DNA of 64,000 nucleotides from Fibrobacter succinogenes (GCA_902800345.1 CADCDO010000013.1:1-64000); one strand, 5' to 3'. Shown: positions 1 to 64,000, counted from the first letter of the stretch. Made by a program: numbers and translations. The notes: generated from the letters alone by a model not told the origin.

Positions 1-1
1 G

Positions 2-130
2 GAGGCTAGGAGGAATGCTGAAATTCCTATAAAAGAGCAGATTCCTTTTTTTTGCATGATGGCCTCCCGATATCCTAAATATATACTGATTTATGGCGTT
101 GTGGTTGCTGTAGGAGTATTGTACAACTGA
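2..130 (+). CDS. 3' end of an unknown membrane protein (partial)
   Basis: An open frame enters from the window edge and stops at TGA 128-130. The last residues (about 71-127) read as a hydrophobic helix followed by a very short tail, as in the last transmembrane segment of an integral membrane protein. Only 42 residues are visible, so no family can be named. It could be a chance open frame; the hydrophobic C-terminus is the only support. Confidence 0.35.
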   Translation, partial: EARRNAEIPIKEQIPFFCMMASRYPKYILIYGVVVAVGVLYN

Positions 131-483
131 ATCGACAGCAACTTTATTCCACCAAACGAGACGTTGTTCACATTTTTCTATAAACAACTTCACTAGATTC
201 CCCAAAGGGCGGAGCCCGATCCCATACCTCATACCCCATAGCCCATGGTTCAACAAAAGGTCACTGAGCCTGCCGAAGTGCACCAACCTTAGCCGACATA
301 CCCCATATTTTCACTGGATTCTATCCTATCGCTGCGCTCCAGGACGGCTTCGCCTCTCTTGGATGACGTTCACCGCCTACTTCCTACTGTCTACTTCCTA
401 CTAAGTTCTACCAACTAATCCCCACCACCATTACAATTCTCGCAGCGTCCGGCATTTACGACCGTCCATAGCAGTAAGAACAC
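131..483. other. Intergenic stretch with degenerate dispersed repeats, no gene seen
   Basis: No convincing ORF, RNA or promoter is seen. The stretch contains low-complexity motifs found in other spacers of the window: a GGATTC...GGATGACG block near 313-370 and a TACTTCCTACTGTCTACTTCC-like block near 388-411, the reverse complement of the repeat at 5650-5711. Confidence 0.5.
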
Positions 484-514
484 AAAACCCCCGGTCAAAA
501 GACCGAGGGTTTTG
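484..514 (-). terminator. Rho-independent terminator after tRNA-Asn
   Basis: A hairpin with arms built from ACCCCCGGTC and GACCGAGGGT and loop AAAA, followed on the minus strand by a T-run. It lies 3 nt past the 3' end of the tRNA on the same strand, so it most likely ends that transcript. Confidence 0.75.
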
Positions 515-516
515 AG

Positions 517-589
517 CTGCTTCACTTGGACTCGAACCAAGGACAACGCGATTAACAGTCGCGGGCTCTACCAACTGAGCTATGAAGCA
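517..589 (-). tRNA. tRNA-Asn(GTT)
   Basis: Reading the minus strand, the 73-nt sequence folds as a standard cloverleaf: 7-bp acceptor stem TGCTTCA/TGAAGCA, D-arm GCTC-AGTTGGTA-GAGC, anticodon loop CTGTTAA with GTT in the anticodon position, and T-arm with GGTTCGAGTCC. The discriminator base is G, usual for tRNA-Asn. CCA is not encoded and would be added after transcription. Confidence 0.95.
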
Positions 590-707
590 TCGTTTGTCAA
601 TTCAAAAATCCCAAAAGAGATTCCAACCGACGCGCTCAAATATAGATAATAACAAAATTCCGTCAAGGGTCCATGGCAAAAAAACTCAAATTTTTTCGCA
701 ATTTCCG

Positions 708-1535
708 TCAACGTTCACGACTGCGCATCAGGGATATTTCTGCGGCATATCCAGGCAATTCATTTGGCGTTTCCAGGTAGAAGGGCAACCCCTTCAGCGC
801 CGGGTGGTTCACGACGTTTACGAGCGCCTCCAAGCCGATGAAACCACCTCCAATGACCTCATGTCGGTCCTTGTGGCTTGCAAAGGGGTTCTTGCTGTCG
901 TTCAAGTGAATTGCGCACAAACGCTTGAGGCCTATCACCTTGTCGAACTCCTCGAGCACATCGTCCAGATGATTTACGATATCGTAGCCGCCATCAAAAA
1001 CATGGCAAGTGTCCAGACAAACGCCAAGTTTTTCGCTGAGTTCCACACGATCCAGAATCGCACGCAGTTCTTCAAACGTCCGGCCAACCTCGCTCCCCTT
1101 CCCCGCCATCGTTTCCAAAAGCACCTTCGTCTTGAGGCCCTTATGCAAGATCTTGTTCAAATGCAACGAGATGAGTTCGATTCCCACCTCGACGCCCTGT
1201 TTCACATGGCTACCGGGATGGAAATTGTACATCGCATGCGGGAAATGATCCATGCGGAACAAGTCGTCCTTCATCACGTCCTGGGCGTACTGTCTAAGCG
1301 ACGGGTCCGCAGCACAAGCATTCAACGTATAGGGAGCGTGCGCAAGTATCGGAGCGAAGCCGTTTGCGTCCATCAACGCATTCAAAGCGTCCGCATCCGC
1401 CTTGTCGAACGGCTTGGCGGCACCGCCACGCGGGTTTCGCGTAAAGAACTGGAATGTATCGGCTCCAATGGAGAGGGCGGTCTCGCCCATCGCCAAAAAG
1501 CCGCCAGCAGAAGACAGATGGCAACCAATATGCAT
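708..1535 (-). CDS. nfo: Endonuclease IV (AP endonuclease)
   Basis: A 275-residue protein with the full layout of the zinc-dependent Nfo family, which cuts DNA 5' of abasic sites in base-excision repair. Visible family blocks are [12 protein letters not shown] at the N-terminus, the LLETMAGKG block with a metal-ligand Glu near residue 141, [13 protein letters not shown] (Asp and His ligands), and HLNDSK...DRHEVIGGG with further Asp/His ligands. The length matches the family (about 280). The ATG follows the stop of the upstream barrel gene by 1 nt, so it is probably the last gene of a FecR-barrel-nfo operon. Why a repair enzyme travels with envelope genes is not clear from sequence. Confidence 0.96.
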
Positions 1536-1536
1536 A

Positions 1537-3822
1537 CTAGAAATCGAAATTCAGAGACACCATTCCGTAGAGGTCCCTGTAATCTTCGGATTCGTTGTCC
1601 GGACGGTGGTTGATGAACGCACCAAACGTCCATTCGGTACTGAGTTTTTCCGTCAACTGGAACTTGAGCCCCAGAGAGAAATCCAAATCCATTTCCATTT
1701 CATCGACATTATGGCCATCTTCTTCGCGGCTCATAAAGTTCTGGCGCACATTTGCGTGCAGCAGAAGATCCAAGAATCCCGGATTCAACTGGACGGACGC
1801 ATTTTCCATGAGGTTCCACTCAAACTCGCTCATGTCGTTGCGGTTATACGACCTGTACCTAGGCGTAACAGAAACCGTATTTTGCAAACGGTCGAGTTTC
1901 GTCGTCAACGACAACGGATAACGCATTTCAAAGTAGTCGCTCCCATGGAAGCGATAACCCAAAATTCCATAAGTTTCGTCAGAAAAATCAAAACCATCCA
2001 GCAAGTCATCTTGATTGAACTTCGAAAGATCCGTGCGGAAAGTCCATACGCCACCGACTTTCAAAACATTCTTCGGAAGCCTGAACGTGGCACCCAGCTC
2101 AAACGTATGCTTCATCAAGCGCTCGTCAAACTGAGTCGCCAAATATTCTTCTTTCTGCAGGGCGGCATACTTTGCCCAACGCGCAGAGTCAATCTCGATA
2201 GAGCCGTCCTCCGTTTCCACCTCGATGGAACTCTTGCCTTTTTGCTTCGCGAACCAGGAATCCGAATAAATTCCCGACGAAACGAAGTAATTCCCGTGAA
2301 GTCTCTGGGACGTACTGCGCGTGCGGTAATTGAGCGCATAGCGGGCCACAAGTTCCACGGAATCGCGCACCTTGAACTTGCTCTTCAAATCGAAATCATG
2401 AATGTAAAGCGTTCTGGACGGGTCCTGTTCATGTTTCTTAAGCCAGTCATCGTCGGCTCCCGGTACAAGGCCGAGCTTGGAACCCTCGGCAAAGCCAATG
2501 ACGTTATAAGCATCTCCGCTGCCCGAAGCATTTTCGATGTTCAATTCGTAGCCCACATTCAACAGCCAAGGGTCCGATATCTTTTGCTCCAACTTGGCAC
2601 CCAATTGGCGGGAATTCTGCAACATGTCCGGAGAGCCCGCACTGTAATAATTGCGGCCTACAAAACGGAAATACGCATCGATTGTCGTCGAATTTTTCTT
2701 CCAGTTGTAAGAACCTGCCAACGCAAGATTCTGTGCGGTCCAGTCGGTCGGGTCGTCATTACTTTGATCATGATGCTTTTTCAAAGCATCACTCGCCTGT
2801 TTCAAAATATTCTTCAGTTCACTACGCATCTCGTCAACCGACATGTCCGTATTGTCACCAAAAATAAGTTCCAGTTCATCACGGCTCATGCGATTTACAA
2901 GCGATGAATTGTTCATCAGGCGACGGAGCTGCGCAAAATTCGACACGTCAAGACCGGCTTCTTCAAAGACAGCATTCACGGCACGGTGCGCAACGACGTT
3001 TACCGTATCGGCGCCACCAAAACCAAGCTGGAAGTTATACGTTCCGCGGCCCCCCAGGACCTCGCCGCCGAATTCTCCAAAGAAAGTCCTCGAAGAAAAC
3101 ATCGGGTTCGAGAGATTGACGTTTTTGGACGTTCCATCGCGCAAATACGGGTCTTCCAGATAATCCTTGCTGCCTATAAATCCAAGCGTGGCGTTGAACG
3201 TTTTTGAGGCATTCCAAAGAACCTTTCCACCCAAGGCCATCTTCTGCGCTTCGACTTCGTCAAGACCAATATACATGTTGTACTGGTCCGGATCTTTTTC
3301 GCCCGGCAACTTCGGAGCAGAGGCTTCACCGCCGAACACGCTCAGAACAAACATGGGGCTCGGGTCATGGTTCAAATTTAAATTCAAGTCATAGCTTAAA
3401 CCCAGCAAGTCGATGCTCGACAAGTACAGGTCTCCCCCCGTGATGGTCATGTCGCCAAGAATAACCTTCTGGAAGCGGTCTTCGTACAGAGCCTGTACAA
3501 ACTTAGGATCAAAGCGGTTCCAGTTATCGCTAGAGGCATCTATCGTAAACTGGATTTTCTGTCCCGTTGGGGATTCCGCTACGACAAAAGCATTCCAAGC
3601 ACCAAAAATTCCAGGAACCTGGAAATAGTTTCTGTACTTTTTCCCAGGCTGGATTGTATCGTTGCCATTCACGAAAATATCATAAGTCTCATTCTTTTTC
3701 GTAACAACAGAATGATAGCCAAATTCAGCATTTACAGAACCATTGACAGACCATGCAGAATCGGACTGGGCCAAAGCCGGCGCCACCAAAATAGAAGCTA
3801 GAGCGAGTCCTCTAAATATCAT
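1537..3822 (-). CDS. Predicted outer-membrane beta-barrel protein
   Basis: A 761-residue protein with a signal peptide ([19 protein letters not shown]) and no internal transmembrane helices. It shows long runs of alternating polar and hydrophobic residues, frequent aromatic ends of strands and a terminal ...[10 protein letters not shown], where a final Phe is typical of barrels inserted by BamA. I recognise no named family. The start overlaps the stop of the FecR-domain gene by 4 bp (ATGA), showing translational coupling. The neighbour suggests the two act together in the cell envelope. A large periplasmic or extracellular insert (about residues 280-340) is helix- and charge-rich. Confidence 0.75.
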
Positions 3823-5171
3823 TTCCCAACCTCATAAACCTTGCTGGTTTTAACAACATAACCACTCTTGTGAACAACCTCAATATCAAAGCGATTCTTG
3901 ATACCCCTCTTCAGTTCCACAGGAATCTGGTAATCTAAGTTCTGAATTTGCGAAAGACGTTCCTGCAAAAGCACCTTGCCATTCTGACGGACAGTAACTT
4001 TGTTCAAAACAATCGGGTCGTTTTCCGGCACGCGAATTTGGAACTGCAAAGTCTGCATAATCACATTTTCAGTTTCCGGTGGCGCAGGCGGAATCTGCAA
4101 ACGCACATTCTTGTTGCCGAACACCTTCACCGAGAACGGCTTCATCGGATAGCAGCCCAAAGTTTTCTTGACGCTGTTGCGTCCAGCTTCATTCTCGACA
4201 ACAAATTCATATTCATGGATACCGCTACGCAAGGCCACACGTTTCGGCATGTCGCGCTTTACGGACATTTCCGAAATCGGGGATCCATCCAACGTTGCAG
4301 ACAAACGTGTTTTCACGCCTTTCTGTAAGCCCGATACAGAAACATTCGCGAAACAACGCAGGGAATCGTAAGAGGAATACTTTATATGAGGAACTTTCAG
4401 TTTTACAGCGTCTTTGACTTTTTCATCTGCAGCCATTCCCGAAGCGACATGCGCCGTTTTAGATGCAAGCACAGCCGCCTGGTATGTTTCATCGGCCTTT
4501 TCCACTGCAGCCTTCAATTCATCCAAGGACATTGTCGTATCGGAAAGGAGTTCGTTCAAGACTTTCGCGAAAGACAAATCGCCCGAAGACTTGAGATTGA
4601 GGACAATAAACTTTTCACGGCCAAGCACCGTCTGACCGCCACCGATAGAAAGCGAATCACTTCCGTTAGGCTTGATCATGAGGTCCCCGTTCTTGAGCCC
4701 AGCAAAGAACGACTTGTCGTTACTGCCAATGACGCCTTCCGTTCCACGAATCGAAGCCGCAGCCGTTCCCGTGCTGAAGTTCACCTCGTTACCACGGTTC
4801 TTCTTGACGCCAAAGCCCATATACCCTTTGCGGATATCTAGTTTAATCTTAAAGGCTCCGCTCTCGTCCTTTTCGACAAGATTTTCAATACTGACCAAAG
4901 AATTTTCGCCAATAGAAAAAGTACTGTTGTCTTCTTTCAGTTCCAAGTTTACTGAACCGCCATCACCTGTCTTGAAGCAATCCAGCTGACGGAACGTGCC
5001 GATTTTCACTTCGTTCCATTTTGCATCTTGTGTGCAATTACCAGAACTTTTCAGTGCAGGCAAAGTAACACCACGGATAGACCCAACCTTCTCACCTTTG
5101 GGGGCCGCAAAAACAGCGGAAGGAACAACCAGGGCTAACAAAAAACAAGGCAAAGACAGATGCTTAAACAT
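3819..5171 (-). CDS. Secreted FecR-domain protein
   Basis: A 450-residue protein with a signal peptide (cleavage probably after VFA-A, residues 22-23). Residues about 30-200 carry a FecR-like domain: a strand-rich block on the theme LELKEDNSTFSIGENSLVSI, then IRKGYMGFGV and a TGTAAASIRGTEGVIG motif typical of FecR domains. There is no transmembrane anti-sigma segment and no sigma-factor gene beside it, so it is more likely a periplasmic FecR-fold protein than a signalling anti-sigma factor. The C-terminal half (about 240-450) looks like two Ig-like beta domains. A GAGG-type ribosome site precedes the ATG. First gene of the operon with the barrel protein and nfo. Confidence 0.8.
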   Translation of the reverse strand: MFKHLSLPCFLLALVVPSAVFAAPKGEKVGSIRGVTLPALKSSGNCTQDAKWNEVKIGTFRQLDCFKTGDGGSVNLELKEDNSTFSIGENSLVSIENLVEKDESGAFKIKLDIRKGYMGFGVKKNRGNEVNFSTGTAAASIRGTEGVIGSNDKSFFAGLKNGDLMIKPNGSDSLSIGGGQTVLGREKFIVLNLKSSGDLSFAKVLNELLSDTTMSLDELKAAVEKADETYQAAVLASKTAHVASGMAADEKVKDAVKLKVPHIKYSSYDSLRCFANVSVSGLQKGVKTRLSATLDGSPISEMSVKRDMPKRVALRSGIHEYEFVVENEAGRNSVKKTLGCYPMKPFSVKVFGNKNVRLQIPPAPPETENVIMQTLQFQIRVPENDPIVLNKVTVRQNGKVLLQERLSQIQNLDYQIPVELKRGIKNRFDIEVVHKSGYVVKTSKVYEVGK

Positions 5172-5259
5172 AAGACCTCTCTATTTATTTTCTATAGAGA
5201 AATTTAACTTTTTTGTAAGAAATAAAACTAAAAAAATATTAGACTTGACCTAAAACACA

Positions 5260-5586
5260 TTAACCGCCGGCAAGCTTGACCACATAGCCTTTTTTTTCGA
5301 GTTCGGCCTTGAGAATGTTACGCTTGTCACCCTGAATTTCGATGCAAAAATCCTTGACGGAACCGCCGACACCGCACTTTTGCTTAAGAGATCGCGCCAA
5401 ATCCTTCAGTTCATCCTCGTCCATCGGCACGCCCGAGACAATGCTCGCCATTTTACCACCGCCAAGGCGCTTCAAAGCTATTCGAACGACTCCATCGCCC
5501 TGCGGACGCACGGCCTTAGGCTTTTCTTCCTTGATTCTACCGACACCGCTTGCAAACACAAGCGTAGAACGCTCTTCAATACCCAT
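5260..5586 (-). CDS. yciH: YciH/SUI1 family translation factor
   Basis: A 108-residue protein whose second half matches the SUI1/eIF1 fold: VRIALKRLGGGKMASIVSGV, then KSLKQKCGVGGSVKD-type block and IEIQGDKRN. Bacterial YciH proteins bind the small ribosomal subunit and affect initiation fidelity. I start at the second Met (5586) because GAGG sits 6 nt upstream of it; the first possible ATG (5607) has no ribosome site and lies just after a TATACTATC -10-like sequence. Single gene, no operon partner. Confidence 0.88.
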   Translation of the reverse strand: MGIEERSTLVFASGVGRIKEEKPKAVRPQGDGVVRIALKRLGGGKMASIVSGVPMDEDELKDLARSLKQKCGVGGSVKDFCIEIQGDKRNILKAELEKKGYVVKLAGG

Positions 5587-5611
5587 GAATGACCTCGTTT
5601 TTTGCATAAAG

Positions 5612-5716
5612 ATAGTATAGTGGTTAGTGGTTAGTGGTTAGTGATTAGTGATTAGTGGTTAGTGGTTAGTAGACAGTAGACTGTAGGCAGTAGGAAGTAG
5701 ACGGTAGGAAGTGTGG
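5612..5716. repeat. Low-complexity tandem motif (TAGTGGTTAGTGATTAG type)
   Basis: About 100 bp made of repeated 7-8 bp words GTGGTTA / GTGATTA, passing into GTAGACAGTAGACTGTAGG-type words. Shorter relatives occur near 388, 21110, 40870, 49410 and 62370, nearly always between genes. No coding potential is seen. Confidence 0.7.
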
Positions 5717-5778
5717 TGTTGGTCATGAGTCATTGGTTGACGCATTCCCGTTATCCTAGAGAGACTCTGGACCCTGAA

Positions 5779-5808
5779 AAAAAAATCCCGGTCTAACGAC
5801 CGGGATTC
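5779..5808 (-). terminator. Rho-independent terminator of the giant adhesin gene
   Basis: Perfect hairpin AATCCCGGTC-TAAC-GACCGGGATT with a run of T on the minus strand, located 11 nt beyond the stop codon of the minus-strand cadherin gene. Confidence 0.85.
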
Positions 5809-5818
5809 AGTTCAAACG

Positions 5819-8800
5819 TTATTTCTTCTTCGAAGATTTTTTCTTGGAGTCTTTCTTCGATTTGGACAGAGGCCTTTCGTTGCCGTGCAGCACCGGACGG
5901 CGGTAACCGAAGCGAGTCAGCAATTCGTCGCTAGACTTCAGCACATCGCCGAACTTCTTCTTGCCATCAACCGGCGGAACCGTGCAACGGAGCTTAGAAC
6001 GGAGTTCGACCTTCGTCTTCACGATAAACGGACCCGTACCGTAGAGACGACCACGAGAATCTCTCAGTTCGCCATTTTCGTCCGGTTTCATTTCGTAGAA
6101 GAGCTTCACAAGACCAGCCTTATCGACATATTGCGGATCATCGACCTTGTAATCAAAACTGTACTTGTCAATGAACTGACCGCCAGTCGTGTAGAACCAA
6201 AGCGTCACATGAGCCGTGGTCGAATAGAGCGTAGCCTTGCTGTAGTCCTTGCCCAGGCTTTCCTGGAATTCTTCGGAGCAGTATTCCTTCACATATTCCT
6301 TGACCGTGACCTTCTTGGCGTCGGCAGCATCGACTTCTTCAAGAGGCACCATGTCGTTAACGATGATATCGTCCAAGGTCGCAAGGCCACCAACAGCCGT
6401 TGCAATAGGCAATCTCATGTCGATCTTGATTGTCGGACCAAGGTGACCATCATATCCCGGATAAGGTTCATCGCCAGAGCCCTTCTTGGAATCATGACCA
6501 TTGAAGCCCTTGACCACTTCCTTTTCCTTCTGGGTCGTCGGATTCAGAATGGTGACCGCATAAGCCTGATCCTCTTCAGGAGGATTGCTGGAGTAATACT
6601 TATCGACAGAGTCAATCGCCACGATAATCATCGGCTTTTCGAGATGGACATTGACATCCTTGGCCTTCTTCATCATGACGCTGATTTCAGCAACATATTC
6701 GTTGCCAGCCTTATCGCGGTAAATACGCTTGATGGACTGTACGCCGTTTTCAAGGCTCTGGAAGTTCAAGGTATCCTGCTTGACGCAGTTGTCCTTGTCG
6801 CCATCGATAGCGATGCACCAATCGACATCGACGTAGTTTGCATAGACAACTTCACCGTCGGATGGCGAATTGATGATGACAAGCGGTTTAGTCTTGTCAA
6901 GCACCATGAACACAGACTTTTCACCAGAGTTACCATACTTGTTGGTATAGGTGTAAGTCACGAGGAAGCCTCTATCGCCTTCTTCGTTAGCGACAATCTT
7001 GCCCTTTTCATCAATGACGTAAGAAACAGTCGCCTTGTTGCCTTCGACGCCGTTAGCATCGTAAGTCACGGTGAATGCACCCACGCCAGTCTTCAAATCA
7101 ACATCGCCCTGTTCGGTCGAGGATTCATCCTTCTTGGAAGAACTCGAAGAATCACCTTTCTTGCTCGAGCTGGAAGATGTAGGCTTCTTAGCGCTAGAGC
7201 TGCTCGGAACATCGAGCATCAGGTTCCCTTCGGAGTCGCCGTAGAGAATCTTGCCCGTTTCGGCATCGGCCTTGTAAGAGACAGTCACATTCTTGCCCTT
7301 CACTTCGACAACGGTAGAAACTTCGATAACCTCGGTCATCTTCTTTTCACCATTCTCGTTAATGACCGGCAACTTGATGATTTCGCCCTTGTCATCCACA
7401 TTGTAAGAAATGGTCACCTTGTTGCCGTTCACAGTTTCTTCGTAAGAGACCTGCGTCTTGTCTTCGTTCAGAGATTTCTTCTTCACATCCGACTTCGGAT
7501 TCTTGTCGAGCGACGGCTGCGACTTGGAAACATCGATGAGGGTCTTCACAATCTTGTCCGAAACGGCGACTGTATCCAAGACCACTTCGACATCATATGT
7601 TTCCTTGACATCCGAAACGGAATCCTTCACAGAAACCTTAACATCCTTATTTTCCTTATTCACGTAAATCGTGGAGTCTTGCTTATCGACCGTTTCCACA
7701 ACGGTAAAGATGTTGTCGGCTTCGACCTTCGTCTTGGAGGCGAACACATCCACTTCAGGCGTTGCCGTGCTGAAGTATACGATTACAGTATCGGCACCTT
7801 CGACATCCTTGCTCGGATCCTTATATTTCTTGATAATGACATTCTTGCCTTCCGTCAAGGTTTCGACGCTAGACTTGGTCTTGCCATCCTGCTTCCATTC
7901 CACAGTGATTTCTTTCTGGTTCGTAAAGATATCCTTGTCCGGATAGGTATAGACGGAGTCACCGGCTTCGACACGAGTAATCTCGACTTCGGATCTTTCA
8001 ATGACGTTCCCGATCTTGACCGTGATGTCAGTCGTATCGGAGAATTCACCATCCGTCACGCGAACCTTGATTACATAGACAGAATCGCTTTCGTAATCGA
8101 GTTCACCCTTCAAGACGATGTCGCCATTCGTATTGACTTGGAACTTCTCGTTTTCGTCAACCGGATAGAACTTCAAGTCGTTGAACTTCGGATTCTTCGT
8201 ATCCGGATCCTTAGCTTCGACAGGACCCTTCTTGGTACCCGGCTTGGAATCTTCGGGGAACATGAATTCCTGCGGAGTAATCTTCGGAGCTTCGTTCACG
8301 TCGATGACCTTGATGACGATATCGCCATCAGAAACAAGGCCGTCTTCATCCTTGACCGTTACTGAGATGGTAAACTTCTGCATCTTTTCGTAGTCAATTT
8401 CGGCACCGTCCTTGACCTTGATTTCACCATCCGGTGTCACAATCACATACGGATTATCATCGGAAAGTTCGAACAGAAGCTTGCCAGAGCCATCCGGGTC
8501 CTTGGCTTCGATAACGCCAATCGAAGTTCCGCCTTCGGAATTTTCCTTGACACTGAATTCCGTACTTGTGATTTCCGGAACTTCCGGCATGTTCTTAAGC
8601 GTAATCGAAACAATCGTTTGCGTCGTAAGTTCAGGATACTTCTTGGAATCCCTATCAGACAAAGCAACCTTCAACTCGAACGTATGGTTGGCAGCATCTT
8701 CGTAGTCAAAGTTCTGTTTCGTCTTGATTTTACCATCTTCGGTAATCGTGAACAGAGCCGTATCGCCACTCACCGGGCTGAACACGTTGTCCCTAAATAC

Positions 8801-11800
8801 CTTGGAAGTATCAATATCTTCAGGATCAAGCCTACCAATGACGTAATCCTTGCCCTTTCCTTCGTAGAACGAGAAGGTAAGGCTACCCCAGATAACCGGC
8901 ATTTCATTCACGTCAACGATATTGATGGTCTTGGGAATTTCGGCAGTGAGATTGTCTTCATCCATCACACCAACAATGATGCTGTAAGAATGAATCATCT
9001 CTTCGTAGTTAATCTTGGTCGGATCCTTCACAAAGAGGCAAAGCTTGTAAACGTCGCCCTTCTTTTCGACCTTGGCGTCAAACAAGCGGTCGGCGTCCTT
9101 AGTATTGCCATCATCCTTGATATAGCCAAGCATCGTGGCCGTCTGTCCCTTATCCTCATCTTGCAATTCGTAACAAGCAATTTCGGCATTGAGAGGCTTC
9201 TGATCGGTATTTTCATTAACATCGTATCCCTTCTTATCGTCATCCTTAATGACAGGTACATCCGGGTCGTCAATGATCTTGATTGTCACCTTTGTCGTTG
9301 CTTCATAATTCTTGAAGTCGGTTCGGCCAATCTTAGCACCATATTCCTTACCATTATCCGTTGCCGTGGCTATGACCTTGTAAACATCTTTCTTTTCATA
9401 GTTCAAGGTCTTCGAGGCCAAGAAAATGCTGCCGTTTTCATCAATTTCAAATGTGGCGGCATCTCCGGTGGAACCATTGGGATCATCAGAAAGCACGAAC
9501 GTGAGTTTGCTCCAGGTATCTTCGTCATTAGCGATAACGGTACCGACAAATTCACCCTTCGGAGCATTCTCGTGAATTTCGAACACGTATTCCTTCTCTT
9601 CGTAAACAGGAGCATCGTTCACATCGTTAATCTTGATGACCACGTCGATGTAGCTAGAAAGCGTAGGATCGTCACCATCCTTAGCCACGACACGAACAGA
9701 GTATTCATTCTTCTTTTCGTAGTTCAGGATATCATCAGCGGCAACCTTGATGGTTCCGTCATTATCGATGGTAAATGACTTGTAATCATCGGCGGCAATA
9801 TCCGTTTCGTCAAGCGAATATGTCGGAGTCTTGCAAGTCTTGCTATAATCGCCCTTGCAATCGTCGTCTGTGGCAACGACAGCACCGACAGTCGTTCCCT
9901 TCTTGGTGTTTTCATCGACAGCAAGAGACGGCGGATTATCCGGGAATTTCGGAACTTCCTTTTCGTCCGTCACGGTAACCGTCACAGGGACCTTCTCCGT
10001 ATGCTTCTTATCCGTAACGACGGCATAGAACTTATAGGTAGATTTGGTTTCGTAATCGAGTTTTGCGTTATTGATGGTAGAGATTTCGCCAGTACTTGTA
10101 TTGATATCAAACTGGGCGGCCTCACTCCCTTCAAGCGAGTAATACAGCGTTCCAAAGCTTGCGTTGTAAATATCCGGATCCTTAGCACTTGCAACGCCGA
10201 GCGACGATGCGGTCTTCACGTTTTCATTTACGATGAAGGCATAGGCATCCTTATCAAACGCCGGCCTTTCGTTCACGTCGTTCACACGAATCTTGGTTGT
10301 CTTACTCGTCGGCTTACCGCTGCCATCATTAATGGTCAGGGTGACATCGAAGATGGCATCCTTTTCGGTAGCCTTGTAGAGAGTTTCGTAATCCAAATCC
10401 TTCTTTGTCTGGATGACAAACGTCGTCTGGAGTTTGGCATCGGTACTACCGAGCTGAACAACTTCAAAAAGATCTTCTGCAGCAACGGTACCGGCGTCAT
10501 TGTCCTTAATGTCAATAGTCAATGCGTCGATATCGGCCTTGTCTTCGTCATAGACGATAATCTTATCGCTAAACTGAGACTTGACAGCGACATTTTCGTC
10601 GATTTCGTAAAGATCCGCAAGCACCTTGAATTCAGAAGGACGGTTCACATCCGTAACTTTGATTGTAATATCCGCTTCATCGTATCTAGACGGAGAGCCA
10701 ACGGCATTATCCATGACCTTTACCTTGAATTTATAAGTATCCTGCTTTGTCGCACTCAACGTTTTGGTATCCATAACGGAAATAGCACCTGTACCAGGAT
10801 CCATCTCAAACGGGAAATCCTTGCTTCCGTTCACTTCGTAAATTTCTTCGATAGTGTATGTCAACTTATTGAAGCCCTGCGGATGGAGACCATTGGAGCA
10901 AGCATACATAGGATCCTTCGAACAGAAGTCCGGGTCTGTGGCATCGACATGACCAATGGGACCATCGGCCTTCGTGGCCGTTTCGGGCACTTGAATCGGA
11001 GCAGCGTTGTTGATTACGGGAGCTTCGTTCACATCCTCCACTTGAATATTTCTTGTAATCTTGATAGGCTCGGATAATTCGTAACCATCGTCCTTCTTAC
11101 CGTTGACTAGAATGACAACTTCAAATACGTTATTTGGATACAGATTTTCAAAGTCAAGGTCATCTTTATTCTTCACAGAAATAATGCCTTTTTCGGCACC
11201 GATATTGAAGAGGCCCATAGCATTGGAACTAGCCGTTTGGTCAACTTTAAATACAATGTCTTTAGTAAGTTTTGCGTCCGCTATACTCTTTTTAACGTCA
11301 TCGTTTTCCTTGAAATTTTCAACTTTGGTACCTGTAGTGGAATTTTCCTTTATCGAGGCAGCACCATCGACATGCGAAATAATATCAGGTTCTTTAATAT
11401 TGTTAATATTTACAGTAACAAGAACGTCCACAGAGAATTCACCATCAGAAACATTCACGTAGAACTCGAAGGTAGGCTGACCCGTTTCGTGGTCGAATTC
11501 TGCATTAGAGTATAATTTACCGTCTTTCTGGCCTATGGTAAAATTCTTGGCATTTGCAGCATAGCTGCCCGTATTCTTTGTAGATGACATCGTAAACTTC
11601 AAATCGCTAAATGCAGGAGTATAGATGTCAAGGTCAGAACCAACCACCTGAGCTTGCGTTTTGCAATCTTTGAATATGGCACCAGTGGCCAAATCAGCAT
11701 ACTCAGCACATACAGGGCTTCCTACCGGTAGATGTTCCTCTAAGTAGAACGTTCCGCCAGTAGCCGTGAGCGTTTCATTGACATCGACTACGGCAATCTT

Positions 11801-14560
11801 TGTCGTTGCGGTTACGGAGTGGCTCTTGGTGTCCGTCACCGTAATGGTCACGGGGTACGTGGCATTGCTGCCGTTATAAAGGGCTTCGTAATCGAGCAGA
11901 GCCTGGTCTTTGACAAGAATCGATACCGTTCTTGTCCCTGCCGAATTGTTTGTTTCCTTAAGTTCAAAGATGTCGGCCATCGATGTTGCGGTCGTATTCG
12001 CAGCACCCGTCAAATCGCCGGTCAACGAGTACGTCAACGTTTCGAAAACGCCGGCAATCTTGTCGTTATCAAATACTTCGAACGTACCGACAACAGTACC
12101 CTTGGCAGAATTTTCTTTAACAGAATATTCCTTCTTCACGACGGGCGGAGGAGGCGGTTCATCCACATCAGCAAGGTCCACTGTTATTTGTGCCGTAGCA
12201 TCGCCACCCTGTCCATCTTCCACTTTAACCGTGAATGTCCAGGTCGGTTTCGTCTCGAAATCCAAAGCGCTACCGTCAGTCACGATAAGCTTGTTCGTAC
12301 CCTTCTGGAAATCGAACGGCACGCCCGTTGTTGTGACGGTAAAAGTAAGGGCATCGCCGTCGGCATCCGTTGCGACAACGTTACCGTTGGGCACAAGCGT
12401 TCCGGACGGCCAATCGCTACCATCCGTATTCTTTTCCGGGATTGTGAAAGTCTGGTTGCTAATAACCGGGTCGTCATTTTCGTTCTGGATTTTGACCGTA
12501 ATCGTAAACTTGTCAGAAGTGAGCGGACCAGCAATCTTTGATTTTTCTGTAGAAGCATTATCTGTCACTGTAGCCTGGACGACATATTCCTTCTTGACGC
12601 TGTATTCCAGGACTGCACCTTGTTTCACCTTAATCGTTGCAGTTTTGCCCTTACCCGACGGAACAATTTCAAACGCACTGTTGAAAGCCGAATAATCGGC
12701 GCTTGTCGCATCCAAAGTATAAGTATAGGTGTCCACGTCATTTTCATTGGAAACATCAGTTACCGTAATCGGACCACCGCTTACAGCGTGACCCTGTTCA
12801 TTCACGGTAAACTTTGCATCTGCTACAGAAGGTTTGTCATTGACGGGAGCGACATTCACTGTAGCCGTGTATTCAACAGAGGTGTTGTCTCCAGTACCGG
12901 AACCGACAACTTTGTACTTGAAGGTCGTGTAACTATTGCCAAATTCATTGGCCTTGGCCTGATAAGTGAGCTTACCCAAATCGGCAACAGCAATGTTTGC
13001 ACCCGACGAAATAGCAGTACCGTTAAATGTCAAAGTACCCTTGGCTGGGAGACTTGTGATAGTCACAGAAGCAAACGTTCTTGTGGAATGCTTGTAATTG
13101 AACTCAGTCGATGTAAATGCATGCTTCTCGTCTTCATTGACATTGATGACAAGTGCAGTCGTGACATAAGGCAGTTCATCGGAATCCGTGATGTAAATGT
13201 TGAAACCGTTATGCTGCGAATCAAAGTTGTCAGTAGAAGGTTTGGCGCCTTTAAGATCCGAAATGACCAGCCAGAATTTTTCACCGCTAGTACTTGTTTC
13301 GACAAGGCCATCGATTAGAGGCTTGAGGTTGATACTTGCGGTAGGAGTTACATCACCTTTAGGAATCGTCAATTGAACAGGGCTATCTGTGCCGCAAATC
13401 GGGAACGCATGAGAAGCATCTTTCGGAGCAACATCATCCTTGCTTGCATACTGACCATTGACAGGAGGATCCCTGAATTCAAAGCAGTACTTAAACGTGA
13501 CAACTTCTTCACCTGCTTTATCCAAACCAATATTGATAGTATGCCAAGTATTGTCTTCCTTGAACGTAGCGCTTTTGTTGCTCAAAACCAACACAGGAAT
13601 TTCTTCAGGAGGAACAAACTTGAAACCATCGCCTTTAACTTCGTTACCCATTTTCAAGTTTTTCGCTATAAGCTGCCCAGCAAAGCTCATGTTGCAAACA
13701 ACTTCAAGAGTACCTCCACTTATGATAGTACCGACAAATGGGGCATAGTCAATATTTTGAAGGGTAAAACCTTGTTCGACATAGATAACCAGGTTGCCTT
13801 CATAATCACCGCCACTGCAATTATATTTGCTATTAGATTGTTGACCAGGAGCTAAATTACAGCGAGGACCACTTTCTCCGTCATATTGAACCACGATTTG
13901 CGGATGGGTCGAGTTTTGACTGATATTGAATTTTTTCGCAAAAATACGCGTTATACGTCCACCGGCAGGCATCAAGACCAGCAACCGGCTTTCCTGACCA
14001 AAGTTGATGTTGTTGAAATACAAATCAGCAGATCCGCTTCGCACATCGATCGTATAAGTTCCATGGTCAGGCGTATTAAGATCTCTCAAATTCGAAGGCC
14101 AACCACCAGCGCTCATGTAAGGAACCGGAATATCCCTATACTGGGGAACATCGGCGCAACTGCCCGAAGTGGTTGTCCCTTGGCACTTGGTGCCACTAGC
14201 CTTTCCACTATTTGAAATAGAGCCACCATAGCGGATAGGGCCCGTAGTCAGTGTCATACCTTTGTCATTATTGGCACTCCCACCCACGATAATGGCACCA
14301 GCAATTTGAGCGTCATTTCCTGTAGCAGATAAATTACCCGTAGCAGAACCCACCCAGCCATCAGCTTTAGGGAAATTGTTGTTGTTACCAAACGAAATTG
14401 CCGTCTGGCCCCACATTTTGTAATTGATGAGATAATTCCAATTTTGGGCATCCGTACTTGTATTACCAAACGTCAACGGAGCGAGTCCCTGAGCCATTGA
14501 CGAAATAGCGCCCACAACAACCAGGGCCGCTGCTTTAAGACTTAATTTGCCTAACCACAT
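5819..14560 (-). CDS. Giant cadherin-repeat surface adhesin (2913 aa)
   Basis: I start at ATG 14560, preceded by AAGGAG and opening a clean signal peptide (MWLGKLSLKAAALVVVGAIS). Residues about 30-330 form an N-terminal beta-rich domain with repeated G-G-x-I units, resembling choice-of-anchor/beta-helix regions. About residues 570-2200 hold some 14 cadherin-like repeats of about 100 aa, each ending in a D-V-N-E/D-x-P motif with E-N and D-x-D calcium-ligand patterns. A C-terminal module follows, interrupted by a Ser/Lys linker (about 2450-2480), and ends in F-G-Y-R-R-P-V plus a Lys/Ser tail. The C-terminal module is shared with the next gene. Likely secreted, calcium-stiffened and used for adhesion to cells or plant fibre; the ligand is unknown. 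Confidence 0.85.
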   Translation of the reverse strand: MWLGKLSLKAAALVVVGAISSMAQGLAPLTFGNTSTDAQNWNYLINYKMWGQTAISFGNNNNFPKADGWVGSATGNLSATGNDAQIAGAIIVGGSANNDKGMTLTTGPIRYGGSISNSGKASGTKCQGTTTSGSCADVPQYRDIPVPYMSAGGWPSNLRDLNTPDHGTYTIDVRSGSADLYFNNINFGQESRLLVLMPAGGRITRIFAKKFNISQNSTHPQIVVQYDGESGPRCNLAPGQQSNSKYNCSGGDYEGNLVIYVEQGFTLQNIDYAPFVGTIISGGTLEVVCNMSFAGQLIAKNLKMGNEVKGDGFKFVPPEEIPVLVLSNKSATFKEDNTWHTINIGLDKAGEEVVTFKYCFEFRDPPVNGQYASKDDVAPKDASHAFPICGTDSPVQLTIPKGDVTPTASINLKPLIDGLVETSTSGEKFWLVISDLKGAKPSTDNFDSQHNGFNIYITDSDELPYVTTALVINVNEDEKHAFTSTEFNYKHSTRTFASVTITSLPAKGTLTFNGTAISSGANIAVADLGKLTYQAKANEFGNSYTTFKYKVVGSGTGDNTSVEYTATVNVAPVNDKPSVADAKFTVNEQGHAVSGGPITVTDVSNENDVDTYTYTLDATSADYSAFNSAFEIVPSGKGKTATIKVKQGAVLEYSVKKEYVVQATVTDNASTEKSKIAGPLTSDKFTITVKIQNENDDPVISNQTFTIPEKNTDGSDWPSGTLVPNGNVVATDADGDALTFTVTTTGVPFDFQKGTNKLIVTDGSALDFETKPTWTFTVKVEDGQGGDATAQITVDLADVDEPPPPPVVKKEYSVKENSAKGTVVGTFEVFDNDKIAGVFETLTYSLTGDLTGAANTTATSMADIFELKETNNSAGTRTVSILVKDQALLDYEALYNGSNATYPVTITVTDTKSHSVTATTKIAVVDVNETLTATGGTFYLEEHLPVGSPVCAEYADLATGAIFKDCKTQAQVVGSDLDIYTPAFSDLKFTMSSTKNTGSYAANAKNFTIGQKDGKLYSNAEFDHETGQPTFEFYVNVSDGEFSVDVLVTVNINNIKEPDIISHVDGAASIKENSTTGTKVENFKENDDVKKSIADAKLTKDIVFKVDQTASSNAMGLFNIGAEKGIISVKNKDDLDFENLYPNNVFEVVILVNGKKDDGYELSEPIKITRNIQVEDVNEAPVINNAAPIQVPETATKADGPIGHVDATDPDFCSKDPMYACSNGLHPQGFNKLTYTIEEIYEVNGSKDFPFEMDPGTGAISVMDTKTLSATKQDTYKFKVKVMDNAVGSPSRYDEADITIKVTDVNRPSEFKVLADLYEIDENVAVKSQFSDKIIVYDEDKADIDALTIDIKDNDAGTVAAEDLFEVVQLGSTDAKLQTTFVIQTKKDLDYETLYKATEKDAIFDVTLTINDGSGKPTSKTTKIRVNDVNERPAFDKDAYAFIVNENVKTASSLGVASAKDPDIYNASFGTLYYSLEGSEAAQFDINTSTGEISTINNAKLDYETKSTYKFYAVVTDKKHTEKVPVTVTVTDEKEVPKFPDNPPSLAVDENTKKGTTVGAVVATDDDCKGDYSKTCKTPTYSLDETDIAADDYKSFTIDNDGTIKVAADDILNYEKKNEYSVRVVAKDGDDPTLSSYIDVVIKINDVNDAPVYEEKEYVFEIHENAPKGEFVGTVIANDEDTWSKLTFVLSDDPNGSTGDAATFEIDENGSIFLASKTLNYEKKDVYKVIATATDNGKEYGAKIGRTDFKNYEATTKVTIKIIDDPDVPVIKDDDKKGYDVNENTDQKPLNAEIACYELQDEDKGQTATMLGYIKDDGNTKDADRLFDAKVEKKGDVYKLCLFVKDPTKINYEEMIHSYSIIVGVMDEDNLTAEIPKTINIVDVNEMPVIWGSLTFSFYEGKGKDYVIGRLDPEDIDTSKVFRDNVFSPVSGDTALFTITEDGKIKTKQNFDYEDAANHTFELKVALSDRDSKKYPELTTQTIVSITLKNMPEVPEITSTEFSVKENSEGGTSIGVIEAKDPDGSGKLLFELSDDNPYVIVTPDGEIKVKDGAEIDYEKMQKFTISVTVKDEDGLVSDGDIVIKVIDVNEAPKITPQEFMFPEDSKPGTKKGPVEAKDPDTKNPKFNDLKFYPVDENEKFQVNTNGDIVLKGELDYESDSVYVIKVRVTDGEFSDTTDITVKIGNVIERSEVEITRVEAGDSVYTYPDKDIFTNQKEITVEWKQDGKTKSSVETLTEGKNVIIKKYKDPSKDVEGADTVIVYFSTATPEVDVFASKTKVEADNIFTVVETVDKQDSTIYVNKENKDVKVSVKDSVSDVKETYDVEVVLDTVAVSDKIVKTLIDVSKSQPSLDKNPKSDVKKKSLNEDKTQVSYEETVNGNKVTISYNVDDKGEIIKLPVINENGEKKMTEVIEVSTVVEVKGKNVTVSYKADAETGKILYGDSEGNLMLDVPSSSSAKKPTSSSSSKKGDSSSSSKKDESSTEQGDVDLKTGVGAFTVTYDANGVEGNKATVSYVIDEKGKIVANEEGDRGFLVTYTYTNKYGNSGEKSVFMVLDKTKPLVIINSPSDGEVVYANYVDVDWCIAIDGDKDNCVKQDTLNFQSLENGVQSIKRIYRDKAGNEYVAEISVMMKKAKDVNVHLEKPMIIVAIDSVDKYYSSNPPEEDQAYAVTILNPTTQKEKEVVKGFNGHDSKKGSGDEPYPGYDGHLGPTIKIDMRLPIATAVGGLATLDDIIVNDMVPLEEVDAADAKKVTVKEYVKEYCSEEFQESLGKDYSKATLYSTTAHVTLWFYTTGGQFIDKYSFDYKVDDPQYVDKAGLVKLFYEMKPDENGELRDSRGRLYGTGPFIVKTKVELRSKLRCTVPPVDGKKKFGDVLKSSDELLTRFGYRRPVLHGNERPLSKSKKDSKKKSSKKK

Positions 14561-14761
14561 ATTTTTTTCTATGCTCCTTATGCTCCGGCAAATCGTATGC
14601 ATCCAATTTGCCACAGTTATCCCCAAACATCCAGGTATTCTCTTCATAAATATAGTAACGAGACTTCAAAAATCAAAAGGTTTTTTTTTCGAAAAAGTAA
14701 TAAAAGAGTACTAAAAAGGGACATTTTAAGATTTCCGCTTACACAAAGCGTTTCATGGCGT

Positions 14762-14767
14762 ATTATA
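14762..14767 (-). promoter_or_regulatory. Likely -10 box upstream of the giant adhesin
   Basis: On the minus strand the sequence TCCCATATAATAC contains a perfect TATAAT. The same 13-mer occurs upstream of the second adhesin (20894-20899). It implies a leader of nearly 200 nt. No -35 consensus is visible; instead the 8-mer AACCTCTA occurs twice just upstream, which could be an activator site. Confidence 0.55.
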
Positions 14768-14883
14768 TGGGAGTAGAGGTTAAAATTTAGAGGTTATTTT
14801 CCAGTCAATGGCTTTGAATTATTTGCCATTATGCGAAGAAAAAGACCCATCAAGAAGGGCGTGACTGCGACTTTTGCAGTGAC

Positions 14884-14937
14884 AAAAAAAGACCCCGGCT
14901 AGGTTCTTCTGCCGCTCAGGACAGGCTCTAGCCGGGG
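14884..14937 (-). terminator. Rho-independent terminator of the second adhesin gene
   Basis: Arms CCCCGGCTAG and CTAGCCGGGG (14893-14902 and 14928-14937) with a minus-strand T-run at 14884-14890, about 34 nt past the stop of the 1922-aa adhesin gene. The remainder of the 14561-14970 spacer is leader and promoter of the giant adhesin. Confidence 0.85.
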
Positions 14938-14970
14938 TGATTTATTAAAAAGTTATCAACAGTTAATGCT

Positions 14971-17900
14971 TTATTTATTCACAGGACGTCGGTAGCCGAA
15001 CGCCTTCAGCAATTCGTCGCTGGACTTGATGACGACGTTCCTCTTCTTGTTCGCCTTGTTCTCTTCGTCCGGTCTCGTCGGAAGGTCACAACGGAGCTTC
15101 GAAGTCATCTTGACATCCGTCTTGAAGATATAGGCGCCAGTGCCATAGAGGCGTCCGTCCTTCGTCCTCACGTCGCCGTTCTCGTCAGGCTTCATCTCGA
15201 AGAAGAACTTGAGGAGACCCGCTTCGTTCACGTATTCCGGATCGTCAAGATTGTACTCAAAGCTGAAGTGGTCCGCAAACACGCCCGTGTTGGAATACAC
15301 CCAAATATTCACCTTGAGGGTCGTCCAGTAGAGGTTCATCTTGCTGTAGTCCGAAGTCATGGACTTTCTGAATTCATCCGTGCAGTACTGTTCCACATAT
15401 TCACTGACGGTGACCTTTCTACTGTTAGCGGCATCCACACCATCCAACGCGATCATGCCATCGGAAGTCATAATGTCATCCAGCGTTGCCAGTCCGCCGA
15501 GAGCGTTCGCCACAGGCACACGAGCGTCAACCGAGAGTGTCGGTCCAAGATGTCCGCCCTCGAATCCCTGGTAAGGTTCCCTGCCAGAGCCGCTCGACGG
15601 TTTGTTCTTAATTCCGACGATAGTCTCCGTTTCGGCCTTTTTCTTGTAGTTGTAGAAGGACACCGTGTAGTTTTGGTCTTTCTTGGGCGGGTTAGATTTG
15701 TAGTACTTTTCGACAGAGTCGCGATCGACAAGCGTAACCGGCTTTTCGACGTTGATGTCGATATTCTTCACATTCTTGACCATCACATGCACAGAATCGC
15801 GAGATTCGTTACCGGCCTTGTCACGGAACACGCGGACAATCGTTTGTACGCCATTTTCGAGACCCTGGACACTAAGCGTATCCTGAACGACTCCGTTCAC
15901 CGTCCACTTGACTGTCGCAAAGTTGGACGTAAGGACTTCGTCTTCCACCGGACTCTGAATCTTTACGACCGGTCCCTTCTGGTCCAAAACGATCAGCACT
16001 TCTTTCTTCGAAGCGTTACCATACTTGTTCACATAAGTGTAGCCAACGTTGTAACCAATGTTACCGTCGTTGTTCTTTGCGATGTTGCCGTTTTCATCCA
16101 GGTAGTACGAAATGTCAGCGGTATTGCCGTTTCTATCTTCGTACGTGTAATGCACTTTATATGAACCTCTCACGTCATCGCCATCTGCAGAAAGTACGGA
16201 TTCGCTATCGTACACACCCGTATTGAGCATCACGCGTTCGCCCGTAGAGGCATCCGCAAAGTACGATACCGTCACATCCATGTCGCCCACCTTCGTCGTG
16301 TAGGACACTTCGATAACAGCGATTTCCTTTGTCTTGCCCGAAGCGGTTACCACGGACTGCTTGATATCCTTGCCCTTCTTGTCGGTATAGTAGGAGACTG
16401 TCACGGTCAAGCCTTTGACGGTTTCTGTATAAGAATTCTTGATATAAGTTCCATTTTCCGGAACAGACGTGATTCCAGAAGCAGGCTTCTTGTTGCGAGT
16501 CACCTTTGAATCGGCAACGCTCTTCACGTTCTTGAATTCGCTAGCCGACAGAGAGACCGTATTCAGTTCCACATTGACGGTGAACGCGTCAGAAACATGC
16601 GTTACCGTATCCAGGACAGTCACCTTGATATCGTTCTTTACATTGTTCACATAAATAGCGGTATCGTTTTTCGTAGCCTTTTCGACGACGGTATAGATGT
16701 TGTCTGCAGCAACGCCACTGCCATTGGCCGTAACCGTCACAACCGGAGCCGCATTGCTGTAGCAAATTATCACGGTATCGGCACCCGGATCGTTCTTTGT
16801 CTTGTCGTGGAACGTCTTGATGACTTCGTTGCAGCCAAGCTTAAGCGAATCAGTGCTGGACTTGATCTTTTCGTCCTGTTTCCATTCGATTTCCACGACG
16901 TCATGGTTCACAAAGATGGTATCGTTCGTATTGAGATAGACAGAATCCGGATCTTCCACGCGGGTGATTTCGACCTCGGACTTTTCATAGACATCGAGGA
17001 CCTTCACGACGACGTTCTTGGTCGATGTGAGACTGCGGTCGTCCTTATCCGTCACACGGGCGGTAATCACGTAGATGGAATCCGCTTCGTAGTCGATAGG
17101 CTTCAGGAGAATGGCATCTCCATTCGGCATAATCTGGACGACCCCGCCATTATCCGTATTGTCATAAACGTTGTTGCGGAAATTCGGATTCTTGGTATCC
17201 GGGTCATCGTTATCCGTCCGGACCGTGCTGAATGTTTCGTTCACAGTCTGGTTTTCATACACATAAATAGTATCTACGAGGATAGACGCCGCTTCGTTTA
17301 CGTCAATCACGTTGATAGTGACCGTCGTATCACCGTAAACGCCATTTTCGTCCTTGGCACGGACTCTGATGGAATAGGAATCCTTCGTTTCGTAATCAAG
17401 CGGAGATGCAACAGAGAACTTGCCCGTCACGGAATCCAATTTAAATTCGTTTGTCGCACCCACTTCAGTCGAGCCATCGAGGATGAAGAATTTGAGAGTC
17501 GTATTAGACCCTTCGGCATTATCCACTTCAAGAGCTTTCTTGAAAGTCGTGCCAACGGTATCCGTCTCAGGAACGTTATATACAAGTTCAGTGAATTCAT
17601 ACACATTCGTGAGTTCAACAATGACAGTTCCCGTAGTCGAAAGGTTCGCCTTGTTGGCATCCTTGATTACAATATCAAGTTTGTACGTTTTCGGTTCGGT
17701 TTCGTAGTCGAACTTGCGTGTCGTGGAAAGTTCTCCTGTATTTTCGTCCAGATAGAAGCCAATTTCATCGCAATTCAGGCATTCGAACTTGTTCTTGCGG
17801 AATTTCGACGCCGTATCCAAATCATCGAACGTCAGCGTCCCGATTTCGTAGCCCTTCTTATTTTCAGGGAACTTGAGCGTATCCGTTTCAACGAAGACCG

Positions 17901-20739
17901 GATTCTCGTTTACATCGTTTATCTTAATGATGACAACAGCCGTATCAGTCTGCACCTTCTGGCCTGCAACGCCGGATACATCGGATGCAACCACCTTCAT
18001 TTCATAAACGCTCTTCGTTTCGTAATCGAGTACGGCACCGGCAGCAACCGTAATCACACCCGAACTCGGGTTAATCACGAACGACTTGCTTTCATCGAGT
18101 AAGATATAGGTAATCGTTGCACCGATTTGCGTTGTCGTAGCGTTAATCGCATAGTCCATGACCACAGGCGTCGTGGCAGCAGAGTTCTCGTCAATATTTC
18201 CGTTGTACGTATCAAGCTCAAACTTTGGCCCATCTTCCACATCCGTGACGATAATGGTAAATTCCATATCTTCATAAAGATCTGGGTACAAAAGATTGCC
18301 ATCGGCATCCTTTGTATCGTCTTGAACTCTTAAAGTAAGCTTGTACGTATTCTTCGTTTCGTAATCGAGAACGACGCCGTTTTTCGTATAGACAATGCCA
18401 TTTTTCGTCACATCAAAGACATCCGTGTCACCACCAATGGCATACACAGCGTCATTCGTAAACTTGGAATTTTTAATAACATTGCCATCCTTATCGGTAT
18501 AAGTATCGGTATCAGCAAACTTTACCGCTTCATCCGAGTAAGCAGGCGCATTCCCTTCGGCAATCTTGAGCGTCTTTTCGTCATCCGGTTTGTATGTAAA
18601 GTAAGGAGTTTCGTTGACATCCGTAATATTGATCGTGAAGGTGTAATCGTCGCAAAGGTAATTGTGATTTGTCGCAGTAACACCCGCATTGCAGATTTCC
18701 ACCTTGATATCATATACCGTTCCCGATTCTTTCCAAGCTTCGAAATCGAACGCATCCACGCCGTCCTTCATCGTCACGACACCCGTTGTCGAATTGATTT
18801 CAAACAAGTCCTTCGCCGTACCGTCTTTAATCGCATACTCGAAGTAATCCCCCTCATCATCCTTCGCCTTGACCGTACCGGCCTTGGACTTTGTCGCATT
18901 TTCTGGTACGGCGAGATTTATATTGTCGGGATCGACAAAATGAGGCGGTTTGTTGTCGGAATCCTTAAGTTGCACCAAAAGGCCACCATCGAACTTGTTG
19001 CCGGAAATGACGGCTCCATTCAAGTTCATAATCTTGAACAACATGTACTCATCGCCTTCAATTTGAAGGTCTTCCTTTACACCGATATGCGCAGAATAGT
19101 AAGGAACGGTAGGCATACGGTCACCCTTCTTGATGACAACATGCTTGGATTTGCCATCCTTACAGAAGGGCATATAATTTACGTCGTCTTCATCGGTCGG
19201 ATTATCAGCCAAATCATCAAGCGAGCCAAATGAGCCCGTAGAACTCTTGTATCCATCGTATTTGCCACCAGTAGTATCCACATCAACACCAAAGAAGGCG
19301 AAGCAGTAATCGAAAGAGACTTCGGTACGAGCCGTATCCGTCAAGTAGAAATCCATACTGTACCAGTAATTGTCTTTTTCCTTGAATACATCCTTGACAA
19401 AAACGTCTGTCTTGATTTCAGGCGAATTGAACGGAACATAGTGAAATTCACCATCCAAATGGGATTCCATCCAAAGAGCTTTACCAGCAATCAACTGACC
19501 GGCAATACTGAAATGGTCTTGGACAGTGATATTGCCGGTTGAAATGAAGGTTCCCTGAAGATCTGTTTCCATGTTGCCGTTCATCGAAGGCCATTTTATA
19601 TCATGAGTCGTATAGAACAGCAAATTTCCCGCATAATTAGTATCATGAACAACAGTTATTTTACTGGCATCAAAGTTCCAGGCATTTTTGGAATCATCCC
19701 ACGTGGCTTCATTATCGACATAAGCCACCTGAATCTTAGTGTCATTAGCCGAAGAATGAATACCAATACTGTCTCTTAAAAAAATACGTGTTAGGCGCCC
19801 TGTTTTACCGTTATAGTTCTGTTTTTTAGAAGGCATCAAAATATAAAGTTTCTTTCCATAATTACCTTCAAAGTAAATACGCTCTATAAACTTATCATAC
19901 CACGTGTGTTCATCCTTGACATCTTCTTCAGTAATAGGGGGAATATGGATATAATCCGTTTCCCCATACACATTGCTTTTTAAATCTTTCGCAGGCTCCC
20001 ATGCAAGCCCCGTTGTATCGATAAGCGGAACAGAAAGGTTTGTATCGGGCCTAGGAACATAATCCGGGCAGTCAGTACCATCAAGATTCAAGCCAGAAAG
20101 ACCGGACATACCATCAAAGGACTGTTCCCAATTGGCAAATACACGCCCTTTTTTCTTGTGCGCATTTGTTATGAATCTATTCACCCATTCTGTATTGCGG
20201 CCTTCTCCATTTCTAAAATAAACATGTCCCGCAAAGCAATAAACACTGTCATACACAGAGTTTGGCGCATTATACCATGCAGCGAGGTAAAGATTCTTCG
20301 CGTAAACAAGTCCTGACACCAGCGTGTCTAAATCTGGAGAAGAAGACTCTTGTCTACCATCAGTGCCATCATAACTCAATCTAAGGTTTCGACCAGAAAT
20401 AATAGGCCCGCCCAAGGTATGCCGACCATTTATAAAAATAACGTCACCTTTTGCAGTACCCGTATAACCGCTAGGTTCCGCAATTCTAACAAGTTCTTTA
20501 TTAAAAACAATAGAATCAGTCGCCCAGAGCTTATACTTCATTAGCTCGTTCCAGTATTTCTGGTTTTCGTTTTCGCCCTTAACAGCCACTCCATTGACTT
20601 CGAAATGAAGAAGCGGTTCCAATTTGACGATTTCACGTTCAACGGCCGGCGCGCTTTGAGCTGAGCATGGTACTGCGAATCCTAGTGCCACCACAACAGA
20701 ACCTAAAATGGTTCCAAAATCAAAATTTTCCTTTTTCAT
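14971..20739 (-). CDS. Cadherin-repeat surface adhesin (1922 aa)
   Basis: Paralogue of the neighbouring 2913-aa adhesin. The chosen start (20739) gives MKKENFDFG and a signal peptide ending near CSAQ; GGGG lies 7 nt upstream. Residues about 40-560 form a large N-terminal domain of choice-of-anchor type with the same K-Y-K-L-W / G-G-P-I-I-S-G themes as its neighbour. About 590-1250 hold six cadherin-like repeats ending D-V-N-E-x-P. Residues 1250-1922 match the neighbour's C-terminal module closely (S-E-V-E-I-T-R-V-E start, F-G-Y-R-R-P-V end) but lack the Ser/Lys linker and Lys tail. Tandem duplication followed by loss or gain of repeats is the simplest origin. Expected at the cell surface. Confidence 0.85.
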   Translation of the reverse strand: MKKENFDFGTILGSVVVALGFAVPCSAQSAPAVEREIVKLEPLLHFEVNGVAVKGENENQKYWNELMKYKLWATDSIVFNKELVRIAEPSGYTGTAKGDVIFINGRHTLGGPIISGRNLRLSYDGTDGRQESSSPDLDTLVSGLVYAKNLYLAAWYNAPNSVYDSVYCFAGHVYFRNGEGRNTEWVNRFITNAHKKKGRVFANWEQSFDGMSGLSGLNLDGTDCPDYVPRPDTNLSVPLIDTTGLAWEPAKDLKSNVYGETDYIHIPPITEEDVKDEHTWYDKFIERIYFEGNYGKKLYILMPSKKQNYNGKTGRLTRIFLRDSIGIHSSANDTKIQVAYVDNEATWDDSKNAWNFDASKITVVHDTNYAGNLLFYTTHDIKWPSMNGNMETDLQGTFISTGNITVQDHFSIAGQLIAGKALWMESHLDGEFHYVPFNSPEIKTDVFVKDVFKEKDNYWYSMDFYLTDTARTEVSFDYCFAFFGVDVDTTGGKYDGYKSSTGSFGSLDDLADNPTDEDDVNYMPFCKDGKSKHVVIKKGDRMPTVPYYSAHIGVKEDLQIEGDEYMLFKIMNLNGAVISGNKFDGGLLVQLKDSDNKPPHFVDPDNINLAVPENATKSKAGTVKAKDDEGDYFEYAIKDGTAKDLFEINSTTGVVTMKDGVDAFDFEAWKESGTVYDIKVEICNAGVTATNHNYLCDDYTFTINITDVNETPYFTYKPDDEKTLKIAEGNAPAYSDEAVKFADTDTYTDKDGNVIKNSKFTNDAVYAIGGDTDVFDVTKNGIVYTKNGVVLDYETKNTYKLTLRVQDDTKDADGNLLYPDLYEDMEFTIIVTDVEDGPKFELDTYNGNIDENSAATTPVVMDYAINATTTQIGATITYILLDESKSFVINPSSGVITVAAGAVLDYETKSVYEMKVVASDVSGVAGQKVQTDTAVVIIKINDVNENPVFVETDTLKFPENKKGYEIGTLTFDDLDTASKFRKNKFECLNCDEIGFYLDENTGELSTTRKFDYETEPKTYKLDIVIKDANKANLSTTGTVIVELTNVYEFTELVYNVPETDTVGTTFKKALEVDNAEGSNTTLKFFILDGSTEVGATNEFKLDSVTGKFSVASPLDYETKDSYSIRVRAKDENGVYGDTTVTINVIDVNEAASILVDTIYVYENQTVNETFSTVRTDNDDPDTKNPNFRNNVYDNTDNGGVVQIMPNGDAILLKPIDYEADSIYVITARVTDKDDRSLTSTKNVVVKVLDVYEKSEVEITRVEDPDSVYLNTNDTIFVNHDVVEIEWKQDEKIKSSTDSLKLGCNEVIKTFHDKTKNDPGADTVIICYSNAAPVVTVTANGSGVAADNIYTVVEKATKNDTAIYVNNVKNDIKVTVLDTVTHVSDAFTVNVELNTVSLSASEFKNVKSVADSKVTRNKKPASGITSVPENGTYIKNSYTETVKGLTVTVSYYTDKKGKDIKQSVVTASGKTKEIAVIEVSYTTKVGDMDVTVSYFADASTGERVMLNTGVYDSESVLSADGDDVRGSYKVHYTYEDRNGNTADISYYLDENGNIAKNNDGNIGYNVGYTYVNKYGNASKKEVLIVLDQKGPVVKIQSPVEDEVLTSNFATVKWTVNGVVQDTLSVQGLENGVQTIVRVFRDKAGNESRDSVHVMVKNVKNIDINVEKPVTLVDRDSVEKYYKSNPPKKDQNYTVSFYNYKKKAETETIVGIKNKPSSGSGREPYQGFEGGHLGPTLSVDARVPVANALGGLATLDDIMTSDGMIALDGVDAANSRKVTVSEYVEQYCTDEFRKSMTSDYSKMNLYWTTLKVNIWVYSNTGVFADHFSFEYNLDDPEYVNEAGLLKFFFEMKPDENGDVRTKDGRLYGTGAYIFKTDVKMTSKLRCDLPTRPDEENKANKKRNVVIKSSDELLKAFGYRRPVNK

Positions 20740-20893
20740 AACATACCCCAACAATAAATCGGACGTTAAATTTTTTAAACATCTACTATTGAATATAGTA
20801 ACATTTTTTTAACAGTAAAACATTAGTTACGAAGAAAACACTAAAAAAGAGACCTTTTTACCCACTTTCGAGGTGTAGATTACACAACTTTGT

Positions 20894-20899
20894 ATTATA
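20894..20899 (-). promoter_or_regulatory. Likely -10 box upstream of the second adhesin
   Basis: Same TCCCATATAATAC context as at 14762-14767, again far upstream of the start codon (about 155 nt leader). Both leaders also share a stretch of the type TTTTTAGTRYTCTTTT. A shared control of both adhesins is inferred. Confidence 0.5.
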
Positions 20900-20936
20900 T
20901 GGGACAATTTGTTCCACACGGGCACATCTAATCCCC

Positions 20937-20965
20937 TTGAAAAAAAAACATTTTGATTCTATATT
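20937..20965 (+). promoter_or_regulatory. Sigma-70-type promoter of the SRP RNA
   Basis: TTGAAA at 20937-20942, a 17-bp spacer and TATATT at 20960-20965, six bases before the start of the SRP RNA. This is the closest match to the sigma-70 consensus noticed in the window, as expected for a stable-RNA gene. Confidence 0.8.
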
Positions 20966-20970
20966 TTACG

Positions 20971-21066
20971 ATCCCAGGCCCTGCGCAATGATTATTTGCG
21001 GGCAAATCGCCAGGGCGAAAGCAGCAACGGACTTGCGGATCTTTATGTGCTCAGGTAGCCTGGGAT
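20971..21066 (+). ncRNA. ffs: Signal recognition particle RNA (4.5S type)
   Basis: The ends pair as ATCCCAGGC with GCCTGGGAT and are followed by TTTTTT. The apex reads CCAGG-GC-GAAA-GC-AGCAAC, which is the conserved SRP domain IV pattern: an asymmetric CAGG/AGCA internal loop closed by a short stem and a GNRA tetraloop, the binding site of Ffh. The length of about 96 nt fits the small bacterial form without an Alu domain. A near-consensus promoter sits directly upstream. Confidence 0.85.
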
Positions 21067-21147
21067 TTTTTATATTCGCCCGCCAAGGGCGTTTTTTATT
21101 TTAGCCCTAAAACCTATAACCTACTACCTAACGCCTACAACCTAGCA

Positions 21148-21768
21148 ATGATTCTTTGGACGATTCGACACACAAAGCCTTATAACCCTAAAGACGTTTG
21201 CTACGGGAGACTGGACTTCGACGTCTCCCCCACGTTCGAAGAAGAATCCAACGGAGCCCTCAAGGCTTTCTTGGCAACAGGCGCCAAGCCTACGCGGCTT
21301 TTTTCAAGTCCGCTATTACGCTGTCTGAGGCTTGCCGAAAAAGCATCCACGGCAACCGGTCTGACCATAGAAAAGGAAGACGCCATCATCGAACTCAACT
21401 TTGGCTCCTGGGAAGGTCAAAAACTGACTGCCGTCCCCCGTTCGGAAATGCAGGCCTGGACAAGCGACCTTCGCGGGTACCGGTTTCCCGAGGGCGAAAG
21501 CTTTTACGACATAGACAAGCGAGCAGGAAAATTTTTGGACTCGCTCCCGGACGATGGCGAATTTCTGTGCATCACGCATGCAGGCGTCATCGCAGCACTG
21601 CAACATTCGCGCTGCGGACTGCCAGACGAGGTCTTCGTCGAAGGAATGTTCAGCTACGCCATGGTAACTCGCTTTGAATTTACTCGTAACAGCGATGGAC
21701 AATACCACGGAACGTTCACAAAAATTCACGACGGCATACCGATGCCGAAGCTGAAGATGGGCGTTTAG
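21148..21768 (+). CDS. Histidine phosphatase family protein (alpha-ribazole phosphatase-like)
   Basis: 206 residues with the phosphoglycerate-mutase-like phosphatase fold: I-R-H-T-K-P at residues 6-11 with catalytic His8, S-S-P-L-L-R-C with the phosphate-binding Arg, E-L-N-F-G-S-W-E-G around residue 85 with the acid-base Glu, and I-T-H-A-G-V near 142 with the second His. The closest well-known members are CobC-type alpha-ribazole-5'-phosphate phosphatases of cobalamin assembly, but no cobalamin genes are adjacent, so the substrate is uncertain. Stands alone, starting 80 nt past the SRP RNA. Confidence 0.85.
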   Translation: MILWTIRHTKPYNPKDVCYGRLDFDVSPTFEEESNGALKAFLATGAKPTRLFSSPLLRCLRLAEKASTATGLTIEKEDAIIELNFGSWEGQKLTAVPRSEMQAWTSDLRGYRFPEGESFYDIDKRAGKFLDSLPDDGEFLCITHAGVIAALQHSRCGLPDEVFVEGMFSYAMVTRFEFTRNSDGQYHGTFTKIHDGIPMPKLKMGV

Positions 21769-21779
21769 ACGAAAGTTTC

Positions 21780-21989
21780 GTACCTATAAATTCCTAGAAG
21801 CCAACACTTTTATAGGTACACTTTTCCTTTTTTACGCATAAACTACATACAAATCAAGCACAAAAATACCTATAAAAACAAATTTATACGTTGTTTATAG
21901 GTACAATCATGATCAAACTAACTTTACAAAACAAGAAACAAGCTGTTTTGTACCTATAAAAGTACGTAAAACAATAATTTTATAGGTAC
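21780..21989. repeat. Cluster of three A-tract inverted repeats (GTACCTATAAA / TTTATAGGTAC)
   Basis: Three near-identical dyads at 21780-21819, 21866-21904 and 21950-21989. Each has 10-11-bp arms GTACCTATAAA and TTTATAGGTAC separated by 17-18 nt of non-repeated sequence. Starts are 86 and 84 bp apart. Arms end in an A-tract on the inside. The same geometry with other arm sequences occurs at 33929-34173 and 44372-44598. Function unknown; protein-binding dyads or repeated structured RNAs are possible. Confidence 0.85.
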
Positions 21990-22037
21990 GTTTTCAGAAT
22001 TGCCTTAAATTCCGAAATTGTTAAAGTATGCGGCTGT

Positions 22038-23198
22038 CTAAAAATCCAGCGACATGACGGCTTGGGCGCCGCCGGAAAAGTTCGGGAGAAGCGCCATGTG
22101 CAAGGGGCTATCGAAATCGCTCAGGAGCGCATCAACGGCGGCATCGGCGATGGAATATAAATAGATCAGCACACCGCCCCAAATATAAGTATTGCGGTTT
22201 TTACGGTAATAAGTGACACGTTCTGTAATTCGTTCATATTCTTCGGACTTGGGGTCTTCTTTTTCAACCAAATGTTTACGATCAAGATAATACTTGACCA
22301 TGTTCTGCGATGTAGAAACACTTGCGATAGCGCCAAGCAGGCCCATATAGACAAGCCCTGCCTTGCCATAATCATGGTTGAAAATTTGTCCGCCACCGGG
22401 CAGGAGTCCCCAAAGCAAAGCCGTTTTCATGTCGCGATATTCTGTGGTTCGGCGGTTGTTATTGTACCAAATACCATACGTATCGAAAATCCCGTAAATA
22501 TGAATGCCGATTAGCCACGCCAGTTCCGCCTTGCGCACGTCTTCCTGTTCCATTTTCTTGTCGCTCTGCGCACGAACGCGTTCCAAGAATTCAAGGCGCT
22601 TGGCGTGATAAGCGGAAATACTGTCACGAGGAGAGTTCAGTACTTTGGACGTAAAATAGTGAACCGAATCCTGGAATGACTGGGCGCGTTCCAAGAGCCT
22701 ATCCCGCTGGAACGACCTATTGAAAAAGATATCGTAAATCAGCAAGCCCTCGATGCCCGTCAAGAACCCACCACGAACGTAATGCTCCGTATAATACTGG
22801 CCGCCGCCAGGAAGCAGGCTAAAAAGCATCGCATACTTGAGAGAATTTCGTTTCGTCGGGATGTCCCATTCGTTCACGGGGAGCGTATCGATAGCGACAA
22901 TGCCCGTTTTACCTTTAACAAGCGGCGTTGCGGAAACCTCAAAATTTTCATCGGGGGGTTCCTCAGGAGAATCCTCTTCATCGGGACTTTCTTCGGCGGA
23001 AATCGCAGCAAGGGTATCAGCAACCAATTTTGCGACAGAATCCACAACAGCTTTGTTACTGACCGAATCACCGGCAGCACGACTTACGTCTTTGACGTTT
23101 CCCTGTTCCAGGCTATCTGCAACAACCGATGCTGGCGTCTCTGCAAAAAGGGACGTACAAAGCACCAATAGAGCCGTTATAAGGGATTTTTTAATCAT
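22038..23198 (-). CDS. DUF5683-type envelope protein
   Basis: 386 residues: signal peptide (residues 1-19), an acidic Asp/Glu/Pro-rich spacer (about 70-90), then a domain with two copies of the motif L-L-P-G-G-G-Q, each within a hydrophobic hairpin (near residues 133 and 268). This paired L-P-G-x-G-Q pattern is characteristic of DUF5683 proteins, which are predicted membrane-associated and of unknown role. A charged helical stretch lies between the two halves. No operon partner; the downstream spacer carries the inverted-repeat cluster. Confidence 0.75.
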   Translation of the reverse strand: MIKKSLITALLVLCTSLFAETPASVVADSLEQGNVKDVSRAAGDSVSNKAVVDSVAKLVADTLAAISAEESPDEEDSPEEPPDENFEVSATPLVKGKTGIVAIDTLPVNEWDIPTKRNSLKYAMLFSLLPGGGQYYTEHYVRGGFLTGIEGLLIYDIFFNRSFQRDRLLERAQSFQDSVHYFTSKVLNSPRDSISAYHAKRLEFLERVRAQSDKKMEQEDVRKAELAWLIGIHIYGIFDTYGIWYNNNRRTTEYRDMKTALLWGLLPGGGQIFNHDYGKAGLVYMGLLGAIASVSTSQNMVKYYLDRKHLVEKEDPKSEEYERITERVTYYRKNRNTYIWGGVLIYLYSIADAAVDALLSDFDSPLHMALLPNFSGGAQAVMSLDF

Positions 23199-23435
23199 TT
23201 TGCGCGAATATAGAAAAAGATTGCGCGAGCGAGATATACTCTTAAGACCGCAAGAGGCTGAAAATATTTAATTTTTCGGCGAAAAAAGAGAATTGTGAAT
23301 ACAACCCCAGCACGGTGGCCGGGATGACAAGTGAACAGGAGGTCGCCACGCACTACGCGCCTGCGACAACATTTTTGGAAAAATTTTTCAATTTTTATAA
23401 AAATGTCTGTTTTTGACAATTAATGTTTTTAACTT

Positions 23436-23978
23436 ATGGGTGTAATGATGAACAAAACAACCTATATCGAACACGAGATACACGAGCTGGCCTTGAAAAT
23501 CAAGGAAGAATTGATCAAGCGCGGCGAGATGATGGCGACGGCGGAATCCTGCACGGGCGGGCTTATCGCATCGAGCATCGTCAACGAGGCTGGGTCTTCT
23601 GCGATTTTGAAGGGCGGAATCGTCGCCTACCAGAACGAAGTCAAGCATGACATGCTAGGCGTCAGCAACGATATTCTTGAAAAATACGGCGCCGTAAGCG
23701 AACAAACCGTGAAAGCCATGGCCGAAGGCGCCCGTAAAAAGTTCAACTGCGAATGGGCTGTCGCCACCTCTGGAATCGCAGGTCCTACCGGTGCAGAACC
23801 GGGAAAACCGGTCGGTACAGTGTGGATGTGTGTCGCCAATAGTTTGCAAAATGAAGCTTTTTGCGAAATTTTTACAGGAAATCGCGGACAAATCCGTGAA
23901 AAAAGCGTGTATAAGGTAATGGGCAGGCTTCTTTTTTTGCTAAATAGCCAAAAAAGCACTTGCACAAAAGTTCACTAA
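23436..23978 (+). CDS. pncC: Nicotinamide-nucleotide amidase (CinA C-terminal domain)
   Basis: 180 residues forming a stand-alone CinA C-terminal domain. The signature A-E-S-C-T-G-G near residue 38 holds the catalytic Ser, followed by K-G-G-I-V-A-Y and S-G-I-A-G-P-T-G. PncC deamidates NMN to nicotinate mononucleotide in pyridine nucleotide recycling. It ends 41 nt before recA on the same strand; a cinA/pncC-recA pair is common in bacteria and suggests co-transcription. The start is ambiguous: ATG 23436 has no clear ribosome site, and the internal ATG at 23448 is an alternative. Confidence 0.9.
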
Positions 23979-24019
23979 TTAGTATATTAACAAAAAACAA
24001 AGAAAAAACGGAGTCAAAA

Positions 24020-25120
24020 ATGGCCAAGAAAACAACTACACCCACCAGCAACCTTTCCAGCGAAAAAGCGAAAGCCGTCGAAGCAGCAATAGCACAAATC
24101 GAAAAAAATTACGGTAAAGGTTCCATCATGGCCCTCGGTCAACAACCAGTCGAAGACATCCCGGTCATCCCGACGGGCTGCATCCAGTTGGACATGGCGC
24201 TCGGCGTGGGCGGATTCCCCCGCGGACGCATCATCGAAATCTACGGACCGGAATCTTCCGGCAAGACGACGCTTGCACTGCACGCGATCGCCGAAGCCCA
24301 GAAACTCGGCGGCGTGGCCGCGTTCATCGACGCTGAACACGCATTCGACGCAGTCTATGCCCGCAAGCTCGGCGTCGATATCGAATCGTTACTCGTGTCG
24401 CAGCCAGACACCGGCGAACAGGCGCTTGACATCGCCGAGACGCTCGTGCGTTCTGGTGCAATCGACATCATCGTCGTCGATTCCGTAGCAGCGCTCGTTC
24501 CGCAGGCCGAAATCAACGGAGAAATGGGAGACAACCATGTAGGCCTCCAGGCCCGCCTCATGTCTCAGGCCCTCCGCAAGCTCACAGGCATTCTCTCGAA
24601 GTCCAACACTTGCATGATTTTCATCAACCAGCTCCGTATGAAGATTGGCGTGATGTTCGGGAACCCGGAAACGACTACTGGCGGTAACGCCCTCAAGTTC
24701 TATGCATCTCAGCGTATCGACATCCGCCGCATAGCAGCCATCAAGAACGGCGAAGAAGTCATCGGAAACCGCACCCGCGTGAAAATCGTGAAGAACAAGG
24801 TCGCCGCTCCGTTTACCCAGTGCGAATTCGACATCCTTTACGGCGTGGGCGTTTCTCGCGAAGCCTCCATCCTTGACCTCGCCTGCGAACTGGATATCAT
24901 CCAGAAGAGCGGTTCCTGGTTCAGCTACAACAACGAACGAATCGGACAGGGTCGCGAAAACACGAGACTATTCTTGAAGGACAATGCGGACCTCTGCAAC
25001 GAGATTGAACAGAAAATTCGCGAAAGCATGAAGGACGTGGAACTCTTCAAGCTGGGCGAGAACGAAGCTGTCGATATCGGTGACGACGCAGAAGGCGAAG
25101 CAATGCCTGAAGAAGCGTAG
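24020..25120 (+). CDS. recA: RecA recombinase
   Basis: 366 residues, the normal RecA length. Walker A is G-P-E-S-S-G-K-T-T near residue 75; other blocks are I-D-A-E-H-A-F-D, the L1 region [14 protein letters not shown] and the L2 region [15 protein letters not shown]. RecA forms filaments on single-stranded DNA, drives strand exchange and triggers LexA cleavage. I chose ATG 24020 because GGAG lies at a proper distance upstream; a longer open frame reaches into pncC. The C-terminus is acidic. No LexA-type operator is evident in the short upstream gap. Confidence 0.97.
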
Positions 25121-25393
25121 TTATAAGATAAAGGCGCTCCTCGTAAGCGGAAATGACAAGTACAAGATGGAGGTGCACGATTTCCAAGTCACCCCCATCA
25201 TCCGACGTCCCCCAAAATAAATGCAGTCAAGACGAACGCCGCGACAAAAAAGCGAACAAGGCGAACGAAATGCAAGAATTCATTTTTGCACTTCTGAGCC
25301 GCAGAGCAGAGGTCCGTGGCGTAAAAGGCCTGCATTTTGTCATGGCTAAGCCGAAGAGCATTAAACTTGTAGAATTCTTCCTGAAAAAACAAT

Positions 25394-25448
25394 AAACCCC
25401 GACTTTTCCATTTCTAGCCATTTGGGAAGAGCCGGGGTTTTCTTATTT
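25394..25448 (+). terminator. Rho-independent terminator
   Basis: Outer arms AAACCCCG and CGGGGTTT with an inner TTTTCC...GGGAAG pairing, followed by a T-rich tail. It lies about 275 nt after recA and is the first clear terminator for the pncC-recA unit. The stretch 25121-25393 holds no gene I trust. Confidence 0.75.
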
Positions 25449-25518
25449 TTTCAACAAGTTTACAAAACTTTAACTTATTGAGTATTCGAAAGTTACAAAA
25501 ATTATCTATTTTCATAAT

Positions 25519-26310
25519 ATGATTAATAGCATAAAATTAACAGCATTTGTTATCTGCTTTTCAACATTTACAATAATGGCGAATGCAGCCAAACAAAATA
25601 CATGCCCTCACCTATTAACAAATTCGTCGATGGTCGTGAACATCGAGGGTAAATTCATCAACGAAGAAAGGAACAGGACGAACCTGTCCATCGAGTGGCG
25701 ACACCACAACAACACACTCGACACATTCTTCGTAAACCTCTACGACAGCCCCTCGTTCAGGTTCATCACGTCCGGCAGCTACCGTTACATGGAAATTGGG
25801 GAAAATAAAATCAAGAGGCAGCTCGGACTGCACCATCTCAAAGAAAATATCGGCAAGACTCCCCTCAAGCTCGATGACCTTGAACTTCTGGCGAACGGCT
25901 ATTTCAAGTGTCCCGATTCCACAAAGCAAAAACCGTCGAACAATGTATTGGCAACGGCGAACTCCATGATGTGGTGGAGTCTGGTCATCGACTCGCTGCC
26001 CCATCCGGACAAGGCGGTCATGCACGGTGCACAAAAGACATCACGCTATTTTGCAATCTCGAACTGGAAGTCCTACGCCGGCGAGCAACTTCCGACACTC
26101 GTGAACATTGCCAGCAACGACTATAGCGGAAACATCTGGATACGCTCCGCCTACCCGGCCCACGCCCTCGAAAGCGACCCGCTGCGCACACCTTCGGTCA
26201 AACCGAAAATTCTTCTGCCTGTTCCAAAATTATTTGGAAGAATTGCTATGGAAGGGGAGCGAAAAATACCGCTTATACTCAAGCTGAATAAGCAACTGCT
26301 GGGCGAATGA
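25519..26310 (+). CDS. Secreted protein of unknown function
   Basis: 263 residues with a signal peptide (MINSIKLTAFVICFSTFTIM, cleavage near A-N-A-A). The mature part is hydrophilic, without transmembrane helices or a lipobox, and has no motif I recognise. The last 27 codons overlap the 3' end of the converging barrel gene by 81 bp. That is long for a convergent overlap, so one of the two C-termini may have been extended by loss of an earlier stop. Confidence 0.6.
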   Translation: MINSIKLTAFVICFSTFTIMANAAKQNTCPHLLTNSSMVVNIEGKFINEERNRTNLSIEWRHHNNTLDTFFVNLYDSPSFRFITSGSYRYMEIGENKIKRQLGLHHLKENIGKTPLKLDDLELLANGYFKCPDSTKQKPSNNVLATANSMMWWSLVIDSLPHPDKAVMHGAQKTSRYFAISNWKSYAGEQLPTLVNIASNDYSGNIWIRSAYPAHALESDPLRTPSVKPKILLPVPKLFGRIAMEGERKIPLILKLNKQLLGE

Positions 26311-27207
26311 GCCGTTATAGAAACGCTTCTTGTCGCGTTTCCACATGCCAGCCTTGAAGATGAAATTGCGCATTCCATCTTTCCAAGAGAGATGAGCCCC
26401 GAGGAGCATCATGCGGTAGCTCAGGGATTCCTTTTTGACGTTACCGCCGCTGCGCAAAAGCCCAGTCTTTAAATACATGCCTTCGTAGATGACAGACACG
26501 AAATCGGATACCGGGAAACGCCCAAAGCTCAAGATTTCAACGATGTAGTCACGGCTGAACACTGGAATATTGCGTTCATAATCGTAGCTTTTACCCTCGA
26601 AATCCGTGCTGATGTCAGAAAGGATATAGTGCGCTCCAAGCCCGATAATGCTCCCATGTGGCAAACTGTAGCTGAGATCAATACTCATGTCGAACAACTG
26701 TGCGTAGTCGAAGTCTGAATCGCCGACCTTGTCCAAGATGTACTTGGAATTCCAGGATTCGGCGATATGCCCGCCGCCTTTGACATCGGCGTTCACCATT
26801 TCCAAGTTGGACCTGAAGTAGAAGAAGCTCTCATAGACGAAATTGAACTCGATTTGCGGGTTCACCTTGAACGGACGAAGCCCAAGCCCTGCATGAAATC
26901 CGCCATAGAACGGAGAAAGTTCAAGGGAGCCATCCATCTTGAGGTAAGCCGAGGCTATGCCCAGCGGTTCGCCATAGTTTACGGGACTCAACGGTTCTAG
27001 CCAGGTATAGCGTAGTCCCACATTCGCCTGCGGCACCCACTGCCCCCAGACAATCGGGGTATTTACCATACCTCCCCATGAAAGATTCGGTCCATAACGA
27101 AGACCGACCAGGTTGGACTGGTCAAAACCCATAGCACCCAAGGCTAAGGAGCCCAAAAGAGCCACGTTAAGTAAAATAATTTTAAACAAAGCATCAATTT
27201 TGTTCAT
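26230..27207 (-). CDS. Predicted outer-membrane protein
   Basis: 325 residues with an N-terminal signal or anchor helix (residues about 7-27) and a beta-strand-rich body with many aromatic and glycine positions (for example G-G-F-H-A-G-L-G-L-R-P-F). This pattern fits a small outer-membrane barrel. No named family recognised. It converges on and overlaps the neighbouring secreted-protein gene by 81 bp; it is divergent from the lipoprotein gene at 27288, with an 80-bp shared promoter region. Confidence 0.65.
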   Translation of the reverse strand: MNKIDALFKIILLNVALLGSLALGAMGFDQSNLVGLRYGPNLSWGGMVNTPIVWGQWVPQANVGLRYTWLEPLSPVNYGEPLGIASAYLKMDGSLELSPFYGGFHAGLGLRPFKVNPQIEFNFVYESFFYFRSNLEMVNADVKGGGHIAESWNSKYILDKVGDSDFDYAQLFDMSIDLSYSLPHGSIIGLGAHYILSDISTDFEGKSYDYERNIPVFSRDYIVEILSFGRFPVSDFVSVIYEGMYLKTGLLRSGGNVKKESLSYRMMLLGAHLSWKDGMRNFIFKAGMWKRDKKRFYNGSFAQQLLIQLEYKRYFSLPFHSNSSK

Positions 27208-27287
27208 TTCAGTGTAAAATCTAAAAATTATTTAGCTACTTGCACAATAAATTCTTATTTTGTGGTCATCAAATACAAGGAGATCCA

Positions 27288-27731
27288 ATGAAATTTTCCC
27301 ATTTGTGCATAATTTCTCTTGGTGCCCTCATGCTGTTTGGATGCACGAACAAAAAATATTCTTCTCCGGTGCTGATTGAACGCGGCGTCGGTCAGAACGA
27401 ATACGAGCGTGAATACTTCATATCCAAGGAAAGCATGGGCATCGACAAACACTTGCAGAACACATTCAAGCAAGGTTACGTCGAAGAAGGCATGACCACC
27501 GACATGGTGAACCTCCTGTGGGGACCTCCCGATCACGAAACTGCCGACGGCAAGATCTGGGAATACTTCACCACCGAAGGAAAGCTCATCACGCGCCTCT
27601 TCTGGAAAGCACCGGAACAGGCTCGCCTGAAAGGTTACGAAGCCGAGCTCGTCCTCGACAAGATGGAAGGCGACCGCTATGGTGGATCTCCTCCGCCGTC
27701 TTCCAGCCGTTCGAGCAACTACGAACACTAG
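27288..27731 (+). CDS. Lipoprotein with SmpA/OmlA (BamE)-like motif
   Basis: 147 residues. The start at 27288 is fixed by AAGGAG just upstream. A lipoprotein signal peptide ends at L-F-G-C (lipid-bearing Cys near residue 19). The segment G-M-T-T-D-M-V-N-L-L-W-G-P-P-D-H near residues 75-90 resembles the BamE/OmlA consensus G-M-T-x-x-x-V-x-x-x-L-G-x-P, after which W-E-Y-F fits the following strand. A Ser/Pro-rich tail ends the protein. Role in outer-membrane assembly is possible but inferred only from the motif. Confidence 0.7.
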   Translation: MKFSHLCIISLGALMLFGCTNKKYSSPVLIERGVGQNEYEREYFISKESMGIDKHLQNTFKQGYVEEGMTTDMVNLLWGPPDHETADGKIWEYFTTEGKLITRLFWKAPEQARLKGYEAELVLDKMEGDRYGGSPPPSSSRSSNYEH

Positions 27732-27809
27732 TTTGTTAGGGTACAGAGCTTAGAAGGTATAAATTCTACGAGCTAAGCGGCCCAAGTTCAACCAACTAAC
27801 TAGACACCA

Positions 27810-27840
27810 CCCCTTGGTCTAACCGCCAAGGGGATTTTTT
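27810..27840 (+). terminator. Rho-independent terminator
   Basis: Arms CCCCTTGG and CCAAGGGG with an 8-nt loop, followed by ATTTTTT, 79 nt past the lipoprotein stop codon. Confidence 0.85.
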
Positions 27841-27957
27841 GATATTAGGTTTTAGGGTTTAGGGGATAGCGATTTGTGTTGCGGGGATGACGAATTCTCC
27901 AAAATTTTTCTACATTTACGCGCGTTAAATTTTAAAACAACTCAAGGAGTTAAAATT

Positions 27958-28719
27958 ATGCGTCAGTATATCATTGCTGGTAACTGGAAGATGAACAAGA
28001 CGGTGAGCGAATCCGTTCAGCTCGCCAAGGATATCGTGGAAGCAGTCAAGGACGTGAAGAAGACCGAAGTGGTCATTGCTCCGACCTATCTCGCCGCAGC
28101 CAAGGTTGCAGACGTCGTGAAGGGCACGAACGTGAAGCTCGCTATCCAGGACATCCATTGGAAGGACCAGGGCGCATTCACCGGTAAAGTTTCCGTTGAC
28201 ATGGTCAAGGAAATCGGTGCCGAATACATCATCATCGGTCACTCCGAACAGCGCCAGTACTTCCACGAAACGGAAGAAACGGTGAACCTCAAGGTCAAGA
28301 AGACTCTCGAAGCCGGCCTCAAGCCGATTATCTGCATTGGCGAAACTCTCGACCAGCGCCAGAGCGGCATCCTCAAGGAAGTCATTGGCCTCCAGGTCAA
28401 GGGCGCATTCAAGGACGTTTCTGCCGAAGACGCAGCCAAGTGCGTTCTCGCCTACGAACCGGTCTGGGCTATCGGCACCGGCGTTACCGCTACTGACGAA
28501 CAGGCTGAAGAAACTCAGGCTTATGTCCGCTCCGTGGTCAAGGAAATCTACGGCGAAGCCGTTGCCGAAGGCATGCGCATCCAGTACGGTGGCTCCATGA
28601 AGGGCGCCAACGCAGCAGGCCTCCTCGCCCAAAAGGACATCGACGGCGGTCTCATTGGTGGTGCAGGTCTCAAGGCCAACACTTTCAAGGAAATCATCGA
28701 CGCTGCCGAAGCCAAGTAA
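27958..28719 (+). CDS. tpiA: Triosephosphate isomerase
   Basis: 253 residues with all catalytic blocks: N-W-K-M-N-K (substrate Lys near residue 11), I-I-G-H-S-E-Q-R (catalytic His near 94), A-Y-E-P-V-W-A-I-G-T-G (catalytic Glu and the flexible loop near 165) and I-Q-Y-G-G-S-M. Interconverts dihydroxyacetone phosphate and glyceraldehyde 3-phosphate. The start at 27958 has AAGGAG upstream; the frame is open further 5' but without a ribosome site. secG follows after 45 nt on the same strand, an arrangement seen in many bacteria. Confidence 0.97.
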   Translation: MRQYIIAGNWKMNKTVSESVQLAKDIVEAVKDVKKTEVVIAPTYLAAAKVADVVKGTNVKLAIQDIHWKDQGAFTGKVSVDMVKEIGAEYIIIGHSEQRQYFHETEETVNLKVKKTLEAGLKPIICIGETLDQRQSGILKEVIGLQVKGAFKDVSAEDAAKCVLAYEPVWAIGTGVTATDEQAEETQAYVRSVVKEIYGEAVAEGMRIQYGGSMKGANAAGLLAQKDIDGGLIGGAGLKANTFKEIIDAAEAK

Positions 28720-28764
28720 TTTCTGGCAAGCACGAAAACCTATCAAACAAAAGGTAAAACGACT

Positions 28765-29187
28765 ATGACAACTCTCTTTTGGGCATTGATCGTCCTCCAC
28801 GTGTTTCTCTGCGTATTCCTCTCGCTTCTCGTTCTCGTGCAGAACGACAAGATGGGCGGTCTTGCAGGACTCGGTGGCATGACTTCGCAATCTGCATTTT
28901 CTACCGCCGGCGCAGCGACCTTCATCCAGAAGTTGACCCGTGTCGTTGCAGTGATTTTCTTCATCGTGGCATTCGGCCTTGGTCTCATCACGGCTAAGCA
29001 GGACCAGGTTGTTGAAGAATCCGCCATGCAGAAGGCCACCCGCGAAAGCGCTGCCGAACAGGCTGTTCCGGAAGTTCCGGCTCTCCCGGCAACGTTCAAC
29101 GCTCCGGCAGAAGCCGTTCCTGAAGCTCAAGCTGCTCCGGCTGATGTAAAGGCCGAAGTTCCGGCTCCAGAAGCAGACGCCAAGTAA
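28765..29187 (+). CDS. secG: Protein-export channel subunit SecG
   Basis: 140 residues. Two hydrophobic helices (about 3-24 and 50-74) flank the SecG signature Q-N-D-K-M-G-G-L-A-G-L-G-G. SecG supports SecYE/SecA-driven export. The C-terminal 65 residues form an Ala/Pro/Glu-rich tail longer than in the basic SecG, a feature shared by many SecG proteins of Gram-negative bacteria. Follows tpiA, probably co-transcribed; a tRNA-Leu gene starts 38 nt downstream. Confidence 0.92.
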   Translation: MTTLFWALIVLHVFLCVFLSLLVLVQNDKMGGLAGLGGMTSQSAFSTAGAATFIQKLTRVVAVIFFIVAFGLGLITAKQDQVVEESAMQKATRESAAEQAVPEVPALPATFNAPAEAVPEAQAAPADVKAEVPAPEADAK

Positions 29188-29224
29188 GAGTTTGTAGCTT
29201 GCGCGCAAGCGCGAGCTAGGCTCC

Positions 29225-29308
29225 GCGGTCGTGGTGGAATTGGTAGACACGCTAGCTTGAGGTGCTAGTGGGAGCAATCTCATGACAGTTCAAGTCTGTC
29301 CGACCGCA
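29225..29308 (+). tRNA. tRNA-Leu(GAG), copy 1
   Basis: 84 nt with a class II fold: acceptor GCGGTCG/CGACCGC, D-arm GTGG...GGTAGACAC, anticodon stem CTAGC/GCTAG with loop TTGAGGT (anticodon GAG), a long variable arm (GGGAGCAATCTC) and T-arm AGTTCAAGTCT. Discriminator A; CCA not encoded. Identical to the copies at 32067 and 32360. A short hairpin with a T-run follows near 29315-29345. Confidence 0.95.
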
Positions 29309-29391
29309 TTCAGAAGTCCGTTCTCGAAAGAGAGCGGATTTTTGTTTTTGGTCAATGGTCATTAGTCATTGGAGAGTTGTATATTGGATAA

Positions 29392-30501
29392 ATGATGAGA
29401 ATTATTCTGTGTTTAACGTTTTTACTTGCAGGTTGGTGTTTTTCGCAAGAAACACCGACAGAGCCGTTACACTCACCAGAAATTTTTTCGACAGCAGCGG
29501 ATTCAAAAGAAATAGACACTATATTCGAAAGTTTACCAGCAAAAGAACAAGCTGTTCACGCAGCAAGAATGCGTTTATACAATGCGCTAAAACTAGATGA
29601 TCTTGAACGCGAGCCCTATGAAATTTTAAAACTTACCGAGCCAGGGAATCCGAACAAATCAATCATCACAGATTACGAAAGGTTGCAAATCTATTTATTC
29701 ATTGAAAAATACGATTTGGCCGTTGATCTCTGGGTGAACAAGTACATTGACGACGAGCCCAGCGTAACAATTTTTCCAACGACAAAGAATTATCTAGGCG
29801 AATATTTAGACAAAGTAATAGACATCAGAACCGACGATGTGCTGGTCCAGAAAATTCATCAAATAGAAGCGTCCGATATTTCACAAGAGCAAAAGGAATT
29901 GGCAAGGATTCTCGCCTGCTTGCCCAGAAGTTACAGCAGAAACCGAATCCGCGATGCCACAATTGGAGTGCCGGACAAAGAAAGTTACGAAGAAAGTCTG
30001 AAGAGTCTAGAAAACTTCGAAAACAAATACCCCAATTCCCAATACATTCCGCAAATTCGACAAATAAAAATCACCATTCAAAGACGATACGAAACACTAA
30101 CCGCCAATCCTGCAACAAAAAAATTATATACGGGAGGATTAGGAGTCGAAGTATTTTATTCAACTCCAGGAAAAATATTCTTAAGCGTTCCCATACAAGT
30201 TAAACGGATAATTTTCACAATGACATTCCTTGAAAAAAAGTTTGGGACCATAGGATTTGTAGCATACGATTCGGAGCGCTTCAAAATTCACCCTTTTGTT
30301 GGCTTAGGGGAACACGATAGTGACAAAAAAATATTTGCAAAATTCGCAGGAGCCCAATTCGATTGGCGGTTTTATTTAGGAAATTCTGAATTTCACACCC
30401 AAGACTATTTAGCCTTAAAAATCAAGTACGCAGCCAATTGGGATGGTAAGGAAGGCTTTCAAAACCATTTCATGGTTGGTCTTGGTGCTCATTTCTGGTA
30501 A
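29392..30501 (+). CDS. Secreted protein of unknown function
   Basis: 369 residues with a signal peptide (residues 1-19, cleavage near C-F-S-Q). The N-terminal two thirds are helical and resemble repeated helix pairs (about 45-235), including a segment with Y-P-N-S-Q-Y-I-P typical of TPR-like proteins. The last 120 residues are strand-rich with an aromatic C-terminus (H-F-W), as in an outer-membrane barrel end. No named family recognised. Two adjacent ATGs can serve as start; neither has a strong ribosome site. Confidence 0.6.
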   Translation: MMRIILCLTFLLAGWCFSQETPTEPLHSPEIFSTAADSKEIDTIFESLPAKEQAVHAARMRLYNALKLDDLEREPYEILKLTEPGNPNKSIITDYERLQIYLFIEKYDLAVDLWVNKYIDDEPSVTIFPTTKNYLGEYLDKVIDIRTDDVLVQKIHQIEASDISQEQKELARILACLPRSYSRNRIRDATIGVPDKESYEESLKSLENFENKYPNSQYIPQIRQIKITIQRRYETLTANPATKKLYTGGLGVEVFYSTPGKIFLSVPIQVKRIIFTMTFLEKKFGTIGFVAYDSERFKIHPFVGLGEHDSDKKIFAKFAGAQFDWRFYLGNSEFHTQDYLALKIKYAANWDGKEGFQNHFMVGLGAHFW

Positions 30502-30539
30502 GGGTTGCTATTTTTTAGGCGAAAAATTTAGAGGTTTTT

Positions 30540-31901
30540 ATGCAGAATACACTTGTTTCTCCGGTTGGAATTTTGGGCTTTGGCGTTGAGGGTCAGAGCA
30601 CGTTGCGTTACCTTTTCCGCGAAGGCGTCAAGGACATTGTCGTGATGGACAAGAACCCAGTAAACTTGCCGGAAATCCCAGCAGGCGTGAACGTCAAGGT
30701 GAGCAGCGGCGAAAACTATCTGGACGGGCTCAAGGACTGCGTGACGGTCGTTCGTTCGGCAGGCGTCTATCCGATGAGCAAGGAACTGTTCCAGTTCCAG
30801 ATGAACGGCGGGCTCATGACGAGCCAAATTCAGTTGTTTTTAGAACAAACTCATTCTGCAAAAGTTGTCGGCGTAACTGGTACGCTCGGCAAGGGTTCTA
30901 CAGTGAGCATGATCAGCCATATTTTGGACAAGTGCGGCAAAGCGAACGCCATTGGCGGAAACTTCGGCGTGCCGGCATTGGACTTGCTCGAAGACGAGAC
31001 TCCCGACCGCATCAGCATCTTGGAACTTTCGAGTTTTCAGTTGATGACTTTGTCCGTATCACCGGATGTAGGCGTCGTGTTACGCGTTTCGACGGAACAT
31101 TTGGACTGGCACAAGACGGTCGAAGAATACCGTGACGCAAAAGCAAATCTCGTACGTTGGCAAAAGCGTGACGGGGCATGCGTTTATCTGAAAGACGCCG
31201 AACCTACAGCAAAGATTGCGGCCGAAAGCCCGGCCAAGACAAAATATGCGGTAAGCCTCGCTGACGGTCCTAGCGCGGGCGATGGAGACGCGGTGATTGA
31301 CGGAGCTACGCTTACGATTGGCGGCCAAACGCTGTACCTCGCCGATTGCAAGGTACGCGGCATCTACCAGCTCGAAAACATGGCGGCAGCAACACTCGCC
31401 TGCAAAGCGCTCGGCATCGGTGTTGCCGAAGCGTTCGAAGCGCTCAAGAGTTACGAGACACTCCCCTTCCGCATGGAATTCAAGGGCGAAAAACGTGGCA
31501 TCGAATTTTACAACGACAGCTATGCCACGCGCCCAGATGCGACAATCGCAGCAACCGGCAGCATGAAACGCCCGTTCGCCTTGATTCTGGGCGGCTCCGA
31601 AAAGAATGCCGACTTCACGGAACTTTCGGAAATTCTCGTGAAAGAGCGACCGAACATGAAGCGCATAGCGCTTATCGGCGCAACCGCCGAGCGCATGCTC
31701 GCCGACTTGAAAAAAGCAGGGGTGGACGATGCAGGCATCAAGACCGCCATTTTCCCCACTCTCGAAGAGGCGTTTGCGGACAGTTTGAACATCGGCGAAG
31801 GCGGAACGGTTATCATGAGCCCCGCATGCGCTAGTTTCGGCCTGTTCAAGAACTACAAAGTCCGCGGACAGGTGTTCGACAAACTCGTTGCAGAGGTATA
31901 A
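30540..31901 (+). CDS. murD: UDP-N-acetylmuramoylalanine--D-glutamate ligase
   Basis: 453 residues, the normal MurD length. It has an N-terminal Rossmann domain with G-I-L-G-F-G-V-E-G-Q-S near residue 10, the Mur ligase P-loop G-V-T-G-T-L-G-K-G-S-T near 110, a central segment E-L-S-S-F-Q, and N-D-S-Y-A-T-R-P-D-A near 327, corresponding to the D-S-K-A-T-N block of MurD. It adds D-Glu to UDP-MurNAc-L-Ala in cytoplasmic peptidoglycan precursor synthesis. GAGG precedes the ATG. It stands outside any division/cell-wall cluster here, flanked by tRNA-Leu genes. Confidence 0.95.
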   Translation: MQNTLVSPVGILGFGVEGQSTLRYLFREGVKDIVVMDKNPVNLPEIPAGVNVKVSSGENYLDGLKDCVTVVRSAGVYPMSKELFQFQMNGGLMTSQIQLFLEQTHSAKVVGVTGTLGKGSTVSMISHILDKCGKANAIGGNFGVPALDLLEDETPDRISILELSSFQLMTLSVSPDVGVVLRVSTEHLDWHKTVEEYRDAKANLVRWQKRDGACVYLKDAEPTAKIAAESPAKTKYAVSLADGPSAGDGDAVIDGATLTIGGQTLYLADCKVRGIYQLENMAAATLACKALGIGVAEAFEALKSYETLPFRMEFKGEKRGIEFYNDSYATRPDATIAATGSMKRPFALILGGSEKNADFTELSEILVKERPNMKRIALIGATAERMLADLKKAGVDDAGIKTAIFPTLEEAFADSLNIGEGGTVIMSPACASFGLFKNYKVRGQVFDKLVAEV

Positions 31902-32066
31902 GGCCGCACCGGAGTTTATCCTGAGCAACGACGAAGGGGCGCTTTGGGCTATGGGCTCGGGGGCATATAGCCCCCTTTGGGCAAAAAAAATGATAAAAAT
32001 GCGCACAGGCCCCTTTACAGGTGGAAAGTTTTATACTAAATTTGTTGCCGTTCCGCTAAGGACTAC

Positions 32067-32150
32067 GCGGTCGTGGTGGAATTGGTAGACACGCTAGCTT
32101 GAGGTGCTAGTGGGAGCAATCTCATGACAGTTCAAGTCTGTCCGACCGCA
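32067..32150 (+). tRNA. tRNA-Leu(GAG), copy 2
   Basis: Identical in all 84 positions to copy 1 (anticodon GAG, long variable arm). Its 5' flank CGTTCCGCTAAGGACTRCG is shared with copy 3, so copies 2 and 3 were duplicated together with their promoter region. A TATACT -10-like box lies about 35 nt upstream. Confidence 0.95.
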
Positions 32151-32155
32151 GAAAA

Positions 32156-32183
32156 AGACTCAGTGAAAACTGAGTCTTTTTTC
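32156..32183 (+). terminator. Terminator after tRNA-Leu copy 2
   Basis: Hairpin AGACTCAGT-GAAA-ACTGAGTCT followed by TTTTT. Confidence 0.9.
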
Positions 32184-32359
32184 ATTAGACAAATCACGCG
32201 TTTTAACAGCACAAATGGAGTCATTCCTGCACCAACGTAATTTCCAAGGATTGGAGCGACAAACACAAAAGGCTATCAAAAATTTTTCATTTATTTTTTT
32301 ACAAACATTTCCAAAATCGAAATTTTATACTATCTTTGAATCGTTCCGCTAAGGACTGC

Positions 32360-32443
32360 GCGGTCGTGGTGGAATTGGTAGACACGCTAGCTTGAGGTGC
32401 TAGTGGGAGCAATCTCATGACAGTTCAAGTCTGTCCGACCGCA
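32360..32443 (+). tRNA. tRNA-Leu(GAG), copy 3
   Basis: Identical to copies 1 and 2. Located 209 nt after copy 2, with the same leader and a near-identical terminator; upstream box TATACTATC. The segment between copies 2 and 3 carries no gene. Confidence 0.95.
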
Positions 32444-32448
32444 GAAAA

Positions 32449-32475
32449 AGGCTCAGTGAAAACTGAGCCTTTTTT
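32449..32475 (+). terminator. Terminator after tRNA-Leu copy 3
   Basis: Hairpin AGGCTCAGT-GAAA-ACTGAGCCT followed by TTTTTT. Compared with the copy 2 terminator, one stem pair is exchanged (A-T to G-C), a compensatory change. Confidence 0.9.
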
Positions 32476-32509
32476 ATTTGTACTCATGCCCTCCCCTTCT
32501 ATCCTATAA

Positions 32510-33664
<1,155 letters not shown>

Positions 33665-33693
33665 TTTTTTGCATTTGGAAAAGGAGGGTCTGT

Positions 33694-33845
33694 GAGCAAA
33701 AAGCGACTAGTATCAACTAGTCGCGATTGCGAGAGAATCCGTCAAACATAACAGTTCTTATAAAATTAGACGGATTCGGTATTGGATTCGGAGGGCGAAG
33801 CCTTCCCTAGTCGTAGATGCCTTGCGATAAGCGAGGCATCGAACC
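33694..33845. other. Highly structured insert between two tgt 3' ends
   Basis: About 150 bp with successive inverted repeats: GCGACTAG/CTAGTCGC (loop TATCAA), AATCCGTC/GACGGATT, a GGAGGGC/GCCTTCC-like pair and GATGCCTTGC/GCGAGGCATC. Such a chain suggests a structured RNA or a small mobile palindromic element. It lies exactly between the stop of tgt and the duplicated tgt tail. No protein is encoded. Confidence 0.55.
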
Positions 33846-33893
33846 CAATGGGCGAAAGCTAAATGCGAAGTGCTGCAGAGAAATCTAGAGTAA
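33846..33893 (+). pseudogene. Second copy of the tgt C-terminal codons
   Basis: The frame reads Q-W-A-K-A-K-C-E-V-L-Q-R-N-L-E-stop, against [15 protein letters not shown]-stop at the real end of tgt. Most codons differ at synonymous positions (cgc/aga, ctt/cta, ttg/ctg and others), so the copy comes from a diverged tgt allele and is not a fresh tandem duplication. It has no start of its own and cannot be expressed as a protein by itself. Confidence 0.85.
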
Positions 33894-33928
33894 AAGCTGT
33901 CCGGAACCCAAATTTTAAATTTTAGTCG

Positions 33929-34173
33929 ATTTTTACGTAAAAAAAGTCCATATATGCGGCTTTTTGACGTAAAAATTCATACAAAAGAACAAAAATTGCG
34001 AACAAAGCAATGTTTTTTTGGAATTTTCTGCTCTTTTCATCTTTAGAATGAGGCTAATTCCATCCAAAAAAAAAATTCTAAAAAGGTAAAAAAAGGCAAA
34101 ACCGCGTAAAAGAGCACGAACAACGTAGAAAAATTACGTCAAAAACGACTAAAATCCGTTATTTTTGACGTAA
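33929..34173. repeat. Cluster of two A-tract inverted repeats (TTACGTCAAAAA / TTTTTGACGTAA)
   Basis: Dyad 1: 16-bp arms at 33929-33944 and 33961-33976 with one mismatch and a 16-nt loop. Dyad 2: perfect 12-bp arms at 34134-34145 and 34162-34173 with a 16-nt loop. Centres are about 201 bp apart. The sequence between them is very A/T-rich with poly-A and poly-T tracts. Geometry matches the clusters at 21780 and 44372 although the arm sequence differs. Confidence 0.8.
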
Positions 34174-34213
34174 AATCCGGCATTTTTCCAAAATTTCATT
34201 TTTTCAGCATAAC

Positions 34214-34247
34214 AAAACACCCCGAACATTCGTCCGGGGCGTTTTTT
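34214..34247. terminator. Bidirectional terminator between the repeat region and the GH5 gene
   Basis: CCCCG...CGGGG hairpin flanked by AAAACA and GTTTTTTG. It is oriented to end minus-strand transcription from the GH5 gene, 47 nt past its stop, and may also act on plus-strand transcripts. Confidence 0.75.
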
Positions 34248-34293
34248 GATGGTTACTTAGACGCTCTCCGTAACTCGAAGGCGCCGTCAGTCT

Positions 34294-37002
34294 TTACTTG
34301 ATGGAGATGCGAGCAGTCTTGCTAGCACCGTTCATCATAACACGTACGACATAGTTACCCGTGCTCATGTTCTTGAGAGAGAACTGGTTTACACCGGCAG
34401 TCACGTTTTCATTGAAGCTTTCAACAACGTGGCCCATCATGTCAAACACCTGGACAGAAGCCTTGCCAGCCTTGTTGAAGTTCACATTCAACATATTGCC
34501 CTGGAATCCGAGCTTGATGCCACTTGCGGCACGGGCAATCGTCTTGATACCAACCGATCCACTCAAGCACTTGAGATCATCCACATAGAGGTAGTTGATT
34601 TCCGGCTGAGCATCAAAATCAGCATAGCCAACCACTTCCCAAGCCATCTTCTTGATAGCGGCCTTGTTCAAGTCCTTCGGATCCTGCGTCCAGACCGGCT
34701 GTTCGAGCTTTTCCCAAGGAATTACGACCGTAGTCCATTCAGTGGCATCTGTGGAGAGAAGTTCATGATAAGCATAGTCCAGAACCTGGCCATCCTGAAT
34801 CTTGAACTTATGAGAAGCGCCCTTGTAACGATAGCTGAGAGCGGAGCAGGCACTCAAGTCATAACCCTTGGTCGTATCGTTCATATTGAGGCCAAGAGCT
34901 ACAAACGGAGCATATGCATAATCGGCTTGATTCCAGACAATATCCGTAAGGCCAACAAAGCCTTGAGTACCATTGGTCGCATCCTTCGTACCAGGGAACA
35001 CAACGACATACCCCGGAAGAGCCGGATCGTAAACGTTAGAAATCTTCGACTTTCCGCCCGATGCGCTATCCGTGTAAGCATACCACGTACCGCCTGTCTT
35101 GAGAACTTCATCACCGTCTTCGACATCATCGATAAGCAGGAGGTCTTTATAAGAAACGACTACAGAAGCAGATGATGCCGGGACCATTGCAGAGCTAGAG
35201 TTCGCGACACTAGAACTGGACTGAGCCGTAGCAGAAGAAGACTTCGGTGTATCAGTTTTGCCGCTAATGGCCGTGATAGATACTCCATTGCAACGCACAT
35301 CATCGACGTAAAGGAAGCTGTACGCAGGCTGATTTTTTCCATCCGGTACGTCCAAAGCACCCTTGACTTCCCATGCAAAGCGCTGCACCTTGTCCATACC
35401 CTTGTCGAGACTGAAGTGCTTGTCATCATCGCCCCAGCTTTCCTGAGTGAACTGGTCCCAAGTAAGTTCCACTTCCTTCCAATCAGCAGAAGCGTCCTTG
35501 TTCACATGATGGAAATTCCAGTTCTTGACAGGAGAAGTTTCAACGCGGAAGTTGTGGCTTGCACCCTTGAACTTGTAGCTGATAGACTTGCAAGCAGAGA
35601 GGTCAATTTCTGTGGTATCGCGCTTGAGATTGAGGCCGATTGCCACATACGGAGCATACTTGTAAGCACCTTTTTTGAGATAGAAGCTATCGATACCCAC
35701 TATATAATTGGAAGTGTTCTTGCGATCATCATCCTTTCTCGGCATGAGCACATCGTAAACTTTTTTACCGAAGTCATTTTCCCACTTATTGCTTTTTACA
35801 AAAGTTTCGCCCTTGCCGTCAGTGTCGTCATCGGAGTCCGCGAAAGCAGACCACCATCCGCCCGTGTAAGCGAAACGGTCGCCGTCTTCCATGTCATCGA
35901 TAATGTCCGTCTTTGTGCCATTAGCAACACCCGTCGAGAAACCGCTGTTGCTACTGCCATTGCCGTTCTGGAGACCGCAGTCCTTATAACCGCTCGTACC
36001 GTTCATCCAGCCCTTGACCATGTTGCCGGAATTCGTAAAGGTAAGTCCGTTGTCAATAGCGAGGTTCTGGAAAGCTGCGGACTGTTCCTTGATGGCGGAA
36101 GCAGACCAGTTCGCCCAAGAAACATTGTTCTGGTTCATCCAGCTAATCCATGCCTGGCTCGCACTCTGGTTCGGAGAGCCGTTACCGTCGGCGCTGACCG
36201 TACCCCATTCCGTAGCGAACACGGGAACGCCACTAGACATAGCCTGAGCGGCACGGTCATTGTAGCCGCCGTTACCCGTCTGGTGCGTTGCTGCATAGAA
36301 GTGGAGCGTGCAACCGAAGTTTTTCTTACTGTCCTGAATGCCAGCCTGGGCGCACTGTTCCGGATGGCTGGACCATTCCGGGCTGCCCACGAGCACGAGG
36401 TTGTCGGAATGCTTACGAATAGCGGCAATCACGGAGTTCGCGTGAGAAGCAACCGTACCCATATCGGCACCGACCGGTTCGTTCCACACTTCGAAAATCA
36501 CGTTGTTGTATTCGCCATATTCCTTAGCGGCATATTCGAAGAACTTGACCGCTTCAGAAGTATTGCCGTTTGCACTTTCGATGTGCCAGTCGATAATCAC
36601 GTAGATATCGTTATCGATAGCGGCGTTCACGACGTTCTTGAGGTAACCTTTCTGCAAAGTTTCGCCCTGCGCGCTGCTCAAGTAGCCACGCCCCTGGTCC
36701 TGGAACTTTTCCTGGGTCACACCCATTGCAAAGCGAATGACTTCGATGTTCATTTGCTTCACCATCGCGTTCACGGCCTTTTCGGAATAGAAAACGGTAG
36801 AACTATCAGCACCCGAACTCCAGAAGAGGCTCATGCCCTTGACCTGAACGGCTTTATTGGAGTATTCCGGGCAAGTTCCTGAAAGCTTGCCACCATTAGC
36901 CTTAAGTTCACCGTACGTGCTTACGGGGCCAACACGGCTAGCACTAACTGCCATAGCAGAAGTTACGGCAGCGCACATTAGAAATGCGAAGATTTTTTTC
37001 AT
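34294..37002 (-). CDS. GH5 endoglucanase with two carbohydrate-binding domains
   Basis: 902 residues from ATG 37002, which has AAGGA upstream and opens a signal peptide (M-K-K-I-F-A-F-L-M-C-A-A). The catalytic domain (about 40-340) matches GH5 subfamily 2: G-M-S-L-F-W-S, I-R-F-A-M-G-V, I-I-D-W-H, acid/base Glu in F-E-V-W-N-E-P, H-F-Y-A-A-T-H and nucleophile Glu in F-A-T-E-W-G-T. Two related beta-sandwich domains (about 375-575 and 620-825), each starting D-D-x-E-D-G-D, look like CBM11-type binding modules. They are joined by a Ser-rich linker (about 580-617). The last 70 residues form a beta domain ending A-R-I-S-I-K, like secretion or surface-attachment domains of Fibrobacter glycosidases. 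Degrades cellulose outside the cell. Divergent from a GH9 gene across 280 bp. Confidence 0.92.
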   Translation of the reverse strand: MKKIFAFLMCAAVTSAMAVSASRVGPVSTYGELKANGGKLSGTCPEYSNKAVQVKGMSLFWSSGADSSTVFYSEKAVNAMVKQMNIEVIRFAMGVTQEKFQDQGRGYLSSAQGETLQKGYLKNVVNAAIDNDIYVIIDWHIESANGNTSEAVKFFEYAAKEYGEYNNVIFEVWNEPVGADMGTVASHANSVIAAIRKHSDNLVLVGSPEWSSHPEQCAQAGIQDSKKNFGCTLHFYAATHQTGNGGYNDRAAQAMSSGVPVFATEWGTVSADGNGSPNQSASQAWISWMNQNNVSWANWSASAIKEQSAAFQNLAIDNGLTFTNSGNMVKGWMNGTSGYKDCGLQNGNGSSNSGFSTGVANGTKTDIIDDMEDGDRFAYTGGWWSAFADSDDDTDGKGETFVKSNKWENDFGKKVYDVLMPRKDDDRKNTSNYIVGIDSFYLKKGAYKYAPYVAIGLNLKRDTTEIDLSACKSISYKFKGASHNFRVETSPVKNWNFHHVNKDASADWKEVELTWDQFTQESWGDDDKHFSLDKGMDKVQRFAWEVKGALDVPDGKNQPAYSFLYVDDVRCNGVSITAISGKTDTPKSSSATAQSSSSVANSSSAMVPASSASVVVSYKDLLLIDDVEDGDEVLKTGGTWYAYTDSASGGKSKISNVYDPALPGYVVVFPGTKDATNGTQGFVGLTDIVWNQADYAYAPFVALGLNMNDTTKGYDLSACSALSYRYKGASHKFKIQDGQVLDYAYHELLSTDATEWTTVVIPWEKLEQPVWTQDPKDLNKAAIKKMAWEVVGYADFDAQPEINYLYVDDLKCLSGSVGIKTIARAASGIKLGFQGNMLNVNFNKAGKASVQVFDMMGHVVESFNENVTAGVNQFSLKNMSTGNYVVRVMMNGASKTARISIK

Positions 37003-37282
37003 AAACATCCTTTTAGTTTCACCCAATCTCCGCAACCATATAATCCCAAATATAAAATAAATAATATGAAGCAAAAAGGGTTGTTATTATTTCGATACAT
37101 TTTGTTAAAGCGTGTTACAAACCGGAATCCAATGGACAAGCGGCTCTCTACGCAAAGAAAAAATTACAAAGGCATCGAAAAAAACTTTTTTACAAATATG
37201 AATTTTATTTTTCATGAAATTTTTCCATAAAATTTTATATTGTGGAACGCCGATGTGGATGGGTAACCTTTTGAGGATGAGT

Positions 37283-39124
37283 ATGTTAAAAAAGACTTTT
37301 TTGGCAAGCCTTGCCGTTTGTGGATTCGCATTCACAGATGGTTTTGCAGCACTGAGCGATGACGACTATATCGAAGCCGCTTGGATGACCACACGATTCT
37401 ACGGAGCCCAGCGTTCCGGCCAAGGACCGAACTGGATTCTCGACGGGACAAACAATCCCACCAGCTTTACGGGCGACAAATACAATGGAAAGGACGTGAG
37501 CGGCGGTTGGTTCGACTGTGGCGACCACGTGATGTACGGCCAGAGCCAGGGTTTTGCTTCTTACGTTTTAGCTCTCAGCTTCGCCGAATTCACCAAGGGA
37601 TTCTACGACCTTTATACGGGCGACTACACGGACTACAAAGCCAGCAAGGACTACACCCGCAAAGGCGGCAAGCCAAACGATGTGCGCGACCTCCTCGAAG
37701 AACTCCGCTACGAAGCGGACTTCTGGGTCAAAGCCGCCATTGACGAGAACAACTTCGTGACCGTGAAAGGCAACGGCAACCAGGACCACAACAAATGGGT
37801 AACCGCCGGTGCAATGACCAAACTCGGAACGGGTGACGGCGGCGAACCTCGCGAAATCAAAGGTAATGCAGATGACGCCTACACGCCGGGCATGGCTGCC
37901 GCAATGCTTGCGGTTATGGCCCGTATGGACCCAGATGAAAAAAATCGCGAAAAATACTTGAAAGCCGCAAAAACAGCTTTTGCATACTCCAAGAAACATA
38001 AGGGTGTCACAAATTCCCAAGGATTCTACGAAAGCAGCTGGTGGCAAGGCATTTGGGAAGACGGTCCGTGCCTTGCAGCCATGGAACTTTTCCGTACGAC
38101 AAGAGATTCCTCTTACGTGACCGAAGCGAGAAAGTTCTACGAAAAGATTGACTTCGAAAAGAACAGCTTCACCCGATTGAGCTATTCCGATGCAAGCCCG
38201 ATTACTTACATTCTTGGAGATTTTTATTTCAAGTGGCATCCGCAAGGAGACCTCGCAGGTTCGGAAAACTACCTTGAAAACATGTACAACCAACCTGATT
38301 ACAAAAACAAAGACATTTTCATCAAAGACGCCAAAGTTGCAGGGTTCCCCACCCGCTCTCCGTCTGGTGGTGCGTTCTTGTACGCTCTCTACGCCAAATT
38401 CTCTAAAGACAAAGCCTACGACAACATCATCGAAAAGAACATCGCCTACCTCCTTGGCGACAATAACGACAAGAAATCCTACGTCGTCGGTTTCACCCGC
38501 AACGGAGCCAAGGCTCCCACGAGGCCGCACCACCGCGGCTACTACGGCAATGAAGATCCGGGTCGCGATGTCAACGGCGCTCCGAACCCGCCAGAAAAGA
38601 ACAAACTCTTGGGCGGCATGATTGCCGGAAACTTCAATAGCGGAAGCCATGACGGAAACGTCTCCAACTGGCAAGTGAACGAAGTCTGCGTTGACATAAA
38701 CGCTCCGCTCGTCGGCGCCCTCGGCTACATCTTGAGCAAGCGTGCCCCGGTCGATAGCATCGGCAGTGACGTAGAAGATATTGACGAAAAGATAAAGAGA
38801 GAAGAAGAGGAAAAGAAGAAGAAAGAAGAAGAAGAACGTAAGAAAAAAGAGGAAGAAGAAAAGAAAAAGAACGAAGGTATCGTCGGTGGACGCCTTTTGA
38901 ATACAAATGCGTTCAGCATCGTCCGCGGATCGTCTTCTTTCACAATCAGCAGCACGAACAAAGAAGCGTTCAAGGTTCAAGTATTCGGCCTGAACGGCAA
39001 GCTAGACCAAGAGTTTTCGAGCAAAGGAAACAGTCTGAATGTAAGCATCCAGAATAAAGGATTGCAAATCATCAAGGTCATTTCCAAGAACTCTACGAAA
39101 ACTTTCAAAGTGAATAATTATTAA
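37283..39124 (+). CDS. GH9 endoglucanase with a charged Glu/Lys linker
   Basis: 613 residues from ATG 37283 (GAGG 6 nt upstream); signal peptide ends near F-A-A-L. The GH9 catalytic domain (about 25-510) shows S-G-G-W-F-D-C-G-D-H-V (catalytic Asp pair), R-P-H-H-R-G and N-E-V-C-V-D-I-N-A-P (acid Glu). No N-terminal Ig or CBM3 module is present. Residues about 515-545 are a Glu/Lys/Arg run in i,i+4 register, then a C-terminal beta domain of about 70 residues that resembles the tail of the GH5 enzyme. Hydrolyses beta-1,4-glucan outside the cell. The charged run replaces the usual Ser- or Pro-rich linker. Confidence 0.93.
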   Translation: MLKKTFLASLAVCGFAFTDGFAALSDDDYIEAAWMTTRFYGAQRSGQGPNWILDGTNNPTSFTGDKYNGKDVSGGWFDCGDHVMYGQSQGFASYVLALSFAEFTKGFYDLYTGDYTDYKASKDYTRKGGKPNDVRDLLEELRYEADFWVKAAIDENNFVTVKGNGNQDHNKWVTAGAMTKLGTGDGGEPREIKGNADDAYTPGMAAAMLAVMARMDPDEKNREKYLKAAKTAFAYSKKHKGVTNSQGFYESSWWQGIWEDGPCLAAMELFRTTRDSSYVTEARKFYEKIDFEKNSFTRLSYSDASPITYILGDFYFKWHPQGDLAGSENYLENMYNQPDYKNKDIFIKDAKVAGFPTRSPSGGAFLYALYAKFSKDKAYDNIIEKNIAYLLGDNNDKKSYVVGFTRNGAKAPTRPHHRGYYGNEDPGRDVNGAPNPPEKNKLLGGMIAGNFNSGSHDGNVSNWQVNEVCVDINAPLVGALGYILSKRAPVDSIGSDVEDIDEKIKREEEEKKKKEEEERKKKEEEEKKKNEGIVGGRLLNTNAFSIVRGSSSFTISSTNKEAFKVQVFGLNGKLDQEFSSKGNSLNVSIQNKGLQIIKVISKNSTKTFKVNNY

Positions 39125-39168
39125 AAATCCGGTTAGCAGCTATGCTGCAAGCCAATCGAACTTAGAAA

Positions 39169-39196
39169 CCCGCACATCAAAAGTGCGGGCTTTTTT
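39169..39196 (+). terminator. Rho-independent terminator of the GH9 gene
   Basis: CCCGCAC-ATCAAAA-GTGCGGG followed by CTTTTTT, 44 nt past the GH9 stop codon. Confidence 0.9.
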
Positions 39197-39220
39197 GTTA
39201 TAGAAAAGAGAATGCCAAAA

Positions 39221-39350
39221 CTAAAGTCGCAATGATGAAAGTCGCAATAACGGGAGGCACGATAACGAGAGTCGCGTGATGACGAAAGTCGCGATAACGA
39301 GAGTTGCGCAATAACGGGAAGTGCGCAATAACGAGAGTTGCGCGAATCGA
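39221..39350. repeat. Imperfect short tandem repeats (AGTCGCGATAACGAG type)
   Basis: Seven to eight imperfect units of roughly 15-20 bp on the theme (A/G)AGT(C/T)GCG(C/A)(A/T)ATAACG(A/G)GA between the GH9 terminator and the aminotransferase 3' end. Resembles the dispersed RCGCAATGACR words of other repeats in the window, expanded in tandem. Confidence 0.65.
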
Positions 39351-40853
39351 CTATTGCTTTATGCGTTCAACAGCTTCTTTGAACTGTGCAGGCTCTTGCA
39401 AGAGCGATATGACCACCCAGCCGTCTTCATCGAAATCAAAGAAAAAACCCGGCTGCACAAGCACGTGCTTTTCACGGAGCAAGCGGAGCGTGAGTTCTTC
39501 GTCGTCTTCGCCTAGACGCACAACCGCATACCAGCCGCCAAGAACTTCAGGGCAGTATTTAGACGGGAACGTTTCGCGAAGCGTTTGCCAGTTTGTCAGG
39601 AGACGTTCGCGGACGCGCGATTCGTAATCAGTGGTGTGTTTAAGCAGAGAGGCGCCGAGGGCCTGTGCGGGTGCCGAGACACTCAGGTAAGCGTCTTCGA
39701 CGAATTCGAGAGCCGCGCGGATTTCTTCGAAACGTTCACGCGGGGCATAAAATGCCATCCAGCCGAGCTTGAGCTGCGGAGAGCCCACAGCTTTGCTGAG
39801 GCCGTTCAGCCAGAAAATCGGGCACTTCGGGCCGTCTTCCGGGAGATTGATAAAATCGCCCCCGCCTGCATCCCAAAGATCCTTCGATGCAGAGTTATCG
39901 TAACCGAATCCTTTATGGATTCCCTCCCCAATCGTGCTACGCACTCCAGGGTCGAGGATGACATCCGCACTTTCGTCTCTCGTCTGTAGCGAGCCTGCGA
40001 GCGTTCTCTCGTCTAATACATATTGCCAAGTGCGCGAGACTTTATCCGAAAAAGCGTAATCGCCAAAGACTTCATCGACGACGAGAATCATGTTGTTCTC
40101 TTCGCAGAAGCGGACGGCGGCGTTCCATTCTTCACGCGAGACGCAGTGACCAGTCGGATTATGCGGAGAAACGAGCAGCAAAATTTTTGAACGCTCGGGA
40201 GCGGCGAGCAAACTGTCAGAATCCAGAACAAAGCGGAAAGAAGTTTCCGTTTTAGATTGCTTCGCACTATGTGCTCGCAATGACGTACTAGGCGAATGTT
40301 GCGACAAACTACTTGCAGGCTGGCATAACTGAGCCGACGAATCATGCGCTCCGCTCAGAATGACGCTGTTTTTCGCAGCAGATTTGTCATTGCGAGAGTG
40401 CGCAGCACCCGAAGCAATCTCACGTTTCAACTTCAAAAAATACGGAGCGCATTCCAAATGTTCGAGCTGCGCAAGCGTATCCAAAAGCGGGTAGCCAGGC
40501 ATCGGCGTCAGGATCACATCGCCCGGATCGCAGAACGTTTTGAACAGCACAGAATAGGCTTCGCTCGTACTTGCGGTAAGAATTATCTGCCCTGCGGTAA
40601 AATTGCCACCGCGTTCGCGGTAATACTCCACCACCGCTTCGCGAGCCGATTTCCAACCAGCAGCATCCGGATTCCAGTTGCCAAAATCTTTGCGACCTTC
40701 ATCGATAGCCGTATTCAAGTCTACAGACAGTCCCGCCTTCACAGGCGAACTTACCGTCATGTCGATAAACGGAGCAGATTCAGCCTTCGCGCGTTCCAGT
40801 TCAACAAAGAACGGTGACGGAGAAAGGTCTTTCGGCAAGCGGGACGAGAGCAT
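39351..40853 (-). CDS. Class I/II aminotransferase carrying in-frame repeat insertions
   Basis: 500 residues; fold-type I PLP aminotransferases are normally about 390-430. Recognisable blocks: N-W-N-P-D-A-A-G-W near residue 60, S-T-S-E-A-Y-S-V-L-F, T-P-M-P-G-Y-P-L-L, S-P-H-N-P-T-G-H near 228, V-D-E-V-F-G-D-Y and the PLP lysine in L-N-G-L-S-K-A-V-G near 360. Two segments are foreign to the family: residues about 143-203 (Ser/Ala/His-rich) and about 283-335. At DNA level both consist of dispersed repeat words (see 40254-40420). They lie between conserved blocks, so the protein may still fold with surface loops. Substrate cannot be told. Confidence 0.85.
   Translation of the reverse strand: MLSSRLPKDLSPSPFFVELERAKAESAPFIDMTVSSPVKAGLSVDLNTAIDEGRKDFGNWNPDAAGWKSAREAVVEYYRERGGNFTAGQIILTASTSEAYSVLFKTFCDPGDVILTPMPGYPLLDTLAQLEHLECAPYFLKLKREIASGAAHSRNDKSAAKNSVILSGAHDSSAQLCQPASSLSQHSPSTSLRAHSAKQSKTETSFRFVLDSDSLLAAPERSKILLLVSPHNPTGHCVSREEWNAAVRFCEENNMILVVDEVFGDYAFSDKVSRTWQYVLDERTLAGSLQTRDESADVILDPGVRSTIGEGIHKGFGYDNSASKDLWDAGGGDFINLPEDGPKCPIFWLNGLSKAVGSPQLKLGWMAFYAPRERFEEIRAALEFVEDAYLSVSAPAQALGASLLKHTTDYESRVRERLLTNWQTLRETFPSKYCPEVLGGWYAVVRLGEDDEELTLRLLREKHVLVQPGFFFDFDEDGWVVISLLQEPAQFKEAVERIKQ
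40254..40420. repeat. Inverted pair of REP-like words inside the aminotransferase gene
   Basis: GATTGCTTCG...CGCAATGACG at 40255-40285 and its inverted counterpart GTCATTGCGAG...GAAGCAATC at 40386-40420, flanking about 100 bp that includes a GCTCAGAATGACG word. A third copy is at 42028-42064. The arrangement resembles paired REP/BIME elements but lies in frame in a coding gene. Confidence 0.75.
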
Positions 40854-40890
40854 AGGGAATAATTGATAAATAGAGGCTAGTGATTAATAG

Positions 40891-42114
40891 CTAGTCCTTG
40901 AGGCAACGGACAGAGTACCCGTAGATCTTGTCGCTGTCGCCCAGGTATGCTGAGTCGCCGCGGCGGGTCAAACTTATGTAGTACGCATTGCGGCTATGGC
41001 TCTCCGTAGAACTCCAGAAATTCGCTTCGCCGCACTCCTCGGTGAAATCTCTATCGCTGATCCTGTAGCCGGCTGCCAACGCCGAGAACAAATAGGCATT
41101 AGTGCCATAGCCATTACTATACAAGCTCGGGGTCCAGCCCGCGATTGATTTCAGCATATCGCCTGCAGTTTTTTTACCACCAACCGCAGCGAAAAGGGTG
41201 CTCCACTCAGTTGAATCAGGCAAGTGCCAGCCTTCAGGGCAAATACCTCGCACCGGATATGTCGGCGAGCATGTCCTGGTCTCACTATAGCCGCAGCCCC
41301 TGCCGCCTGAGCTCCAAGTACCCATGCTATCCATGGCCGCTGCCCAGGTGTAGAGTCGACCGTATTCCGTGCATTTGGAGCGGGAGTTTTCATAACACCA
41401 GCTGGTAGAATCCGAGATATTGTCGCCATAGATAAAGGGAACGCCAGTGTAAGCGTAGTTAAGGTTCTCCGCCATCCACGTTTGGGTACCGATGGTCACG
41501 GTCCTATAGGTTTGGCCGTCGCGTTCGTCTGTCATGGAACCCTTAACTACAGTTGACGGATCTACATACACACTGCTACTGGACACACTTGTCTCGCAGC
41601 TGCTCGACTGCTGTGTGACGACACTGGACGATGACCGGGCAACACTACTGCTCGATTCTTCCAGCAGATCGTTCATGTTGAGGCAACGTTCCATGACACG
41701 GTCAAAGAATTCATCGCGATTCACATCCGTGTAGGTTGAGTCGTCCTCGTCCATGTGGTTGGCGTTCATGTATTCCTCGAACACCACCGTAGATTCATCG
41801 ACCCAGGTGTATTCTTCGGAAATATTCCCTGTAGAATAGCTGAACTTCCACACATTGTCGGACTTTTTAAAGCCGCACACGGGCTCCGCATTGCTGCTGT
41901 CACTTGGCCCTGCGGAACTATTCAGGCCATCCGTATTGCCCGGATTACTCGGGCTCGACGAACTCTCGTCACCGCAGGCAACGAGAACAAGAAACAAGCA
42001 AGCTATTATCGCAGAAACGATGGTTCGCGATTGCTTCAGGGCAGAGTCCTTCGCAATGACAAAGCCGGTCAGCGATGACAACGGCCATTGGTCCCGCCAT
42101 GACAAATCCATCAT
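40891..42114 (-). CDS. FISUMP-domain lipoprotein, probable DGR target
   Basis: 407 residues. A lipoprotein signal (L-V-L-V-A-C, Cys near residue 47) is preceded by an unusually long 30-residue N-terminus that is encoded by a dispersed repeat (42028-42064). A Ser-rich stem follows (about 50-185) and a C-terminal FISUMP domain (about 188-407) with T-Y-R-T-V-T-I-G-T-Q-T-W-M-A-E-N-L-N-Y and the terminal F-W-S-S-T-E ... S-V-R-C-L-K-D. Likely displayed on the outer membrane. The last 59 codons (40894-41070) show the NNY variation pattern described under findings. An ATG 3 nt downstream of the first is an equal start. Confidence 0.88.
   Translation of the reverse strand: MMDLSWRDQWPLSSLTGFVIAKDSALKQSRTIVSAIIACLFLVLVACGDESSSSPSNPGNTDGLNSSAGPSDSSNAEPVCGFKKSDNVWKFSYSTGNISEEYTWVDESTVVFEEYMNANHMDEDDSTYTDVNRDEFFDRVMERCLNMNDLLEESSSSVARSSSSVVTQQSSSCETSVSSSSVYVDPSTVVKGSMTDERDGQTYRTVTIGTQTWMAENLNYAYTGVPFIYGDNISDSTSWCYENSRSKCTEYGRLYTWAAAMDSMGTWSSGGRGCGYSETRTCSPTYPVRGICPEGWHLPDSTEWSTLFAAVGGKKTAGDMLKSIAGWTPSLYSNGYGTNAYLFSALAAGYRISDRDFTEECGEANFWSSTESHSRNAYYISLTRRGDSAYLGDSDKIYGYSVRCLKD
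40894..41070 (-). other. Variable region of the FISUMP lipoprotein
   Basis: 59 codons before the stop. Compared codon by codon with 58843-59019, the block encoding F-W-S-S-T-E and single codons such as GCG, TTG, GCA, CTG and GGG are identical at DNA level. Most differing codons differ in bases 1 and 2 and end in C or T. This is the pattern left by adenine-directed mutagenesis of AAC/AAT codons in DGR targets. Confidence 0.75.
42028..42064. repeat. REP-like word GATTGCTTC...TTCGCAATGACAAAG
   Basis: Third copy of the repeat found inverted at 40254-40420. It encodes part of the N-terminus of the FISUMP lipoprotein. Confidence 0.7.
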
Positions 42115-42126
42115 ATTTTTTCCTTT

Positions 42127-42483
42127 TTACTCTTTATTCCTGCGTCTTTTCAAGAAACTAGCAAGCCCGACGGCAATCAAGATGCCCGCCGGGAGCACGA
42201 CGGCGATAGTCAAAAGCAAAAGTTTTTGAGCATCGCTCAAGCCTTTGAGCGATTGCTTGAAGTTCTTGAGTTTTGCGCGAATACCCAGCTTTGCTTTTGC
42301 GGCGGCTTCATCTTCAGTAAGCGTACCGTCCGCCAGATCTTCGGAACCGGCGAAAGATTTGAATCCGGGAACTAGAGCGAACAACTTAGACGCCGAATCC
42401 TTGACGGGTCCGACAAAGCGGTCCACATTCGAGTGCACCTTGCCGTAAACTTTTTTGAAAGGGCGTTTCAGTTGTTCTAACAT
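42127..42483 (-). CDS. Small C-terminally anchored membrane protein
   Basis: 118 residues: a basic, helical N-terminal part, an Asp/Glu/Ala-rich middle (about 46-70) and one transmembrane helix near the C-terminus (about 88-111) followed by K-R-R-R-N-K-E. The Arg/Lys tail suggests the C-terminus stays in the cytoplasm. Not recognised. Its ATG lies 1 nt past the leuA stop, so it is probably translated from the leuA mRNA. Confidence 0.65.
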   Translation of the reverse strand: MLEQLKRPFKKVYGKVHSNVDRFVGPVKDSASKLFALVPGFKSFAGSEDLADGTLTEDEAAAKAKLGIRAKLKNFKQSLKGLSDAQKLLLLTIAVVLPAGILIAVGLASFLKRRRNKE

Positions 42484-42484
42484 A

Positions 42485-44041
42485 CTACGCCTTCTTGTAC
42501 AAGAGGTTCACGCCGCCGAAGAGGGCTCGCATGTTGGCCTTGAGCGTATCGCTAGAAACGCCACGGCCTTCGACTTCTTCGCCGTTCGCCTTCAATACAA
42601 TGCGGCTTAAACCACGACCGGCCCACAACTTGTCCTTTTCAGGGACGACGAGCTGGCGGTACTTCACAAGTTCCACCGGCATGCCGATTTCACGCATGAG
42701 CATGAGGGCAGCCTCGATGGGGCCTTCTGCCGTCACGGACTTCACAAGGGCTTCGCCATCCTTCTTGAAGTGGAAAATGAAGCGGTTCTCGTCCGGGATA
42801 ACTTCGATGTTATTGAACACCAGGCGACCGTTCACGTTCACGCGCTGCTCGCGGAACACGTCGAGCACGCGTTCGGCGCTGAGTTCGCCTTCCTTTTCGC
42901 TCAGTTGCTTGAGGACCGGCTGCAACATGGACGCTTCTTGCAAAGTCATCTTGTAGCCGAACTTCGTGATGATTTCGTACACGGCGGTACGGCCGCTCTG
43001 GCTCGTGAAGCTGAGCGTATCGTTCTGGTTACGGCCAATGATGGAGTAATCAATCGGACGGTAAGCGCCCTTCTTCATGTCCTTCGTCTTGGATGCACCA
43101 TCCTGGTGGATGCCGCTGCGGTGGACGATAGCTTCGGTTCCGATGAGCGGAGCACGGATGTATATAGGCACGCCGCTCCAATGGCTGATGAGAATGGCGG
43201 TTTCGTAAATGCGTTCCAGATGCAGCCCCGTTTCGACGCCGGAGTTGTGCAGGCCAATCGCGACTTCATAGAAGTTCGTGTTGCCGCAACGTTCGCCGAG
43301 GCCGTTCAATGCGACTTCCAGCTGTGTTGCGCCGACAAAGAAACTTTCGACGGTCGCCGCAGTCGCCATGCCGAGGTCGTTGTGGCAGTGCACAGAAATC
43401 GTGATGTTCTTGGGCAGAGCTTCATAGACCTGCTTGACCTGATCGACATAGAGCTTCGGGCGATAGCGTTCCACCGTGTTCGGCAAGTTAATCGTCGTAG
43501 CGCCCGCTTCGACAACAGCCTTCAGAACGTCAATCACAAAATCCATATTTTGGAGGCAGTCGCCAAAATGCTCGGCACTGAACTCCACATCGCCCTTGTC
43601 GCCGACGAGCGACTTGGCGAGCTTGACGCAACGCACGGCACGTTCCTTGACCTGTTCTGGAGTCATACGCAGCACGTTTTCCATCGAGAGCGGGCTTGTG
43701 GCGAGGAACGTGTGGATGCGCGGGTGCGGAGCGTACTGGACAGCTTCCCAGCAACGCTGGATATCGCTTTCGATGCAGCGGGCAAGGCCAGAAACCACGA
43801 CGTTCTTTGCCGTTTCGTCGCCCTCTTCCGCCATCTGCGCGGTGAGCTTTGCAAGTTCCATGACCGATTCAAAATCCATTTCGCTCGATGCCGGGAACCC
43901 GACTTCGGCACCTTGCACACCGAGCTTCAAGAGCAACAGATAAACATCTTTTTTCTGGGCGTTGTTCCAAGGCTTCGGAAGAGCCTGGTTACCATCACGC
44001 AGTGTTACATCATAGAAGAATGGTTTTCTCGTTTCAGTCAT
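42485..44041 (-). CDS. leuA: 2-isopropylmalate synthase
   Basis: 518 residues. The HMGL-like barrel starts Y-D-V-T-L-R-D-G-N-Q-A-L (metal Asp), followed by E-V-G-F-P-A-S-S, N-L-P-N-T-V-E-R, H-C-H-N-D-L-G-M-A-T-A (metal His residues) and N-G-L-G-E-R-C-G-N. The C-terminal part (about 400-518) has the LeuA regulatory/dimer domain (V-K-S-V-T-A-E-G-P-I-E-A-A). First step of leucine synthesis. The L-R-D-G-N-Q-A-L form resembles the type II subfamily. Other leu genes are not adjacent, so regulation as a leu operon is not visible here. The small membrane protein gene follows directly. Confidence 0.93.
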   Translation of the reverse strand: MTETRKPFFYDVTLRDGNQALPKPWNNAQKKDVYLLLLKLGVQGAEVGFPASSEMDFESVMELAKLTAQMAEEGDETAKNVVVSGLARCIESDIQRCWEAVQYAPHPRIHTFLATSPLSMENVLRMTPEQVKERAVRCVKLAKSLVGDKGDVEFSAEHFGDCLQNMDFVIDVLKAVVEAGATTINLPNTVERYRPKLYVDQVKQVYEALPKNITISVHCHNDLGMATAATVESFFVGATQLEVALNGLGERCGNTNFYEVAIGLHNSGVETGLHLERIYETAILISHWSGVPIYIRAPLIGTEAIVHRSGIHQDGASKTKDMKKGAYRPIDYSIIGRNQNDTLSFTSQSGRTAVYEIITKFGYKMTLQEASMLQPVLKQLSEKEGELSAERVLDVFREQRVNVNGRLVFNNIEVIPDENRFIFHFKKDGEALVKSVTAEGPIEAALMLMREIGMPVELVKYRQLVVPEKDKLWAGRGLSRIVLKANGEEVEGRGVSSDTLKANMRALFGGVNLLYKKA

Positions 44042-44116
44042 TTTTATCTCCTTGCCGGCTTCAAGACCGCAAAGTTCCTTTAGTTTTCCGATTCAAAAAT
44101 AGAATTTCGCATTAAC

Positions 44117-44152
44117 AAAAGAACCCGCTTCGTTCTCGAAGCGGGCGCTTTT
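44117..44152. terminator. Hairpin CCCGCTTCG/CGAAGCGGG, probable terminator
   Basis: Nine-bp stem with TTCT loop and short T-runs on both sides, lying 76 nt upstream of the leuA start. It may end transcription arriving from either side; no gene directly precedes it. Confidence 0.6.
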
Positions 44153-44328
44153 AGGTTGAAATTCGTTTGAAAATCTTTGAAAAATCCCTAAAACCTCGCT
44201 TCGGTAGCGATGCCAAGTAGAAGTAGAAGGTTCAAGATTTTTCTCATGTGCATGAATATACAAAGTTTCGAGAGGAATGGCAAGGGGATATTTTTCGAGC
44301 AGAGATAACGCCAAAAGATGCAGAGATG

Positions 44329-44373
44329 CAAAAACGGCAAAAACGGCAAAAGTGGCAAAAGCGGCAAAAGCGG
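44329..44373. repeat. Five tandem copies of a 9-bp unit CAAAARYGG
   Basis: Units CAAAAACGG, CAAAAACGG, CAAAAGTGG, CAAAAGCGG, CAAAAGCGG in direct succession, ending where the first GGCGGTGAAAA dyad begins. Within the 44042-44904 spacer, which has no gene I can support. Confidence 0.8.
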
Positions 44374-44598
44374 CGGTGAAAAAGCAAAAAAAATCGTGTT
44401 TTCACCGCCAAAATTAGCTTATCCATACTAAAAAGTCACATTTTCCTGCTAGCAAACTTGTTTGTGGCGGTAAAATTAGAACAAAAAATGAGAAAAACAC
44501 AGCCAAAACACAAATCAAAGGAGCATTTTTCAGAAGAAACAATGTATATAAACTAGAAAATGGCGGTGAAAAAGCAAAAAAAACTTGATTTCACCGCC
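44372..44598. repeat. Cluster of A-tract inverted repeats (GGCGGTGAAAA / TTTTCACCGCC)
   Basis: Dyad 1 at 44372-44409 (11-bp arms, 16-nt loop) and dyad 2 at 44562-44598 (10-bp arms, 17-nt loop), with the left loop bases AGCAAAAAAAA shared. A half copy GGCGGTAAAA lies at 44466-44475, so arms recur every 94-96 bp. Third member of the family seen at 21780 and 33929. Confidence 0.8.
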
Positions 44599-44629
44599 AA
44601 ATTGAAATTTCAGGACTTCTAAGTTGAAA

Positions 44630-44660
44630 TAAAAAACCTCTGTCGGAGTGGACAGAGGTT
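44630..44660 (-). terminator. Minus-strand terminator without an obvious gene
   Basis: AACCTCTGTC/GACAGAGGTT hairpin with a minus-strand TTTTTATTT tail. There is no recognisable minus-strand gene between it and 45.5 kb, so it may belong to a lost gene or an unannotated small RNA. Confidence 0.6.
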
Positions 44661-44883
44661 CTTTAAAAAAGCGTTCGACCCGTGGTCCCCCCCCGCTTCA
44701 TACTTTAATGATACATTTTTTTATAACGTTCTACAATCATGATTTTACTTGTCACAACAAAACTAATTCAAGCAACACCGCTAATAAAGATGAATCCGTT
44801 CCTAAAAAACAGCAAAGGATTAAAGTTCTTCGGGTTCACAAGTAAATTCATTATTACATTTGGTAAAGTAATGGTTATAAAAC

Positions 44884-44896
44884 GGGGGGGGGGGGG
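44884..44896. repeat. Homopolymeric G13 tract
   Basis: Thirteen consecutive G immediately before an ATG (44901) and the 5' scar of the FISUMP pseudogene. Such tracts can slip in replication; length is also error-prone in sequencing. Confidence 0.75.
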
Positions 44897-44904
44897 CGTT
44901 ATGA

Positions 44905-45487
44905 AAAGACTCATCAAGTTCCATAGCGGACTCTACCAGCAAGGATAAAAACGCAAAGCGCGAATACGGCACCCTGACAGACGAACGGGACGGACAAACT
45001 TACAGAACTGTAGAAATAGGCAGTTTGACTTGGATGGCGGAAAATCTGAACTACGAAACGGATAGTAGCTATTGTTACCATGACAGTACTAGCTACTGCG
45101 ACAAGTACGGGAGGCTCTATGTGTGGAACGCGGCAAATGCAGTTTGTCCCGAGGGGTGGCACTTGCCCAATAATGACGAATGGAATACACTCTTTGAACT
45201 TATCGGAGATTCGACGGCAACAGGCACGCCACTTAAATCTACAAGCGGCTGGTTCGAAAATAAAAACGGCACGGACGAATATGGTTTTGCGGCTATTCCC
45301 GGCGGCTACCGAGACGAGGGAGGCAACTACGATTACGAAAGCCGCATCGCGTACTTCTGGAGTGCGTCCGAAAATGGAGAATCCATAGCATCCTACATTT
45401 ATTTTTTTATTCGGCAACAGCAACGATTTAAACCCCAAGCTCAACATAAAAGACCGAGGAATGAGCGTTCGCTGCGTGAAGAACTAG
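44905..45487 (+). pseudogene. FISUMP-domain gene, 5'-truncated and frameshifted
   Basis: The frame opens at 44905 with a Ser-rich stem (D-S-S-S-S-I-A-D-S-T) and continues into a FISUMP domain with T-Y-R-T-V-E-I-G-S-L-T-W-M-A-E-N-L-N-Y, C-P-E-G-W-H-L-P and A-Y-F-W-S-A-S-E. No signal peptide or start can be attached, because a TGA lies immediately upstream in frame. At the T7 tract 45402-45408 the frame shifts: with six T it would continue F-G-N-S-N-D-L ... M-S-V-R-C-V-K-N and stop at 45485. Without the correction it runs past into unrelated residues and stops at 45519. The sequence is clearly diverged from the other three FISUMP genes. Confidence 0.8.
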
Positions 45488-45582
45488 TTTTAGGATTTTC
45501 TAAGCCCAATCGCTTGTAATTCCGCACAAAATAAAGTATATTAAAAAAAGTTTTATAGAAGATTTTTTCGGGCGTAGATAAA

Positions 45583-46989
45583 ATGACGTTGCGTACTAGT
45601 TTCATCAAGACATTTGCTATTGGACTTGCCGTAGCCTGCACATTTTTGTTTGCAGAATCTTCCTACATGCCGAATCAGTATCAACAGGATGTGTGGTCTC
45701 CCGAATATGGTAGTAGCACCTGGATGTACGAGAACTCGGCAGGGATATTTGAAATGGGTCCGCTCGACGACTACTATGCAGCTAAGCGTCTCTTCTTGAA
45801 CCGTCAGTTTTTGGATGCGGCTTACGCCTTTGGTAATATCCAGACGATGTATCCGGCCTTCCACTTGGTAGATCAGGCTGCTTTCTACATGGCAAAGTCC
45901 TTTGAAAACCTCCTTATGCACAAGGCGGCTAGGGAAATTTACCGAGATGCCATCAAGCGCTATCCGCAGAGTGACCAACTTGCCAAGTATCACTTCCAGT
46001 TGATGAACATCGACTATAAGGAAGGCAAGTACGAGGAAGCTATGAACAAGTACCAGTACATTGTCCAGAAGTTCGGCAAAAGCGATGCGAAGGCTGACGC
46101 CGACTACGTTGCCGGCCAGATTAAGCTCGAACAGGGCCTCTATCAGGAATCCATTGACTTGCACGCCTCCATCCCTCCGGGTAACGCCAACTACCTCTAC
46201 GCACGCTATACCATGGGTATCGCCAGCAGCCGTATGCATAAGTGGAACGAAGCCGAGAACTGTTTCCGCGATATTACGGAACAGCAGGTTTCCAACAAAT
46301 CCGAACGCGACATACAGAATGCGGCTAAGGTGAAGCTTGGTCACCTACTCTTCTCTGCCGAAAAGCCGGACATTGCAGCTGCCGCTCGGATGTATGGCCT
46401 GGTGCAGAAGGATTCTCCGGTGTTCGACGAAGCTATGCTTGGTATTGCATGGGCATTTCTTAAGGTTTACAAGATAGATGAAGCAATCAAATATGCCAAG
46501 TGGATTATCAACAACCTTCCGGAATCCTTCATCGTGCCCGAAGCTTACCTCGTGGTCGGTTACTGCCACTTCATGAAGAAGGAATATCAGAAGTCTGCCG
46601 ACGCTTTGACAAAGGCTGAGGATCTTTCTGATAAGCCAATTGTGTCCGTCGCTTCTCGTGACAGTGCCCGTCTGGCCTACGATTCCATGCAGGGCCAGTT
46701 CGACTCCGTCCAGGTTTTCGTCTTGGATCTTGCTCGCCAATTGCCGACTCCGCGTGTAGAAAGCAAGCGTAAAGCTTTGCGTCCATCCTTCGATAAGGCT
46801 CGTCAGTTTATTGAAGATTATGCGAAGTTCATGCAAAGAGCTATTCAGAGTGACCGCTTTGAATCGAACCGTCAGCGTATTAGAGATGACGCAGGCTTTA
46901 CACTAGCCCCACCTCGAGGCTGTCCCTATACACCGAATTATAGAAAGTCCGATTTACCCCCGATTGATGATTTAGGTGATTTAGAGTAG
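45583..46989 (+). CDS. Secreted TPR-repeat protein
   Basis: 468 residues: signal peptide (about 1-24, ending F-A-E-S) and about seven TPR-like helix pairs (60-360), for example Y-Y-A-A-K-R-L-F-L-N-R-Q-F-L-D-A-A-Y and Y-K-E-G-K-Y-E-E-A-M-N-K-Y. TPR proteins serve as protein-binding scaffolds; here in the periplasm or on the envelope, partner unknown. The C-terminus ends in an Asp/Pro/Leu-rich tail, D-L-P-P-I-D-D-L-G-D-L-E. A diverged second copy of that tail follows at 47015-47107. Confidence 0.75.
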   Translation: MTLRTSFIKTFAIGLAVACTFLFAESSYMPNQYQQDVWSPEYGSSTWMYENSAGIFEMGPLDDYYAAKRLFLNRQFLDAAYAFGNIQTMYPAFHLVDQAAFYMAKSFENLLMHKAAREIYRDAIKRYPQSDQLAKYHFQLMNIDYKEGKYEEAMNKYQYIVQKFGKSDAKADADYVAGQIKLEQGLYQESIDLHASIPPGNANYLYARYTMGIASSRMHKWNEAENCFRDITEQQVSNKSERDIQNAAKVKLGHLLFSAEKPDIAAAARMYGLVQKDSPVFDEAMLGIAWAFLKVYKIDEAIKYAKWIINNLPESFIVPEAYLVVGYCHFMKKEYQKSADALTKAEDLSDKPIVSVASRDSARLAYDSMQGQFDSVQVFVLDLARQLPTPRVESKRKALRPSFDKARQFIEDYAKFMQRAIQSDRFESNRQRIRDDAGFTLAPPRGCPYTPNYRKSDLPPIDDLGDLE

Positions 46990-47014
46990 TTTATCACTCG
47001 AAAAAGTAGTCGGT

Positions 47015-47107
47015 CCCATAAAACCCATTCCCCATCCTCGAATGGGATCTAATTCTAATTATAATAAGCCCGATTTAAATCTCGGAGATTTAGAAGATGA
47101 TTTGTAG
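47015..47107 (+). pseudogene. Second copy of the TPR gene's C-terminal codons
   Basis: In one frame the DNA reads P-H-P-R-M-G-S-N-S-N-Y-N-K-P-D-L-N-L-G-D-L-E-D-D-L-stop, similar to the real tail P-P-R-G-C-P-Y-T-P-N-Y-R-K-S-D-L ... D-D-L-G-D-L-E-stop. It lacks a start and lies 25-120 nt past the TPR stop. As with tgt, this looks like an old gene end displaced by a new one. Confidence 0.7.
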
Positions 47108-47151
47108 CGTATGGAATTTAAACAAATCGGTTTTAAAAGCAGTTTGCAAAA

Positions 47152-47182
47152 TGCAAAAAAAGAAAACCCGACTTAGTCGGGC
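47152..47182 (-). terminator. Rho-independent terminator of the Rpn nuclease gene
   Basis: CCCGAC-TTA-GTCGGG stem with a minus-strand T-run (TTTTCTTTTTTT), 29 nt past the stop of the minus-strand gene. Confidence 0.8.
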
Positions 47183-47210
47183 TGGATATTTTGCTTACAA
47201 AGGAACGCTA

Positions 47211-48107
47211 TCAAAGTTTTCTTGAGAGAATTTCTTCTTTGGAACGACCGGAAATAACGGCAATCTTTTCAATGGGAATATCGTTGGCAATCATTGCATC
47301 AATCCAATCCCAATCTCGTTGAGCCAGTTTTTCCGCCATTTCCTCTTCTTCGACTTCGGCAATAGACTTGTAGCCATAAACTTCGCTGCATTTCTTGAAA
47401 TCCATTTTGAACTGCTCCTTGGCTTCGCCTTTAAACCAGTGTCTTAAATATATAAAAGTTTGGGTAAGAAAGTCTTCAGCCTCTTCGCGAGGGAGAGACT
47501 TGAGTCCAGCCATAGCTGGTTTCAGATATTTTTTTAGTTTTTCCCCGTTAAAAACATACTTCAAAGCAACTAGCGCAAGCGCAATTTTTGGAGATATTTG
47601 CGGAATTTCAAAATCTTCGAAGATTTCACTCACGTCGACGACTTCCAATAAGAACGGCAATCCAATCTTGTGATAGTATTCAGGATAATTTGGGTACATT
47701 ACCTCTTTTTCTATGCGGAACGGATCTTTCCCGTTGTAAAGAACGATGGCGACTGTTGGGATGTTCTTCTGATTGCGGAACATAATCTGAAACCAGTACT
47801 TGACTAACTGCGGGATAATTCCCGTTTCAGGATAACTCTTGTGTTCTTCGATAATGCCAACGAGAAGTTCGGCTTGCTTGGGTTCGTCGCTTTCGAGTTT
47901 CACAGTAAATGCCAAGTCGCCGTCACCATGTGTAGCCGTGTCACTGAAAGCTTCTGAAATCTCTTGCAAAGTGTCAAGATTTACCGTCGCAAGAAATTGA
48001 GCGAGATTACTGTTTTTTCGAGACGCAAGGCGAAGAAGTTCCGCTGTTCGAGCGGGATCTTTCAACACCGAGCGAACATAAGAGTCATGAGAGAATTTTT
48101 GAGTCAT
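47211..48107 (-). CDS. Rpn/YhgA-like PD-(D/E)XK nuclease family protein
   Basis: 298 residues. The N-terminal domain has [10 protein letters not shown] near the start, G-D-G-D-L-A-F near residue 61 and [11 protein letters not shown] near 81, matching the D...E-x-K active site pattern of Rpn proteins. Known members have DNA endonuclease activity and promote recombination; many act as toxin-like or defence-associated proteins. The C-terminal region is helical and charged. The family is often annotated as a putative transposase, but no transposase domain or terminal repeats are seen. Neighbour of a truncated RhuM gene, a typical accessory-island setting. Confidence 0.8.
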
Positions 48108-48262
48108 AGATTAACCTCCTGTTAAGTTCAGAAGCTCTAATCTACAATGAAAAATTTTGAGAAAGTGAAACTTTGCAAATTTTGCAAACAACCGTTAGCA
48201 AAAACAGAAAGATTGCAAACTACAGATAACATTGAAAACCATTTCCCAATTGGTCAATTTCG

Positions 48263-48580
48263 TTAAAATTTGCATAAATTCGGAATATCCGAATAACCAA
48301 CAGCAATTATGGCGTCAAGATTGTAGATGTTTGTGAGCTTGGTTTGTTCTTTACCTACAATAGCTCCGTGCGGAGTGGTTGTTTCCATTTTGGAAACTAC
48401 CACTTTTTCATCAAGTTCTCCACTTTCGAAGATATTCTTCAAATGCTTTGATATTGCCGCTTTTTGTACATCAAAAAGCTCGGCCATTTTAGCCTGCGTA
48501 AGCCAAAGATTTTCGTTATGCAATAAAATCTCAACTTTGACTTCTTCGTTATCGGTCTTGTATAGCAAAATTTCCTTCAT
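48263..48580 (-). pseudogene. RhuM-family gene, truncated after about 95 codons
   Basis: Reads E-V-K-V-E-I-L-L-H-N-E-N-L-W-L-T-Q-A-K-M-A-E-L-F, K-H-L-K-N-I-F-E-S-G-E-L and Y-N-L-D-A-I-I-A-V-G-Y, the N-terminal block of RhuM proteins (usually about 330 aa). After V-G-Y the similarity stops and the frame ends 9 codons later. The C-terminal two thirds are absent, so it is most likely non-functional. RhuM genes are typical of horizontally moved islands. Confidence 0.8.
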
Positions 48581-48605
48581 GTATACAAACGTACACTAAA
48601 GTAAA

Positions 48606-48757
48606 GGCTCTGTCAAGCTTGGCCGTATGTTTGCGAACCTGCTACGGTTATGCTGCGGTGGTCAAAATGGCCAAAACAGCCTAAAAACAGCATTTCCGAG
48701 GTGATTTTGCTAACCCAGGGTTGGCGTATAAAATGACTTGACAGAGCTCTCCAAAGA
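48606..48757. other. Possible mini-element with CTTGACAGAGC ends
   Basis: GGCTCTGTCAAG near 48608-48619 and its inverse CTTGACAGAGCTC near 48734-48746 flank about 115 bp. A related perfect hairpin (CTTGACAGAGCCC/GGGCTCTGTCAAG) is at 53860-53891. The right end lies just upstream of ruvA. It may be a decayed MITE-like element; no target-site duplication was identified. Confidence 0.35.
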
Positions 48758-48802
48758 GTGCGTATTTGAGCAGTAGCACAAAAGTGCATATTTGGAGAAT
48801 TT

Positions 48803-49411
48803 ATGATTGAGCGGATTCGTGGCATTTTGGTACAGAAAACCCCTACATTTGTCGTTGTGGAATGTGCAGGGGTCGGTTACGGCGTCAATATTTCGGCCTA
48901 TACGGCAGGCAAGCACCCCGAAGAGGGTGTCGAGGTCACTTTGCACACGAATCTCGTGGTACGCGAAGATTCCATGACGCTATTCGGTTTTGCCGACACG
49001 ACCGAAAAGAATCTGTTCCTCATGCTCCTGGACGTGAACGGGGTCGGCCCAAAGATGGCACAGCGCATTCTGAGCGGCGTGACGCCAGCCGACCTTTTGA
49101 ACATGATAGCAAACGACAACAAGGCCGCCCTCAGCAAAATCAAGGGGTTCGGCAAAAAGACTTGCGAGCAGATGACGCTTACGCTCAAGGATAAAGCGGG
49201 CGCGATGTTGCAGTCGTTGGGCGATGTCGAAGGGAGCGGAATCACGGGCATCGGCGCTCTGACGGGCGCAAAGCTGGAGGCGGTTTTGGCTCTGCATACG
49301 CTTGGTGTCAAAGACCCGGCAGCAGAGAAGGCGGTGGTCAAGGCGGTCGAAGTTCTTGGCGACAGCGCGGACGCGGCTGCACTTATCCCGGAAGCTCTCA
49401 AGTATTTGTAA
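48803..49411 (+). CDS. ruvA: Holliday junction helicase subunit RuvA
   Basis: 202 residues, normal for RuvA. Domain I starts M-I-E-R-I-R-G-I-L and carries V-G-Y-G-V-N-I-S; domain II holds the helix-hairpin-helix motifs L-L-D-V-N-G-V-G-P-K-M-A and I-K-G-F-G-K-K-T; domain III is the short C-terminal helical part contacting RuvB. Binds Holliday junctions and loads RuvB. GGAG precedes the ATG. The ruvB reading frame follows after 61 nt but is broken. Confidence 0.95.
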   Translation: MIERIRGILVQKTPTFVVVECAGVGYGVNISAYTAGKHPEEGVEVTLHTNLVVREDSMTLFGFADTTEKNLFLMLLDVNGVGPKMAQRILSGVTPADLLNMIANDNKAALSKIKGFGKKTCEQMTLTLKDKAGAMLQSLGDVEGSGITGIGALTGAKLEAVLALHTLGVKDPAAEKAVVKAVEVLGDSADAAALIPEALKYL

Positions 49412-49472
49412 TTTGTAATTAGTAATTAGACGATAGACCATTGACTACTGACCATTGACCAAGAACTAGAAT

Positions 49473-50138
49473 ATGGAAGATCGGCGTATAATTTCTCCGC
49501 AGAAATGCTCTTTTGACGAAAGCGATTCCGACCGGAACTTGCGCCCGCCTAGCCTAAGCGAATTTACAGGCCAGGACGACATCAAGGAAAGTCTTTCCAT
49601 CGCCATCGGAGCGGCAAAGCGCCGCGGCGATGCGCTCGACCATTGCCTTTTTGCGGGCCCTCCGGGACTCGGCAAGACGACGCTTTCGAGCATCATCGCG
49701 AAAGAAATGGGCGTGAACATCCACATTACGAGCGGGCCCGTTCTCGAAAAGGCATGCAATCTTGCGGGGCTTCTCACAAGCCTGCAAGAAAACGACATTC
49801 TGTTCATCGACGAAATCCACCGTTTGAACCGCGTCGTCGAAGAATACCTCTACCCCGCCATGGAAGATTTTAGGCTCGATATCATGCTCGACTCTGGCCC
49901 TGCGGCAAGGAGCGTGAATCTCCCGCTCAAGCATTTTACGCTTGTCGGCGCCACAACCCGCAGCGGGCTTTTGACAGGCCCCCTCCGCGACCGTTTCGGC
50001 TTACAGTACTGTCTGGAACTTTACAACGAAAAGGACATCGTCAAAATTCTCATGCGTAGCGCCCGCATTTTGGGAGTCAAGCTCACCGGAGATGCAGCCA
50101 ACATTCTCGGCGGTCGCTGCCGCGGAACGCCCCGTTTC
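49473..50138 (+). pseudogene. ruvB: ruvB, 5' two thirds only
   Basis: The first about 222 codons match Ruv[11 protein letters not shown], Walker [17 protein letters not shown] (Walker B), [10 protein letters not shown] and the sensor region up to R-C-R-G-T-P-R. At 50130-50138 the similarity ends and the DNA becomes an inverted NamZ (DUF1343) fragment. The C-terminal winged-helix domain that contacts DNA is missing; the frame runs on to 50729 in antisense sequence. Loss of RuvB function would leave RuvA without its motor unless another copy exists. A misassembly at the junction is possible. Confidence 0.88.
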
Positions 50139-50759
50139 GTCAAACCACATCTTTTTATCGTAGCCGTCCATGTGCATCACGTAAAGTTCGCACTTCGGGA
50201 ATCGTTCGGCCTTGAACTGTTCGGCAAGTTCGCCAATCGTCTTTGCATGGCGCGTGCGAATGCTATGGAGCCCCACAAAACTCGTGTAATTGAGGTCCAG
50301 CACCGGGCCTTCTTCATCCACGCAGTTAATCGGGTTCGGACGGTCCACCACGACCACCGGGATACCCACTTTTTCGCACGCTTTCATGCAGAGGAACAGC
50401 GTCCAGATGAACGTGTAATAGCGCGCTCCTACATCCTGCAAATCCACAAGCATCGCGTCCACATGCAAAAGCATTTCCGCCGTCGGCTCGCGATGTTCAC
50501 CATAAAGGCTGTAAACCGGAATATGCAATTCCGGGTCCTCGTAGCCTTCCCATTCAATCATGTTGTCTTGCGTATGCCCCTTGATGCCGTGCTGCGGACC
50601 AAACAAAGCCGAAAGCTTAAAGAGTTTGCCGTCCAAATCCTTGAGCAAATCAAGCGTATAACGCAAATCGGCACAGACCGAAGCCGGATGGAGCACCGCG
50701 CCCAGGCGCTTGCCGCGCCATGTTTTTAAAGGTAGTAAAAAGAAAATCGCCCACGAACA
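50134..50759 (-). pseudogene. NamZ (DUF1343) exo-muramidase fragment
   Basis: Reading the minus strand: [51 protein letters not shown] and M-W-F-D-E-T-G are DUF1343/NamZ blocks. The family removes terminal MurNAc from peptidoglycan fragments. Similarity stops at M-W-F-D-E-T-G (50134), where the ruvB fragment begins; the N-terminal end is also unclear upstream of 50696, although the frame stays open to about 50759. Both ends are damaged. Confidence 0.82.
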
Positions 50760-50863
50760 CAGGATAATACCCGAAGTCGTTAATAGCTATTTCTGAGACA
50801 GTCTATAGACAAAACAAGTTTTTTCATGCAAATCAACCTCTTTCTGTAGGGAGAGGCTTCGTG

Positions 50864-53116
50864 CTACTCTTTGTTTTTGATGCAGCGAACGGAAACGGGG
50901 GTACGTTTATTAATATCTTCAGCGATGTAGGAGTCCACATCATCTCTTAACACATATTGAAAGACTCCATTTTGAAACACTTCCGATTCAGTCGTGGACC
51001 AGAAGCGAGTAAAATAATCTCCATCTCCAGCAGAGGTTCCGGCAGGGACGGCAGAAAAGCCGAACTCATCTGTAATTTGCTCGCTACGACCCCAAACTTG
51101 CTCGAAACGACCAAAATTCCATGCACCCTTGGCCTTTAAAGCCTCTGCAACCGTGTTGGCTTTTTTGTTTTTCTCAACATAGATGTCTAAAGTTTCCCAA
51201 TCCTTTTTATTGGGTATTCTCCATCCTTCTGGGCAAATGCCTTGCACAGGATCTTCCAATAAACCTTTAGCCTTTTCATTCTGGTATTTCTGCGGCAAAG
51301 CAACTGCGGTCGTCCATAAATACAGCGTTCCGCCTTTTTCGCAATTTATGGGTTCAGCAGCCTTGCATGATGCTCCTGTTATAGAATCCGTGTCGTAGGA
51401 TAGATTCTGGGCAAACCATGTTTGTGTCCCGATATCTACAATCTTGTATGTTTTTCCATTTCGATTATCCGTAAAAGTCTTATAATCAATATCCGGATTT
51501 GTATAATCGATAGTTTCTTCATCGTAAATTGTTGCAAGACGCCAGTCAGACGCACAGATGTATTTTAAACCTCTTCCGTCTATAACAACCTCGCCATGGT
51601 TTTTTCTTGTACATGATTTCTTTAAATAGATTTCGTTATCAGTAGCGTCATTCCATTTTTGGAAATAACATACGTAGTAATACACCGTTTGATTTACATA
51701 CATAGAATCCATTTTTCCGAGATTGTCTTCGGTGCATTCTTCAAAGGCTGAACTCGAACTGCTTTCGGCTTTCTTGGAGCTGGAGCTGGACTTTGGCAAG
51801 TTACAGGGGCCGGGAGGGTCTCTTTCCCATGCAAACGCAGACATCCATGTGTGCGGATCCATTCCGTCATACTTGGTAAAAAGCTTCGCGAGAGTCGTGT
51901 CAAAATCTTGTTTCATATCGGCGTCTTCGGAGCACCATTTGCCGTCCAGACAGCTTATAGCGTATTTCGAATGGAGATAATCCCATATTTTGTACGACTC
52001 CGGAGTTGCCAGCACATAGGGCAGTGTATAGGCGTATATGGAATCTATGTCAACCAGACAGCCGAGGGAATCTTGCGGAAGGTACCAGTTTGTGCCAACA
52101 CGAAGGGTGTCCTGGATGTAATCGTAGTATATCTTGTGCACAACCTCGTCGGTTCCCCTTTTATGAGCGCGAATTATTACAAGGTAAGACAGCAAATCGC
52201 TTTCGCGCAAGATATCAATTTTCCCATTGAGTTCGCCAATGTAGGGCGCTTCGATGGTCTTTCTAAAAGACACGGAGAAAGGCTGGAAATAATTGACCGA
52301 ATCGACCTTGGCCGGGACTTTCCACGATTGGTAATACAGAGCGCAGGTAAGCGAAAAATTCTTACGCGTATCCGTAAACGAGGTAAGCTTGGTGCTGTCC
52401 GCGTTTATGTGAGCTAGGGTCCCCAAGCGTTTTTTGTACTTATCGAATGTTATAGGGATGATGAGGCTGTCATCGCCGCTCATCAACTTGCATCGGGAGA
52501 GAGTCGTATCGCCTTCGTAGTATTGCGGAGCCACGCTAGGAAATATGGTGAAGAACAAGGAACCATTCTTGTAGCTGAAGGAGTTTATTCTCGGGGAAAA
52601 ACTCAGGTAAAAGCGATCGACATGCTTGAATATTTTCCCAGGATTTTCGGATGGAACGATGTCAAATGTGACCGTTGTCCGATTACAGGTTGACTCTGCC
52701 GAGATTTCAATAGTATGCTTTTCTTCGTCGGGCAGGGAGAGTGCCTGCCGTCCCCATTTCGATTCGACCGTTTCGACCTTTTTACCGTCAATCTTGTATG
52801 TCAAGGAACTTGAATCCTTACATTGGTGGAATCTTGGAGAAACATCAAAAACGACGGTGTCGATATAGAAGTTTCGTTCAATGGTATAATGGTCGCCATC
52901 GCCAAGTTCTCCGTTGAAGAGATAGGAATCCTGATATGCGGCGAGTTCGTAAATTTTGTCCGTTCCGTTATAATGGAGGATTTTTACGTAAAGCGAATCG
53001 GCACGTTCAATAGGCTGTATAGATTCTTTCGGATTTTCTGAAGGGAACGTTGACGAGGAGTCGCTACACCCAGCAATCCATGCGCATAAAAAAATCAAAA
53101 AAAGAACTTTTTTCAT
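50864..53116 (-). CDS. Large FISUMP-domain lipoprotein (750 aa)
   Basis: Lipoprotein signal peptide ending W-I-A-G-C (Cys17). Residues about 30-430 are a long beta-rich region with no named match, followed by a Ser/Lys stem (S-S-S-S-S-K-K, about 437-452). The C-terminal FISUMP domain (about 540-750) has T-Y-K-I-V-D-I-G-T-Q-T-W-F-A-Q-N-L-S-Y, I-C-P-E-G-W-R-I-P and ends S-V-R-C-I-K-N-K-E. The C-terminus is diverged from the two DGR-like paralogues, and the NNY codon pattern is not obvious in it. Follows the 148-aa lipoprotein gene after 17 nt on the same strand, so the two form an operon. Surface display likely. Confidence 0.82.
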   Translation of the reverse strand: MKKVLFLIFLCAWIAGCSDSSSTFPSENPKESIQPIERADSLYVKILHYNGTDKIYELAAYQDSYLFNGELGDGDHYTIERNFYIDTVVFDVSPRFHQCKDSSSLTYKIDGKKVETVESKWGRQALSLPDEEKHTIEISAESTCNRTTVTFDIVPSENPGKIFKHVDRFYLSFSPRINSFSYKNGSLFFTIFPSVAPQYYEGDTTLSRCKLMSGDDSLIIPITFDKYKKRLGTLAHINADSTKLTSFTDTRKNFSLTCALYYQSWKVPAKVDSVNYFQPFSVSFRKTIEAPYIGELNGKIDILRESDLLSYLVIIRAHKRGTDEVVHKIYYDYIQDTLRVGTNWYLPQDSLGCLVDIDSIYAYTLPYVLATPESYKIWDYLHSKYAISCLDGKWCSEDADMKQDFDTTLAKLFTKYDGMDPHTWMSAFAWERDPPGPCNLPKSSSSSKKAESSSSSAFEECTEDNLGKMDSMYVNQTVYYYVCYFQKWNDATDNEIYLKKSCTRKNHGEVVIDGRGLKYICASDWRLATIYDEETIDYTNPDIDYKTFTDNRNGKTYKIVDIGTQTWFAQNLSYDTDSITGASCKAAEPINCEKGGTLYLWTTAVALPQKYQNEKAKGLLEDPVQGICPEGWRIPNKKDWETLDIYVEKNKKANTVAEALKAKGAWNFGRFEQVWGRSEQITDEFGFSAVPAGTSAGDGDYFTRFWSTTESEVFQNGVFQYVLRDDVDSYIAEDINKRTPVSVRCIKNKE

Positions 53117-53133
53117 ATGTCACTCAAATTCGT

Positions 53134-53580
53134 TTATTGGTACTGGTAGTAACCGTCGATATAAGAATAAAGAATGATGGCCGATGGCCGGAGTGTTACG
53201 TTTTCCTTGGCTTTCGGGATAATCTTGATGGAGTTCGTGTTCTCGCACAATCCGAATACGGTCTGGTTGTCAAAAGTGAAATTGCCATTGTCATCGATGT
53301 CAACTTCGTCACCAGCACTGACCTGTAGGTGGCGTAGCGAGATTTTCTTATCGAAATAGGCGGTATCGAAACCGTCCAGATGCATTGTGGACGTGCCTGT
53401 ACGTTTTACCATTCGCGGCAGTTCCGTATCAGCCTTGGCAGAATCTACAGTGGCGTTACCGAAGGTGCCCGAAAGTGACCAATGAATTTCTACAGGTTCA
53501 GGCTTGACAATTTCAGAAGGGTCATCCGATGTGCAGCCGTAAAGAGCCAACAAAATTGCAAAAATCAGAAACTTCTTCAT
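53134..53580 (-). CDS. Small lipoprotein of unknown function
   Basis: 148 residues; signal peptide with lipobox A-L-Y-G-C (Cys16). The rest is hydrophilic and beta-rich, with a G-x-V-D-I-D-D-N-G-N acidic loop near residue 95 that could bind calcium. Not recognised. First gene of the operon with the 750-aa FISUMP lipoprotein, suggesting a shared surface complex. Confidence 0.65.
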   Translation of the reverse strand: MKKFLIFAILLALYGCTSDDPSEIVKPEPVEIHWSLSGTFGNATVDSAKADTELPRMVKRTGTSTMHLDGFDTAYFDKKISLRHLQVSAGDEVDIDDNGNFTFDNQTVFGLCENTNSIKIIPKAKENVTLRPSAIILYSYIDGYYQYQ

Positions 53581-53949
53581 TATTTTACCATTAATTTATT
53601 TGCGCATATAATAGGAAAAGCCTTTCTAGAGTTAAATATACATTTTTGAGCGCAAAAAAGGGACATTTCTTGTTCGGGATAATCCATGAGGCAGCGAATG
53701 GAAAAGACAAAACAGAATTGTAATCAACAGAATTGAATCCGGGTACTGAAAAAAAGATAAATAATGCTATAAGACTAGATAGGTTTACTGTCATAACCGC
53801 AGTTGAAAAGCGAAAAACAGGCCGCGGAAACGCAATTTTTATGAAAAAATACGATTTAGCTTGACAGAGCCCTCCAAAGGGCTCTGTCAAGTCCAATCAA
53901 TATGATTTCACACGAAATCAACCTAGATTTTGTATATTCTATCTGTTGT
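53581..53949. other. Spacer with a perfect hairpin and a possible FISUMP remnant
   Basis: No intact gene. A perfect 13-bp hairpin CTTGACAGAGCCC/GGGCTCTGTCAAG (loop TCCAAA) sits at 53860-53891. Near 53688-53712, minus-strand codons read F-S-I-R-C-L-M-D, and the DNA resembles the last codons of the FISUMP gene at 50864, suggesting a decayed FISUMP end. Confidence 0.4.
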
Positions 53950-54501
53950 ATGCAAATATCGGAAAAAATATTTAAAGCGGTTGAATTTTTTAAAAAGAAG
54001 GATTTGTGGGCCAAAATAGCCTTTACCATAGTCGTCCTTTCATATTTGTCTTTTATTCACACGTGTTATAATCCTTATCCCCAAGAAGGGGAAACTTATC
54101 CTATTTATGAATATGGAGATAAAAATCTAAAGCAGTGCGAATTGGATGGCAAGAAACTTTTTCTAGAACAAGAGTATCAGAACAAATCCTTTTGGTATTA
54201 TTTTTTTGTTGATTCTTGGGCTGATTATGTATGGCGCCTTAAGTATCAGGACAAAGATAACGTTAAGAAAGATATTTTAACATATCGGTTTGAACCCCGT
54301 AGAGGTATTGGGGCCGTTGTTCAGGGGACGGGTATTGGGATTGATGACAGGCAAGATTCTATCATAATTATTTATGATACTGAACCATTAGATGGCTTTA
54401 CAATAAAGCCAAGCCCGTTCAGCGATAAAATTGTAATCCAGAAAGAATATCTCAATCGTGGAATTAGCACGGCACGCTGTTTTATGAGGTGGTCCAATTG
54501 A
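53950..54501 (+). CDS. Single-pass membrane protein of unknown function
   Basis: 183 residues from ATG 53950; an in-frame ATG at 53902 would add 16 residues, but a TATATTCTATC -10-like box lies between the two, favouring the shorter form. One transmembrane helix (about 22-42 in the shorter form), then a soluble domain with no motif I recognise. Overlaps the start of the next gene by 13 nt, so the two are translated together. Higher A+T content than the housekeeping neighbours hints at accessory origin. Confidence 0.55.
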   Translation: MQISEKIFKAVEFFKKKDLWAKIAFTIVVLSYLSFIHTCYNPYPQEGETYPIYEYGDKNLKQCELDGKKLFLEQEYQNKSFWYYFFVDSWADYVWRLKYQDKDNVKKDILTYRFEPRRGIGAVVQGTGIGIDDRQDSIIIIYDTEPLDGFTIKPSPFSDKIVIQKEYLNRGISTARCFMRWSN

Positions 54502-54854
54502 TTAAGAAATTGATAGATAAGTTCTTTACCTTGACTGCGTTTATTTCTGTGGCGTGCTTGACCGTTCATTATACGCCGGCAGCCTTGATAAAAAGGACCT
54601 ATAGCTTTTGGTCGGATGACATTGTATATTTGTTATTCCCTTTAATGACGTTGGCTTCGGCTGTTTTGTTGTTGCTTGATTTGTTTTCGTTGAAAATAGA
54701 GATTGTCCAAAGAAAGGTATGGATGATTTTTGCAGCGATTGGATTCGCTCCGATTTTGATTTTGCCTATAGCCTTGTTTGGATTAATTTGGTTCGTATTT
54801 TTTACTTTCTATTATATAAATCAATTTTTTGATTTTATAGTCGGCTTGTTTTAG
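54489..54854 (+). CDS. Multi-pass membrane protein of unknown function
   Basis: 121 residues, GTG start within the end of the upstream gene. Three to four hydrophobic helices (about 12-33, 44-65, 76-98, 98-118). Not recognised. The overlap with the single-pass membrane protein suggests a two-protein membrane unit. Confidence 0.55.
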   Translation: MVQLIKKLIDKFFTLTAFISVACLTVHYTPAALIKRTYSFWSDDIVYLLFPLMTLASAVLLLLDLFSLKIEIVQRKVWMIFAAIGFAPILILPIALFGLIWFVFFTFYYINQFFDFIVGLF

Positions 54855-54938
54855 TAAGTATATTGAAAAAAGATTGATAGTCCACAAGTAGACAAAAATC
54901 CCTAAAAAACTCAAAAATTTTATATTTTTTCGGCAATT

Positions 54939-57900
54939 ATGATTTTACTCGTCGCCGAAAAGCCTTCCGTTGCCAATCAGCATTACAAGCCGATGCTGGA
55001 GCGTATTGAGGGTGAAAAGTTTACGCAAGGCGACGGGTGCCTAATCGGCAAGAACCATTGCATCACATGGTGCGTGGGTCACTTGATTACGCTTGCGCCG
55101 TTGGACGCCTACCCCGGTTTCGAGGGAGGTTGGCGGCTTTCGAACTTGCCGCTTTTGCCCGAAAAATTCAAGTTGATGGAAATCGAGAGCACGCGAAAGC
55201 AGCTCGCGGTTGTGCGTGACATGATGGCAAGAGCGGACGTTCTTGTGAACGGCGCGGACGCGGGCCGTGAAGGTAATTTGATTTTTGACTTGATTCTCGA
55301 CTACACGCCGGACTTCCGCAAGAAGCAAATCAAGCGCTTGTGGGTGAACAGCTATGTGGCGAAGGATTTGGACAAGGCTTGGAAGAATCTGGAAGATGCT
55401 ACGGAGCGTTTGAACTTGAGCTATGCGGCAAGGCTCCGCCAGCGTGCCGACTGGATGGTCGGGCTGAATGCGACTCGTGCATACACGCTCACAGCCGGGC
55501 GCGGAAAGATGATTTCGGTGGGGCGCGTGCAAACGCCGACGCTGAATCTGGTCGTGGAGCGCGATGCGATTGTCGAGCAGTTCAAGGAACTGTTTTATTA
55601 CAGCGTTGTAGGAACGTGGAAAGGATATCAGGCGCAGTTACTAGACGATAGACGAGAGACGAAAGACGAAAGAGGGCAACGTCATCCTGAACAACGTGAA
55701 GGATCCAGTGAAGTAATAAAAGCCGAAGCCGGAACGGAGTCCGGCATGACAGCAGAAGCGAAGGTCGCGACAGAGGCGAAGGTCGCGACAGACAAGCAAA
55801 GCAATCTCAAAGTTGCGATTTTCGAGAAAGAAGAGCCGGCGCAGGCTGTTATAGACAAATGCTCGCCGCCGGAAGAAGCGACGATTGCAAAGATTGACAT
55901 CCAGCAGAAAAAGCAGTTCCCGCAGAAGCCTTTCGACTTGACGGAACTGCAAAAAGAAGGCAACAAGCGTTTTAAATACAGCGCCCAACAAGTTCTGGAT
56001 TGCGCACAAAACTTGTACGAAAAGAAGTTGCTCACCTACCCGCGTACGGACTCGCAATATCTGCCGGACACGATGCAGCAAGAGGCATACGCACTTGCAC
56101 AAAGGCTCGCTACGCCGCAAGAAAAATCCGTCATGCGCGACGGCAATGAGAACTTTGTCTTCATCAACTCCAGTAAAGTCACAGACCACTTTGCCATCAT
56201 CCCCACAGGAGAAGAACCGCAAAATCTCCCTGAGATGGAAGAGAATATCTACAAGCTCGCCAAGGAACGCTTTGTGCAGGCATGGCTTAAGCCGTATGTC
56301 TGGAGCGAGATGGAAGTGACATTGCACAGCAATGTCATCCTGAGTGGCGAAGCCGCGAAGGATCCAGAACTGTTCCGTTTAAAGCTCAAGCGGAACGAGG
56401 ATTTAGGGTTCCGGGCACTCGCAAAAGAGACGAAAGACGAAAGACGAAAGACGAAAGGAAAGAAAAACGACAACGACACGGCGGTCGATGGCAAGGGCGA
56501 TGGGGATGATATCACGAACATCGTCGAGACGTTCCCGGAATGGAATGTTGGCGACCACGCGCCTTTCGACAGCCTGGAACTGCAAAAGAAAAAGAAAAGC
56601 AAACCCAAGTACTTTACCGAAGCGACGCTCCTTGCCGCAATGAAAACGGCGGGCAAGCAAATCGAAAACGAAGAACTTGCCGAAGCCATGAAGGAACGCG
56701 GTCTCGGAACGCCGGCCACGCAGGCAGGCATCATCGAAACACTCAAAAAACGCGGATTCATCGAAGCGCAAAAGAATTACCTTGTCAGTACCCAGCGCGG
56801 TCGCGAAGTCATCGCGCTCATGGACGAAAAAGTCAAATCGCCCGAAATGACCGGCGAATGGGAGTTCAAGCTTTCGCAAGTCGAGAAAGGGAAGCTTACG
56901 CCGATTGAATTCCGCGACGGCATCGTGAATTATGTCAAGGAACTCTTCGAACACCTGCGTCAAAAATACGGCAGCCAGTTCGAACGCGAAACCGTCACCG
57001 ATGCGATTCCTTGCCCGAAATGTTCCAGCCCGCTCGAAATTGCGCCGTGGGGCTATGTCTGCAAAAATGAAGAATGCGGTTTCAAGGCAGGCCACACCAT
57101 TGCAGGCCGCACACTGAGCCACGCCGAAATGCGGACACTCCTCAGAACAGGCAAGTCCGATTTGCTCAGCGGATTCAAGAGCAAAAAAGGAACGACATTC
57201 AGCGCCACGCTCACATTAGGCGATGACGGCAACATCGGCTTTGAATTCTCCGACGACGCACGCGCCAAAACGCCGACCAATTACAAGTGCCCCAAGTGCG
57301 GCAAAATGCTTTTAGATTCCGGGAACCGCCTCATCTGCGAAGGGAACGACGTCACCACATCGAACAACGAAAATGGCGATCCAACGCTTACGCCGGAAAC
57401 AGCCCCGACTTGCGACTTCGTTTTCTACAAGACGATTGCCGGGCACGTCATGAACGACGAAGAAATTGCGGAACTTTTCAACAACGGCACGACGCAAATC
57501 ATCAGCGGATTCTTGACCAAGAAAGGCACGACCTTCAACGCCAAAGTCGTTTGGGACAAAGATTTCAAGGCGACATTCGCGTTCGAGAACGACGGACATT
57601 TCCACGGCACCGAAACCAAGTTCAGCTGTCCTCTCTGCAAAAAGAAACTCGAAGAAAACAAGAACGCCATTTTCTGCCCAGCATGTAACTTCACCTTGTT
57701 CAAATCCGTTGCTGGCAAAAAGCTCCGCGTGGCAGACATCAAGGCTCTCCTTACCGACGGTAAGACCGAACTTTTGACCGGCTTCAAGAGCAAGAAGGGA
57801 ACTGAATTCGATGCCTATGTAAAGCTCGGTGCCGATGGTCACACAAGCTTTGAATTCGTACACCGCGACCTCCCCTGCCCTTGCTGCGGCGACCAGCTCC

Positions 57901-58184
57901 GCTTTAGAAGCGGCATCACCACGCAAGGCGCCAATGGCGAAACCACCAAGACGCTCGCTGCCTACGTTTGCATGAACCCCGCCTGCAATTACGGCATTCC
58001 CAAGACGTTCTTCCAGCGCGACTTTACCGACGAAGAAGTCGAAACGCTCCTCAAGAACAAATCCACGCCGATCCTTGAGCCGTTCAAGAAGAACGACACG
58101 ACGTTCAGGGCTGCGCTAGAACTGCGCGAAGGCGGCAAGATTGCGTTTAACAAGCTGACTGTCGAAGTGATTTCTAAAAAGTAA
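54939..58184 (+). CDS. topB: DNA topoisomerase III with zinc-ribbon tail and in-frame repeats
   Basis: 1081 residues. The toprim domain starts M-I-L-L-V-A-E-K-P-S-V-A with metal site A-D-A-G-R-E-G-N; the active-site Tyr is in L-T-Y-P-R-T-D-S-Q-Y near residue 367. The C-terminal 400 residues hold four zinc ribbons (C-P-K-C ... C-x-x-x-x-C types) alternating with the F-K-S-K-K-G-T-x-F repeat seen in the tails of such enzymes. Relaxes and decatenates DNA by single-strand passage. Two segments, residues about 235-289 and 496-527, do not belong to the family and are encoded by dispersed repeats (55643-55805, 56427-56520). A reverse-transcriptase remnant abuts the stop codon. Confidence 0.92.
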   Translation: MILLVAEKPSVANQHYKPMLERIEGEKFTQGDGCLIGKNHCITWCVGHLITLAPLDAYPGFEGGWRLSNLPLLPEKFKLMEIESTRKQLAVVRDMMARADVLVNGADAGREGNLIFDLILDYTPDFRKKQIKRLWVNSYVAKDLDKAWKNLEDATERLNLSYAARLRQRADWMVGLNATRAYTLTAGRGKMISVGRVQTPTLNLVVERDAIVEQFKELFYYSVVGTWKGYQAQLLDDRRETKDERGQRHPEQREGSSEVIKAEAGTESGMTAEAKVATEAKVATDKQSNLKVAIFEKEEPAQAVIDKCSPPEEATIAKIDIQQKKQFPQKPFDLTELQKEGNKRFKYSAQQVLDCAQNLYEKKLLTYPRTDSQYLPDTMQQEAYALAQRLATPQEKSVMRDGNENFVFINSSKVTDHFAIIPTGEEPQNLPEMEENIYKLAKERFVQAWLKPYVWSEMEVTLHSNVILSGEAAKDPELFRLKLKRNEDLGFRALAKETKDERRKTKGKKNDNDTAVDGKGDGDDITNIVETFPEWNVGDHAPFDSLELQKKKKSKPKYFTEATLLAAMKTAGKQIENEELAEAMKERGLGTPATQAGIIETLKKRGFIEAQKNYLVSTQRGREVIALMDEKVKSPEMTGEWEFKLSQVEKGKLTPIEFRDGIVNYVKELFEHLRQKYGSQFERETVTDAIPCPKCSSPLEIAPWGYVCKNEECGFKAGHTIAGRTLSHAEMRTLLRTGKSDLLSGFKSKKGTTFSATLTLGDDGNIGFEFSDDARAKTPTNYKCPKCGKMLLDSGNRLICEGNDVTTSNNENGDPTLTPETAPTCDFVFYKTIAGHVMNDEEIAELFNNGTTQIISGFLTKKGTTFNAKVVWDKDFKATFAFENDGHFHGTETKFSCPLCKKKLEENKNAIFCPACNFTLFKSVAGKKLRVADIKALLTDGKTELLTGFKSKKGTEFDAYVKLGADGHTSFEFVHRDLPCPCCGDQLRFRSGITTQGANGETTKTLAAYVCMNPACNYGIPKTFFQRDFTDEEVETLLKNKSTPILEPFKKNDTTFRAALELREGGKIAFNKLTVEVISKK
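55643..55805. repeat. In-frame block of dispersed repeats inside topB
   Basis: Contains AGACGAGAGACGAAAGACGA (55650 region), GTCATCCTGA...GAAGGATCCAG (55681-55712), a GGAACGGAGTCCGGCATGACA word (55731-55751) and two copies of GAAGGTCGCGACAGA. The same words occur in spacers, e.g. the reverse complement of the second at 62409-62438. Length keeps the topB frame. Confidence 0.75.
56427..56460. repeat. GACGAAA tandem inside topB
   Basis: Four direct copies of the 7-bp unit GACGAAA with near-perfect register, encoding K-E-T-K-D-E-R-R-K-T-K. Same word family as at 55650 and, inverted, near 60672-60690. Confidence 0.75.
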
Positions 58185-58593
58185 GGAGATTCCGCCCCGG
58201 AACTTGAATCCGCTCGACCACTTTATAAAGCGGGAACTCAAGATTCGTTGTTATGGGCGTTACGTCGATGACATGTATCTTATCCATAAAGACAAGAACG
58301 TGCTGAAACAAGCCATCACGCAAATAAGAGATTTTTTAAAGAACAAACTAAAACTCACTTTGCACCCGAAAAAGATTTACCTACAGCCCATCACAAATGG
58401 ATTCCTGTTCTTGGGGGCATTCATTCTTCCCCATAGGATTTACCCCGGAAGGCGTATTGTTGGGAATTTTAGGCAAGCTGTTTTTAAACCTGATAAAGAT
58501 ACAGCTAAACAAGCAAACAGGATTACAAGCTACAAGGGGCTATTTTCGCATTTCGACTGCTACAAAATGACAAAAAAGTGGACTGGTGATTAA
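58185..58593 (+). pseudogene. DGR-type reverse transcriptase, C-terminal remnant
   Basis: From TTG 58204 the frame encodes about 130 residues: N-P-L-D-H-F-I-K-R-E-L, the catalytic G-R-Y-V-D-D-M motif near residue 20, L-K-L-T-L-H-P-K-K-I-Y-L-Q, F-L-F-L-G-A and S-Y-K-G-L-F-S-H-F at the end. This is palm motif 5 through the thumb of group-II-like RTs, with the H-P-K-K-x-Y-L-Q and F-L-G-A blocks typical of DGR RTs (about 300-400 aa when complete). The N-terminal motifs, including the first catalytic Asp, are missing; only I-P-P-R-N-L remains of the preceding G-I-P-I-G-N-L block, directly after the topB stop. Non-functional as it stands. Confidence 0.88.
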
Positions 58594-58637
58594 AAATTTT
58601 CAGACCGGCTCTGTCGGTCCGTATTTTTTTTTTGGGG

Positions 58638-58753
58638 GGGCGGCTTCGCCGCCCTTGCTTGGGCATGGCGGGCTACGCTCCGCCTTGCCCTTTTTTGATG
58701 GGGCTTGGCCTTTGGCCTAGCCCCGTTGCCTACCGCCCTTGGCGGTTGGCAAC
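58638..58753. repeat. Array of four GC-rich hairpins
   Basis: H1 58638-58654 (GGGCGGC-TTC-GCCGCCC), H2 58661-58690, H3 58700-58724 (GGGGCTTGGCC-TTT-GGCCTAGCCCC) and H4 58725-58753. H2, H3 and H4 each have one T-T mismatch within otherwise perfect stems. They lie between the RT remnant and the FISUMP gene and continue into the double hairpin at 58762. Confidence 0.85.
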
Positions 58754-58761
58754 CCAGTCGT

Positions 58762-58838
58762 TGCACTACTTCGTAGTGCACGACATTCGGCTCGGTCATG
58801 GCAATTCAAGCACGCTTGATTGCCGCGACTCTCGCCTT
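58762..58838. other. Double-hairpin element, copy 1 (downstream of FISUMP variable region)
   Basis: Hairpin a TGCACTAC-TTC-GTAGTGCA (58762-58780), 19 nt ending CGGCTCGGTCAT, hairpin b GGCAATTCAAGC-AC-GCTTGATTGCC with one bulged T (58800-58824), then CGCGACTCTCGCCTT. Located just past the FISUMP stop codon, where DGR targets often carry a hairpin that assists cDNA-primed homing. Copy 2 at 60820-60898 has the same layout with changed stems. Confidence 0.8.
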
Positions 58839-58839
58839 G

Positions 58840-59616
58840 CTAGTCTTTGACGCAACGAACAGAAAACCCGAGGCTCTCGTCGTAGTCGTACAGGGTTGCA
58901 TCGTCGTCGCCGTAGTCCAAGCACATGCGGTACGCGCGGTTGCTATTGTACTCCGTAGAACTCCAGAAGTACGCATTGTAGCCCCCCCCGCCGTAATCCC
59001 CATCGTCGAGCCTGTAGCCGGCAGGCAACGCCGAGAACGAGTAATCATCTGTGCTGTTGCCACTTTTCTTCCAGCCACTTGTCGATTCGAGTTTTGTTCC
59101 CGCTGTACTGGAACCACCGACAGCAGTGAACAAAGTTTCAAATTCGGCTTTTGTTGGTAAATGCCAACCACTAGGACAAGCTGATATCGCAGCGTCCCAC
59201 GTGTAAAGGCGACCGTATTTGGTGCAGTTGGATGCGTTTTCGTTGTAGCAGTAACTGTTCGCCGTTTCGTAATTTAAGTTCTGAGCCATCCACGTCTGAG
59301 AGCCTATAGTAACGGTCTTGTAGGAATGACCGTCGCGGGAGTCCGTGAGAAAGCCTTCGACATCGCTTTGAGTGGCTGAGACCACCTTCACATCATCATC
59401 TTCGACCCATTTACCATTTTGACAAATGTACCCCTGCTCCTGATCTGCCACGTATGCAGTTTTGCCATCACGCTTCTCGGCACAAGATGGCAACTCGCTG
59501 TACGTCCGCACATCCATATCGGCATTGCTTTGCGGACTCGCCCCATTACCGGAATCGCCACATGCGACAAACATAAGAGCTACTGAAGATATCAAGACAA
59601 GAGATAAACGATTCAT
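58840..59616 (-). CDS. FISUMP-domain lipoprotein, probable DGR target
   Basis: 258 residues from ATG 59616 (GGAAGGA upstream). Lipobox F-V-A-C (Cys20). A short stem leads to the FISUMP domain (about 90-258): Y-K-T-V-T-I-G-S-Q-T-W-M-A-Q-N-L-N-Y, C-P-S-G-W-H-L-P, G-T-K-L-E-S-T-S-G-W, then the variable end A-Y-F-W-S-S-T-E ... S-V-R-C-V-K-D. The last 59 codons are rich in Tyr, Asp, Asn, Gly and Ser encoded by NNY codons. Expected on the outer surface as a binding protein with a diversified face. The double hairpin, hairpin array and RT remnant follow directly. Confidence 0.9.
   Translation of the reverse strand: MNRLSLVLISSVALMFVACGDSGNGASPQSNADMDVRTYSELPSCAEKRDGKTAYVADQEQGYICQNGKWVEDDDVKVVSATQSDVEGFLTDSRDGHSYKTVTIGSQTWMAQNLNYETANSYCYNENASNCTKYGRLYTWDAAISACPSGWHLPTKAEFETLFTAVGGSSTAGTKLESTSGWKKSGNSTDDYSFSALPAGYRLDDGDYGGGGYNAYFWSSTEYNSNRAYRMCLDYGDDDATLYDYDESLGFSVRCVKD
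58843..59019 (-). other. Variable region of the FISUMP lipoprotein
   Basis: 59 codons aligned without gaps to 40894-41070. Identical codons include the run for F-W-S-S-T-E; differing codons include TAC/AGC, AAC/CGC, CGC/TAC, GAC/ACC, TAC/GGC, AGC/ATC and CTC/TAC, all ending in a pyrimidine. A run of eight C on the plus strand (58981-58989 area) encodes Gly codons here. Confidence 0.75.
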
Positions 59617-59793
59617 ATATCCTTCCAAACTTTTTTTCTTGTAACGAAATATAATAAAGAAAATGAGTATTTGCAAAAATTCCATTTTTGTCAACCATAG
59701 ATTGCAAAATGAAAAATTTTCTTGAAAAGTTCGTTTTTTCCAAATTCGTTTGCTATATTGTTCACGGCTAGCAGATGGCTGGCCATGCTCAAT

Positions 59794-59837
59794 AAAGAGC
59801 CGTTTTCTATATCAAAATAGGAACGGCTCTTTTTTGT
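59794..59837 (+). terminator. Terminator-like hairpin in the leader of the Rpn gene
   Basis: AAAGAGCCGTT/AACGGCTCTTTTTT hairpin, 38 nt upstream of the Rpn start codon and about 40 nt after a TGCTATATTG -10-like box. Transcripts from that box would end here as a roughly 70-nt RNA, or read through into the nuclease gene; an attenuator is possible. Confidence 0.6.
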
Positions 59838-59874
59838 TTTGCCAAAGAACGTACAACATAAGCAAAGGAGAAAA

Positions 59875-60669
59875 ATGGAAACAAACCACATCCCGTTCGA
59901 AGATCTTCCCATCACGAATCGTTTCATGTTCGCGCTCGTGTTCAGCCACAAGCATATCGCTAAGCCATTCCTCGAAGCGCTCCTCGGAATCAAAATCTTT
60001 GATTTGCAGGAACCAGAGCCGGAAAAATCCACCGAAAACAGTCCCTTCAGCAAGGGAGTCCGTTATGACGTATTCGTAAAAGAACGGGAACCCAAGGGGG
60101 AAATTCTCCGTGTGTTTGATATCGAGATGCAAATAGAAGATACTCACGAATTACCGAAGCGAACCCGCTACTATCAAGCTCTATGTGACTCCGAGGCCCT
60201 GAATAAAGGGGAATCCTACCGCAACCTCAAAGAACAGTACATCATATTCATTTGCCCCGACGACATTTTCAAGCAGGGACGTGCAGTTTACAGGTTCAAG
60301 AACCTTGAAATCGGACACCCAGAACATGAATTGGGCGATCTATGCTTCAAGAATTTTTATATATTCAATGAGTACAAGGATGTCGCCGAGAAATCCATCA
60401 AGGAATACCTTGAATACTTTGCAACCAACAAGGCGACCTCACAGGAAACAAAGAACATCGAACGCCAGCGGCAATGGTATCTGTCGGACAATGAAACAAG
60501 GAAGCGCTATATGACTTGGCAACAGGAATTGGATGACATGGTATATGAAGAACGCGAACGCACTAAGGCAGCTGAAAAACGTGCCAACGAAGAGAAGTCT
60601 CGTGCAGACGAAGCGGAATCTCGAGCTGATAAGTACGAGAAGATGCTCAGGGAACACGGACTGCTTTAA
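59875..60669 (+). CDS. Rpn-family PD-(D/E)XK nuclease
   Basis: 264 residues from ATG 59875 (AAGGAG upstream). N-terminal block P-I-T-N-R-F-M-F-A-L-V-F, then G-V-R-Y-D-V-F-V and F-D-I-E-M-Q near residue 80, the D...E-x-Q active site pattern of the Rpn/PDDEXK transposase-like family. The C-terminal 50 residues are a coiled coil (E-R-T-K-A-A-E-K-R-A-N-E-E-K). Family members are recombination-promoting nucleases often linked to phage defence or toxicity. A different branch from the Rpn protein at 47211. Preceded by a terminator-like leader that may limit expression. Confidence 0.85.
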   Translation: METNHIPFEDLPITNRFMFALVFSHKHIAKPFLEALLGIKIFDLQEPEPEKSTENSPFSKGVRYDVFVKEREPKGEILRVFDIEMQIEDTHELPKRTRYYQALCDSEALNKGESYRNLKEQYIIFICPDDIFKQGRAVYRFKNLEIGHPEHELGDLCFKNFYIFNEYKDVAEKSIKEYLEYFATNKATSQETKNIERQRQWYLSDNETRKRYMTWQQELDDMVYEERERTKAAEKRANEEKSRADEAESRADKYEKMLREHGLL

Positions 60670-60819
60670 TTCCGCAATTTTCGTCTTTCGTCCCGAAACT
60701 TGACAGACTCAGAGCATTGCAATCTGGAATGACAGAGCAAACAAAGCCTACTATTGCCATAGGCTTATACTGAATTGCAGACCTTTCCATTTGGAGGCTC
60801 TCCCACATTTTACTATCTT

Positions 60820-60898
60820 TGCACTCCTGAGGAGTGCATATAGCACGGCTCGGTCATGACAATTCAATCTAGCGATTGATTGTCGCGACTCTCGCCTT
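60820..60898. other. Double-hairpin element, copy 2 (before sufB)
   Basis: Hairpin a TGCACTCCT-G-AGGAGTGCA (60820-60838), 19 nt ending CGGCTCGGTCAT, hairpin b GACAATTCAATC-TAGC-GATTGATTGTC (60858-60884), then CGCGACTCTCGCCTT. Stems differ from copy 1 by paired changes while linkers are conserved. No FISUMP gene adjoins it; sufB begins 36 nt later. Confidence 0.8.
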
Positions 60899-60933
60899 AA
60901 GCTATATTTGCTCCCGATTAATACGGGTATAAA

Positions 60934-62349
60934 ATGAGCGAAAATTACAAATACGGATTTGTCACTGATATTGAGAACGAAGCCTTCGAAAAAGGTCTTA
61001 ACGAGGATATCATCCGCAGGGCGTCAGCGCTCCGTGGCGAACCGCAGTTCATGCTCGATTTTCGCTTGAGAGCCTACGAAAAGCTCAAGACGATGGAACA
61101 GCCCAACTGGGGCGAACTCCACTTCAATCCGGTTGATTTGCAGGACATCGTCTATTACTCCGCACCGAAGACCAAGAAGAGCCACGAAAAGATCGAAGAT
61201 GTCGATCCGGAACTCTTGGCGACTTTTGAAAAGCTCGGCATCCCGCTCGACGAACAGAAGCGACTCGCGAACGTCGCCGTCGATGCCGTGTTCGATTCCG
61301 TCAGCATTTACACAAGCCACAAGAAGAAGCTCATGGAAATGGGCATCATCTTCTGCTCCATCAGCGACGCCATCAAGGAATACCCCGAACTTATCGAGGA
61401 ATATCTCGGTAGCGTGGTCCCCGCTGGCGACAACTACTTTGCGGCCCTCAACAGCGCGGTCTTTGGCGACGGAAGCTTCGTCTATATTCCGCCTGGAGTC
61501 AAGTGCCCGATGGACCTTTCCACCTACTTCCGCATCAACAACAAGGAAGCAGGCCAGTTCGAACGCACATTGATTATCGCCGATGACGATGCGAGCGTAA
61601 GCTACCTCGAAGGCTGCACCGCGCCGGAATTCTCAAGCAAGCAGTTGCACAGCGCTATCGTGGAACTCGTGGCCAAGGAAAACGCCAGCATTAAATATTC
61701 GACAGTCCAAAACTGGTATGCAGGCGACCGAGAAACAGGCGCAGGCGGCGTGTACAACTTCGTCACCAAGCGCGGAAAGTGCCTGGGCAAGAACAGCCGC
61801 ATCAGCTGGACGCAGGTCGAAACGGGTTCCGCCATCACGTGGAAGTACCCGAGCTGCATTTTGCAGGGCGACAATTCCGTCGGCGAATTCTACAGCGTGG
61901 CCCTCACGAACGGCCACATGCAGGCCGACACCGGCACGAAGATGATCCACATCGGCAAAAACACCAAGAGCACGATCATTTCGAAGGGCATCAGCGCCGA
62001 CTGCTCCAGCAACGCCTACCGTGGCGAAGTGAGCATCCGCAAGTCCGCTACTGGCGCCCGCAACTACACCCAGTGCGACAGCATGCTCGTCGGCACCAAG
62101 AGCGCCGCCCACACGTTCCCCTACATCACCGTCGCAAACGCAAGCGCCCAGACCGAGCACGAAGCTACGACCAGCCGCATCAGCGAAGACCAGCTGTTCT
62201 ACTTCGAAAGCCGCGGCATCAAGCGCGAAGACGCCATTCAGGCCATGGTCGGCGGTTTCTGCAAGGACGTGTTCAAGGAACTCCCGGGCGAATTTGCCAC
62301 CGAAGCCCGCCAGCTTCTTACCCTCAAGCTCGAACACAGCGTCGGATAA
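60934..62349 (+). CDS. sufB: Fe-S cluster assembly scaffold SufB
   Basis: 471 residues, full length for SufB. Blocks: [10 protein letters not shown] near the start, [52 protein letters not shown], and the C-terminal [13 protein letters not shown]. SufB forms the SufBC2D scaffold on which clusters are built. sufC and sufD are not next to it; the downstream 400 bp are empty, so it appears unlinked in this strain. Upstream is a stray DGR double hairpin, suggesting a past rearrangement at this boundary. Confidence 0.95.
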
Positions 62350-62764
62350 GGCGGTCTGACACCCCCTAATCTCTAACCTCTAAGCCATTGCTTACTGGAA
62401 CTATGACTGGATCCTTCGGGGAAACCCCTCAGGATGACGTTCCTACAACCTAATAACAATCGTGGACTTTTAATTCTAAAGGAAAGGGCCGGAAATTTTA
62501 GTTTCCGACCCTTATTGGTGTATATGGAGTACTTTATATATAGCATTTTTTTCATCGCCAGATATCGTATTTTCCCCATTTTTTTCAAAAAATTTTCACA
62601 TAAACGAATTTTTTTTCCACAAATTCACCGAGACACACATCAATTAACATATTATAAACCGAATATAAAAAAATCCACAAAAAGGAACTTTTTTGCGGAC
62701 ACAAAAATTCCCTGAGCATCCTCAATAAGGATCCTCCCGATCAAAACCCAGTTTCATAAACCGT
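62350..62764. other. Spacer with a dispersed repeat word and a weak terminator hairpin
   Basis: No gene seen. GGATCCTTC...CTCAGGATGAC at 62409-62438 is the repeat that also occurs inside topB. A GGGCCGGAAA/TTTCCGACCC hairpin lies at 62486-62511. The rest is A/T-rich. Confidence 0.5.
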
Positions 62765-63310
62765 TTAGCGGGCGACTATCTGTTTCTTAACTTTTTCAGC
62801 AAGTTCTGCACCGCCAATTACAGCAATGCACTTCAATGCAAATTCTTCAGCCGACCCCGGGCCACGGCTCGTAATGACGTTTCCATCGACAACGACTCGT
62901 TCTTCGGAAAATTTGCGACAAACAAGATCCACCTCGCATCCCGGATAGCAAGTAACCTTTCTATCGACGAGGACATGGGCCTTGCTCAAGACTGTCGGGG
63001 CGGCACAAATGGCAAGCACCCACTTGTTGTCATCATTGAGGGTGCATATCGTATTCTCGACTGCAGAGCTCGCCTTGAGGTTCTGGACGCCGACTCCGCC
63101 ACCCGGCAAGAATACACCATCAAAATCGGTGGGTTCCAGTTTATCCAGAGCAACATCGGCTTGGATTTTAATTCCATGAAGACCATCAACGAGATCGGCG
63201 CCCGAAAGAGAGGCTACGGTCACCTTAAAACCAGCGCGACGCCATAAATCTACGGGGACAACAAACTCGGTTTCCTCAAAACCATCGGCAAGCAAAACGA
63301 GAATCTGCAT
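62765..63310 (-). CDS. DJ-1/PfpI family protein
   Basis: 181 residues, the size of DJ-1. The N-terminal M-Q-I-L-V-L-L-A-D-G-F-E-E-T-E has the conserved Glu, L-P-G-G-G-V-G follows near residue 68, and the nucleophile Cys lies in V-L-A-I-C-A-A-P near residue 98. The C-terminal T-S-R-G-P-G-S-A-E-E-F-A closes the fold. Members include redox-sensing chaperones and glyoxalase/deglycase-type enzymes; the exact activity cannot be told. Divergent from hslO, another redox-stress protein, across 137 bp. Confidence 0.9.
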   Translation of the reverse strand: MQILVLLADGFEETEFVVPVDLWRRAGFKVTVASLSGADLVDGLHGIKIQADVALDKLEPTDFDGVFLPGGGVGVQNLKASSAVENTICTLNDDNKWVLAICAAPTVLSKAHVLVDRKVTCYPGCEVDLVCRKFSEERVVVDGNVITSRGPGSAEEFALKCIAVIGGAELAEKVKKQIVAR

Positions 63311-63447
63311 AAAGCCTCCAAATCGTTACCTAACTTTTGATAAATATTATAGCTTTTTTCGGATTTGATAATCATATTTTTAGTGAAAATATTGTGTTTA
63401 CTTAACACTTTAATGAAAGAAAACACGTTAAATTCTATATTTGGGGT

Positions 63448-64000
63448 ATGAATTTCAAAGATAGGATTATCCGCGCGACGGGCAAAAAGACGCCCTTCCG
63501 CCTTATCGTGGTCGATTTGACAGCGACCATGAACGAAATCGGACGCCATCACAACGCCAAAGGTTTTGCGCTCAAGTTGCTAGCCGAGAACTCTATCGCA
63601 AGCATTTTTCTCAGCGCAGGTCTCAAATTTGCAGGGACAGTATCCTACACTACGACGTATGGCGGCGAAATCACGAAAATTCAGACAGATTCTACGCCGA
63701 TGGGCCTTGTCCGTGCGATGATTCCGCAGGACGAACTCCAAGCGATAGGAGCTAACGAACCCGCCCTCGTGCCGCAGCACGTCAGCGTAGTCAAGCTGAA
63801 CGAACTGGGCAAGCGTGTCCACGAAAGCATTATCGAGGCGCCATCCGTGTCGATGGGACAAAACCTCGCCATGTACCTCTTGCAGTCCGAACAGATTCGA
63901 TCTGCGGTGGGCATCGAAGCCCGATTCAACGCACAGGATCCCAGTGTACTCGACTACGCCGCCGGGTTCTACATCGAAGCGTTCCCGGACCTCGAAGACA
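63448..64000 (+). CDS. hslO: Hsp33-type redox chaperone (partial, runs off the window)
   Basis: The first 184 codons are visible. After M-N-F-K-D-R-I-I-R-A-T come F-R-L-I-V-V-D-L-T, R-H-H-N-A-K-G-F-A-L-K-L-L-A-E, Y-G-G-E-I-T-K-I-Q and G-L-V-R-A-M, which match the N-terminal domain of Hsp33. The C-terminal zinc-binding Cys residues lie beyond the window. Hsp33 is a holdase activated by oxidation. An ATATTTGGGG segment precedes the ATG. The divergent DJ-1 gene may share a stress-related promoter region. Confidence 0.85.
   Translation, partial: MNFKDRIIRATGKKTPFRLIVVDLTATMNEIGRHHNAKGFALKLLAENSIASIFLSAGLKFAGTVSYTTTYGGEITKIQTDSTPMGLVRAMIPQDELQAIGANEPALVPQHVSVVKLNELGKRVHESIIEAPSVSMGQNLAMYLLQSEQIRSAVGIEARFNAQDPSVLDYAAGFYIEAFPDLED

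What the first reader, a model, noticed from the sequence alone, without database searches (positions are those of the whole stretch)
58762..60898. Covarying double-hairpin element in two copies 2 kb apart
Copies at 58762-58838 and 60820-60898 share hairpin a, an exactly 19-nt linker containing CGGCTCGGTCAT, hairpin b with the same single bulged T, and a CGCGACTCTCGCCTT tail. Stems differ by paired changes (GGCAA/TTGCC against GACAA/TTGTC; CAAGC/GCTTG against CAATC/GATTG; hairpin a inner pairs also swap). Preserved pairing with changed sequence indicates selection on structure. Copy 1 sits directly past a DGR-like variable region, where known DGRs carry a hairpin needed for homing; copy 2 is an orphan before sufB and may mark a lost target gene.
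Basis: partly seen in the sequence, partly recalled or inferred. Interest (0 to 1): 0.75.

Follow-up and report, generated by a model that had tools for sequence, protein, structure and literature searches.

The report
Fibrobacter's gene-invading mobile double hairpin
The two look-alike hairpin pairs are copies of a small jumping DNA element found by the dozen in every Fibrobacter genome tested, which lands at promoters, after genes and even inside essential genes, and in some insertions appears to build its stems from copies of the site it lands in.

Summary
In detail: both copies exist and their stems covary. They are not a DGR homing signal. A covariance model finds 143-162 copies in this genome and 8-111 in each of 24 other Fibrobacter genomes, but essentially none outside the genus (15 of 16 had no match). 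Only the C-terminal scrap of one RT exists in this genome, 29 of 41 Fibrobacter genomes have no RVT_1 match, and only 4 of ~160 copies abut a FISUMP gene. Across 140 distinct copies all stems covary (749 double-changed cells against 226 in shuffles), while the eight most conserved bases are exactly the eight non-Watson-Crick positions (TC/TC and AT/GC). The element is mobile. Copy 2 is an 89-bp insertion at the sufB promoter, present in G000 and G019, absent from five other close relatives, with an exact 9-bp target duplication (TTTGCACTC) in G019. Other insertions sit in frame inside TruB, UvrB, MnmE, RNase HII, GluQRS, FeoB and RluB, or at the tmRNA 5' end with an 11-bp duplication; PGI is frame-shifted. 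In several insertions the arms are an inverted plus a direct copy of the target. Best reading: a Fibrobacter-restricted, non-autonomous palindromic insertion element that works like Rickettsia palindromic elements. Mobilising enzyme unknown.

The parts
58747..58850 (+). Copy 1: full unit (left arm, hairpin a, core, right arm running into the FISUMP 3' end)
   Evidence: R1 68.2 bits
58762..58780 (+). Copy 1 hairpin a (TGCACTACTTCGTAGTGCA)
   Evidence: sequence
58789..58799 (+). Copy 1 conserved 5' core GGCTCGGTCAT
58800..58824 (+). Copy 1 hairpin b (variable stem, bulged T)
58825..58838 (+). Copy 1 conserved 3' core GCGACTCTCGCCTT
60818..60915 (+). Copy 2: full insertion at the sufB promoter. 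Left repeat TTTGCACTC 60818-60826; right repeat 60907-60915 is decayed here (TTTGCTCCC) but exact in G019
   Evidence: occupied in G000 and G019, empty in G004, G014, G001, G006, G043:
60820..60838 (+). Copy 2 hairpin a; its 5' arm lies in the duplicated target sequence
60838..60844 (+). Copy 2 outer arm ATATAGC, pairs with GCTATAT 60901-60907
60847..60857 (+). Copy 2 conserved 5' core GGCTCGGTCAT
60858..60884 (+). Copy 2 hairpin b
60885..60898 (+). Copy 2 conserved 3' core GCGACTCTCGCCTT
60901..60907 (+). Copy 2 outer arm GCTATAT
40278..40347 (-). Third copy, diverged, in frame in an aminotransferase class I/II ORF
25246..25312 (-). Fourth copy, weak and decayed (17.7 bits)

Best explanation
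The double hairpin is one copy of a Fibrobacter-restricted, non-autonomous mobile palindromic element of about 75-90 bp. SHOWN: high copy number, restriction to the genus, occupied and empty orthologous sites, a clean target duplication at sufB, and in-frame insertion into conserved proteins. SHOWN: its only rigid features are eight bases at two non-Watson-Crick 2x2 internal loops (TC/TC and AT/GC, with one adjacent bulged base) in a helix whose paired positions nearly all covary. INFERRED: the folded single strand, more probably the strand carrying tandem GA/GA, is recognised by a structure-specific enzyme supplied in trans and inserted. SHOWN at a few sites, generality inferred: the target is duplicated directly and partly copied in inverted orientation, giving target - loop - inverted target - core - target. 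That accounts for arms that pair yet differ between loci. Copies with settled arms (classes A and B) then spread with their arms, often sitting inside older palindromic repeats. The transcript preferentially carries the GA strand, which suggests tolerance or use as an mRNA hairpin.
For: Copy number and range: 143 matches in own genome, 162 in fetched regions, 8-111 in each of 24 other genus genomes and none in 15 of 16 outside it; the exact-pattern scan of 84,980 species genomes shows only Fibrobacter/Fibrobacteraceae/Fibrobacterales records among the rows listed (scan truncated), plus one 3.8-kb contig titled Bacteroidales. Mobility: sufB, exact 9-bp duplication, net 89 bp; PGI empty in 5 relatives; TruB occupied in 2, other repeats at the same point in others, empty in several; UvrB, GluQRS, GT polymorphic; L287 and L277 sites; tmRNA 5' end with GGGGGTGCTTT duplicated. 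In-ORF insertions with Pfam domains on both sides. Left and right flanks are direct repeats more often than swapped pairs (score >=20: 18% against 3.5%). Structure. Gene stops abut the right edge 18 times, the left edge 2 times.
Against: No mobilising enzyme was identified: Y1_Tnp is absent from the own genome and from 29/41 genomes in the genus, and no protein family recurrently flanks the element. A clean exact duplication was seen in only one occupied/empty pair; PGI and L287 junctions are imprecise. Class A units show no duplication. Orientation bias towards transcription could also reflect selection on an RNA role.
Confidence: 0.85

Rival explanations
1. A DGR target-site hairpin/cruciform needed for mutagenic homing into FISUMP variable regions.
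For: Copy 1 abuts a FISUMP stop codon and is near an RT scrap. Genus RTs carry TR-like sequence ending FSVR(L)VKD. Abutment on FISUMP is enriched (p about 0.003, estimated gene totals).
Against: About 97% of copies are away from FISUMP; most genomes with copies have no RT match. Hairpin shape is wrong: published DGR hairpins have 7-10 bp GC-rich stems and a 4-nt GRNA loop (PMC3240598); copy 1 hairpin a on the FISUMP sense strand is TGCACTAC-GAA-GTAGTGCA (3-nt loop, half A/T).
Confidence: 0.04
2. A cis-acting structured RNA (3'-UTR stabiliser, attenuator or riboregulator) maintained by selection.
For: Strong covariation with invariant non-canonical bases. The GA strand is the more stable RNA in 99/120, is preferred in transcripts, and gene stops abut one edge 18:2.
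Against: Copies are polymorphic between close relatives, occur inside ORFs and at promoters, are attached to unrelated genes, and match no Rfam family at gathering cut-off. This explains maintenance of some copies, not the family.
Confidence: 0.1
3. Ordinary REP/RAYT system: repeats moved by a Y1 (HUH) transposase.
For: Imperfect palindrome with conserved mismatches, dispersed and intergenic, also in genes, orientation bias.
Against: No Y1_Tnp in the own genome nor in 29/41 genus genomes; no GTAG tag at the stem foot; target duplications are not expected of IS200/IS605-type transposition (general knowledge).
Confidence: 0.06
4. Passive palindromes: covariation is produced by replication template switching (quasi-palindrome correction), not by mobility or selection.
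For: Any imperfect DNA palindrome can self-correct; the arms vary freely.
Against: The eight mismatched positions resist correction in >95% of 140 copies; empty and occupied sites with a clean 9-bp duplication show insertion.
Confidence: 0.05

Closest known systems
Rickettsia palindromic elements, RPE (Ogata et al. 2000, cited in PMC10969869)
   Same: Many copies of a ~75-150 bp palindrome, both intergenic and inserted in frame in unrelated housekeeping genes; polymorphic between species.
   Different: Different phylum and sequence; invariant mismatched internal loops; arms matching target copies at some sites; per-copy stem turnover. No relation by sequence was tested.
CGTC-tagged REPs (PMC3733652, 2013)
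   Same: Short dispersed palindromes without a dedicated transposase, also found inside repair and replication genes, sometimes sitting within larger palindromes.
   Different: CGTC REPs are 8-9 bp stems with 4-5 nt loops and a CGTC tag; this unit is longer, bipartite and has no fixed tag. Simple palindromes that look like the CGTC type occur in Fibrobacter, and class A units sit inside one.
GTAG REPs and RAYTs
   Same: Imperfect palindromes with conserved mismatches; extragenic bias.
   Different: No GTAG foot, no Y1 transposase in this genome.
Bacterial MITEs (RUP, NEMIS, ERIC)
   Same: Small, non-autonomous, hairpin-forming, target duplication.
   Different: MITE arms are fixed terminal inverted repeats recognised by a parent transposase; here outer arms vary freely between copies and at some sites match the target.
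DGR target hairpin (PMC3240598, 2011)
   Same: A hairpin whose structure rather than stem sequence matters; copy 1 lies 3' of a probable DGR target gene.
   Different: Genome-wide distribution, loop and stem rules not met, present in genomes without RT matches.

Membership tests
DGR target-site hairpin | Lies just 3' of a variable region of a DGR target gene | tested here: not met
   4 of ~160 copies abut a FISUMP gene
DGR target-site hairpin | 7-10 bp GC-rich stem with 4-nt GRNA loop | tested here: not met
   Copy 1 sense strand TGCACTAC-GAA-GTAGTGCA and hairpin b against PMC3240598
DGR target-site hairpin | Genome encodes a DGR RT | tested here: not met
   Only an RVT_1 scrap below cut-off in own genome; 29/41 genus genomes no match
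Rickettsia palindromic elements | In-frame insertion in unrelated conserved genes as well as intergenic | tested here: met
   TruB, UvrB, MnmE, RNase HII, GluQRS, FeoB, RluB and others; PGI is an exception
Rickettsia palindromic elements | Sequence homology to an RPE family | not tested
   No RPE consensus was searched; conserved core pattern not seen outside Fibrobacterales titles except one contig titled Bacteroidales (truncated)
MITE | Target-site duplication on insertion | tested here: met
   TTTGCACTC exact at sufB in G019; GGGGGTGCTTT at tmRNA; 15-bp repeat at L277. Not seen for class A or PGI
MITE | Fixed terminal inverted repeats shared by copies and by a parent transposon | tested here: not met
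   Outer arms vary freely, some unique to their locus; no flanked protein family
GTAG REP / RAYT | Y1 transposase in the genome | tested here: not met
   control genomes positive in the same search
CGTC REP | Constant CGTC tag at one end of an 8-9 bp stem with 4-5 nt loop | tested here: not met
   No constant tag: right ends read TTTG, GTTGTCGTC, GTTGTCTTC, TTTGAC
Integron attC site | Conserved GTT/AAC of R boxes in the outer arms | tested here: not met
   No conserved GTT/AAC in the outer-arm columns of A2
Known Rfam RNA | Match at gathering score | tested here: not met
   Only tRNAs and SRP RNA in the window

The most novel reading that the evidence does not exclude
A mobile element that carries no arms of its own: only two mismatched internal-loop motifs are inherited, and the stems around them are rebuilt at each insertion by copying the target once in inverted and once in direct orientation (target - loop - inverted target - core - target). 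This would be a fold-back, template-switching mode of transposition not matching known DDE, HUH, tyrosine-recombinase or RT routes. Support: sufB, L287, L277, L241, L247 and tmRNA sites, with arms at L287, L277 and both L247 copies no closer to any other own-genome copy than shuffled arms are.
Probability: 0.28. Interest if true: 0.87.

Novelty: new variant of a known kind. Interest (0 to 1): 0.6.

Why it matters
Palindromic elements that invade coding sequence are best known from Rickettsia, and how they move is open. A free-living, abundant fibre-degrading gut genus with up to well over a hundred copies per genome, many polymorphic between close species, offers tractable material. The eight invariant mismatched bases give a precise handle for finding the protein that recognises the fold. 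The in-frame insertions in TruB, MnmE, UvrB and others show continuing remodelling of core enzymes. The family also warns that covarying double hairpins near DGR targets need not be DGR parts.

Tried and rejected
(1) DGR link: RT and FISUMP searches and positions. Two RT loci of relatives have elements nearby (L298 just 3' of the RT; L299 two copies ~0.6-0.9 kb away, other orientation); with one copy per 30-100 kb this is only slightly above expectation. (2) RAYT/IS200. (3) A dedicated flanking gene family: clustering 462 predicted proteins near copies; the largest cluster (10) has only 2 members within 300 nt. (4) Replication-strand bias: element orientation is unrelated to GC skew (71:75) but related to gene strand (57:89, p 0.01). 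(5) Phage carriage: no match to the core pattern in 2.9 million viral contigs. (6) k-turn: the GA/GA tandem is not next to a 3-nt bulge, so the motif does not fit. (8) Literature: no paper in the held library was found to describe the family in Fibrobacter.

Full report
CHECK OF THE OBSERVATION. Both copies are as described. Written on the window + strand the unit is: left flank l - loop - middle arm m - GGC TC G GTC AT - hairpin b - GC GAC N C TC GCC TT - right arm r. Hairpin a is l with m; the outer stem is m with r.

HOW COMMON IT IS. A BLAST-type search with copy 1 finds 29 places in the window's own genome. A covariance model (R1) from 26 of these copies finds 143 matches at E up to 1, nearly all far below 0.01; 162 appear in the fetched regions at E up to 0.01. 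All 24 other genomes of the genus that were searched carry 8 to 111 copies; 15 of 16 genomes outside the genus have none and one has a single marginal match. An exact-pattern scan of 84,980 species genomes gave 111 stretches before stopping at its limit; the rows listed are Fibrobacter or Fibrobacteraceae/Fibrobacterales records except one 3.8-kb contig titled Bacteroidales, which I did not examine. No viral contig holds the pattern.

STRUCTURE. On 26 copies the named structure has 89% paired cells and 100 double-changed cells against 33 in shuffles; sliding the partner by any 1-3 columns destroys it. On 150 matches (140 distinct) the figures are 88% paired and 749 double-changed cells against 226, but that alignment was fitted to the model. 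Another pair that was not in the model, columns 22-92, switches G-C to A-T (121 against 13, two A-C, p 2e-16). The eight most conserved columns are T20 C21 A26 T27 G85 C86 T93 C94, exactly the two 2x2 non-Watson-Crick loops; T27-G85 is a wobble. On the opposite strand TC/TC reads as tandem GA/GA, and that strand is the more stable RNA in 99 of 120 copies. The bulge next to it is A, T or G but almost never C (1 of 140).

WHERE THE COPIES LIE. Most are intergenic; 21 of 162 overlap predicted ORFs. Several of these are in-frame insertions inside recognisable proteins: TruB, FeoB, RNase HII, UvrB just before its UVR motif, MnmE, a GluQRS-like synthetase, an RluB-like pseudouridine synthase, a SNF2-like helicase, a glycosyltransferase and an aminotransferase. 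Nine of them were scanned with Pfam, and for most the models match on both sides of, or across, the insert (the helicase was not run). PGI carries a 74-bp insert that breaks the frame. Gene stops lie at the right edge of the element 18 times and at the left edge 2 times; the majority gene strand is opposed to the element orientation 89 to 57 (p 0.01), whereas GC skew shows no relation. Transcripts therefore tend to carry the GA strand.

IT MOVES. Orthologous sites were compared with relatives. At sufB (copy 2), G004 and G014 read ACTATCTTTGCACTCGTTTAAAGC, while G019 reads ACTATC-TTTGCACTC-[element]-TTTGCACTC-GTTTAAAGC: a net insertion of 89 bp with an exact 9-bp duplication. The own genome has the same insertion with a decayed right repeat. 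G001, G006 and G043 also lack it. At TruB the element is in G000 and G004; G001, G006, G019, G054 and G020 carry other sequence at that point, in most of them recognisable palindromic or GACGAGAG-type repeats, and G014, G003, G010, G045, G012 and G043 have little or nothing there. UvrB carries it in G000, G001 and G019 but not in G004, G014, G006 or G043; in GluQRS and GT some relatives have instead a simple palindrome (ACTGGAT-CCTTCG...CAGGATGAC type) at the place where others have the element inside it. At the L287 site four relatives are empty; at L277, G001 and G019 are empty and G043 and G006 occupied. In the own genome a copy sits exactly at the 5' end of the tmRNA gene, with GGGGGTGCTTT on both sides.

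WHERE THE ARMS COME FROM. In copy 2 and similar copies (L200, L242, L247, L287, L277, L241) the left flank and right arm are direct repeats of the target, exact or approximate, and the middle arm is partly their inverse: target - loop - inverted target - core - target. Genome-wide, own left/right flanks match directly at score 20 or more in 18% of 148 copies against 3.5% for swapped pairs; tandem arrays of elements contribute to this. Arms at L287, L277 and two L247 copies have no closer relative among the own copies than shuffled arms do, whereas typical copies do (median 30 against 14). So two populations seem to exist: insertions with site-specific arms, and families (class A, class B) that spread with arms. 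The alternative that an arm guides insertion to matching targets fits sufB, L200 and L242, which share GTGCATATAGC, about as well; I cannot separate the two.

DGR QUESTION. Fibrobacter does appear to have DGRs aimed at FISUMP: RTs of relatives are preceded by a TR-like stretch (NSNNNNKTNNAFSVRLVKD in L299; a similar one in another frame in L298). But the own genome keeps only an RVT_1 scrap of 57 model positions, 29 of 41 genus genomes have no RVT_1 match, and FISUMP, with 169 domain matches, abuts only four copies: on C13 (copy 1), C88, C20 and C19. With estimated gene totals that is an enrichment of about 8-fold (p about 0.003), possibly because FISUMP genes sit in repeat-rich variable intervals such as topB-sufB. 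DGR hairpins as published have 4-nt GRNA loops and GC-rich stems; copy 1 does not.

MECHANISM. Inferred: a structure-specific protein recognises the folded single strand by its two mismatched loops. No Y1 transposase is in the genome, and no gene family recurrently flanks copies. A PDDEXK_2 (Rpn-type) nuclease gene lies between the two copies; this is a lead without a test.

KNOWN AND NEW. In behaviour it is closest to Rickettsia palindromic elements, which integrate in frame in unrelated genes (PMC10969869), and to CGTC REPs, which lack a dedicated transposase and sometimes sit within larger palindromes (PMC3733652). It is not filed as a member of either, because sequence relation to RPEs was not tested and the CGTC tag is not met. 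No paper on it was found in the held library, which covers open-licence papers only.

Noticed in passing
window 58204-58593 (+): C-terminal scrap of a reverse transcriptase directly after topB, the only RVT_1 match in the genome; topB and sufB are ~0.27 kb apart in G001, so this interval has gained a 2.7-kb block here.
   Followed up: partly
window 58620-58760: Four further GC-rich palindromes in a row between the RT scrap and copy 1 (GGGCGGCTTCGCCGCCC and others).
   Followed up: no
window 55643-55672 and 56414-56457, inside topB: GACGAAAGACGAAAG tandem repeats, with a translated palindrome QRHPEQREGSS after the first, appear inside the topoisomerase ORF; the same repeat types occur inside TruB, UvrB and FeoB.
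   Followed up: partly
L298 and L299: RTs of other Fibrobacter carry a TR-like stretch at their N-terminal side ending in FSVR(L)VKD, matching the FISUMP C-terminus: a probable FISUMP-targeting DGR in the genus.
   Followed up: partly
L247:4696-5100: A copy of the element sits at the 5' end of the tmRNA gene, duplicating its first 11 bases.
   Followed up: partly
L281 (G000 contig 73), about 2970-3600: The glucose-6-phosphate isomerase gene is frame-shifted by a 74-bp insertion absent from five relatives.
   Followed up: partly
window 59839-60669 (+): Rpn-type PDDEXK_2 nuclease gene between the two copies; candidate mobilising factor, not tested.
   Followed up: no
L093: The one listed genome-contig hit titled outside Fibrobacterales (Bacteroidales MAG, 3.8 kb contig) may be a mis-binned Fibrobacter contig.
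   Followed up: no
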